Source: Muricea muricata
Lineage: Eukaryota; Cnidaria; Anthozoa; Malacalcyonacea; Plexauridae
Length of the DNA: 64,000 bases
NCBI GenBank assembly: GCA_963855995.1
Contig: OY979723.1
Location: forward strand, 11,050,713 to 11,114,712
Reading direction: 5' to 3'
Both the position numbers and the translations under genes were made by a program. Shown here in pieces: positions 1-64,000 of the stretch (positions are counted from its first letter, which is position 1; each line of letters opens with the position of its first letter). Below the pieces are notes generated by a model. That model made no database searches, was not told the origin of the DNA, and worked only from the letters and a program-made list of their open reading frames with translations.

Positions 1-556
1 CAAAAATTCATTGTCTTCACCGTGCACAAGTTTGCCTAAACACGAACAAAAAGATAGAACAAAGACGCTGGCCGAGTCTCCAGACCATATCTAGATTGAC
101 TTTGATTATATGCAGTTTCAACTCGCCGAACCGGGTAACAACTCGCCTCCATATAATAAGCACATAAAAATTGAAATATCATAAATAATACATTCATTAT
201 ATATAAATGTATAGAAGCAAAAACCTATAGTCGCTAGTCAGCGACTTACTTCAGAGACAGTGAGTTTTGACCAATCAGAATGCAGAAAAATCAATGGCTA
301 CTTGGAAATTTATACTAATGTAAAATATTCACTTTATTTTCAAGCACAATAGAGTTTAATTCGTGGGAATTTTAAATAGCGGTTACTCTTGTTGCGGCGT
401 AACAACTCCATGTTTAAACAATTTAAATATTAACGTGAGTGTGCCTACGGCAGAACCGAACATGTTAATATCAACCCCTCCCTTTGATCGATACCAAAAG
501 TGACCACTATATTTGTAGGTATTGAAACTTTATCCAGGTCACAGTATTATATATAA

Positions 557-1117
557 GGGAATGGACAGTAGGACCACTCAGCAGTGCAACATGACGCCCT
601 ATCATTATGCAGTTTACTGGTTGCCACCAGCCAGTTCAGCGTTTTTATAGGCCAGAAAATGCAATTGACTGGCTGGCATAATGGTAATGAGATGCGTAAT
701 GCGAAGTGCGTGGACACACAGAATTCAATAGAGTGGCTCTACCAGTGAACTCTAAATTAGACTGGAACGATAACTTGGCCGCCATCTTTGAAGCCAAATT
801 GGTTATCAATAGGTTATCAAGTTCAGTCCTTTTCTATTGTATCTTTCGGCGCGGTTGACACCATTCTTCTGGGAATGTACCGATATTTGATGTTTTTATT
901 TCGATTCAAGAGGTAATTTTATAATTTATGAACTTATAACCTAGTTTGCGATACAGTCTTTTTTAAAAATAGCAAATACCTCCGGAAAATAGTACTAAGA
1001 CTGTTTACGACATTTGTAGCTGTTGCCGCCATCTTGGCTTCACCCTAACGTAGGGTTTTTATCTGGAGTTATCGTTCCAGTATTTATAGAGTTCACTGGG
1101 CTCTACTGTCCATTCCC
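557..1117. mobile_element. Foldback element with inverted ends (about 560 bp)
   Basis: The outer ends are 15-bp inverted repeats: GGGAATGGACAGTAG at 557-571 and CTACTGTCCATTCCC at 1103-1117. A second inverted stretch lies further in: the block GTGAACTCTA...ACTGGAACGATAACT near 745-775 is mirrored by AGTTATCGTTCCAGT...TAGAGTTCAC at about 1067-1097. Short TATA-type sequence flanks both ends and may be the target site, but the duplication is not clear enough to assign a superfamily. No transposase frame is present, so it is non-autonomous if it is a transposon. Confidence 0.55.
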
Positions 1118-2085
1118 TATACTGTGTTCAGGTTACCTAATTTCAGATCAATGGTAAAGGCTGCAATGGACGCATTGTTTTACAAAGTCGTTTTACATTG
1201 TTTGGCACAATTCAATATGCGCAATTTTCGTTTACAATTTACAGCTATGGTAACGCAAGTATACAAATAAGGTAGAAAATAGATTCAGTTGTATCTACTT
1301 ATATTAGTACAATATTTGCTTTCATAAATAGCAATTTATATTAGTATCAGTGAAATTAGAACTTGACTTTCGTCATAACCTTACATGAAATTTTGACTGG
1401 CTCAACATTTTTCACCAGCCAATCATATTCCGTGTAACATCTCGCATTTGACGTCACTATAAGAAAGATCTATTTTACCGTACTGGAGTTACGATTGATT
1501 TGAACACTTTCCTGATTTGCGCTCTCGACGGCCATATTGGAAAAATGTTAAAAATGCTGTGAAGTCCTAAATGTGCACATTCAAACGCTTTATTTAAATT
1601 TTAAACTTTTATAATTGTGAATACGAAATACTAAATTGACCATCTGACACAGTTCTGGTTTGCAATTATCAAAATTGCATATTAACTATAGAGTTTGGAT
1701 TCGGAGAAGGTTTTGAAAGATGTGAAATTTTGGCTCTGTTTCTATCCGTAGTCTGCCTTTGTTATGGACAGAACTGAACGTACTTCGCAGCATCTTTAAT
1801 AAAGAAACTATTATCCAGCGCGGCCTTCCACATCTTTGTGTGATTAATATCAATAGACCGATTTCAAACCACGAATAGACACTTCGAGAGTTTGCTTAAA
1901 GCGTCTTTAATTTATAGACTAGAGGGGCTAACGTCTACTCCCGTCTTAATCTCGCCCATCTTACCCACACCCAAGTTAAAGTCTACCCTAAAAGAGAGCA
2001 GACACTTAGTTGCAACAAGAGTATTTTGGAAGTTACAACAAGAGTATTTTGGTATTTCAATGTCGAGGGAAAAATGTCCGGCAGA

Positions 2086-2265
2086 CAGTGGCGTAGCCAG
2101 GGTCATTGTTTTGGGGGGGGGGCAAGTAGCGAGCCGCGAAAGCATTCTAGGGGGTCCGCCCCCAACTTCTACACGGATGTAGACTTTTCGAATGGTCTTG
2201 AACCCAATTGGAGGGGCCGTCGCCCCCCCCCTCACCCCTGGGGGGCGACGGGAACTACGCCACTG
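2086..2265. mobile_element. hAT-like MITE, 180 bp, with 8-bp target-site duplication
   Basis: It begins CAGTGGCGTAGCC and ends with the inverted complement CTACGCCACTG. The eight bases before it (ccggcaga, 2078-2085) match the eight after it (ctggcaga, 2266-2273) at seven positions. CAGTG ends with an 8-bp duplication are typical of the hAT superfamily. The interior contains G-rich and C-rich runs that pair with each other. The same end motif occurs at 44845-44997 and 17393-17471. The open frames crossing this stretch are by-products of the repeat. Confidence 0.7.
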
Positions 2266-3752
2266 CTGGCAGAGGCTCAAAACTCTAAACATTTTCTAAG
2301 GGTAGATCTTCTTCATGACCCAACGAATGAACTAATTCTGAGTAGGTGACTTCTCCATTAAGTGGTCCTTAAACGAGACCCTGGACTTGCTTATGGGATA
2401 TGAAGCATTAGCTTCACCTTGTAATAAAACCGTTGTAATGGCCTGAGAACAGATTCGGAATGTGTCTATGTCGAATCAAGAATATCATTAATGCACAATC
2501 ATTACTGATCGCATTCGCCGGTACGGTAAATTGTGCCTCGTGAAATCATTGCAAAAAATATTTATTTTTGGACCGGCTGCATGCACCCAATTTTAACTGC
2601 AATTTTGAATTCTGACTTTGTTTTTTACCTAACTAATGATATAGTCACCTCAATATGGCTAAGGTTAACTTTTGAATGACCGGCCCTTAACGCTTGTGCA
2701 CATATATTTTTTTCTATTTAAGTACATAATTACATGGCATTAATTTAACTATTATATAGTGAATAAAAATTATAAATCGTTTTGCGCACAGCGCACATTA
2801 TTATAATTATTTAAATGCACCGCACTTCGTACGACTAAGACATACCGTTATTACTCCGTTAGTGTATCGAGTATTCGTGAAAAGATGTCTTTCTGTCGCA
2901 ATCCTCCTTCGTATTTTTATCTTATTCTTTGAAAAATACATTTCTGTTCTCTTTTGATTTGAGACAACTTGCGCGTGAAAAATGGCGACGCAACGCGGAC
3001 GTCGAAATCCTTGGTAGAAATACGTCAGACCTCAAACCTGGAGCATTTTTTTTAAGATTGTCTTGTAAGGCGTCAACTCCCCTGTTAAATTCTGAAGCAA
3101 TGCGACCGAAAGGATGAAAGTATATTTTGTGCGCGAAATAACGCTTTCAGTGCAATACTTTACTGAACATAAACAGTGCGGATGTTATGCCCCCTTTCTC
3201 TCCCTAGTGATCTCATTTTGAGAGGGGGAGATAACACCCCTTGTTTCTTGTTGTTAAGGTATTGTAAACAGGGTATAAAGTACACAAAACGTTCCTTTAT
3301 CTATTAAGTCGCATTGCATATAGATTTAACAGAGGGTTGTGCCTATCAAATCGATCTCTTAAAAATGCCCTGCTCAAAGCACGATGCTTGGCGTGTCGTG
3401 TGGTGTTTTGTTGCTTCTGGATTGCGGCGTATTTCGTTTTTCACGGATAATTCTAGCATCATCTCCTCAGATGTTTCTCCTCGCTCCCAACCATTCCTCG
3501 CTTTTTTTCATTTTGACCGACGACCCCTCGCACGATTGCCGCAAAAATCGCTGTCCGGCGTTTTCACGCCACTTTATTTTTTGGGAAATTTATGGCGATT
3601 GCGTCCACCAAGACTTCAAAATAAATCTAATATTTTAACATCTCGCTCCTGCTTTCCATCACACCTCTACCAAAAATATCTGGAATTGAATTTCAAACGA
3701 TTTTTCCATTTCAAAAATAATGAATTCCAATTTTCACTCTGACGTGACGTCA

Positions 3753-6700
3753 TCATACAGTAGACTCACGTGACTGTGTTCGATGTCTGCTCACGTGATG
3801 ACCAGGTGATAGTTCACCCACGTGATTAGTGACTATTTCATGTTCCTCATCTGTAGGTATTAGGACCGAGATCTCTGCTTCGTCGCCATCTTCTCGGCTG
3901 TGACGTTTTTTCACGTGATTTCCTTTCACGTCATTTTTTTCCTTATCGTCCGCTCGCGAACGGATCGGCTCAGATTTGACCCGCCGCTTGGCGCCAGTGC
4001 TTTTGCAGTCGTTCACGTGAACTTCAGGGTTAGCTAGAGATAGGGTGGACTCAAGGGGTGAACCAACGGGTGTGCAGAATGACGAAGAGCTTCTGCCATC
4101 TGGTCGTAAAGGTTCGCCATTATACGTATACTCCATTTCTGTGAAGTATCGGGACTAGAAAAGTAATAATACGAATTGAGTGAACATACAACTCCCCCGT
4201 CTCAATATATCAGTATAAACATCTAAACAAGCGAATTACTGATAAACATTCAGCTTCGATACAGCTACTATAATTCAATTAAGGTTGACATCGACAATGG
4301 TCAAATATAATCACAGTTTTACCTGCTAATGTTAAAGATATCATACTAAATACTATAGTTGTAATTCAGTTGGGCCGCTGATGTGCTGATCTTATTTTAA
4401 ACTTTATTTTCGTCATCATTCGTTTCCACATATCTCTACTTACCGTTGCTTTCTCCAGACATCGTATTAAGTGTTCATGTTGTCGATCTAGCATTGTTTT
4501 CTCTTTATCCTTGGACGAGACTTGTTGAAGTTCCATACCAGCACCCTAGTGAAGAGAAATACGTTGCCATGAATATGCTTGGCTCTGAACTCATAAATGT
4601 ACATGGCTCTATGTTCACGGCTGTTTCTTCAGTACCACGTCTCTTTTGTATCAGTTTCAATGTTTCTTTGTACTTTAAAGCATTTACTTTCCATTAAGGC
4701 TTTTAGTTCTGTACACGTTTCTAGTATAAAGGAGTGGTGTGAAAGATCTCTTCAAAGTGAAACAAAATTTGCACTCACCACGGAGACGGAAGTGACATCA
4801 CCAGGGGTTACAAATGCTGTCCCTGTCATTGTCTTTGATATTGAAATCTTTGCTTTCTATCAAGAGCAAATAACAATGCAAGAATTCAGTATGCTGACCA
4901 TTGGTATCATTATTACCACCACTACCACCTTATCATACTCCCTTCTCACCGTTATTTTGCCATATCATGTATCATAGTTAACACTCTACCATGTAATCAC
5001 TATTCAATCGTTATAACCATCTTCCAACAACACTATACCACCTTGTCTAGCATAAAATATCATTACTATCATCATCATCTTACAATAATATCATCCTATC
5101 CTACATCGTGTGCCTGTCATCGTGTCATAATCATCAATCTTCTACCATTACCATACAACCTCGTCTACCGTGAATGCCCTCACCACCATCATCGTACTTT
5201 GATCACCAATCTACCATCACAATAACCATCTTCCACCATCACTATACAACGTCGTTTACCATACGCATCATATCACCACTATCATCATCTTACCATAATC
5301 ACCAATCTACCATCAATATAGCTATCTTCTATAATCACTATACCACCTCTCTTACCACAAATATCATCAGCATCATCACACCCCCCCCTCCCTTTATCCT
5401 CACAACCATCACCATACCATCTTATCCATCAGCGTACCTTGTGTGCTTTCCTCTTGTCTGCTCGCTGAGTCTGAAGGTAAATTCGACTAAAATTCGAGAC
5501 AATAACTGGCACAGGCAGTGCAATTACGAGCACACCACTAAGAGAACATAAACTACCAACAATTTTACCAAAAACCGTTTCTGGTACCATATCACCATAT
5601 CTAGAATGTAAAACATAATGAATTTCACGAAATCGTTCACCAAAAAAGGCATTTCCCATGAAAGTACTAAACTGATGCCCCTCAGCCGCTTCGATAAGGC
5701 CATAGTTAATAGAGTAGATGGTTTGGAAACTCATTAGAATAACAATAAAACTCATTATCTATGTTGGTCAACGTTTATTCAAAAATATGGTTCTTCATCG
5801 TCACGTGTGTATTGTGTTTTCGCCAAATCCACCAATAGGAATTCTAAATTTCCTAAAACGTTGCTATTGGTTAGGTGAAAATACAATACGCACGTAACGA
5901 CGAAGGACCTCATTCCTGCATAAACCAGAACAAAAACATAGATAATGACTTATATTGTAGTTCTAATGAGTTTCCAAACCATCTAGCTCTATTAACTATG
6001 ATAAGGCGTGGTGATAAATGTGACTTATATATGAAATTATGTCCAGTGGTAAAAACTAACTATTCTGTAGCTGTTACCAGTTAATATACCACACATTCAG
6101 TGTAATATATAATATTCTTTCTATACCTGAATGTCATGCAACAACAGAAAAGCTGTTCAGCAGTTTTGGTACAAAACTATTAAATGTTCGTTTACAGGCT
6201 CTTTGACTTTGCATATAAAGTATCAGTCGTTCTTCTGCTAGTACAATGATGAATTTTTTTTAAATAATCCCTATTTCCCTGTATATGTGTTAGACGCAAA
6301 CATGTCGATAAACTAGGAAAGACTCTCGATAGCTCCTTAAAATCTACAAATTAAATTATTTCTGTAGTTTTCATTCTGGAGAATTGAGGCCTTTCATGGA
6401 CACTTGATTATTGTATTCCTGCCCAACTAACTAATAGCAACATTTTGGGAAAGCCAGCCATATGTTTTTCAATATTGCCAACACGTGCCGATGAAGGGCC
6501 ATATTTATGACTAGCGTAAAGATAATGAGTTATTGTTACTCGGATGAGTTTTCAAACCATTTATTCCATTAACTGCGATGCAAAGAATAATGGAACGAAA
6601 TTGTTTTCCCTATATAAGACCAAATTACTTTGAAATTCAAATTAGAATTAATTTTAGCTTCACTAATTGAAAATGGAATTGAAATGCTTTTATTTTTTTT

Positions 6701-9700
6701 GCACGAAAACGGAAAACCTTAAATATTGCATGAACCTTTCTGGCACTGTTAATTTGAGCGTGTTTTTTTTTTTCAATTTTGCATGTTTCTTATCAGGGTT
6801 ATCTATCCTTAAAAAACGATCTCTCGTCTTTTCAAGTAATTACTTGGGAAAATATTCATGAACGAAAATTTTCGTCGATATCTCAGCGTGTTATGTCTGT
6901 ACGATAGTATTGTTTTCCCCCCATTAACAGGGCGCCTAATTATTGTGATCTTCAAAAATAAACAAAACTAATCGATGTCTTTGGCCTGCAGCCGTGTTCG
7001 TAATTTCTAAATTTGAATTCGCAAAGTGTTGTAGTATTCTTAGATTTATTTCTCTTGGAAACCAAACTGTCAAAAGAAATGCAGTTAAACAAGAAGTTGC
7101 TTTTTTTTTGCCCTTATAGGTATAATTTTGCCCTGCAGCATTTTAGCTTATCTCTCAAATGCAGTGAGATATTCTAATAATTCCTTCTGTCTGCTTTTTA
7201 AGTCGCAGTTTGGATGATAGGCTCGCAGCTAGCCATGCAATTAGCGCAGCGTTTTAGTATGTAAATTACTGATCTGGTAGAGCACAACTAAAATAATACA
7301 CAGTTTTGCACATTTTCTCCATGGGTAGTTTAATTACATGCTAATTTAAATTTGATAAGGTAATATAAATGCAAACTGAAAAGCTTTTATGCTAGCCTGA
7401 AAAACTAGCTATTTTTATTTTTTTACGTATATAGCTCTTTATTTTGAAGTGGTTATTTAGATCAAGAGCCATTAGCAACTATCCGATCACGCAAGGCCGT
7501 CCATCCGCCTTTTTATATACTAGCGAAAATACTTCTACTGTTAGACGCAACAATGATCTGCAAACTAAAGGTTCTGATATACTGTATTTTATCCTCAAAC
7601 CGCAACTAGACAGAAAAAAACTGGCGTTTTGTTAGTTGGCTTTGGAGAATAATAGAGACATTTAAGCGATAAGAACACTGTCATTCATCTTTGTTTTCGA
7701 TGTATTCGTGCCTAATTTTTGGTTTCAATATGTTTTTTTTTTGTAGCAGAGATCTTAACTGGAGCATTGTTTTAAGCATTGAAATACAGTCTCAAAATTA
7801 TGTCATGCCATTAAATTTTAACAAACAGCCAGACAACTAGAGCTTTCGTTTCTCCAAGTAATTTATTAGTCATGTATGGATAATGATGAACTAGGACAAT
7901 GGCAGCGCCAATGGCCTAATTTTTTAAATTCAACCTGTCAAAATATTTGGAGAATAATTGGTTGCAAAAATTTCGGCTATTTCTTCTTCTGTTGCGGTTT
8001 TTCGAGACGAACTACGAAGCATAACAGAGTTATTTTTGTTAAATAAAAGCTTTCCTATCTCAGAACATCATCAGCTATTTCTTAAGGTAATATATGCCCT
8101 CCGACGACAAGTCAGCTCAATTTTTTTCCTAAAATGAATTTTTAATATGTTTTTGTTCACCAAAACGCCATTCCAGTACGTTTATTGGTCTGCAAAAATC
8201 GCGGTTTCGCAACGATGCTTAAGTTTCGATCATTTATTTATATCGGACACCTGTCGCAAATTCGATTCTTCAGTGAAAAACGTTAACGAATGAATTTGAC
8301 GATTGGAAATTGAAGCTTTTCTGTCGAGTTTTTAGTGCTTAATGCACATCGTTTGTATCAGATGTTCCACCTTAAACGTTACTTCAAGAGTTTGCAGAAA
8401 CAGACCTTTGTTTTTGGTTATAAACAAGCATTCGAGTTCGCCTCATACGTACAATATTTCTACTTTGTGTTCTAATCGGGGTTTCGAACCAATTAGGCCT
8501 AAATGGAACGAATTCCATCTCGAACTTTCATTCTTTACCGTCGCAATTAGCACATTTGCGGCTTTTTTCGAAAACTACTTCATGATCTAGTCTCATTATT
8601 CACGAGTTTATTTGATTTTAAGCTCGAAACCACAGCTAGTCTAAATGCCTCGCTGTAGTTACGAGGTTTATCTCCAATGTTGAGTTATGGCTTGGTTATC
8701 TCGGTCAACGTGTTTGATAAAAGAACCGCAGTATTGCTCCCTCTGATACTTTGATAAACTCTCTGGTTTTTTTAGCTTACAAGCACGGATGATTCATCTA
8801 TCATAATGACACAGTAGGCGGACATATATTACCCAGTGCGCCAATGTCTGATTAGATTTCCATTGAATATTTGGTCAGTTGGACTTGGCTTATTAGGCAT
8901 TTCATTAAGCTAGTCCTGTTGAGGCTAGAGTTATTGTCTTATATTGAATTGAAACTTGCTGAACCGCGAAAGCATTTGTGAACCGAAAAACCGCTTTGAT
9001 GGAATTGCGACACCGTCTTAAGACTGCTGTGATTTAAATCTTCGCAACTCGTGTACTACCATATTTATAATGATCATAAACATGCAAGTTTTGTATGTTA
9101 TGATAAGGCGTAGACTGTGTAGTATATTTTTCATGGTCGAATCATATTCAATTCTGATTTTTAAACTTTTAAATCCCTACAAGCTGTGAAATTTATAAAG
9201 TTGAATTTCGAATTGAAATCGTATGAGTAGTATATCTGTTGACAATGCAGCCGCACGCATCATGCAAATTGAGCGAGACACATTAATTAAAAAGTTTCAA
9301 AGCAAAGTGCATGAGAACTTCGCTGCTTCGATTATTTAGATGAGAATATAGCACGGTCATTACTCAGCATAATTTTTGTCACATTTTTATTCCATTTAGA
9401 TTTCTGACTTATTTCAAATCTTCAGCGTATTTTAATTAAGGCGCGACAACGCATGTAAACAAAAATATTTGAAGTTTACAAGCGACTTAACGTGTCATAG
9501 TCAACATTCAGGTTGTGCGATGTGTAAATAAGGCGATATATACACGTAATGAACCTAGGCGTTATAACATAAAGCAGCGAAGTTCCTCTTCTTTCACGCG
9601 AAAACGGCGCAAAATGCGTGCACCACTTACCCTAGGGTCGTCATCGTAACGATTGTGTACCAAAAGCTCGCGGGTATGCTTGTGAATTGTGTGTCCTTCT

Positions 9701-10712
9701 CGTTCTTTTCCACGTAGTAGACGATCGTCGCGAATATGATGATAGCCATGGAGAGCGAAAAAAGCAAGAAACCAAGCTCTGACGCACAACTTTTTAACGT
9801 ATAACCTAGAATTCGCAGGCCTTTCGAATGGCGTGAAAATTTAAAAATCCTAAAAATTCGGAACACTCTTAACGTGACAAACGCACCGCTAATGGAGTTG
9901 TCCGGCATGAATAGTCCCACGTAGTAGGGTAATATCGCTACGACGTCGATGATACTTAACAAATCTCTTGCAAATTTAAATCTTTCTGGTGCTGCGTAGA
10001 GCCTCGCAATGTATTCGACTGTGAACACTATAACGCATGCGGATTCCATGCCGAAGAAGACCTTCTTGTAAGCCGTTCCGCAGTTCTTCCCGTCTTTGCA
10101 CGGCAGCGTTTCTACTATAGTACTGAGCACGCTTAGCGCGATGAAAAATCCCGTAACATAGTACATAAATGCAGCTATCTTCGAGCTCTCGGGATTTTGA
10201 AAAGCAACCCAAAGTCTTTCGCGTGCGTTCAGTCCCGACGTGTCCAACTCCTCTTCTTCATCGGCCTTATCTTCGAACACTCTCTCGATGCATTCGCGTT
10301 TCCTCTCGCTGAAATCCTCCCAACAGCAGTCGTGAACGTGGTCTTCGGAGATGCCGAAGAATATAAGTTCGTCCTCGAAAGACGAGACGCATTCGCCTCG
10401 CGGGTAATGGAGCTTTCCATTACGATAGTAGTTGAGAACATGCCGAAATAGATCGGGATCTCTGTCGAAGAAATACTCCTTCGTATCTGGCTCGTGAAAG
10501 TACTCCTTCTCCGCACTGCCTAACAGGGTGTCTGGATAGCGTTCCAACGTGTTTCTCCACGTTTCAAACTTTCTTCCAGAAACATTTATAATAATTTTAT
10601 CGTCGTCCCGTTGGGACTCGGGGGCCGGCGGCATAGGTGTTTGAGCGAGAGGCGCCCATCCGATGGCGGCCGCTCTCGCAAACGGTAGCCAAGCGCCAAC
10701 ATCCGCCGCCAT
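3753..10712 (-). CDS. KCND (Shal): Voltage-gated A-type potassium channel, Shal/Kv4 (KCND) family
   Basis: Five coding exons read on the minus strand: 10712-9631, 5600-5438, 4856-4779, 4545-4444 and 4154-3753, giving about 608 residues (vertebrate Kv4 is about 630-655). The start is set by the N-terminal helix [13 protein letters not shown], nearly identical to the KChIP-binding, inactivating N-terminus of vertebrate Kv4. The T1 tetramerisation domain spans about residues 38-145 with the zinc motif H102-x5-C108-x20-CC129-130. S1-S3 follow, then S4 ([15 protein letters not shown], about 281-295), S5, the filter TTLGYGD (358-364) and S6 with the PVP gate. Intron 1 (about 4 kb) splits the GYG codons in phase 2. 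Exon 4 carries RCLEKAT, matching the conserved Kv4 C-terminal KChIP contact. The last residues, STV, look like a class I PDZ ligand. It probably gives transient outward current in nerve or muscle. Exons 3 and 4 are short but have good splice sites and phase. Confidence 0.95.
4905..5425. repeat. Degenerate ATC/ACC-rich minisatellite in Kv4 intron 2
   Basis: The plus strand is built of imperfect units such as ACCATC, ATCATC and CTACCATCAC, with phrases like accaatctaccatca recurring. It lies between Kv4 exon 2 (5438-5600) and exon 3 (4779-4856). The open frames here (5043-5225, 5174-5551) are low-complexity Ser/Thr/His/Ile strings caused by the repeat, not proteins. Confidence 0.75.
5601..9630 (-). 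other. Kv4 intron 1 (about 4 kb), interrupting the selectivity filter
   Basis: On the minus strand the donor GTAAGT follows CTAGG and the acceptor TTCTAG precedes ATATGGTGAT, so the GGA codon of GYG is split after its second base. I see no second gene inside: the open frames at 5875-6084, 6667-6861, 7444-7635 and 8342-8590 are short, unlike known proteins and without convincing splice context. The sequence is AT-rich with poly-T runs. Confidence 0.8.
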
Positions 10713-12793
10713 TTTTTAGTTCAATTACTCTGAAATACTTCTAGTTTTATTACAACTTGATTTCATCCATATTGTAAAACACTCGCCGTCCGCATACTAA
10801 CAGGTGCCATTGAAGTACACACATAGATGCTTTTAGTCGGTCGATTTAAGCATTTTCTCCGTTCGTACGTGACTATTGACACTTCGGACACCCACTCACG
10901 TTTTTACCGCTTTAAAAAACGAACACGAAACACACAAATCGAATGCAAACTGTTTTCCCCTATATGTTATCGTATAGGCAAACATTGAAGACGCACTTTG
11001 GCTCGAATGAGACGAATGTTGTTAACAGATGCTTGGAGGAAATTTGCATTTTATCAACAAATACTTAAAACGCCGGCTGCTGACTCATTAAAACCACGGG
11101 GAAAACTCCCCCATTTCTCGCAAAGTAATGCTTGAACTATCTTTCTTTTAATATAAAATTTTAAATAAGTCCTACGCCTTCCGACATGCGACAAAAATCC
11201 GATTAAAAACACGACGTTTTGATTTAAATCTAAGTTCTCTTAACACCGCCATCGGTGTAGGGTTAAATGCAAATATCCGCGTAAATTCAGCAGGTTGCTT
11301 ACAGGCAGCCAATCAAATGGCGAGTTTAGCTTGACAGTTGTCTACTTCAAGCCAAAGTGGTTTTTTTTAAAGAAAAAATAGAAATACACAAAGTTTTTCT
11401 CATGCCTACCAAGTGAATTTATTCTTTGAATCGAAAAAATCTTTTTGATGTTGTTTATGAAAGGTGTTAGCATTATTAGATGTGTTTATAGTTTTCCACG
11501 TTCATTAAACTGTAAGCAGCCTCCACAATTCACAATTAGCTTCATAAATAATAAATGACCGAAAACCAAACCACGTATTGTTGATATCACTGAACTCGTT
11601 TATTTATCCAAGCTGGAGTGATATTCGAATAGCTACACATCTGATACATAACTTGTCCGGGCAAATTATTCTAGGGGCAAAAGTGCGAGTCACAGTTTCA
11701 GAGGCATAACAATAAGATAAGGTTCCTCTGCCCCAAGGACCTCTCCACGTTTTTCCTCTCATCGTCAAAAATATTTGGTTTTGTAGTAAAACGTAACATT
11801 TTTCAGATTGTGTCTTGGAACCGTCCAGCACCGCGCTTACATAAAAACGGCTTTTGCGACGAAGTATCTTTCGACATGTCACTGCCTTAATTATGGGGCC
11901 CCACATCGTTTTGCGGATTCCAGACCCCCCTCCCACCTCCAATTGACTGGATGTCCCTGTTGTATCCTGCCCGTATCACGTGTACGCGCACGTGAACAAT
12001 GCACATGGTGGATCGGAACTTGAGTGGTTTTTGTAAAAAGGCTTGCAAGAAAAGCTTGTTAATTTTGTACGATTAAAACCGTATAAAACTTGGTCTAGCG
12101 AGACACAACAGCCTCTTGCTAAATCAAGGCGGCACCTTAAGGAGTTGCCCCACTGTCCAATTATGTGACTGTGATTTCTCCGTAATTGTCGTTTTTGACT
12201 CCCTTGGTCTGCAAGTAGTTCGATTCTGCTCTGAAATGTGAAGCCATGACACAACTCAGCCAATTCCTTTTTTCTATACTATGGTGAATTAACATTCTCA
12301 CCATTTACCTGTTTCATTTTAAAGATATTTTAAAATCGTGAATGTGGTCGGAAAATTGACAGAAATTCTTTTCAGAATTGCATTACCAAAATCCTAACCT
12401 CCTCGGAACCCAAATTTGTACATAATCAATCTCGGGCTGCGAGCAGGCCACTAAAATCTACACCTTTTCTATCGTATGATTGGTTATTAGTATGAATTTC
12501 CAGGTGACTATTGTTTTTCTCCCGCATTCTGGTTGATCAAGGTTCACTATCTCTGAAGTGGCAGTGACTGTAGCCTCCTCTTTTATTTATACAGCCATAA
12601 ATTTGAAGCGAAAGTTGTGTTGATTATTATTTGTGAACACCTGGAAATTTGTACTAAAACAATTTTATGTCTCCGAGGGCGGAACCATGAATAACACTGT
12701 GGAGATATTCGTAATTTTTATCGTAGTAAAATATTTTAGATAAGTGGGTTTGATTAGTATACATGGAATAGTGATTGGATAAAGATTCAAATA
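10713..12793. other. Intergenic region upstream of Kv4
   Basis: This should contain the Kv4 5' UTR and promoter, because the gene runs leftward from 10712. No TATA box or coding exon can be assigned with confidence. The open frames at 11604-12263 have no recognisable similarity. Near 12459 the block acaccttttctatc followed by a tatgattggtta motif matches DNA just upstream of the BOULE-like gene (about 13213), so the broken upstream BOULE copy may have brought promoter sequence with it. Confidence 0.5.
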
Positions 12794-13020
12794 CAATGAC
12801 CTTCGAATCGAAAGACGTGCTGGAGAACGTCCATAAAATTTCAGGAGAAGACCTTGCGCAATGGCCCGGCAGAGCGAAGACAAGGTTCACTGCAAAAGAA
12901 CAGTGATTAAGCAAGCAGCTCACGGGTTCAGGCGAAAGTTCCCAAAGAAGTCGTCCTTGGATTACTCATCTTCTGCCAATGCCCTACTGCGTCGGGCCCT
13001 TTTACCAAAATCCAACCTAC
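12794..13020 (+). pseudogene. Broken 5'-part copy of the BOULE-like gene
   Basis: From the block gaccttcgaatcgaaaga to the block accaaaatccaac this stretch aligns with 13558 to about 13795 of the intact gene, covering the second half of the RRM and the region after it. It has small deletions (for example within the block around AAAGAACAG and the loss of ACAGCG after TCATCTTC) that break the reading frame. A residual short frame still reads AAHGFRRKFPKKSSLDYSSS, comparable with AAHGFRRYFPSRQSSLDYSS in the intact gene. No start codon or first RNP motif remains. It lies in the same orientation, about 375 bases upstream of the intact start. Confidence 0.8.
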
Positions 13021-13395
13021 CGTTCAAGTGCGCGCTCATAATTTACGCTTTTAGAAGCGCAACCTTAATGAATTAGCTGTATACAAAATTTGCAAACTTC
13101 GCAAGACTACATTCTCCATAACATTTTCGCTGCTTTTAAATTTTATTAGCCCGAATTGGTTCGTTTTCTTTTCGTTTTTAATATGTTGGGCTGCTGCGAG
13201 GAAGCTACCTACGCCTTTTCTATCATATGATTGGTTAATATTCTATAGCTTGTTGCTGATTGGTAGAATGTGCGACCCCTGTTACCCCCTGTACGTTTCT
13301 TGCTTTATTCTTTCATTTTCCGCCTGCCTTGCGCTTTCTTTGTTTTGGGTTTCATGAACACGGTAGAAAAACACCTTTTTGAGCATCTGTGAGCC

Positions 13396-15274
13396 ATGGT
13401 TGCTGACAAGGACGCAGACCAACGTATTTTTGTAAAGGGTTTCCCACGCGAAACCACTGAGAACGAGCTAAAAACATTTTTTGAAACATACGGAACGGTG
13501 AAGCATGTGAATATCGTAAAAGATCATAAAAGTGGCCTGGCAAAATACGGCTTTGTGACCTTCGAATCGAAAGAGGTGCGGGAGAATTTGTGTCAGGAGA
13601 AGTCCATAAAATTTCAGGAAAAAACCCTGTGCATTGGCAAGGCGTTTCGAAGACAAGGTTCACTGGAAAAGAACAGCGATAATGCTGCTCACGGGTTCAG
13701 GCGATACTTCCCATCAAGGCAGTCTTCCTTGGATTACTCATCTTCCACAGCGCCAATGGCCTACTACGTTTGGCCCTGCTACAACCAAAACCCAATCTAT
13801 GTCCCAGCCGTTCAAGCCTCAACCGTTACCCAGATATCCTCGCCAAGTTACCAAACTAGTTATATTCCAAGCAACCCTCAAGTTTTCACGACACTGATGC
13901 CCGGAAGTCCAAGCACATCAGCCTTTGTTCAAAGCTTAAACTCTGGCGACCAGTTTTTGCTTCCAATGCCACGAGCAAACTACGTTGATGGTTACACAGA
14001 TTACCAGACTATCCCCTCGATAATAACTCTGCCTTTGGCAGCTGGCAGCGACTGGCAATCTACCGAAACTGGAATGAGTATTTTTGCTAAGGAGGTGAGT
14101 TTTGTTTATACTTGCTTCGCTTGTGTTTTTACAATATTTTTCTGAAACCAAAACTCGCTCGTTTCGCAGTTAAATGTACAAAAAAAGACTCGGAAGACTT
14201 TACGTAAATTACTTTCTGTAGCATTCTGGATAATATTTATAGTACCACTAAAATGACTTCTTGTCAAAAAAAATGTCAAAACAACAACTCAGTTTTGCGA
14301 CTTTTGCAAGCTTCAGATCACTACAAACGTTAGCAGTTAGCTCGAGCGTTGGGGCGCATTACTGTCTATATTTTGCAACCTATATCTAATGCAGAATTGT
14401 CTATCCGTAGTTTTCGTAAAAAATTAACATGACTAGCAAAAAGGTTAGGTTTCTTGGCCTTGGGATTGGAATTTTCATCAGTTCCGGATACGCATAGTAA
14501 TATGCTCTTTGTATGACCTTGGCTTCTACGGGAAATTGTTCCCAAAACACAATGCGCTTGTATTTATGTGAAAACGCTCTTTTTCGTAAAGAAAATAGTG
14601 GGGGAAATATTTTACGCCTTTAATTGTCATATTTTTGGCGTTTTGCAAATCGTAGAGACGTTTTTATCGCCCAAAATGTTGAATGTGAAGTTGGATAACC
14701 TTGAACTTCGAAAAACGAAGCCATGTTATAATTTATTCTCAGTCAAAATGGCGACATATGTAGAGACGATATGTCACATACCTCTTGTAAATGCCGCTCG
14801 GTGTAGTTTGCATTGTCTATGTTTTGAATATTCCTATAATTTCTTTGTTATATTGTCCCCATAGTAACTTAACTGAGCATGTCTTGTTGAAAGTGTTTTA
14901 AATCGTTAAAAGAAAAGTTTCGTACAAAAAGTAGGACTCGTATTTTTCCTGCTGGAATCAACACACTTATGTAACGAAAGATTGAAAAATGAACAAAGTT
15001 TCAAAGGGGTCGCATAGCCTTTGTTGACAAACTGCTAGTCTCTTGTTGACAAGTTCTATCACAAATTTGTGAAAACTTATATATATACAAAGCTTCATGA
15101 CACTTCAATTTTTTTCAGGGCGTGCCTGTTAGTCCAAAGACGAAAGGAAAGAAATCGTTCCAGCCTTATGTCGCCAGTAAAGATGAGGAAGAAACAAGCG
15201 ATGTCGCAAGCGAGAGCTCTCGCGTCCCAGTGGCCGCTGTACTCCCAACGACCAAGGAAATTGTCAGTCCATGA
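13396..15274 (+). CDS. boll: DAZ-family RNA-binding protein, BOULE-like
   Basis: Two exons, 13396-14094 and 15119-15274, joined in phase 0 after GCTAAGGAG, give about 284 residues, close to vertebrate BOULE (about 283). One RRM occupies roughly residues 10-90, with RNP2 RIFVKGF and RNP1 KYGFVTFE, followed by IGKAFRRQ, which corresponds to the IGPAIRKQ that closes the DAZ-family RRM. The rest is Ser/Thr/Pro/Tyr-rich and probably disordered; a DAZ repeat is not clearly visible. BOULE proteins bind germ-cell mRNA 3' UTRs and promote translation during meiosis. The ATG sits in gccATGG and is the first in frame. AATAAA at 15335-15340 lies 60 bases past the stop. Broken fragments of a second copy flank it on both sides. 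It could instead be another single-RRM protein, but the RRM edge motif favours DAZ. Confidence 0.8.
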
Positions 15275-15334
15275 GCAAAAATTCAAGGAAATTGAAGCTC
15301 ATTGCATGAAACGAACGATAGCTTAATTTTTTAA

Positions 15335-15340
15335 AATAAA
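15335..15340 (+). terminator. Polyadenylation signal AATAAA of the BOULE-like gene
   Basis: Canonical AATAAA about 60 bases after the TGA stop; further AATAAA copies follow near 15433 and 15506, so several cleavage sites are possible. Confidence 0.55.
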
Positions 15341-15954
15341 TCTATATAATATCGCATGCATATATAGGTGTATACATACACACAAGACTTCAAGCATGAT
15401 AATTGCTTTTTATATATAATTTATGTAAAAACAATAAATCTACAAAAATATTATACAGTGATTCTTTATAACTCTATTTGTAACAAATAGTGAATTAAGA
15501 GCTGCAATAAACTTGTCATTTGCACTGAAATCTGTTATGCTTATTTTTAATGCAATGCCAATGGTATATACCTAACTCAGTTCAAGACACTTCGCAAGAC
15601 TCGCCTGTGCAATGGCTAACTGCTTTGGGCGCTACATGGTTTTAGCTAGGGGGGGGGGGGGGGGAATCCAAGGGAGGCAGTTCCATAAGGCAGTGATATC
15701 TCGAGAGTTTTAATGTCGCTTTTAAACTTTTATCGTTTATATAAATCTAGTACTTGACGGTTTCAAGATATAATCTGAGGCAAAAATTACAAGGCCAAAA
15801 ATGTTTGATCACAAAATTGTGACGAAATGTTGCAAAATACGGAAAATATAGACTGGAATTTGATTACTGTTTAATCGTCATTTTTTCTATAAGTTGATCG
15901 ACGTTTGACTTAATGGTCTGCAAATTGATTTTGTTCTGAAGTATAATTGCATTC

Positions 15955-16462
15955 TAAGCAACCCTCAAGTTTTCACGATTCTGCCCGGAAGCAAAAGCAC
16001 ATCAGCCTTCGTTTTTAGCTTAAACTCTGGCGAGCAGTTTTTGCTTCCAGGTTTGGTTACACAGATTTCCCTCAACTCTGCCTTGCGCAGCAGGTAACCA
16101 CATACAATCTACTGAAACTGGAATGAGTATTTCTACCTAAGGTGAGTTCTGTTCTTTCGCTTTTGTATTTTATACAATATTTTTTCGGTCTTAAAGCGTT
16201 CCTTTCCCAGTTAAATTTACAAAAAAGACAAAGATTAGCTTCGGAAAACGTTTGGAGAATCATTCTCTGTAATATTACATTTAGCGGCAATGTAAGTTTT
16301 GTACGAAAAAATACGACCTAGTTGTGAAGCCTTTGTGTGTATTTATATAACGATTAGAGTGTAAAAAAAAACAGAATACAACTCTGTTATTCATAGCAGA
16401 CTTCAGGTTGTGCCTGCTGGTCCTAAGGCAAAGGGAAAAAACCATTCCGAAGAAGCCTCTCA
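15955..16462 (+). pseudogene. Broken 3'-part copy of the BOULE-like gene, including intron and exon 2
   Basis: The block agcaaccctcaagttttcac (about 15957) matches 13870 of the intact gene. Similarity continues, with deletions, through the exon 1 end (ctgaaactggaatgagtatt), the donor (aggtgagttctg), the start of the intron and then exon 2 (ggttgtgcctgctggtccta near 16402). The copy lacks about a hundred bases of exon 1, has frame breaks and an in-frame stop near the donor, so it is not functional. Its left edge starts almost where the upstream fragment (12794-13020) ends in gene coordinates. Confidence 0.8.
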
Positions 16463-17392
16463 TGTTTCTTTGTTGTTGTTGTTGTAAACAACTTCTGCCA
16501 GTGACTCTTTCGAAGTTTGGCTAGAAATTGTTATAAAAATACAAAAAAATGTAGTCGTGTGCGAAGTTTGTAAATTTTGTACATAGTTTTGCGGCCGAAA
16601 TGGTAACTTTTTTTAAGATGTACTTTTTTGGCGTGCTGATAGATCGCTATTCGTCAAGTTTCGTCATGATTCCGTCACTCAGCAAATGGCAAATCAGAAG
16701 CATTAACCCCCCCCCCTTCCCCTTATAAAAATATTCAGAAAATTAAATTTACAGGGGGGAAGGGGTATATAAGGCAGTTGCTAAGGGATGGATCGTGAGG
16801 AATTGCGCGAAAAAAACTGCAATTACTTTTTTCTGTGCCATCATGGACGTCGCATGCATCAGCGACGATTTAATTATCCAGCGTTCAGTGTAGTCCATTT
16901 CTTTGATTGCCTTCATAATTTTAATAATCCTCTTTCTTCTCGCAGACAATGTCAACGGCGTATGTCTGCCACATAACTTCACTTGAGGGTTTTCTTGCGA
17001 TAATTTGTGGTCGGATTGAACGATCACTCTTGTGACCTTGACAATAGCTAGTTTGCACAAGCTGAGTTAAGTGCGTACGATAAGGATGCTAAACCCTAGA
17101 TAACGTGAAAATAATGCTAGAAGACAACCTGAAGTTAACCTCAGAAACATAACCGAGACCATCCACATTTATTTATCCGCACGAAAGTCAGCGTTCTCTC
17201 TTTGACTGTGCGCGTGTTGACAGCTATTGATCAGACGATAATGTTCGCTCGCAGACATAGTTCACGTCTCTGGGTTCTCGAAATTCATGCATCCTCCTCA
17301 AACCGGGAATATTGACCAGATGCATCATTAAGATTACCCCCCATACTGACTCTTTTATCTGTCATTCGATATATGGATAACTGGATTGCAAC

Positions 17393-17471
17393 CAGTGGCC
17401 GACACAGTTTAGTCCAGCTATATGCAAATTTCAAGCTGTTATCATTTTTCATTTCTTTAGAAATTGAATAA
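17393..17471 (+). mobile_element. Truncated copy of the 44845 hAT-like MITE
   Basis: CAGTGG at 17393 is followed by a stretch similar to the left half of the element at 44845-44997, including tatgcaaatttcaag and catttctttagaaa. The right inverted end is missing or decayed. Confidence 0.6.
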
Positions 17472-19154
17472 CCCTTTTGAATGCGTTCAGTTCCATCGAT
17501 TTTAACTGTTCTTCCTTTCTAATTCATCTCAGCTGCCTTTCAGACGGAGTAGAGACGCGATCCAAGGTATTCATACAGCTTTCGTAATATGTGCTATATT
17601 TACATCCTTGGTTGTTTACAACTAAAATTCGCAACCCGTGTATTTTAAGACATTGTTCCAGTTTTTGCACAGTACAGGCAGAGATCAGCGCGATGTTTCT
17701 AGGTTCCTGAATTAGCTACATGTGAGTAGAATTCTTGTACTTAATCTAATTTCTTGGGCTTTCTCGGTTCTTTTCCGTGGCTGGTAAACTACAAGATTGC
17801 CAACTAGCCCTGTATGTGGGCTGCATAGAAGCTGACTTATGGACTTGCATTGGGCAGTAATTTTTCCACTATTGTAAGATGAAATCAAATGAGTTTGTTT
17901 CATGCAAACTGGATGGAGCATTTGTTTGGAACTGGAGCGAGATGCTGCATTTTACCGTTGAAAAACAGAATGAAACAAATGCACCTGTGCTTGCCATTGT
18001 ACGTGCAGGGCCTGAAATATTTTTCATTTTTTCAATAATGTCTAAGTACAAATTATTAGTAATTTATTTTCATTCCATTCCACTTCGTTTCAAATACAGC
18101 TGTGGTTGAAAGATTTCAATATGGAATTAGGCGCGTTTTCGAAGAGCTTCTGTGCACAACCGAATTTGGACTGGTTTTATATATTTAGCCTTGCACAGCC
18201 TTAAAAAGTTAAAAACAGCATCATATATGTTTTCAGAATATCGCGACATGCCCGACAGCTGGCGCCAATTTCCTATAAGTTTGCCATCACCCTAATTTAT
18301 TATATCCTGTTTTATATATTTTGTACTCAGGCTGTCTGGCTTCAGCAATCTGCCTAATTACCATTAACGTCCGTGGGCAGCTGTCTTGCGCAATACGGAA
18401 CAGACACATCTTGGGCAGCTCGGCCGGTGCAAGCTTTTATTTAATTGCACTCAGTTAAATAGATAGTCGAAAATCGAAAGAAAACCCTCAAATATTCGAT
18501 CATCGCCGAAAGCTTCGCGAACCGGAGTACTACTCGCAAGTTTACCACGGCTTAGAAAATGGGCTTTCGACAAAAATATCTCAAAGGAGCAATTATAAAG
18601 AAGAATTGTAATATATGAAATTGTAAGCAAATGCACTGCTACACCTGAAAAGTAACGAAGGTACGTTCGATATTAGCAAATCGTACTTCTAAACCATCAC
18701 AAATTTTTCTAGACAGTAATTCAGCGCAAAATTCTGTACAGAAACGAGAGTATATCTATATGTGCTTTCTATGTACGTCTATGTACGTCTGTTCTTGTTT
18801 TTTTATTCCGCGTTTGGATATTCAAATTTTTAATCGCTCCCCTACAGCTATTCTGACGCAGGAGCGTACATGAGCTGGAAGATATATGTGTTTGGGCTTT
18901 AATTGGGCAGCGTGGCCTCGTGATAAAAAGATTGGATAATGTAAAGTAAAGGAGGGATAACCGCATAGGGTGTAGCAATTGTAAATATTAAATATATCAC
19001 TAAAATTTCGCCACACTGTGTTACACGATAGAAGGAGATCATCAGGGAAATAATATTAATACTCGTATACTAAAACAACTATGTCGTTAGACGGTTTAAT
19101 ATCGAGCACTCTTCAAATTCGTCGCCTTTAATCACACAAACTCGTATCTATACT

Positions 19155-19274
<120 letters not shown>

Positions 19275-20439
19275 TATATTCATATAAGCATGCGTTGTTT
19301 GTATCCATCAATGACAATGTTACGTGCAACTTGAAACATGCAGGCGAATATTTTATTAACAGTTCCAAAGTTTCCATGTTCGCAATTTTATACAAAACGG
19401 TGGAATTTTTATTGTAAAGGCTATTGAATGAATGGTTTTAAGCTCGCTGTAGAAACAAGCTTAAATTATTGTTAATGTCGGGCTTTCTATAAGATTATCC
19501 GATATATCGACATCTATGACTCGAGAATCATAGAAGTACGTTAATTCGAAGTAATACTTCAAATCATGTATGCATGCGAGCCTTGGTGATCTTTTATTAA
19601 TTTCTTATCATCTCGTTTCTTCGGGTAAGTTATCAGAAAAAAACCAAAGAGGTTTGATATCATTGAGAGTTTAAGAACATAATTTAAAATATTTAGAATT
19701 CTATAAAACGGAAGCGTATCAGCTATTTGTTATGAGAAAGCTCAAATTCTTTTATATTTATACTTAATCGTTTCTTTTCGTCGCACGCGCGTGTTTATAC
19801 AACAGGTATACATTAGCTCACAAGACAGTAGTACATCTGTCATTTGTTGACGTAGCGACGCGGATATCTAACGCTCGTATTGACACTTAAGTTGCCAGTT
19901 GTCCTAGATATGCAAGATGTACTACTCTTGTGAGTTGGCTTAGCCTGGTCTTTACTGGCGAGATAAGTGTAAGAAACATAACAAAGGATAAGTTTCCCTC
20001 AGCGGTTTACAAAGACAAAGCAGAAAGAATTTTCTTTTGAATTTGCTTTTGTTCTACCATAGCTTATCCTTGTAGTCTTATGCTTGTGCTTATGTCGATG
20101 CTTATGTCGCACACTTTACTGCGCTTCTTTGTTTTGTCTTCTGTTTCAGCTTGTGCTTATGTCGCTAGCGATCACCGTGCGAGGCCTTAGTTGGTTAGTT
20201 ATCAAAACAACATGGCGGGATATCAATCAGAAAACGGTTTTTAAATCGCATGAGATAAGCTAAAATATGCTTGAAAACCCTATTAGCTATATAATTTAAC
20301 AATTAAATGACATTTGGTTTGTAGCAAACGAATGGCAGCAGTTTGTGATTGCAAACGATCTATACTGTCATTTCTATTCGTGAATCTGCAAGGCGAAATA
20401 ATCAGAGACAGTGGATTTGTTTCTGCGAGTCATGCAGAC

Positions 20440-20530
20440 CCGCACCTACGAGCTTTACGATGCAATTGCCCAAAATGCTCTACCAACTGACCCACGGCCG
20501 CGAGGTCAGGTCGACTTGAGTACGTGATAT
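20440..20530 (-). mobile_element. tRNA-derived SINE head (minus strand)
   Basis: Read on the minus strand, GGGTCAGTTGGTAGAGCA resembles a tRNA D-arm/A box, followed about 40 bases later by GTGCGGGTC in place of a B box. It does not fold as a clean tRNA gene, so a SINE remnant is more likely. Confidence 0.45.
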
Positions 20531-20665
20531 ATATGTGTTTCGCAATTGAATCCAGTTCTTTCGATATAGGATTGCTTTCCAAATAGGATTGTTCTCGAAG
20601 GAATTAGAAATGTTTTAGAAGGTTTTGAAATGTAAATTACTGGAAGCAATATGGAAGCGATGGAA

Positions 20666-20805
20666 GCGGCGTAGCTCAGTTGGCTAAGCGTTGGGCCAGC
20701 ATTCCATGCTCGAAGGAAGGTGGTTTCTCGTTGTGGGCCTGTGGCCAGGCCTATTTTTCAGCTTGCCCAGTGTGGATATAGACTCAGAGTAACACAACGA
20801 ACTAC
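20666..20805 (+). mobile_element. SINE with tRNA-like head and conserved tail
   Basis: The head GCGGCGTAGCTCAGTTGGCT is a typical tRNA A-box region. The tail (about 20751-20803: tatttttcagcttgcc, then gtggatatagactcagagta) closely matches 32702-32752, which has its own degenerate B-box-like block upstream. A shared tail behind a tRNA head is the structure of a SINE family. Confidence 0.6.
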
Positions 20806-20911
20806 CTACCCCAAATACTACATAATATTCAAAACACGTAAAAATGGTAATTTTGTTATGTTATTTTAAAAAATTTTCGTTGTGACATAGTGATCCATTC
20901 TTCGGGACCAG

Positions 20912-22997
20912 ATGGACAACAAACAGGCTCTCGCTTTAACGTCCAACGATTACATCGTTATTAATGTCAGTGGTCGACGTTTTAAAACGGATGAAAGAAT
21001 ACTAGGAAGGTATCCAGGTATGTTAGAGAGATCTGCGGCATGACATTGGAAAGCCACTTGTTCCAATTGAGGTAGATAGCGCCAACGGGATTATTGAAAA
21101 AAAAATCTATGCGGTGGAAAGCACAAACCACCTACAACCAGCCCCTGATATAAACAGCTAGCCCTTCATAGATTGCATGTTTTTAAATGTTCCTAGTGTA
21201 AATTTTAACGAATTGCACATACTTTTTATAGAAACCTTGCTTGGTGGCAACAGACGATATTATTATTTCGACGGTAAAAGACAGGAGTACTTCTTCGACC
21301 GTGATCCCGACATTTTCCCGCACATTTTGAATTTCTATCGCTCGGGAAACTTGCATTACCCTGCCAACGAGTGCGCCGATCTCTTTGAGAGCGAGCTGAA
21401 ATTCTTTGGCATTTTTCCTGAAGAAATATCGCTATGTTGTGGCGAGAATTTTGAGTTCCTGAAGACCAAGACTGCGAAATATAAGGAAACGAAAGCAAAG
21501 AAAAAAAGCATGGAGGCTACGAGAGCGCGAAGGTTGAAACACATTGTCGGGTTTAGGGAGAAACTCTGGTTCATTTTCGAGCAGCCTGGTTTGTCAACTC
21601 CTGGCCTGGCGGTCTGGGGTGTGACCATATTATTCATCCTAGCTACCGTCGTAAGTTTGGTTTTAGAGACTGTCCCGAAAGGTAACTCCACATGGGGAAC
21701 GCAACACCGCGAAGACTTTAATCTATCCGAAACAGTTTGCGTGATTTTCTTCACGTTAGAATACTTGATGAAACTCTACTGCTCCCCTAACCGTTGGCTT
21801 TTTGTAAAACAGTTTTCTAACGTCATCGATCTGTTGTCGATTTTGCCATACTACTTTGGCCTCGTGCTCGGAGATCGCAACAACAGTCGATTCTTCGTGA
21901 TCCTTCGCGTTTTGCGCGTTACGAGAGTTTTGAAAATCTCCAAGTTCTCTGCGGAGAAGATGGAGCAGCACGGAAGCTTGCTGAAGCAAAACAAAGGCGA
22001 ACTGACACCTCTCTTAGTGTGTTTCGTCACCGTGCTCGTCGTGTTTTCTACGGTCATGTATTACAGTGAGAAAAATGACGACAGATTCCCTAACATCCCG
22101 GCATGCTTTTGGTACACTATCGTGACGATGACCTCATTGGGGTAAGCAATCAACTTTTGCATATCTTGTTATCCTATTTTGATATGCCGTTTAAAAATCT
22201 CACTGTTCTCCACGTCAGTTCAGCGATCACAATACTTCATTGTCTTTTAATTGTTTTGAAAATCTACCACTGTTCTCCATGTCATCCAGTCATCAAAATG
22301 TTCCACTGTCTGTTCGTTGTTTTGAAAATATCACTGTTTTCTATGTCATCCAGTCGTGATTCAATGATCAGAATTAATGTTCCACTGTCTGTTCATTGTT
22401 TTGAAACTCTCGCTGTTTTCTATGTCATCCAGTCGTGATTCAGTAATCAGAATGTTTTTCTGTCTTTTCATTGTTTAGAAACTCTCGCTGTTTTCCATGT
22501 CATCCAGTCATGATCCTGCTATTGGAATGTTCCATTGTCTTTTCATTGTTTTGAAAATCTTACTGTCCTGCATATCATCCAGTCATGAGCCAGTGATTTG
22601 AATATCAATTCCATTGTCTTTTTCACTGTTTCCTTTTCCGCGAGCGGTTGCGAACTTCGCAAATTTGTTGCAAAGTTCATAATGAATTCACAAGCAGGTT
22701 TGTGAACGTAGCATATAATTGGCTGCTTTTATTTAGTAGCCAATCGTAGGTTTTGTTTAATACAAACCTGTTTGTGAATCATTATGAACTTTGCAACGAG
22801 TTTGTGAAGTTCGCAACGAACTTCACAACTTCACGCGGAAATACAATCTGAAATTAACTGTAAAACATTTCTTTCTTTGCATTAGTTACGGCGATTTAGT
22901 ACCACAGACAGTGCAAGGAAAAATCGTGGGTGCTTTGTGTTCTTTCAGCGGCATATTTCTCATTGCATTGATGGCACCGTTGTTACAGAAAGGATAG
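20912..22997 (+). CDS. Divergent Kv-type potassium channel subunit, truncated after S6
   Basis: Three exons, 20912-21017, 21232-22141 and 22886-22997, encode about 375 residues. The T1 domain has the non-Shaker zinc motif H77-x5-C83-x20-CC104-105. S1-S4 follow, with S4 LRVLRVTRVLKISKF (about 260-274), then S5 and the filter SLGYGD (337-342). The second intron splits GYG in phase 2 exactly as in the Kv4 gene of this window, and T1 is Shal/Shaw-like. Two oddities are seen directly: the S6 gate reads IALMAP where Kv channels have IALPVP, and the protein ends six residues later (LLQKG then TAG), with no cytoplasmic C-terminus. A polyadenylation signal follows at 23075. It may be a modifier subunit that co-assembles, a non-conducting channel, or a decaying gene; the otherwise intact frame argues against simple decay. 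Confidence 0.85.
22188..22632 (+). repeat. Minisatellite of about six 65-80 bp units in Kv intron 2
   Basis: Units start near 22188, 22252, 22318, 22398, 22473 and 22547 with gttttgaaaatctc-like words, followed by ctgtttt(c/t)tatgtcatccag, cagtcgtgattcag and tgttccactgtc. The units are diverged by substitutions and small indels, so this is a fairly old tandem array. Confidence 0.8.
22647..22817. mobile_element. Foldback MITE (171 bp) in Kv intron 2
   Basis: GTTGCGAACTTCGCAAA at 22647 is mirrored by TTTGTGAAGTTCGCAAC ending at 22817. Inside, ttgcaaagttcataatga pairs with tcattatgaactttgcaa and cacaagcaggtttgtgaa with the right arm, giving arms of roughly 57 bases. It has no coding content. 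Confidence 0.75.
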
Positions 22998-23074
22998 AAT
23001 TTTATATATAGAATGTAATATATATATAGAATGTAATATATATTTCCCGCGATAGATACAAATATAAATATACC

Positions 23075-23080
23075 AATAAA
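23075..23080 (+). terminator. Polyadenylation signal of the divergent Kv gene
   Basis: AATAAA 78 bases after the TAG stop at 22995-22997. Its closeness suggests that the early stop is the normal end of the transcript. Confidence 0.5.
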
Positions 23081-23460
23081 ATCTGGAACTATTGTGTGTT
23101 GTGGAATTTTTAGTATTTTAGGGTTATTACAGCGAATAAGGTATAAGTAATTTTTTACCTATGAAATATATGTTTGTTTTGCTCTTTAGAAAAAAAAACG
23201 CGAAATAGCTAAGCAATCATAATTATAACCACCAACTGATATAACCACTCTGTGTGACCACCGAACAATTTTAATGCTTCCCGCATGAACGGATGTGCGC
23301 AATAAGACCTGGTCGCAGGCTTTTTTTGCATAAATTACGTCACGTGAAGTATGCGATCTTTTCTGCAGATTTGCAAACATCTGGCCGTCTGGGTTTCGAA
23401 GGCTTTGAAACTTATCAACTTTAAAATCTTTATTTCGTTAATTCTTTTTACGTATTTGCA

Positions 23461-26400
23461 ATGGCACCAATCCTTGCTTACTGGGATATCCGAGGGGTAA
23501 GTTGATTCGAGTTAAATTACTTATTTATCTTTGTTATTTTGCACTGGAACTAAGAGCTTTAATTGTATGTACCACACACGTGTTCAAAATATTCCTGTAG
23601 GCCACAATTTTTTAAACATTGATTTCTCATTCGTGGCCTCCAAAGTAGCCGCTGTAAAGTTCTCTAAATATAGTTATTTTCTACAAGCATGGACGATTTC
23701 TGAATTCCAAAAAATATCACATATAATTCACACGTGTCCATCTGCACGCACCTCATCCTATGCAAAATCCCATGCTTTAAAAGTATGTCACGTGAACATG
23801 CAGCAGTGATTATTAATGATTGATTTTAGCCTGATCTGAGATTATTATTTCCTCTTGGTGGCCATATTTTTACTTGCAGAATAAGCTTATTAGCACCAGT
23901 AAAATGATGCATGTCATTATATTTAATGCAAATCCCTGTTTTATTTTGCATAATTTATACATCCAGACATTTATGAGATCTTTAATATAACAGACTACAT
24001 TTCTACATTAATGACATAATCAAAGAGTAGAGACTACAAAGAGAGACGGGTTTAGTCAAAAAAGTGTAAGGTGCTTTTGTGATGATTCGTCACAGGTGCC
24101 ATGCATTGATCTGTATAATACTGGATCACGCATTCATAATTAAATTTTGAAGTCATCGCCGCCATATTGGTTCTCCAGGTCCAGTGTTCTTTGCAGGTGT
24201 AAGAGTAAGCTTTTAAGCAGCGTTTTCAATTTCTGTAAATTTCCTTAAAATAAGGAAGTTTATTTATCTATTGAAAATGCTGATTGTCCGCCATCTTGGT
24301 ACTCCAAATTCGTCATTTCTGCTGGCTTCACTTGATGTCATTGAATGCGTGATCCATTATTATACAGATCAATGGCGCCATGTTCCTAGCCAGTGCCCTA
24401 AACAGAAGTGTTTTCTGCCGTGATAAGTAGCCCATCTTTAATATTCCCGGGGGGTGACTTCCTCTGTTTGGGGCACTGGCTAGGAACATGGCGCCCATGA
24501 AGAATCATCACAAAAGCACTTTAAGCTTTTTTGACTGAAGCTGTCTCTCTTTGTAGTCTCTATTCCTTGACATATGGTAATGCAACAGTCATTGTAAATC
24601 TCCACACTCTCAGAGCACTCCCCAAGTGTGGTTTAATATCCAGGCTTTTCAGTAAAGGGTGTGAGAGATGTTCAATTTGAGAATTTACCATAAAAATTAT
24701 AGCAAATAATATCGGATATAATGGTGTCAGTATTTTAGCAAGGAATGTCTATTTTAAAAAGTAAGACTGCTGTCTATGATAAAGTGACAGTTCCATGCCA
24801 TATTTTCTAACTACACATACTTATTAGCTAAAATTTTGATTTTTTTACCCAGCTTGCTCAGCCAATCAGATTATTATTGGCGTATACAGAAACAGAGTAT
24901 GAAGATAAACGCTACGCTTGTGGTCCTGCCCCTGGTAATGTCACGCTTGTACTGAACAAAATTTAGTCCTTAAAATCTGCATGTCTTTTATGTTCAGTTA
25001 TAATTAAGTGATTTTTTTTAGATTATGACAGGGAGTGTTGGTTAAAGGATAAGGCAAATTTAGGACTGGATTTTCCCAATGTGAGTCTCAAAACCTCTAA
25101 TCCATGAAGTTTTTATGGACTAAAGTGCATCTGTTTTTATACAGACTTTACTTAGGGTTGTGTACTGTATGATCTATGCTGCTAGTAAAATTAAGCCCAT
25201 TCAAGACACTTTTGATTTATCCATGTTTTTGCAAATGATGAGATTGCAAAACAGTACCCCCATTTTATCCATCTGCCCCTTTTTTGCCAAAGCATTCATC
25301 AATTATGGACCTAACTTTTCTTGCCACCAGTAGGGTAATGCTTTTTTTTGTACACAGAGTCACCCTGGTAGCTGTAGTATCCCTACTAGCCAGAGTGACC
25401 CAACCTATGATTTCATTGCTTTTTACAGCTTCCATATTATATTGATGGGGATACTAAGATTACTCAAAGCAGTGCTGTAAGTGCATAAAATTGAAAAATT
25501 AAACAAGGCTTACCTGTGAAGTGAAGTTTGATTTAAATTCTGCGATTTATTTATTGGTCAGGAACACGAAGTCAAGTCGCGTGATTTCCTGTGAACTGAC
25601 CAATGATGAAGTAGAAGTGTGAGCTTTAATGTTTCCAGTGTCACTAGTGCAGTTTAAAGCACCAAAAACAACAAAAACTATAGGATATTTCATGTCCTAA
25701 TTTTGCTCGGAGGTCTTGTTCAAATATCGTAGTTTCATGGAGAGAATGCCCTTTTCGTGACAAATTGAAGTGTTATTTGTATTGCTGAGGTAGCCTAATA
25801 TCCTATTGTTTTGCATGTTATAAGTACATAATGCTTTAGTGAAAAGTTATGTCACACTCAAGTATGGTATTATGAGGTTGCAAAATGAAAACTAAATATA
25901 ATTTCATGTTTTATAGATTATAAGGTGCATTGCTAGAAAGAACAACTTGTGTAAGTCTATGAATTTGCTAACTAAATATCATCCTTACTATTAAGTTACA
26001 TCACATCGATGCAATATGTTCTTTTTTATAATTATATATCAAAGTGATTGAGTTTTTCTTGTGGAGGCAATAGCTTCACAGGCAACCTAAATAAGTGTTA
26101 TTATTTGGTTTTCTTGTAGCATTAGATATCGTTAACTAATATTTTATATTGGAAATTTTATTTTGTCAGCTTTTGATGATTTATATTCCTGTGGTTTTTA
26201 TTAGGTGGGACAACAGACAATGAAAAGACGATGGTTGACATGGTGGAGAATTGTGTAAGTGTGCAGCAATATTAACTTGTTTATTAAATTAATACAAGGG
26301 AGACAACTTACTTGTTATAAATGTGCTATTTTTCTTACAGATCATTGACTTCCGAAGTGGATTTGTTGGACTCTGCTACAGTCCTGATTTTGTATGTCTG

Positions 26401-27693
26401 GATATATTAATTTTATTTAAACTTGAAGCAACTAGGATCCTAATAAAATTCAACATTGAGTGTTGTATTTTAGGATAAGCGTGTTGAGAATTACAAAAAG
26501 AATGTTGGAGCTAAACTAGCACTTTTCGAAAAATTTCTCGGTGACAAATCATTCCTCACTGGTGATAAGGTGAGATTATTTATAGGTGATAAACGATGAT
26601 TTTAAAGTACATATAACTCACACAAAGCAGAAAACTGTTTAGTTCTAACATGGAAGAACTATGAAACTGCAGTCTAGTGTAGTTACAAATTTTTGTACAT
26701 ATTTTTATTTCCTTGTTTCACTGTTGAGATATTCCATTTTCTCCTGTCGGAAGAGTTGTATTATTTTAATGTCTACTAATTACTTTTTGAAACTTGTATA
26801 CATTAGTTGACTTTTCCTGACTTCATGCTGTATGAAATGATCGACCAACATAAAATCTTTGACAAGACTTTGTTGGAACCTTACAAGAAACTATTGGTAG
26901 GTATTTTAATTGCTCTTATTACAGCTTGAACAGGCAGGCAGAGACTGCTTTTGCATATTTTTATGGTTTCCAAGTAATCCGATCCAGTCACTAGCTGGTT
27001 ATTCTGATTTATAAAACTTCTTCCAGTTACATAGCAAATCAGAGGCCCTTCTATATATAAAATAAAAAATAGGCAAAAGCGACCTTGGTATACCTGTTTG
27101 AAGTTGTGGCAGGGTGTTAGCCAGGGTTCCAAATCTGGCCATCCAAAATATGTTTGTGGGTGTGGTTTTATATTTGCATGGGTGTGGTCGAACAAAAACG
27201 TGTGTTATGGATGTTGCCACATATTTTCATGATTACGGAATTACACTTTGAAAGTATGTGCTATTGATAAATTAAACAGCATGACTATAGATCAAAGTAC
27301 TGGTATTCAACGAATATTACGAGCATGTAAGTTGCAATTTAATTGAAGAAAATGCTCCCTTAGACCAAATTCAGAAGGTCACACACACATTTAATATAAA
27401 ACTTTCCCTTTGACTCTATGAAACTCTACAGAATTTTGCTGGTTTCTATCTATTGTTATACTGTGCCACGTTTTGTACTCACCAATAATTTTATTTTACT
27501 TTTCTTTCAGGATTTTGCTGATAGAATTGAGGTGTTTTACTGTGATCAATTTTGACATTACTGGTATATAATTTGCCCTATGCTCAATAACTATATTTTC
27601 TCTTTTTAGGCTTTACCACAAATTGCAGCTTACAAGAAATCTGACAAATTTAAAGAGCGTCCACTAAACAACCCTATTGCTATGTTCAAATAA
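23461..27693 (+). CDS. GSTM: Glutathione S-transferase, Mu class
   Basis: Eleven exons join in phase: 23461-23496, 24853-24934, 25022-25080, 25429-25476, 25917-25950, 26205-26254, 26341-26391, 26474-26569, 26807-26896, 27511-27531 and 27610-27693. They give 216 residues, the usual Mu-class length (about 217-218). The enzyme conjugates reduced glutathione to electrophiles in the cytosol. The N-terminus MAPILAYWDIRG carries the catalytic Tyr7, and LGLDFPNLPYYIDGDTKITQ holds the cis-Pro and glutathione-binding strand of the thioredoxin fold. The all-alpha domain starts near residue 90; FLGDKSFLTGDKLTFPDF is the conserved C-terminal helix cap. Exon 10 is only seven codons and its donor (GTGTTT) is weak, but phase and family alignment require it. 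Intron 1 contains a large foldback element. AATAAA at 27787-27792 ends the 3' UTR. Confidence 0.95.
24021..24569. mobile_element. Large foldback element (about 550 bp) in GSTM intron 1
   Basis: The left arm, from caaagagtagagactacaaa onward, is the reverse complement of the right arm ending at 24569 (tttgtagtctctattccttg). Pairing continues through the gtgcttttgtgatgattc block, the tgatctgtataata block and ggatcacgcattca, with interruptions, so the arms extend well over 100 bases. Internal phrases such as ccgccatattgg also pair imperfectly. No transposase frame is present. The flanks contain GACATA on the left and ACATA on the right, a possible target duplication. Confidence 0.7.
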
Positions 27694-27786
27694 ATTTGGT
27701 AGAAGAACAATATATTCAGTATTCAAAACATAGATTTAGATTTGTTGTTGAGTGCAGAAAACATTTTTGTAATATGTATTTTTTTG

Positions 27787-27792
27787 AATAAA
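27787..27792 (+). terminator. Polyadenylation signal of GSTM
   Basis: AATAAA about 95 bases past the TAA stop. Confidence 0.6.
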
Positions 27793-28396
27793 GTGTCAAA
27801 CACAAAATCTCATGGTCCTCCATTTTCATCCAGCCAAAACACATAGCCTGAGAAATCTGAGTGAAAGACTGTCTGTTACCTTTTCCTTAAGTTATCTAAA
27901 TACTTGTACACAGTGGTCTAATAAATTTCATCTATCGATTTGTTTCTTGCTGGCATTTTTTTGGTTCTATATGTTCATTTGACCTATTTTAATGCATACT
28001 TTGTGCACATGACCAAATTGCTACTGATTCATACAGAACTAGGCAACTGAATCCATGTTACGATGTTTGCCTTGTGTAGATTGTCTTGAATTAATTAATT
28101 GCTTCATTAAAGGCCTAAAATTCAGCATCCAATGAATAAGGAAACAAAAAAGTAGTATTAACACCTTTTTATTAGTTGTCACTACTTGCCTACTCATTGG
28201 AGACATAAAATTTGAGTAACAAAAACCAGAAAGAAAATTTTAGTACACAGTGGATTCAAGTAAGAAATCCTTCCTTTTAATCGTCATAAATCCCTTGACA
28301 ATAATTACCAGTAGACATATTACTACAATAATAGTATATATAATATCACACAAGACGGAAACTTTCATTTTACAGTCATGGCAATAGAAGTGTTCC

Positions 28397-28652
28397 AAAA
28401 ATATTTGACCAATTCATATGCTCGAATTTTGGAGTTTCTCTGATCAATTCCTCAAAATTTTGAAGACGTTCCTTTAACTAATTTACAACTTCCTGTTAAT
28501 TGCTCACATTAAAGCATTCTAATTGGTCAATAAACAGGGAATTGTGAACATTTTAAGGAACTTTTCAAAATTTAAGGAATTGCAGGAGGAATTGATAGGG
28601 GAACTGCTTAACTTGAGCAAATGAATAGGTCAAATATTTTTGGAACACCTCC
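28397..28652. mobile_element. Foldback MITE at the 3' end of TMBIM4
   Basis: gtgttccaaaaatatttgac at 28399 is mirrored by gtcaaatatttttggaacac ending near 28650. The inversion continues with mismatches (caattcatatgctcgaa against gagcaaatgaataggt, and gatcaattcctc against gaggaattgata). The unit is AT-rich and non-coding, and lies 160 bases past the TMBIM4 stop codon, so it may be part of that gene's 3' UTR. Confidence 0.75.
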
Positions 28653-28809
28653 ATTGTTGTGACTGCAACATTTCTGGACAAGTTTTCAGTTAAGTTTATA
28701 CTACAACAATCTATGCTAAAACATATATGGACAGTATATTTCAGTTATTGACAGTTTAGTTTTTTGCAGAAAAAATGTAAAGCTTATCCACATGGATGTT
28801 AATGCACAA

Positions 28810-31109
28810 TTAATTTTTCTTGAGAGCATCAAGGATTTTCAAGATCTCCAAGAAAAGATTCAGAACATCGAGGTACAGATTGATGGATGCCAAGATGTAG
28901 TCCTCGGGTGATAATTTATGCATTAGCATGTGGGTGTCGTAAACAATGAACAATGAGAAAAGCACGGCACCACCAATTGCTATTGCCAGCTCGATAATTT
29001 CACTTTGAATGAAAAGCTGCAAAAAATATATATTTGCTTCATCAGGTACCTTATAATGTTAAGATTGTGGCTGCCTCCTCTGCAGGCTCTTAATAATAAG
29101 ACCAATGTGTTATTTGATGCGCATACAGTAGATATAGAGATCAGCGCTGGCAAAGATAAACTATTGAGATGCATACATTACTGTATTCAACTACGTTGAG
29201 CTATATACATAACTGTGTTAAACTTAAAACTACTAAAATAAAAAGCGACTGGGGACAAGGCAGAGATCGTGGTGTCAGTCTCATGCAAACAATTTTACTT
29301 TTCAAGAGAAAGGTTATGTCAGTGATAACAGGTGTCATATTCACCTGCAAAATTCCAGCTAGAATCACGATCCACAATGTGGAAAACAATCTATACCAAC
29401 AAAATAAAATTGCTCTGTATAATTGCAGTAAAACTGAATATCAACATTGTTATATACAGTGTACAATATATTATTTTATTGCTATAACTGTTGGTAGTAC
29501 AACAACTTACGCCGCTCCCCAACTGCTGAAGTCTCTCTTGCTTTGAAAAGTGTACAGGGTAAGAGCAACAGTGGTGGCGATGGTCAGAACAAAAGCCTCA
29601 AGCACAATTTGGACATCATATAAAGTGACTGAAATAAAATGTGAATCAAGTAGGTCAACATGAAGCACACAATGTTAAAGCATTTACTGTGATGCAATTC
29701 TACTCATTAAGGGAAAGAACCAAGCAGCAATTTTCTGACAATAGTACTTAAAACTCTGTAGTTCCTGTTGAATCTTTTAGTACTGAAATACCCTAGTGTT
29801 GCTGTGTTTTAACTGCACTGTGGTCATTGATGAAATTGGTTATTGTTTATTTATCAAGAACAATACGATCAACATACCAACTGTGCCAATAGTATAGGAT
29901 TCTGCAAGTGTCTAACAAGGAGAAAAAGCGATGTTAATATGGATAGTATAATTGACAACCAAAACATCAATATGAATTGATCTTTCAGCATTGATAAGGT
30001 TGATTGTCACAGTTAGATTGTATATTCTACTGTTGGAAGACAGTTAAAATAGCATTACAAAGATATTGTAAATCTGAAGTGATATACACTGGTCAACCTA
30101 AACCCTGCTCCCCCCCCCCCAACTTGAGATTATATGGGATTAACTGTTTGAGATTAACTGTATATGCTGCAGCATATCGAATCCTGACACAGTCCTGGGT
30201 TTGAGAAAGGGGGGGGGGGAGCAAGGGTTGAATAACCCATCAGTTATCAACTTACAAAGGCCAAGAGAAGGTACATGTTTGTCGGACTGTCACGTCTTTT
30301 TACTGCCAAGGCAATGAGAAGACCAATGGATAACAACACAGACACAATGAGGAGTGATGGACTAACAAAGTAAACACAATGCATTAATTTATAAATTAAA
30401 GACAATCATAGTAACCAAATAATGGTTTCTGCATTGTTCCAGCACCTTACCTGCCTTGGACGAAAGCTTTCACTGGCTCAAAAAACATAAAAAAAGCCGA
30501 GACAATAATTGTAAGTCCCAGCTGCATGGAAAGGATGCCATAGACTTTTCTAAGGAACCCTACGATACAAATTGTATAAAATTATGCTTAATAAGTAGAT
30601 CAAGAAACCTTAATGGTAGTCAAGTGGTAGTAGCCAGTAAGCATTGCTTTAGAGTTGCAAGGTCTGGGTTCGAATTCCAGAGAACAACTCAAAGTGTATG
30701 TACACTTTTTTGTTTCTTTCTTTCCTGGTATAAATAGACTGGTATTTTTAATGCGTATCCGCTATTTATTGTCCGTCATTTTTGGAAGAATATTTCGACC
30801 GCACAGTATATATGAGTAACGGTAGTATACGGTTAACAGTATATTTATCGTTCACAAGCACACCAGGACTTAACATTTAAAACGCTATTATATCCCCACA
30901 ACGCCGATTTTGCAACACAAAATTTGCCAAACGTTGCAAAAATTATTGACTCGGAAGAGCTTCATTTCTCCCTTACCCAATCGGTAATCGATGCTTGACT
31001 GAGCGACGGTGACTCCGTAAAGAAAATCGTCCTCAAACACACCATGTTTAGACGAACTTTGACGGTAAATCGAAGGATTTTCGTTGCCTTTTGTAGCGGC
31101 CATCATCAT
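28810..31109 (-). CDS. TMBIM4: Transmembrane BAX inhibitor motif protein, lifeguard 4
   Basis: Seven exons on the minus strand: 31109-30977, 30559-30451, 30361-30256, 29911-29878, 29628-29511, 29390-29345 and 29016-28810, giving about 250 residues (human 238). The N-terminal motif [14 protein letters not shown] matches EDDFNYGSSVASAT of human TMBIM4. Then come about seven hydrophobic helices, with [15 protein letters not shown] in the middle, and the diagnostic end [15 protein letters not shown] followed by [11 protein letters not shown]. Members of this family sit in Golgi/ER membranes, lower calcium content of these stores and inhibit apoptosis. Three ATG codons in a row (31101-31109) start the frame; the first is used here, and the frame stays open upstream to 31169. 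The 5' end is head to head with PPP4R2, about 600 bases apart. Confidence 0.93.
30101..30229. mobile_element. Small foldback element with C-run and G-run arms in TMBIM4 intron 3
   Basis: AACCCTGCTC plus a run of C at 30101-30120 is mirrored by a run of G plus GAGCAAGGGTT ending at 30229. The interior is AT-rich and has no open frame of interest. It is probably a short MITE or a hairpin-forming insertion. Confidence 0.55.
30610..30700 (+). mobile_element. tRNA-derived SINE head in TMBIM4 intron 1
   Basis: Contains an A-box-like block (AATGGTAGTCAAGTGGTAGT) and, about 50 bases later, GGTTCGAATTCC, a near-perfect polymerase III B box. The arms do not pair as a functional tRNA, so this is a SINE remnant rather than a tRNA gene. 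Confidence 0.55.
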
Positions 31110-31712
31110 TTGTTTGTTTCGTGTTCGAAATGTAACATGAAAATTGATTCTATGTAATGGTGACGTCATGTTATTTGCTATATTATCTATTCAAAATGGC
31201 CGCTTGCACCTGCCACCTTAAACTTTTACCAAACTTTGTTTATTTAGGATGTTGGAAGCATATTTATTATCGAGGGGAGGGAGCACATCCATCAAGGGCA
31301 TATTTCAATGCAAAAGGCACCTCCAAGATATTTCAGTTTTGAAGGATAAGCAGGACAGCTATCAATATGAGTTGCCTCATATTGTTTTTGTGTAATGCAG
31401 TTGAGTTCAATTCCACCTGGAGTCACGAGTATGCAAGCAATTGAATATATAGTTAATGTCACTGGTTCAATACATTGAACTACAAAAATAGTATGTTTAA
31501 TTCAGTTTAAACCTAAAAATAGTGCATGCCCGTTCGCGGGCTGCCAAGGCCGCGCTATTAAAATATTTGGGGGACTGGCACGACCATGTTTTTCTTCCTG
31601 AAAAAAATGTCTCCTGTTGCGAGAAGGTTCAATTTTATTACATACGGTTTGAGATGAAATATTTGTCAAGGATTCGTGAACATTAAGCGGGATTTCTCTT
31701 CCTCACGAAAGA
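31110..31712. promoter_or_regulatory. Shared divergent promoter region of TMBIM4 and PPP4R2
   Basis: About 600 bases separate the two start codons, which point away from each other. No TATA box is placed convincingly for either gene. The stretch should hold both 5' UTRs. A short open frame (31157-31342) has no recognised similarity. Confidence 0.5.
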
Positions 31713-34700
31713 ATGGATAACCTGGAAACGGTTTTACAACGTTTGAACGGTAAGTTTCGTATGGTTTCAAAGGTTTCTGAGCTTTTCATTACAAATTTGT
31801 GTGACAGCGTATACGTTTACTATGTTTGTAAAATCTGTGACTGTTACAGGAGAGTTTTTCTTGTACAGTTCATATTATATTTTCCAGCTGTAAAATGTCT
31901 GGGTTCTACCTTAGATTTTGGGACAGACAAAGAGAAAAAGATCGCACCAGAATTAGACGAATTGCTTTCTCATATAGCAAAAACTGGAAGGACAGAGTAT
32001 GTGATTAATGACATTTTTTGAATTTTGTAGTATATGTGTAGTAGATATAGTATAATAACATAAAATGCAGTGCAATTAATGATTAACGCTATGTGTGACT
32101 TTTGACAAAACCATGCCGCAATTGCAGGAGCTACTGGGACAAGTGCAATTTAGGATGTTTTTCAAAGATTATTAATTACATTGCATTTCCATGTAGTTAT
32201 TTGTTTATTATCAAATGACAAAATTAATGACATTTACAGGAATGCAATTAATGAAATAATTGCACCCCTCTCAGCCAATCAAATTGCAGTAATTTTGTCA
32301 TATGTATAATACACAACAGACTAGTTAATCCCATGATAGTGACTGCACTGTATGCCAAAATCTTTGCATGGCATATTGCTGAATGTCATGGTTGATTTTT
32401 CATAGATTTCCTTGGCATCTCCTAAAGCCACTTGTAACATGTAAATTAGAAAGGGTGAGTTTTTAAAAAGCTTCTCAATATTTCCCAGCAAAGCCTGTAT
32501 TTTTTCCCACTTGTCCTAATCCTTCCTCAATCAGAGTCAAAAATGGTTTAGAAAATATGTTTATAGGAAATTACTTTGAAAATGAATGTGTTATGTATTT
32601 TGGTGTTAAAAATATAAAATTCATGCTTACATTTAAAAAGCATGGGTATCATTTTGAAGGAACAAAGCCCAGGTTTGAATTAAGTCGTGCTATGACCAGG
32701 TATATTTTTCAGCTTACCAAATGTGGATATACACTCAGAGTAACACTATGAACGAATATCATTTTTTGGGACAACCCAGTCTTGATAACTTTTAAGAACA
32801 TGTTCTAAACATGAACTGAATAGGGAATAATACATGGGCACACAGAAATACCAGATTTATTTCAAGTGTTGAACAGCATTCAACACTCAAAATAAATCAC
32901 AGCGATAGAGTGAGAAATATCATGGTCAACACGAGAAATAAATCGGGTATTTCCAAGCACCCATGTATTTTTCAGTTTATTATATAAACTAACGGTTTTC
33001 CACCGATATAAAATGTTCAGAAGCTGTGATTGGTGATTGTTTGAAAAGCAATAATTTTCACATGTGAAATTACCATAAATAATCTCACATGTGAGATTAT
33101 CAGTTTTATCAGTGCCCGAAATCCTTATAAAGCACTGTACTTTATATAATAAACACAGTTCTGAAATATTGAATATTTGAGCTGAAGTGACCACTTAGCT
33201 CAGTCAGCAGAGCAAGGCTATAAGCACTCCAAAGGTCATAGATTCCAGATCTGGGTTGCAAGTCTGGCACATTCTGAGTGGTTGTTATGAACACAAAAAA
33301 TTGAACATGAATCATCAGCCTGTACGATTTTTGTGTTCACAACATGCCAAGTGGCTGTTATGAGCACACAAAGTTGAACATGAATCATTAGCTAGTGTGA
33401 TTTTTTGTGTTCACAACATGCCAAGTTAACACAAAAAAATGTACCATCTGATTTATATTTAGGAACGTAACTTGAACAATGTGCGCCCAAGAGAAATAAT
33501 TGATAGGGTGAGACAGTTTTTGTAAAAAACTGAAAGCCGTCCAAAACAAACGAGTGAATTGATTTTTTAAAGAAAAAAATTGGAACAACAGGAAAAATAC
33601 TACACGCAGAAGATTTGAATTACAAATGTTTCTTGTTCAACATACTAGCCTAGGGACAACTGAACTAGTAAAGAAACGTTCTACAAGTTCTCGGCCAAGA
33701 ACACAAGCTCACCTTCCTTTTAAGGCTTAAGCTGAGCACACACCGTGTGCTTACTTGTCCACCTTACTAAGGAAGTCTCTCCGATGGTGAGCTGTTGCTT
33801 GAATTGCAAGATACCGCCTTGCTAATTAGCCTAACGTCGGCACTTTTCTCATATTATTGTCTGTTCGTATTAAATTTTGATCCTGCCATGCCTGAGATTC
33901 AATTCCCATCACATCCCATTGATTCCCATCACATCCCATTGATTCCCATCACACCCCATCGATTCCCATCACATCCCATCGATTCCCACCATGATGTTCA
34001 CGAGTATAAACTATGAGTAACACCTAAACATCGTTATTAGAACTTGTTTCAAAGACCACTGTCAGGAATGTTTGGTTTGCTGTTTGGCAGTTATTTTCTT
34101 GTTTTCTTTAAAATGATGCAGGTAATGGAAGAGTTTTTTGAAAATAACCCAGCGGATGGTACATACACATCAGGAGTGATATCAAAGTCAAGGGATCTTT
34201 ATCCTGATACTCAGAAATTAATCAGCAACTTGAATCGTTTTACAGGGTAAGTAATGTCAGTTCAAATATACAGTATGAAGGGTAGTGTAAAGTCTCAAAA
34301 TATTGTGCCCTGCTTATCTTTGAAATTAGCAGTCTCAATGGTCGACTTGAGGGTCGCTTTCTTTTCAAGTGGCCATTACTGTCAAGACTCTACAGTATTT
34401 TTTGATATTTCAGGATCGTAGAGAAGCCTAAATTAGTGTGGTGAATACTAGGCGTTTCTGTGACAGTTGTATAAAACATTTATTTAGGACACCTTTCACC
34501 ATTCAGCGTTTGTGTGAACTGATCACCGAACCGAAAAAGTATTACAATACAACAGATAAATTCTTAAGAGGAGTGGAGAAGGTTTGTGTATTCACGGCAG
34601 CCTAATTATAAGGTGATAGCTAGTGTCTAAATTAAAGTGCTCTTAAGTAATTTAGGAATGTGGTATTATCTGAGCATAGTCAAACAAAACTTATTATAAT

Positions 34701-36724
34701 TAAATTTACATTTTATGATAATTTTTTCTCCTTTGATACTTAGTATGTAATAAAATATGTAATATTGACTATACCCTTTGGGAAACAGTATGATTTGTGT
34801 ACCCTTCCTCAGCAGTTTCTGGTCCAAAAAATACTGTTTCATTGGGCACAGTAATGTTAAATGTATAATTATTAAAGGAGCATATTTATAGTAAAAATAT
34901 TTACAATAATGAAAATGAGTGTACATGTATGTGTAAATAGCAATATCATGGATGACTGGTACATCGAACACACACATTGTTCGAAACAGACTACTTTTAC
35001 AAAGCTGACAATAAACATATTTCGAAAGACATTGTGTAGTCATTGGGATCGATTCATGAGATGTTCACGGAAAGAATCGATTAAAATACATAACATCAAT
35101 ATTTCGGATATATGGAAGAAAAAAATCAAAATATTTATTTATTTGATGTATTGCAGAACTAGACACCTGGGCCCCACAGCAGCACTTTCAAAACATGATT
35201 AAAAGGTGCTTTCTTAGAAATTGTTTCTTACCTTATATAATATTATTCTTACAGAGTGTAATGGTTGTGAGTACCGTTCAACCAGATGGCTCCCTCATTA
35301 CAAGGTAATATATAATTACTTGTTTCGACTTAAAGATGTTGAATTCTGAACTTGAAGAATGTTGTCCTAGAGACTGGAGAGTGGTGCAAATAGGGGGTGA
35401 GACCCCTAATAATGGCATTAAAGGAATGGGTCATACTTGGAGTACCAATACAGTGTCTTACTTTGCCCTTGTACTTGCTGAACGTGAGCAACTCCTTTAA
35501 CATAGCAGGTATATGGTATGCCATATAATGTATCCTCAACTGGACATTGGGTAGGAGTTGAATCTCCCCCCCCCTGCTTCTGAACTACTGACATGGAAAT
35601 TTTACATAAATATTATTTTTTACAGATCAGTACCAACACCAATGACTAATGGTGACTTATCTCTAACAAATCTGGATGCTATACCTTCATTGCCAAATCT
35701 TGCACCACTAGACAACTCACCATTAAATACCAATACTCCAGAAACCTCTGCAAACACAACTGCTACTCCAGAAGTAAAAACAGAGTCCGATGACAAACAT
35801 TTAGCCTCCACAAACGCTTTCGACACATCTGTAAATACAAAACAGGACAATGAAAACAAACAGGAACACTCAGAGCTTGCTGCTTCAGATTCAAATTGCT
35901 CTGAAAATAAGGAGGTTGTTTCAAAAGTAGATGAGCAATCAACAGATACAACAGTTGAGAATGCTGCAGAAAATTGTATAGAAAATGACACTAGTGTGAA
36001 AGTAGTAAATGCAGGGGTGGACACTCCTGCAAATGCTGAAACGACAACAGGTTAGTGATTTAAAGAGGGGTCACATGATTTCTTGATGTAAACAAAAAAG
36101 TTTTGTTTACATTTTGAACTGCTATACAGGGTGTATAAAAAGGTAACCATACTTTGGAGTGGTCTAGGGCACTCAAAATTTAATGTTAAACTTCTTTCAC
36201 GGTTTGAAATCATTGCTTTTAGCTTTTGAATTTCACCATGATTGTTAAATTTCAAGAAAAATTGAGCAAATATGAATCAGATAAAAATTGCCGGTTGAAA
36301 TGACATTAACATTCACAAATTTTTAGCTTAGGCAGTAAAATTATTGCAACTTTTTAGAGATGTTGTTTCTCATGACAGATCAGTGATTAATGGAATTTTT
36401 TTTTGTTATTCACAGGTTTAATAATGCTCCAACCTGTGATTTTGACCGATTATTTTATTTGATTTGTATTTGCTCAATTTGTCTCTGAGTATCACAAAAA
36501 TGGTGACAATGGAAAGCTAAAAGCTTGGTCTTTCATTAACAAAGTCACCAGTTAGCTAATTATTAGTTCGCAGTGTAACAAGATTATACAACGTTATGCT
36601 GCCCACATATTGTTCACAGCTGTTAAGTTGTTATGTTCTATTCCTTGTATTGTAAATAACGGTCATTTTTGTATTTTCAGACGAGAAAGCCACATTAGAA
36701 GATGAAAAAATGGAGCAGAGCTAA
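31713..36724 (+). CDS. PPP4R2: Serine/threonine protein phosphatase 4 regulatory subunit 2
   Basis: Eight exons: 31713-31749, 31888-31996, 32406-32454, 34122-34246, 34488-34581, 35255-35304, 35626-36050 and 36681-36724, giving 310 residues (human 417; the acidic tail is shorter here). The conserved N-terminal half includes [20 protein letters not shown] and [19 protein letters not shown], followed by [16 protein letters not shown], all close to vertebrate PPP4R2. The C-terminal half is Ser/Thr/Asn/Glu-rich, low in complexity and probably disordered, ending in an acidic KMEQS tail like the vertebrate EPMEQD. The protein binds the PP4 catalytic subunit, which acts in centrosome maturation, snRNP assembly and DNA-damage signalling. 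A 20-bp tandem repeat and a SINE with a duplicated segment lie in intron 3. Confidence 0.93.
32660..32756 (+). mobile_element. SINE fragment sharing its tail with 20666-20805
   Basis: CCCAGGTTTGAATTAAG resembles a degenerate B box; the following tatatttttcagcttacc and gtggatatacactcagagta match the tail of the SINE at 20666-20805. It lies in PPP4R2 intron 3. Confidence 0.55.
33186..33425 (+). mobile_element. tRNA-like SINE head followed by two tandem 77-bp units
   Basis: CACTTAGCTCAGTCAGCAGA is an A-box-like block, with a degenerate B-box-like block (GGGTTGCAAGTC) 60 bases on. Two tandem units follow (about 33270-33346 and 33347-33425), each with gttatgaacacaaa-, ttgaacatgaatca- and tgtgttcacaacatgccaag words. 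The head also resembles 48671-48750, both having ctccaaaggtc(a/g)tagat. Confidence 0.55.
33902..33993 (+). repeat. 20-bp tandem repeat, about 4.5 copies
   Basis: Unit ATTCCCATCACATCCCATTG repeated at 33902, 33922, 33942 and 33962, with T/C changes, then a partial unit. It lies in PPP4R2 intron 3 and causes a Ser/His/Pro repeat in a spurious open frame. Confidence 0.9.
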
Positions 36725-38877
36725 CTCCAAGCATGGCCACTGAAGTGATGCAAAAATGCTGTGCTTGCAAAAATGATGGTGGCTACAGAAACGGTTAAAG
36801 TTCAAGAAGTCTCTGCAAGTATATTTCCAAATCTCTTTTACGTCACTTGTCCAACAAACCAGCTGGAGAGAATCGCTCATAACATTGTAATCTGGTCAGT
36901 ATCAACTCAAAACGTCATACGTGAGATGAACAGATATGTTCAACCTACGACAGGGTAAAATTTTAGCTTTGATTAATTAAACAATTCCTTCCAGGTTCAT
37001 ATCTTAGGTCACCATTTACTGGATTACAGTCGGAGCGATATCAACTTGTACATTAAGAAAATTTTGCAATAAACCAGGAATTAAAGTCTACTGGAGAGCA
37101 ACATACAATTTATACCATTAATATATATTCCAAAGTCAAAGTTTGCCAACATTGTTGGGGGGGGGGGGATCCTCAGCATTTGATGCCCTTTCCCTCTCAT
37201 ATAAACTATCACTGTGTGCTGGTAGCTCTAGCCCTTAATGAATACTCCTCCCTGAAATGACACAATTTGATATTGCTCCGAAGGCAATCAGCTGTATCAT
37301 GTAACTGTGGCTTTTTAAAACTAGAAATAATGCAATATTACTATAATTAAATGCAGGCTAGTGCCTACATTGTATTTTCACTATGATAATAAACTATTTC
37401 ATGAAACTGTATAATTGCTGGAACAACAGAATAGCTAAAGCCCAAATAAACCTTTCTTACAATCAGTGGCATTGCTAGGTTGATGAAACTCAGGGACAAA
37501 CAAGCGCTGAATGTGTGAAATTCGTGGTGGAGGGGATGCCCCCCAACGTATATCTCAAGGGTCTCTGCTTTTTTCTCCTTTCTGTTGCTCTGGATTTATC
37601 GACTTGTTCGCGTGTTTTTTCGTCATATTTGCTCGTCGGAAATCGGAAAACACCAAATTTAAAATTACATTCAAGAATATATAAAATGGCATGAAAATCC
37701 TTCAAGATATAGAAGCAATTCTTCCTTTATTTCAAGGTAATTTGCTTTATTTTCTATCAGTGGTTGTAGAAGCGTATCTAGATCTGTGTTGATCTGTGAT
37801 ATAGATGAGTTTTGTGGGCAATCAGGCTCAATGTAGTGAAATATTTTAACATACAAAGTTCGTATTTTGCACGTGTGAAAACCATACTTTGTCTTCGCTG
37901 AGATCGTTTGCCCGAGTAAAATGTTGCTGAGTAATGTTGCTAAATAAAATAAGTGCATATTTCACATTATGTGTGGATTCCTACTTTTTTCACCTTAATC
38001 TGGTAACTATTGTAATTTAATCTGGTAATTAATCTGGTAATTGTATTGTATCTGGTATACTATTGTAAATTTAGTGAGTGTGGTTTGCCCAAATCAGATT
38101 ATTCCACACACACCCTCCTCGGGTGCAAAGGGGTTAAACCACTTGCCTTTTACCTCTGAGGTTGCAGGTTTTCAGTAGGGTCTCAATATGATCCAAACCC
38201 TGCCCTCGTGAAAGGATTACAAGTCAATGCTCTGCGAAAAGTTGCTCTTTACCCAAAGAAAAATTTTGTATTAGCCACAAATACATGGCTATCTTATGAC
38301 AATTTTATTTTTACCTGTTTTCACTTGTAAAACAACTGGGTTTGTCATTATTTGACTTTGTAATATACTACTATTTCATCTATTTGTTTTGTTTATAAAG
38401 GGCATCCAGGTGGTTTATTAGGATGAAAACATTATACTAAAATTTTGTCACTAAATCAGAATTTTATTGTTTTTATTATCGTCAGTGAAAAACCATGAAA
38501 AAAAGGCAGAATTGCCTCCAATATCTACAGTAACTTCTATACAACATTCTCATCAGAATTTTTTTTTGAATTTGGGAATTTCCGATTACCGACGAGTTTT
38601 GACGACTACTCTTGTACGACATTTTATCGATGGTTAATATTAGCCCGCAAAGGTTTCGACCTGATCCTTCCTGAACTTTAAAGGCCAGAGAAACGGTCAA
38701 ATGAAAGCGATTGGTTTTTGGTTGCATAGTTACAGCCAATAAGATTGCAGAAAAAAGTTAAATACCAAATATTATATATTTTTGGCCTCATTAAACTTGC
38801 ATGGCTGAACGTTTAAGCGTTTCGTCGATTTATTTCGCGTCAAGTTACCTTACAAGTTTGTTTAATTTCTGGAAAGA
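36725..38877. other. PPP4R2 3' region and intergenic DNA up to FAM72
   Basis: AATAAA at 37068-37073 may end PPP4R2. There is a G-run at about 37157, a MITE-like block beginning CAGTGGCATTGCTAGG near 37465 (similar to the hAT-like ends at 2086 and 44845), and a tRNA-like SINE block near 38130-38175 (accacttgccttttacctc followed by gaggttgcaggttttc). The open frame at 36761-36958 has no recognised similarity. Confidence 0.5.
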
Positions 38878-40061
<1,184 letters not shown>

Positions 40062-40436
40062 GCTAGACACAAATCTATAATTATATAAAGCATAAGAGAG
40101 ATTGTATATAATTTAATAATTTTGTACAGTAAGTTAGGTCACCTAGTGACAAGAGTTTGTTTGTGTGGTGGCAGTATTCATGCTATGCATACATATGCAC
40201 TTTGTATTAGCAATGCAAAATAATGTACAGGTCACATAATGATGGTCTGTTTATCATCATGTGTCTAATTAATAAAATGTAGAATGTAGCAAGTACTATA
40301 AACAAGCAATGAAATTGTCTGAAGAACTGTTTTATATTGTAATGTTTTTCAATTCGTTGCTATACAGCACATCCCATATTGTTTATGTTTTGTACCAGGC
40401 TAACTTGCTCTTTACAGTCTTTGTTTTACATACCTA

Positions 40437-40442
40437 AATAAA
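40437..40442 (+). terminator. Polyadenylation signal of FAM72
   Basis: AATAAA about 375 bases past the FAM72 stop codon. Confidence 0.5.
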
Positions 40443-40967
40443 GCCAATTTCTCATGTGAGTGTGTGGGATAAAGTTTGTTGCTTATAGTCGAAAGCAACT
40501 TTTTCTCTTAACAAGCTAAATTGTCTGGGATGTTAGCCTAATAAAGTTTGGGTTAGGGTTAGGGATGACTGTTACAGTAAGAGTTAGAAAACATTAAGAA
40601 TATGCCCTTGTGAGCAATATTTAGGTACCAGCATGTGATTCTTGATGTTTGTGGTGTTACACTGAGTTTATATCCATGTAAACTATAAGATATGTCTGCC
40701 ATGCTTGGAAACCTATCCCTGACCAATGCTCTACAGGTGTGTTTAAGTATGTGATATTTCAAAATAGAGTCTAGTTTCTTCAAAGTTAATATAGTCCTTA
40801 ACAATAAACAATATATAATCATGATTTTTTATCATATTCTAGAGTGATGTTTGTGTTGTGAATTATGCCTGATCAAATAGCCCCCAATGCTACCATCCCA
40901 TGGTGGCACATGCATTCAGGATGTACACAAAAGATTGTGGTAAATACCAACCTAAATCACCAGATTA

Positions 40968-41100
40968 TATGATTGACCTTTTGAAACAAAAGTCATCATT
41001 GTTTGTGATTCGTTCTTTAGAAAACCAATTTCTATAGTTTATTGTCTTTCATTGTTATAACCAACCACTCACAAAGGCTGATAGTATAGGCTGGAGGTGA
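40968..41100 (+). repeat. Dispersed repeat family, copy 1
   Basis: Shares with 52619-52757 (inverted) the blocks gattcgttctttagaaaa, attgtctttcattgttataa and ccaaccactcacaaag. A third, shorter copy is at 48138-48203. It has no open frame and no obvious terminal repeat; probably a non-autonomous transposon or SINE. Confidence 0.75.
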
Positions 41101-41838
41101 CCAAAATAATACCAGTGTCCTACCATTGCTTGAAACCCACGTAACATGTTAAGATTATATTGTAACACATTTCACACGAATATCAAAGCAGCAGAACAAT
41201 TTTTTCTACAATTTTTTACATAATACTTTAATCTGAATATCAGCTTTTTAAACTGTGTGCTACTTTTCCCTGCCCCTCAAAACTTCATGAAAAGCTCACA
41301 AAGTTCCAGAACATATTTCTGGCCAAATGCTTCCTTGTTTTGTTATTGCTTTTAGGCACTAGCAATCAAGCAGCAACTGTTAATCATAATTGCCATCGTT
41401 TTGTTCATAATCAAAATGCCAGGTAAGCAAAACACCGAATTAGAATACAACAATTCAAATTGGCTAATTAGCTGTTTTACCCTATATTGTATGGCAAAAT
41501 TTAACATTTTGATAAGGTATGTATGTAGCATTCATTTCGTAAGTTAACTTTGACAGAGTAAGCAAGTATTTATAAACTGCCAAATAAATCGAACATGTAC
41601 TATGTTACAGTTAACCTTCCAGTGCTTTATAATAGATACCAATATATCTACGTAATGTCTCTATATAGGCATACAGGGGATGGCCTTTGAGTTTTTACAA
41701 AACCCACATTGCACATCCTAAAATGGTAAGCGAAGTCACTTTTAAGTGCTGTCCTTCACTGATGATTGTAAGAATTAAACGCATGATAAAACGCAGTATA
41801 AAAATTTCAAAATCAACCAGCCCGTCCGATATTCAAAT

Positions 41839-42360
41839 CTACTTTTCACCATCGTCATTCGGTTCTGACTTGACTGCAGTGAGACTACAGCTCGCCTCCG
41901 TGTCAACTTCCAACGTTTTTTCAACGGTAACATGTTCGGGAATTGTTATTCCCCCGTTAGCAAAGAGCGACCTAAGCACGTTCAGTTCTTTTGTCAAAAG
42001 CGTAACTTTTGTTTTCAACTCACTGTTCTCTTTCGACAGCATGTTGACACGAAGCTGCGTTTCCTCAATTTTCTTTTTGGATTTCACGCGGCTCTTTCGA
42101 ACGGCTTCGTTGTTCCTCGCTCTTTTGCGTAGGTATTCATCCGATCCCTTTGCCATTGGCGCTTTGCTTGACCCCTTGCCTTTTTTCCTTGATGTATCAA
42201 GCATGTTTGTATCGTTTTCTTCGCAATCTGACAAGCTTTGCGCGTCAATTTGCCCGTTCTCCATCGTTGCGACACACTGCCTTTGTATTGCGTAATGGCG
42301 TTGTTGTTTTTCAATACAAGAATATGTCGCAATCTCACAATCCACTTTGTTAAAAACCAT
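41839..42360 (-). CDS. CEBPG-like: C/EBP-gamma-like bZIP transcription factor (intronless)
   Basis: A single uninterrupted frame of up to 173 residues. The bZIP begins KGSDEYLRKRARNNEAVRKS, with the DNA-contact pattern N-N-x-A-V-x-K-S-R, and the leucine zipper follows (LRVNMLSKENSELKTKV, then LLTKELNVLRSLF) with leucines at heptad spacing. KGSDEY before the basic region and LLTKELNVLRSLF in the zipper are close to vertebrate C/EBP-gamma. There is little else besides the bZIP, as in C/EBP-gamma, which lacks activation domains and works as a heterodimer partner (for example with ATF4 in stress responses). The longest frame starts at 42360; an internal ATG at 42262-42264 (MENGQIDAQ) is a credible alternative start. 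The tail after the zipper is acidic with a VKSEP motif, a possible sumoylation site. Lack of introns is usual for C/EBP genes. Confidence 0.86.
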   Translation of the reverse strand: MVFNKVDCEIATYSCIEKQQRHYAIQRQCVATMENGQIDAQSLSDCEENDTNMLDTSRKKGKGSSKAPMAKGSDEYLRKRARNNEAVRKSRVKSKKKIEETQLRVNMLSKENSELKTKVTLLTKELNVLRSLFANGGITIPEHVTVEKTLEVDTEASCSLTAVKSEPNDDGEK

Positions 42361-43196
42361 CCTTCAAAAGATGTTTTTCCGATGAGCTCAATGAAAAAGC
42401 AGAGTGAAAAACTCAGTGTTCTTTTGATCTATTTCATTTATTCCCCTGAGAGAAGTAAAAGGTAAAGGAGATAAAGCCATGGAGATAGAAACAATAAACA
42501 GATTTCATAGCATTTTACCCCTGGATTCAAAATTCGTACCGCTATGGACTAATGGACCTATGGTCGCTATAAATCAAGATACAATTTATAAAAATTTTGC
42601 AATATTCTTCTAATTAAGCTCGTTAAACGTTAAAAAGACTGGCAATTTTAAAAAGACCAGTCACTGAATGTCAATTTGTACTCTATATCATTTTAGCCCC
42701 CCCCCCCCCCCTTAAATAAGCCTCCCACTCTCTACTAAGCCCCCCTTTTGAGTGAAAAAATGAAATAAGCCCCCTCTCTAATAAGCCCCCCCCCCCCACA
42801 ATATAGACTCAAAAACACAATGATATATACTGATTATGTTATATGATATATACTGTGTAATGATTTTGAGTTTATTGCAATTCTAAGAGATAATCTCCAT
42901 TGCTGGTTTTTTGGATGAATAAATAAGCCCCCCTCTCAATTAAGCCCCTCTCTCCAATAAGACCCCTCCCCCCCCTCAAAAGGTCCTGAAATGAATAAGC
43001 CCCCCCCCCCCAGGGGCTAAATAGAGAGAATATGGTACATAGAGCCCGCTCAATCAGGGTCAATCAGATTTTCTTTTCATAGAAATTCCGTTATATAGTG
43101 GAAACACTCATCCAGTACGCGCGAGTCGCGTGGAAATCTTTTCGAAACATCTGAAATAATTTGAACGCATTCAAAACAACTGAATTGTTTACGAAA
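42361..43196. promoter_or_regulatory. Divergent upstream region of C/EBP-like and SRPK genes, with C-rich repeats
   Basis: The two starts are 836 bases apart and face away from each other. Between 42690 and 43015 the plus strand has repeated taagcccccc units with C-runs of up to about 16 bases (near 42697, 42788, 42968 and 43000), separated by AT-rich DNA. The minus-strand open frame at 42872-43063 is a product of this repeat. No TATA box is assigned. Confidence 0.5.
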
Positions 43197-52994
<9,798 letters not shown>

Positions 52995-54365
52995 AGGATC
53001 TCTTTTATGTATCTTTCATTGCTTTCACATGACTGCCGACCAAGGTTCAGGGTGACGCCCCCCCCCCCTCCCCGCTATCTATTTCCCTGCCGGATGGGGC
53101 CGTGTGTAAAACGGAACAAGCTCTACTAAACGCTTGACGACAGTTCAATGCTCGTAACATGTTAGCGCCCTCACTCCAACTTCTAAGTTATCTTCCCTCT
53201 CTCAGCTGTCAATCAGCACATGTAGTTCTTTGATATTTTGTCTTCATATTTTAAAGAGAATCGATCAGCCACAATGCACATTTGCTACGTTTAAAGCCAA
53301 GTTTTCACTAGGTCGTATCTGTGGTATCTGTCATTTTTGACTATGTAATGTGGTACAGATCAATTGTGTAGATCACTGGTGTAGATCAATTGTATTAGAG
53401 TAGCTTTTATACTCTTTCACATCCGTCACTTTGATGTATTCACGACTAAATGGAAATTATAGACTTGACAACTGCTGCTGCTATTTTTTAAAGCAAAGAA
53501 AATTGCCGCCTCTCGCTTTCAATGTAAACCAGGGTAGAATATATAAACAAATTAGCCAAACCATCACTAGTGCAATCAAGAAAACAAAGACAAGAAAAGG
53601 CATATACAAAGAAAAACAAAGAGCGTAACGTAACAAACGCACGTTCGCATTATGGTTAAAAATGTCTCTGTCAACCTTGCAAGTTTTCAAAAAGTTAAGC
53701 TGTAAAAGTGAAAAAATGTCGTTCTGAGAAATAAATTTCTACCATGAAGGCAGAGCGTCATTTTCGGTCAAGTCAGATGAGGATAAGATGGTGAGAGTTG
53801 AGAAGCAATGCGTGATTGGCTGATTTTCGTAAATTTTGCTGAACTTACGCAAAATAAGGATTGCAATTCGTGAAAGCGAAGTAAAAAGCCCAAAAGTTTC
53901 CTGCGTGTGGTTTTAAAACGTTGTATAAGTTGGCCATCTCCTAGCTTCGGCGGGAAGATATTGGACCTGAGTCAGCTGAGTGGGACATCATTTTGGTTGG
54001 CTACTTTCCAGTGTTTCCAGTTTGTAAAACTAAAAATCATTTCTCTATCCTTATTTAGACAGAAAGTGTGTAGACAGTGTTACACAAATCGTGTTAGGAC
54101 AGTAAACGTTTTTGGGTTTTGAATTAAATATTTTTAAGGACAACTTTTTTGGAATATTTTCATTTTTCTTTCAAATTTCAATCTGATCTCCTAATATATA
54201 ACTGGATGGTCAAACATGATTTGTCCGCCATGGTTGATTGACTGATTCTTGTCTTCGTGTCAAGTGCATAAATTTGCAATTTTGTTTGTGTGTTTAACTA
54301 TTGTTTAACTATTTTTTGTGAGTTCTTCTGAGTTTATACCATTTTGAATAGAAGTATTTTTCAAA
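52995..54365. other. SRPK 3' region and intergenic DNA before SLC35C1
   Basis: AATAAA at 53730-53735 is a candidate SRPK polyadenylation signal. C-run at about 53060. The open frames at 53431-53628 and 53907-54122 have no recognised similarity. The SLC35C1 promoter should lie in the last few hundred bases; no core element can be placed. Confidence 0.5.
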
Positions 54366-56666
54366 ATGACGGAGTCGTTATTTCGCAGGACTGTTAAAAT
54401 TGCTGCAGTGGTTTCTGTTTACTGGTAAAATAGTTTTTGTTGTTTGTGTATTGACATTCACATTTGTTGCTATTTCTTTTGGGTTGTAAGTTGTTGATTT
54501 TCTCGTTTTGTCAACAGGATTATATCAATATCAATGGTTTTCTTAAACAAGTACCTTTTAAGCAGCCCTGATTTAAAGGTATAAACTTTCTGCTCTTGTT
54601 AATAAATTGTGAATTGCATGTTTTATAAATAAAATACTTGTTATAACACACTTGTTATCCACATGCTTGCTGCAAATTGTTCCAACAAATTGTAACCAGT
54701 CTGCAAATGAAAAGTTGCAACAAGTCTGAATTAAAAGACTTGTTGCAACTTAATGAAATTGACAACTTGTTGACAAGTTGCAACAAACTTAAAACAAGTC
54801 TGGCATTTTTGGCTATGTGTGTGTTAAATGCAGATATTAGGTTGGGCACATCATGGCTGAAGTGATGTTTGGAGTGCCTTGATGTACTTGAGCAAAAACA
54901 AACTAGGTCCCCTATGAGTACCGACATTATAGCTGAATGAGCTATCTGTTTAAATAAAGTCATCATCATCATCAATTCTATTTTCTAGCTTGATGCACCG
55001 CTTTTTGTGACTTGGTATCAATGTGTAGTGACTGTGGTGTGTATTTATTTCCTGAGTTTTATTGGAGACAGATATCCACATATTGAAAAATTTCCAGCAT
55101 TCTCAATTGATCCCAAAGTTTCAAGACAGGTAATGTATGATTATTGTGTTTGATGTGAAGTTAGCTATTCACAGCCACCAAATGTAATAATTGGGTCACA
55201 CTGTCTACTCTGCTTAAATGTTTAAATTAATGAATAAAAACCCTGACTGAGTTTTATTCATATGACCCAACATTGAGTTGTCCTAGATAAGATTCATCCC
55301 CCATGGAGAAAATTATCACTACTCCTTTACTGGACATCCGTAGAATATAGAGATGACATTCCGATTCTTCTCCCTCTCCCCGACACAACCCACTTCCACT
55401 GTCTGATGTAATATTTTCATCAAGGGTGCATGTGATGCTGCATGCACTGTACTTTTTATCTCAAGTGATTTGAATTGAATGATTTTCTGTTTCCGTCTTA
55501 ATTTGTGTAATATTGTTTAATAGATCCTCTCACTTTCTGTCGTATTTGTTGGTATGATTACGTTCAACAATTTATGTCTCAAATATCTTGGCGTTTCATT
55601 TTACAATGTTGGTCGCTCATTGACAACTGTATTTAATGTGGTAAGAATTAAGTACTTCTTTTGAACTTTTAAAATACTAATAAGGATGCACTAACTCAGC
55701 ATGACCTACGAGTTAAAATACTTTTAGCTAAAATTGTATTTAATTTAATAGCTTAATATTTAATTTAAAAGCTTAGGATTTTATTTAAAAGCTTAGGATT
55801 TTATTTAAAAGCTTAGGATTTATCTTAAGTACAAATTTTTATTGTTTTCAAGAACAACTTATATTATCTTGTCTTTCCCCCCCCCCCAATTTATCACACC
55901 AATTCACTTGTAGTTAAATGTTTAAACTATATTTCAATGTGATGCCCCCCCTGCCTGATACATATGGCAATATAAACAATCTCTAATTTATGTATTTCTC
56001 CCCACTGCACAGCTTTTCACATTTTTTGTGCTTGGTGTGAAAACATCGGCAAAGGCCGTCGCCTGTTGTGCTGTGATAATCGGTGGATTCCTTCTTGGCA
56101 TTGATCAAGAGGGAAGCTCAGGTGAACTATCATATTCTGGTGTCGCTTTTGGTGTCTTGGCTAGTCTCTGCGTCTCCTTGAATGCCATTTACACAAAACG
56201 CAATCTGGACATAGTCGACAATAACATTTGGCGATTGCAATTATACAATAACTTCAATGCGATCTTTTTGTTTCTGCCTTTAATGGCTATCATGGGGGAA
56301 TTTCAAGTTATTTATAACTTTCCTATGATTGCCAGTGGTTATTTCTGGGGTGTAATGACCTTATCTGGCTTCTTTGGGATTGCGATTGGCTATGTTACAG
56401 GCTTACAAATCAAGGTGACTAGCCCACTCACACATAACATCAGCGGGACGGCAAAGGCTTGTGCCCAGACCATCCTGGCAGTGTCCGTGTACCACGAAGT
56501 CAAAACCTCTCTTTGGTGGCTTAGCAATGTGTTTGTAATTGGTGGATCTGGTATGTATTCTAAAGTGAGACACGATGAGATGCGAAGCAACATAAGTAGC
56601 TTACCTATCACTGCCACAAAGGACAGTGATGCTGATGGGCAAAGTCCTAATGAACCAAAACCTTGA
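54366..56666 (+). CDS. SLC35C1: GDP-fucose transporter (SLC35C1)
   Basis: Five exons, 54366-54424, 54518-54578, 54989-55129, 55524-55640 and 56013-56666, encode 343 residues (human 364). About ten hydrophobic helices are present. Family signatures include [40 protein letters not shown] and [20 protein letters not shown], all very close to vertebrate SLC35C1. The protein exchanges GDP-fucose for GMP across the Golgi membrane, supplying fucosyltransferases for N- and O-glycan and Notch fucosylation. The short polar tail ([13 protein letters not shown]) is cytosolic and unconserved. The ATG follows tcaaa and is the first in frame. Intron 2 contains a repeat-rich block with a retroposon-like tail. 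AATAAA near 57117-57122 is a candidate polyadenylation signal. Confidence 0.94.
54655..54975 (+). mobile_element. Repeat-rich block with retroposon-like 3' tail in SLC35C1 intron 2
   Basis: The left part (to about 54835) repeats acttgttgcaac, caacaagtctg and gacaacttgttgacaagttg in both orientations; a similar block occurs at 62085-62375. The right part ends ctgtttaaataaagtcatca followed by catcatcat, a tail form common at 3' ends of non-LTR retrotransposons. No reverse transcriptase frame is present. Confidence 0.5.
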
Positions 56667-58158
56667 TTAATGCAGATTTTTTATTCTCTGGTTGGAGAGT
56701 TCTTTTAAAACTATAGAACAACTTCTTTTGCTGTTTTTCACTTCCTCTTTTCTAACTTGAGATATTTTAATTTTTTTGCACTTCTCTCTGAAAACAATAT
56801 ACCACAGTGCATTATGAGCTCTCATTCAACTTTGTTATACTTAGTTATTCAAGCTGAAGACCATGCTAAAATGGACATGCATGTAACTATTAATGCTTCA
56901 CGACCATGTATCTCACTTTGATTGGTTGTTGTAACTACCAGAAATTGCTGCCGGGTATTATGATTTTTTTAAAAACCATTATGCGTCATACTGTCACATT
57001 GTTTCCAATGACAAGTTCAAAACAAACTAAAATATCCCAAGTTAGAAGAGAGGCAATGAAAAACTGCAAAAGAAGTTGTTAATATACAGTTTTAAAAGAT
57101 CTTTCCAGCTAGGGGGAATAAAAAAATTGTCATATACACTTAATCATTAGTAAGTTTTGCAGCCTCACAGAGTAGTGTTATATCGACTAAACCTCCAATT
57201 ATATGCCCTGGGCTTATATAAGTTCATAAGCATTATTTGTTTGGCCTGAAGATGGGGGACTTATATGTACAAAATATTAATTTAAATATTTAATTCCTCA
57301 TACTACTATACTTCCTTTATGTGTCAAAGTTACAAAGTAGTTGTCTTAACACTGTAACACAATCTAACATTTAAGCACATGGGCTTCAATGTTGAATTGT
57401 CCCAATGTAGGATTAACTGAGTGCAACAGTGAGTGTAGGATTATGTAGGAATGCAAAAGTAGTATAATCTGATAGGCTTATAGACAGGCTTGAATATACT
57501 TGAGAGGGGGCTTGGATTGGCATACGTTGGTAGTTGGATAAGCTTATATTTGGGGAGGGGCCTATAATCGGAGGTTCATGGTAAATATTTCGGTCGAACA
57601 GTCCTTTTGCATCAATTTAACTGGAAATAATTTTGTCCTAATGTGAATGTATTTATAAATACAAAATCTGTGTTGGATTTTACAGTGCTGTACTGTATTA
57701 CCCTATTAGTTTGCATTGTGTTGTACTGTCTAATGAAGCATAACGTGTTTTCTATTCTATTTTATTTCATTATGTTCTATTATGTTCTCCTCCCTTGTGT
57801 TCTATTCGTTCCATTTCTGTTGTTTCTGGGGTTTTTTTCTATTTCATTGTAATCGATTCTGTACTGACACTACTGTGTTTAGTTTTGTGGAAATAGCTAC
57901 CAAGTAAATTTATTATTGCAATATTTAATTTATTATTGTCTGTACTGTTTTATGATGTAAGATTTCTAAATAGGCGCGCGCGCAGCAATACGGAGTACAT
58001 ACTAATTATACGCGTCATCAAACTAAGAATACAGCAATTAGAACGCGCACGTTTCCAGAACTCTGTAGAAAGGTTCCTTTCGAACAGATATGAAAATCTT
58101 CACCATGAACGTTTTACGCAATTCTCCTGCTTAAAGAAGACGTTTTCGTTCTAAAATT
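56667..58158. other. SLC35C1 3' region and intergenic DNA before the myosin gene
   Basis: No supported coding exon. The open frames at 57643-57852 and 57936-58154 show no known domain. The myosin 5' UTR and promoter should lie near 57950-58158. Confidence 0.5.
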
Positions 58159-61100
58159 ATGGATGACATCGAAGTGAATAGTTCGGAAGGAATTGTAGAT
58201 GATATCGAAATTGAAGAATCGGAAGGAATTGTAAATGACGTCGAAGTAGAGAGATCGGAAGAAAATGTAGATGGTTTTGAAGTGGGAGATTCGCAAGGAA
58301 TTGTGAATGATTGTGAACCATGGGAAGATGCGTGTAGAAGAATTTTGGCAAAAGAACGGGTGGGACTTGACGATATGACTGAACTGGAACATGTTGACGA
58401 CCACGCGATTGCGGAAAACTTGCGAACTCGTTTGTTAGAAGAACAAATTTATGTAAGTGAAGAAACTCCAGCGTTAGATCATATTAATCGTATATATTGT
58501 TTCAGCTGCAAAGATAAACTTAAGGCGCAATCACGCGCTGCAATTTGTCTTGCAACTTGCGACGCAGTTCTACTCTCAAGAGATGTTAATTAGTGAAGAA
58601 TATTTGGTGTGTGAAGAGATTGAAGAAGACATCAGCAAAATGTAATGAGGTAGCGTATTTGCCAATTTTACATCTCTAGAGAGTAGAATTGCATTGCAAT
58701 CTGCAAGTAAAATTGCAACCTGGCCAGTGAAGGGCTTTGGACGAGATCTTGCTCGTTTCTTCGCATGAAACATTGAAGCCTTGCTGGTAACATTTAGGTA
58801 GTGGAAGCTTCGTGCAGTAGTTTTCCGTTCCTTGTACTGTGCTCCCGACACTGGCAACCCCGATTGTACGAAAGATGTTTAGCGCTAACCATCGGATAGT
58901 GATTTTTCAAGCATTGTAAACACATCTAGTAAAGCCCATAACATTAAAGTTGAGTATTTTCGAGTTAAAGTCATTTTTAATCTCTTGCGAGTTCAATATC
59001 CCTGGTGTCATTGCTTTTTATACCTTTCTGCGGCAGTTGAGATTTGAGAAAAACACTATCCGGCGGATAGAGCTTTCCACCTCTCGTACAACCTGTCCAG
59101 ATGTATATATGCAGGTAAAGGAGTATTCGAGACCCTCTCCCAAACCTTGGACTTCTTAAATTTATGCATGTGTAAGTTTTGGTGTTCAACTTGTCCTAGA
59201 CTTGTATCGGTCGAGTGTTGATAGCTGTAAATCCGTTTAAGAAAATGGAGATCTACGAAAAAAGGTACACTATATGCAAATTGTACATTAAACTTGACAC
59301 TGGATAGCACTATCTGTTATGGACTGTCAGTCTAGATCGGTTTACCATGCAGCCAGGATTAGTCCTGGTAGCTGGGTAATCCTAGCGATGTTTTTGTATT
59401 CTTGCGTAAACAACGAATAGCTGAATCGTATAGATCGTATAGATAGATCCCCCGTCCATTGTACAACTTTGAAAAATTTCTTTTATTTTCTAAGCTACGT
59501 CGATGCGTACCATCATTTCCTCGAAGCGAAACACGCAAAGAAAAAACCACTAAATTTAAACCGCGCTGATGCATTGAGATGCTCAACTGCAGGACTTCCT
59601 AGTTTGACACAAGCTGAAGATACTAATGTTGATCATGAAGAGGTTGGTGGCGAATAATCGATGCGGGAAACTGGCCTACACAAGCCTGAAACGCAACGGA
59701 CCTAACGGCTTGATAGCTAACGCAACGGACTTGATGTTTTCAAGTGGCATCGAGCCTGTTAGACTCATCAAATTGCTTTAAGTCAGACTTGGTCTTGAAT
59801 GCCATCAAACTAGACTAAAATAACAGACTTGATGAAACTTCATATTTGCGCTAAGATTAAAATATACTTTTTGGTATATTCTCCTAGGATTCAAGTGTGG
59901 ATTTGCCACCACATATTTATGCGCTTACAGACAATATGTATCGCAATATGATGATTGAAAGAGAAAGCCAATGTGTAATAATCAGGTATGGACGAAGTTT
60001 TTATGAGATTTGGAGGAGAGATCGATGGATATACTGTACCTCAACAAACGCGTTGCTCTGTTCCTAATAGTTCAAAAACCGGTTAAAACCGTTAAATAGC
60101 TTAACTCTGGGTTAACGTAAAATTCAAAGGAAGTGTGTTTCTAAACTTGAAAATATTTTTTCACAAACCTTGTCTCGAGTTATAGTATAGTCTTAGTTCC
60201 TGGAGTTTTGAAAGAAGCGGAGGTGTGGAAATACAGAAATCAAACGGTCAGATGAATTTCACCCAGGGTTAGCGCAAACCCTGCTTTCAACAACTGTCCC
60301 CTGTTCATTTCGTTTCGTTTAAATACTTCTTTTTTTACGAGTTTAGTGGAGAAAGCGGTGCCGGGAAGACAATATCAGCCAGATACATCATGTCGTATTT
60401 ATCTGAAATAGCGAGTGGCGGAACCAAAAAAATTGAGGTGTTGAATTTACTCTTGCATTATAAAGTGCCTATATCAAGGTGTTGGAAAGTTTATGGTATT
60501 TTGCGAGAAAATTTGCCATGTTTTTCGTTATTGAAATGTCTCATCTTGATGGATATGTTAGATGTCGACGTTACTGTCAGAGCATTACGTCAAAAGGAGA
60601 ATTTCAAATCAGTTTCTTGTCTTCCATTGTAGCGAAGTTCTTATTCTGACATCGTAGCCATTGACAGTTGATGTACCCATCAAGTTAAATTTTTTCATAG
60701 ACGTAAACTTTCAGATATCATAGACCTTCTGATTTGCAGCCTTCAAAATATGATATAGACACCAACTAATTAACTAAATGTCCGTCCGACCGACGAATCA
60801 ATCAACCAATCAACCAACCAACTAAGTTAACCAACCAACATACCAACTAACTAGCGAACTAACTAACCAACCAACCAACCAATCAACCAACTAAGTAATC
60901 CTTGCTATTTAGGACATCAAAAATATTATCAATCAATCTAACCCTCTCCTGGAAGCATTTGGAAACGCGAAAACATTACGCAACAACAACTCAAGTCGTT
61001 TTGTAAGTTATATCAAACTGCTATACCTGTATTTAGTAGCTTAAATTAAAGTGATACTGTGTTCAGATAGTGTTCACTTTTCAGGGCAAATTTGTCGAAA

Positions 61101-63855
61101 TTTTATTCAACATGTCTGGACAACCTGATGGGGGCAAAATCTCAAACTTTCTTCTTGAAAAAGTAAGCGTTAAAAGTGCTGTTCATTGAGATAGTCTTGT
61201 GCGTTGGATATGCCAATGATACCAAAACTTTCTGTACTCTCTTTTGCCTCCCGTCTAGTCACGTGTCGTATCCCAGAATCCTGGCGAGCGTAACTATCAC
61301 GTGTTTTATCAGCTTCTACGAGGATGTCCCGATGAAGAGAAAGGTAGAAAATTTTCTAACAAACGATACATGCATCAGGGAAAATATGTAAGCGGAATGG
61401 GGGGAGGGTGGGGGCTCAAAATGTTTCAATCCTGGAAGACGACGAGAATAGGGTAAAAAATTTATGAACTACTGTTTTCTGGCTAATGCCCCCCTCTCTC
61501 CGTAAATAATGACAGCTCCCTAAATTGGTAATGTTACTGACAGTACTGTATTGAAGAAAACATTGGCTAATATAATAGATATGCCGGCTCTGTTGTTCTT
61601 TAAAGTTTTTTGGGAATGGAATGAGTTGCATTACATTACGAGATTATACCGTCCTGAAATGTTTGTTTTGGTTTTAGAATCACTAGGTTTACAAGAATCG
61701 GACCCAGCAAAATATTTTTACTTGAACCGTACTGGAGGAGTATATGATGTCTCGGATGTTGATGATAACGAAGAATTTCATGCAACCATGGTTAGCTATA
61801 TCACACGTAGAAACATTAGAACTCATAGCAAGTCTCCAGCGACAAAGTGATCTAAAAAACCCGGAAAAATACTAACAAAGTTGTCAAATTTTTCGAGCCA
61901 ATCTAGCAAATTTCTCATCAAGTATAATTTACTTCGATTCCAAATTTCTGGTGGACTTATACTTTTCTTTACAGAACATGATTAAAAAGTTTCATAAAAC
62001 AACAAAATGGATCTTTTATTCGGTTGCTAGTTCCAGGCCTTTTATTGACGGTCAGATCAGCTGGAACAAGTTGTGTTAATTCCCGCTGCATGCTTTTCTC
62101 AAGCTGGTGGCAAATTTGGAACAACTTATTCACCACTTGTAACAAGCTTGACTGGAATATTCTCCTAACAACTCTGATAAAGACTTGTCGTAATTAACAA
62201 GATTTTCACAAAGTTGACAGACAGAACAAAGCTGTAACGATATTGTTATATCAAAATTGTATCAATCTTGTTGTAACAAACTTGCGACAAATCTGATGGT
62301 CCCATTGTTCTACAACTTGCCAGCAGCTTCCGAACAGACTTGATACAGCTTGCGTAACTGGTATGCTTCTATTGAACACGCATACATAGAATTAACTGAT
62401 TTCGCATATTTTCACTGTAATTCCTAGAATGCAATGAGTGTTGTTGGTATGTCTCGAGAACGTCAAGAAAATGTACTGGAGACCATTTCGGCCATTTTGC
62501 ATCTTGGTAACATCCAATTTGTCGAGGATAACAACGTTGCAGAAGTCGAGAACCACACAGGTAACCTTTCACAGGAGCATGTTAGCAAGAACCCCCATCC
62601 TCCCTGGGGGCATCCTCGTGCGCCATCCATCCTAATCGTATGTGGCAACCTCAAAACCAGGGTTTTTTACGCTTTGGATACAGGCATGATTGTTCAGTAC
62701 GAGTCTAAGTTTAATACGTTAACAGAAGGTTAACCAAAGATAAGAAATTTTAGGTTTTACGTCGGAAATTTAGTCTGAATGTGTAATAATAGTACCACGC
62801 TCCTTTCTGGGCAATCTCGTTCCCCGAGCCTGCGATCCCTTGGGAAGGAAACGGAGGCTCTGGGATAATCCGTGATCGACATACAAAAAACTGTATGTCG
62901 CCTGTACAGCGCATGCTTTGGAAATAAATAGTTCAATAAGACGAAGGGAAGAAGCAGGCATATAAGTGACTTTCCATAACCAGTAGGCAAGATACAAATC
63001 GTGTCTTTCCGGTCGACAACAACAGCCTTCACCGCTTCGTATTGACACTCCTTCAATTTGAGATTCTTCTTACCCAGTCGCTCTAACGCTTCGTCCAACA
63101 CAGAATTAAATACACTAATATTTTCTACTGACATTACAAACAAAATAGTAAAAGTACTGTTCCAAAAAGCTTTAGAAAAAGGCTATTGCGGCTTATTTAA
63201 TCGCATGCGCAGTACAAGCGACATACAGTTTTTTGTATGTCGATCACGGATTATCCCAGAGCCTCCGTTTCCTTCCCAAGGGATCGCAGGCTCGGGGAAC
63301 GAGATTGCTTTCTGGGGTACCGCGTTTAACGCAGCATTTTTTAGTGTTGCTAAAACTCTGATTAAGTACTTTCTCACGTCAGATTTGGATGTTCCGGCAA
63401 AACTTCTCGGAGTGGACAAGGATTCGCTGAAAGAAAAATTGGTCAGGTAATGTGTACAACGTTCAAGATTCAGGAATATTGACCAAGCGAACATAATGAA
63501 CGGTCTATTTGATTTATTTAGCTCAGGATTACATGTAGTTACAGAATCGAAATCTGTTTTCCTGGTTTTACTCATTAATATCTTTGGGTTTTTTCTTTGT
63601 GAAACTGGTTAAAACTTAGCGATTGTGTTTGTGAAACGGAATTATAGATCCACCATAAATTTTGGAACAAATCAAAGCGTATTTAAACAGAGATGTAACA
63701 GTTTAATCGCCAAATGGATTTCCAATCAACAACTAGTGCCAGTGCCAGTTTTTTGTGGTATAACGCCTTGCGCATTTTTTGCATCTAGTCGCTTGATGGA
63801 GGCTCGTTGGGGAGGTAAAGTTGACATTATGATGATGACGCTCAACCTTGAACAG
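58159..63855 (+). CDS. Unconventional myosin, class-I-like motor domain (partial, continues past window)
   Basis: Twelve exons: 58159-58452, 59200-59264, 59495-59642 (tentative), 59888-59985, 60347-60437, 60913-61002, 61085-61162, 61259-61343, 61678-61790, 62428-62560, 63383-63446 and 63789-63855, all in phase. Motor motifs in order: [46 protein letters not shown], the P-loop GESGAGKT, switch I NNNSSRFGK, and [12 protein letters not shown] followed by [16 protein letters not shown]. These match class I myosins (Myo1e/f-like), ATP-driven actin motors at membranes. Switch II, neck and tail lie beyond the window, so the class is inferred. Oddities: an acidic N-terminal extension with four 12-residue repeats, and, if exon 3 is right, an insertion of nearly 50 residues before PPHIYAL, where relatives have about ten. 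Exon 3 ends at a weak donor (GTTGGT). Intron 10 contains the helicase-bearing element at 62811. Confidence 0.87.
58162..58305 (+). repeat. In-frame 36-bp (12-residue) repeats, four units, in the myosin N-terminus
   Basis: Units read [36 protein letters not shown] and [12 protein letters not shown], directly after the start Met. All are acidic and the phase is exact, so the array preserves the reading frame. Confidence 0.85.
59690..59855 (+). repeat. Acttgatg-rich repeat block in a myosin intron
   Basis: cggacttgatgttttcaagt, gcatcgagcctgttagac and agacttgatgaaactt resemble words of 52440-52600. Lies between tentative exon 3 and exon 4. Confidence 0.45.
60780..60905 (+). repeat. CCAA/CTAA tetranucleotide low-complexity tract
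   Basis: Imperfect (CCAA)n, (CTAA)n and (CAAT)n runs immediately before myosin exon 6 (60913); close enough to the acceptor to affect the polypyrimidine tract. Confidence 0.85.
62085..62375 (+). repeat. Acttgt/caacaag repeat block in myosin intron 9
   Basis: Words such as ccacttgtaacaagcttg, aatcttgttgtaacaaactt and ctacaacttgccagcagctt recall the block at 54655-54835. Non-coding. Confidence 0.5.
62811..63308. mobile_element. 498-bp TIR element carrying a RecQ-like helicase fragment
   Basis: The 106-bp terminal inverted repeats at 62811-62916 and 63203-63308 differ at only about two positions (near the inner ends, ctgtacagc against ttgtactgc). The left end is GCAATCTCGTTCCCCGAGCC. TTTCTGG flanks both sides (62804-62810 and 63309-63315), a 7-bp target duplication, or 8 bp if the preceding C is counted. 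The 286-bp interior encodes part of a helicase on the minus strand. No transposase is present, so it is non-autonomous. It lies in myosin intron 10. Confidence 0.9.
62930..63143 (-). pseudogene. RecQ-like ATP-dependent helicase fragment (N-terminal part)
   Basis: The minus-strand frame starting at 63143 contains [19 protein letters not shown] followed by [19 protein letters not shown]. This is the Q-motif-like entry and Walker A region (PTGYGKS) of RecQ/DEAD helicases, where RecQ usually has PTGGGKS. Similarity stops about 25 residues past the Walker A, near the left inverted repeat, and the remaining frame runs into that repeat. The DEAH box and later motifs are absent, so it cannot be an active helicase. 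It may be a captured exon or the remnant of a gene from an autonomous element. Confidence 0.8.
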
Positions 63856-64000
63856 GTACTAAAGTAGAATCGTGGTTTAAACTAAGTTTATCCGATATCT
63901 TTGATATCTTCATCGTTTTTATACGCTAACCTTTCCAGCGAATTCAGTATAGACATCGTATTTACATATGATTTCAATGGCACAACCGTAAGGACAGCGC

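Follow-up and report, generated by a model that had tools for sequence, protein, structure and literature searches.

The inverted-repeat element in the window, the 64,000-nucleotide stretch of DNA analysed here, is very probably a non-autonomous, MITE-like internal-deletion derivative that belongs to a multi-copy family within the AcademH group of DNA transposons. The helicase piece that it carries was probably inherited from a larger, helicase-carrying transposon and not taken from the host. Internal deletion was one of two origins offered in the original prediction, and it is supported because a long relative in the same genome shares the layout of the element (a target duplication of 9 bp, and a terminal 13-mer and helicase spacing that are similar), because a closely related locus, L096, continues the helicase, and because helicase and DUF6589 genes are frequently paired (50/104).

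The element and its insertion site

The two inverted arms at 62811-62916 and 63203-63308 are 106 nt long, are identical at 104/106 positions and have 286 nt between them, just as had been predicted. As a chance control, the surrounding 1.3 kb was simulated 200 times with a first-order Markov model; perfect inverted matches in these simulations reached at most 16 nt, and the inverted repeat, which occurs a single time within the window, is therefore far beyond chance. The interval first proposed, 62811..63308, contains a real repeat, but its outermost base belongs to the target duplication. The mobile element itself spans positions 62812-63307 (496 bp, CAATC...GATTG), boundaries that we placed there because the copies elsewhere in the genome mostly align from exactly 62812 to 63307. 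With this correction, the inverted-repeat element is confirmed. Its terminal inverted repeats proper are 105 bp long and 98% identical to each other, and the left one, which contains an inner palindrome (CGACATACAAAAAACTGTATGTCG at 62877-62900), is predicted to fold into a hairpin. The element is flanked by the target duplication CTTTCTGGG at 62803-62811 and 63308-63316, which is 9 bp in length and not 7-8 bp as initially thought. It sits in an intron of a myosin gene, between exons at about 62428-62560 and about 63383-63446; the exon limits were set by eye from splice sites, and the best protein match is myosin I. The features of the site are as follows.

62803..62811, no strand: left target site duplication CTTTCTGGG, 9 bp (9-10 bp duplications in 19/19 fetched solitary copies)
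62812..62916, plus strand: left terminal inverted repeat, 105 bp, starting CAATCTCGTTCCC (repeat comparison)
62916..63134, minus strand: truncated helicase reading frame, 73 codons (start codon at 63134; runs into the left repeat)
62917..62937, no strand: putative internal-deletion breakpoint zone (similarity to L096 covers 62938-63192 and ends here)
63135..63202, minus strand: spacer from the right repeat to the helicase start codon (63135-63192 common to L096)
63203..63307, minus strand: right terminal inverted repeat, 105 bp, ending in GGGAACGAGATTG (repeat comparison)
63308..63316, no strand: right target site duplication CTTTCTGGG, 9 bp (flank comparison)

Copies in the genome and recent movement

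The original prediction had proposed a genome-wide search with the repeat, and such a search in the window's own assembly (453,007,491 bases in 74 contigs) shows that the repeat is not confined to this site. We found at least 40 further near-full-length copies of 487-501 bp with 93-99% identity, a number that is a lower bound because only the best 40 of 404 candidates were scored. Together with the copy in the window, these are at least 41 matches, that is, the short, non-autonomous copies of near-uniform length and in number by which MITEs are recognised. To examine their flanks, we fetched 20 stretches holding 21 copies. Target duplications without any fixed sequence were present around all 19 solitary copies among them (9 bp in 16 copies and 10 bp in 3), and the remaining two, which are nested in one locus (L048), have none.

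The near-identity of the two arms had been taken as a sign of recent movement, and the comparison of copies agrees with this. Averaged over all pairs of 22 copies, the one in the window among them, the difference is 2.0%; from the majority sequence of these 22, the window copy is set apart by 3 substitutions, and from its nearest copies by 1-3. Older copies are under-represented in these figures, since the 22 compared copies are the best-scoring ones and not a random sample.

The helicase stub

The stub reading frame runs on the minus strand from 63134 down to about 62916 (MSVENIS...LLNYLFPK). It begins with a start codon 173 bp in from the element's right end and, 73 codons on, runs into the left repeat. 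As predicted, it contains a helicase motif with the Walker A sequence PTGYGKS, and it has weak matches to known helicases: E=0.00095 against Pfam DEAD, which is under the curated cut-off, and 9e-4 to XPBII and 4e-3 to WRN in a phmmer search against the PDB, where some of the lower-ranking entries are chance matches (porphobilinogen deaminase at 0.07, for example). Motif I (Walker A) is thus kept, and everything from motif Ia onward is missing. Among 68 pattern matches in viral contigs there was no relative of the stub, and the repeat of the element, used as an exact pattern, had 0 matches in viral contigs; prokaryote contigs gave one weak match to the stub only, with 41% identity over 32 residues.

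Long helicase and DUF6589 elements in the same genome

A search with the RecQ model (TIGR00614), in which 27 loci were scored as the best of 1,186 candidates, led to a different helicase that adjoins one of these loci. The helicase in this neighbourhood (L057) matches DEAD with 48.8 bits and Helicase_C with 38.8 bits, both over the cut-off, and further on, on the opposite strand, there are two DUF6589 frames, one with 71.7 bits (over the cut-off) and one with 25.5 bits (just under it). The second terminus of L057 itself was not found within the 9.9 kb examined.

When the part of the helicase that is absent from the small element was used as a query, at least 149 places were found (from the best 150 of 364 candidates), and a DUF6589 search gave at least 104 places (from the best 102 of 515 candidates); DUF6589 was not detected in 14 prokaryote controls. 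These counts refer to places and not to elements, as some genes give two. A helicase place lies within 10 kb of 50/104 DUF6589 places, compared with approximately 0.7% expected if the places were evenly spread, and among the matches listed the two partners converge in 48 of the 50 cases. Seen from the other side, a DUF6589 place lies no more than 10 kb away from 52 of the 149 helicase places, so that among the matches listed 54/104 DUF6589 places and 97/149 helicase places stand without a partner. The places crowd on one contig (C1), which holds 100/149 helicase and 70/104 DUF6589 places with 27% of the bases. Because of this crowding, the true chance rate of pairing on that contig is higher than 0.7%, but it is still far below 50/104.

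One relative is full-length. It covers 7,080 bp (G000:C6:12360571-12367650, L068), has a repeat that is perfect over 69 bp and is flanked on both sides by the 9-bp duplication TGTGACAGG. A helicase lies inside one of its ends and faces a DUF6589 gene. Near the other end, on the opposite strand, there are frames with a DUF6589 match of 30.3 bits, over the cut-off of 27, and with a zf-AD-like finger that scores 23.6 bits and so misses its cut-off of 28. This relative was read in three pieces, and a middle of about 1.76 kb, with part of the DUF6589 match, falls outside them.

Termini and layout of small and long elements

The terminus of the 7,080-bp relative, CAACCTCGTACCC, and that of the small element, CAATCTCGTTCCC, agree at 11 of 13 positions. 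Out of 30 fetched helicase loci, 16 were compared with one another, and in 15 of them CAACCTCG is found near the point at which similarity is lost; in the sixteenth (L079), similarity starts 127 bp further in. The distance from the helicase start codon to the terminus is also alike, with 173 bp in the small element, about 177 bp in the 7,080-bp relative and about 164 bp in a second helicase locus, L058, where the start codon was taken as the nearest upstream methionine.

The 105-bp repeat was also compared with 62 loci (the 27 RecQ-model loci, 31 helicase loci and L093-L096), none of which matched it at E<=0.1; most of these loci include only about 1.5 kb of flank. As candidate parents, the 27 TIGR00614 loci and the 31 helicase loci were consequently rejected, none having the repeat in the stretch examined, and no longer element with an identical 105-bp repeat was found in loci mostly read with this flank. 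Three exact matches to the end of the left arm that continue with a different next base all lie in small copies. The likeness to AcademH ends therefore resides in the terminal 13 bases, since beyond them the 105-bp repeat is unmatched in the loci compared. The longer copies anticipated in the original prediction exist in the form of related long elements with helicase and DUF6589, but in the stretches read none of them shows the same 105-bp repeat.

Continuation of the helicase past the probable deletion

L096 is identical to window positions 62938-63192 at 93% of the DNA over 255 bp. Its helicase continues past the breakpoint with IIVISPLN and then VVDEAH, which we take to be motifs Ia and II, respectively, and has one stop codon between them. 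The codon differences between L096 and the window piece comprise 9 amino-acid-changing and 5 silent ones, with a dN of 0.061 and a dS of 0.122; that dN is lower than dS may weakly suggest that the ancestors of this piece were under coding constraint. In the 148 bp upstream of L096, the terminus of the small element was not seen; CAATCTCA occurs there as a possible, unproven counterpart.

The first piece of L096 scored 66 bits with L093 and 59 bits with L058, both AcademH-type helicases, compared with 45 bits for the best RecQ-model locus (L031) and 42 bits for the next, where the RecQ side of the comparison consisted of RecQ-model open frames and not of individual intron-bearing host RecQ genes. 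L031 itself contains part of an AcademH helicase. Besides L096, L093 has the protein nearest to the stub among the fetched loci (46% over 57 residues), and its DUF6589 neighbour is divergent, one of only 2/50 such pairs.

L096 is also part of a different kind of structure. Among the best 150 of 589 candidates in a search for stub-like places, there was no open frame longer than 271 amino acids, but seven convergent pairs of stubs with 81-84% amino-acid identity, 3.1-3.7 kb apart, and L096 belongs to one of these seven structures. No DUF6589 place lies inside them among the matches listed. Three closer stub pairs were also seen (one on contig C4 and two on C5), two of which lie within loci of nested small copies.

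Discussion

We propose that the parent of the 496-bp element would have been a transposon with a RecQ-like helicase gene that starts approximately 165-180 bp in from one terminus; from the other terminus a DUF6589 gene, which presumably encodes the transposase, would run inwards. In one copy, a deletion would have removed almost all of the DNA from the inner end of the left repeat to about codon 73 of the helicase. The 496-bp product would keep both ends, which are presumably the recognition sites of the enzymes, and the 5' stub of the helicase would be retained as dead cargo, seemingly without a use. Enzymes of related AcademH copies would then move this product in trans, giving rise to the 9-bp and sometimes 10-bp duplications.

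A different parent is conceivable, namely the stub structures themselves, which at about 3.5-4.1 kb carry a stub at both ends and would be non-autonomous or form a lineage distinct from the helicase and DUF6589 element. The seven facing stub pairs at 3.1-3.7 kb speak for this, and so does the fact that L096, the closest longer relative found, is one of them. On the other hand, L096 lacks the terminus of the small element in the part that was read, the protein identity of the stubs reaches only 81-84%, and the structures and the small element could share one autonomous AcademH ancestor family. We regard descent from the both-ends structures as unlikely.

The original prediction had also raised a Pack-type capture, in which an unrelated non-autonomous element took up the first exon of a RecQ-like host helicase. 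In plant Pack-type elements, inverted repeats surround a gene fragment, and the same arrangement is found here. The stub does weakly resemble WRN, RECQ5 and XPB-type helicases, and this genome is rich in RecQ-type open frames, 27 of which were scored. However, the stub opens at a start codon whose spacing from the terminus is close to that seen in L068 and L058, and the duplication length and the terminal 13-mer resemble those of helicase-encoding elements. In addition, the closest longer relative found for the fragment is not a host gene but L096, which belongs to the dispersed paired structures, followed by AcademH-type helicases. To these L096 is nearer: its first piece scores 66 and 59 bits with them, and 45 and 42 bits with the open frames of RecQ-model loci that represent the RecQ side. 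The start-codon position and these scores favour an AcademH-type source, so that capture of a host exon is unsupported and, in our view, highly improbable. The fragment differs from that of a Pack-type element in that it most likely derives from the parent transposon's own gene.

We see next to no chance that the element stems from another helicase-bearing superfamily, Helitron or KolobokH. Helitrons are not known to have terminal inverted repeats or to make a target duplication, whereas the element has both. KolobokH transposons likewise encode a RecQ-type helicase of their own, placed downstream of a DDE transposase, but in the accessible text of PMC9587614 they are reported only from fungi and Kolobok duplicates TTAA (4 bp), as opposed to the 9-10 bp duplications without fixed sequence in an animal genome. 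The 9/10-bp duplication fits AcademH and not Kolobok. Finally, an assembly inversion artefact, a caveat of the original prediction that could by itself account for a near-perfect inverted repeat, is refuted by the at least 40 copies at other sites, with their own 9- or 10-bp duplications in 19/21 of those fetched.

AcademH was named in 2020 (Kojima 2020, Mob DNA 11:15, as cited in PMC10045372), and according to the same partly accessible source, AcademH duplicates 9 or 10 bp and AcademX 3 or 4 bp of target. Terminal inverted repeats, 9- or 10-bp duplications and a helicase on the element are shared between AcademH, as outlined in the accessible parts of PMC10045372 and PMC10799480, and the elements found here, and a full-length helicase-bearing element of matching layout is present in the same genome. 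In contrast, the window copy is 496 bp long and encodes no complete protein. The putative link to the transposase runs through Pfam DUF6589, and the termini were compared with those of elements in this genome and not with published consensus sequences. The transposon with a helicase as cargo, which had been suspected to be a less familiar architecture, thus holds up as a helicase-carrying transposon, but the architecture has been known as AcademH since 2020, as the accessible text of PMC10045372 indicates.

The element resembles MITEs that arise by internal deletion in its short, near-uniform length, its many copies, the preservation of its ends and its likely mobilisation in trans, and differs from them in retaining 5' coding DNA of the parent's helicase and not only non-coding DNA. 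A description of the 496-bp family was not found in the literature on DUF6589 or AcademH MITEs, with most subscription papers outside the scope of this search, and the papers found that join AcademH and MITEs are, judged by their titles, on fungi. MITEs of corals have been described, and in the accessible text of PMC2872659 these are TTAA piggyBac-type elements, unrelated to the 496-bp family.

It is quite possible, though we put this forward tentatively, that DUF6589 is the core of the animal AcademH transposase, with a convergent RecQ-like helicase as its partner and 9-bp duplications as its product, and that full-length and miniature elements coexist. Some recently moved derivatives would then carry the helicase stub at one end and others, perhaps, at both. 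In the boldest form of this idea, one might speculate that the 5' region of the helicase is kept for a cis-acting function in transposition. Our results also suggest that the many helicase fragments in this genome are in large part transposon debris and not host RecQ paralogues. No new biological principle is indicated; what the genome offers is a young non-autonomous AcademH-type family beside full-length elements, and such natural short substrates would make the roles of the helicase and DUF6589 testable in a little-studied superfamily.

The 496-bp family is accompanied by a sister subfamily of 506 bp at 5 places, one of them partial (L090). A piece of this subfamily reads SLIYQLLPFVL and differs there from the stub of the 496-bp element. 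All three solitary sister copies that were checked (L088, L089 and L092) are flanked by 9-bp duplications, and one sister copy, which has inserted into another's repeat, is bordered by a separate 9-bp duplication, GCTCCAATC.

Paired helicase pieces and a second RecQ-bearing repeat

Among the best 150 of 589 stub-like candidates in the genome of M. muricata, seven structures each contain two inward-facing copies of the helicase 5' piece, with 3.1-3.7 kb between the two.

Paired helicase 5' pieces (positions of the two pieces)
C1: 115252554 and 115255955
C8: 3501921 and 3505315
C3: 57338273 and 57341630
C2: 14049291 and 14052571
C15: 9122713 and 9126102
C1: 121471007 and 121474945
C1: 5009418 and 5012808

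These structures, of which 1.5 kb of one (locus L096) was read, are possibly long inverted repeats with coding sequence inside.

A helicase matching the RecQ model (TIGR00614, 299-336 bits) was also found on a second dispersed repeat type among the best 27 of 1,186 candidates, at loci L021, L022, L026-L029 and L031-L034. Copies of one family are 95-99% identical over a span of about 2.7-3.5 kb, with boundaries that lie at a sharp end at ...GCCTGCGGAGGAGGCTA or at a start near TAGCCTCCTCCGCAGGC. This repeat looks like another RecQ-bearing transposon, one whose termini are different. In two copies, L031 (around 3900) and L032 (around 340, reverse), similarity to L057, a locus with AcademH-type helicase and DUF6589 frames, breaks off at the precise start of that locus's AcademH element. 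Such a break is the pattern expected for a filled versus an empty site, seen here on one side; the far junction lies outside L057.

Of the helicase places listed, 100 of 149 fall on contig C1 (124 Mb, 27% of bases), as do 70 of the 104 DUF6589 places listed, whereas the listed stub places show no such clustering, with 26 of 150 on C1. This contig may be a scaffold that was joined or that is rich in repeats.

Hairpins and other inverted repeats

Hairpin folding is predicted for the repeats of both the small element (window 62812-62916) and the terminus of its long AcademH-type relative, L068. Each contains a subterminal palindrome, CGACATACAAAAAACTGTATGTCG in the former and GGCGACAAAATGTCGCC in the latter, which is possibly a binding site.

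The window also contains an inverted repeat at 24020-24570 (84-nt arms, 383-nt spacing) and a 300-bp imperfect palindrome at 5701-6000; no clear target duplication was seen in the immediate flanks of either. A dispersed repeat forms an inverted pair at 49335-49580 and 61847-62066, with 77% identity and a separation of 12 kb.
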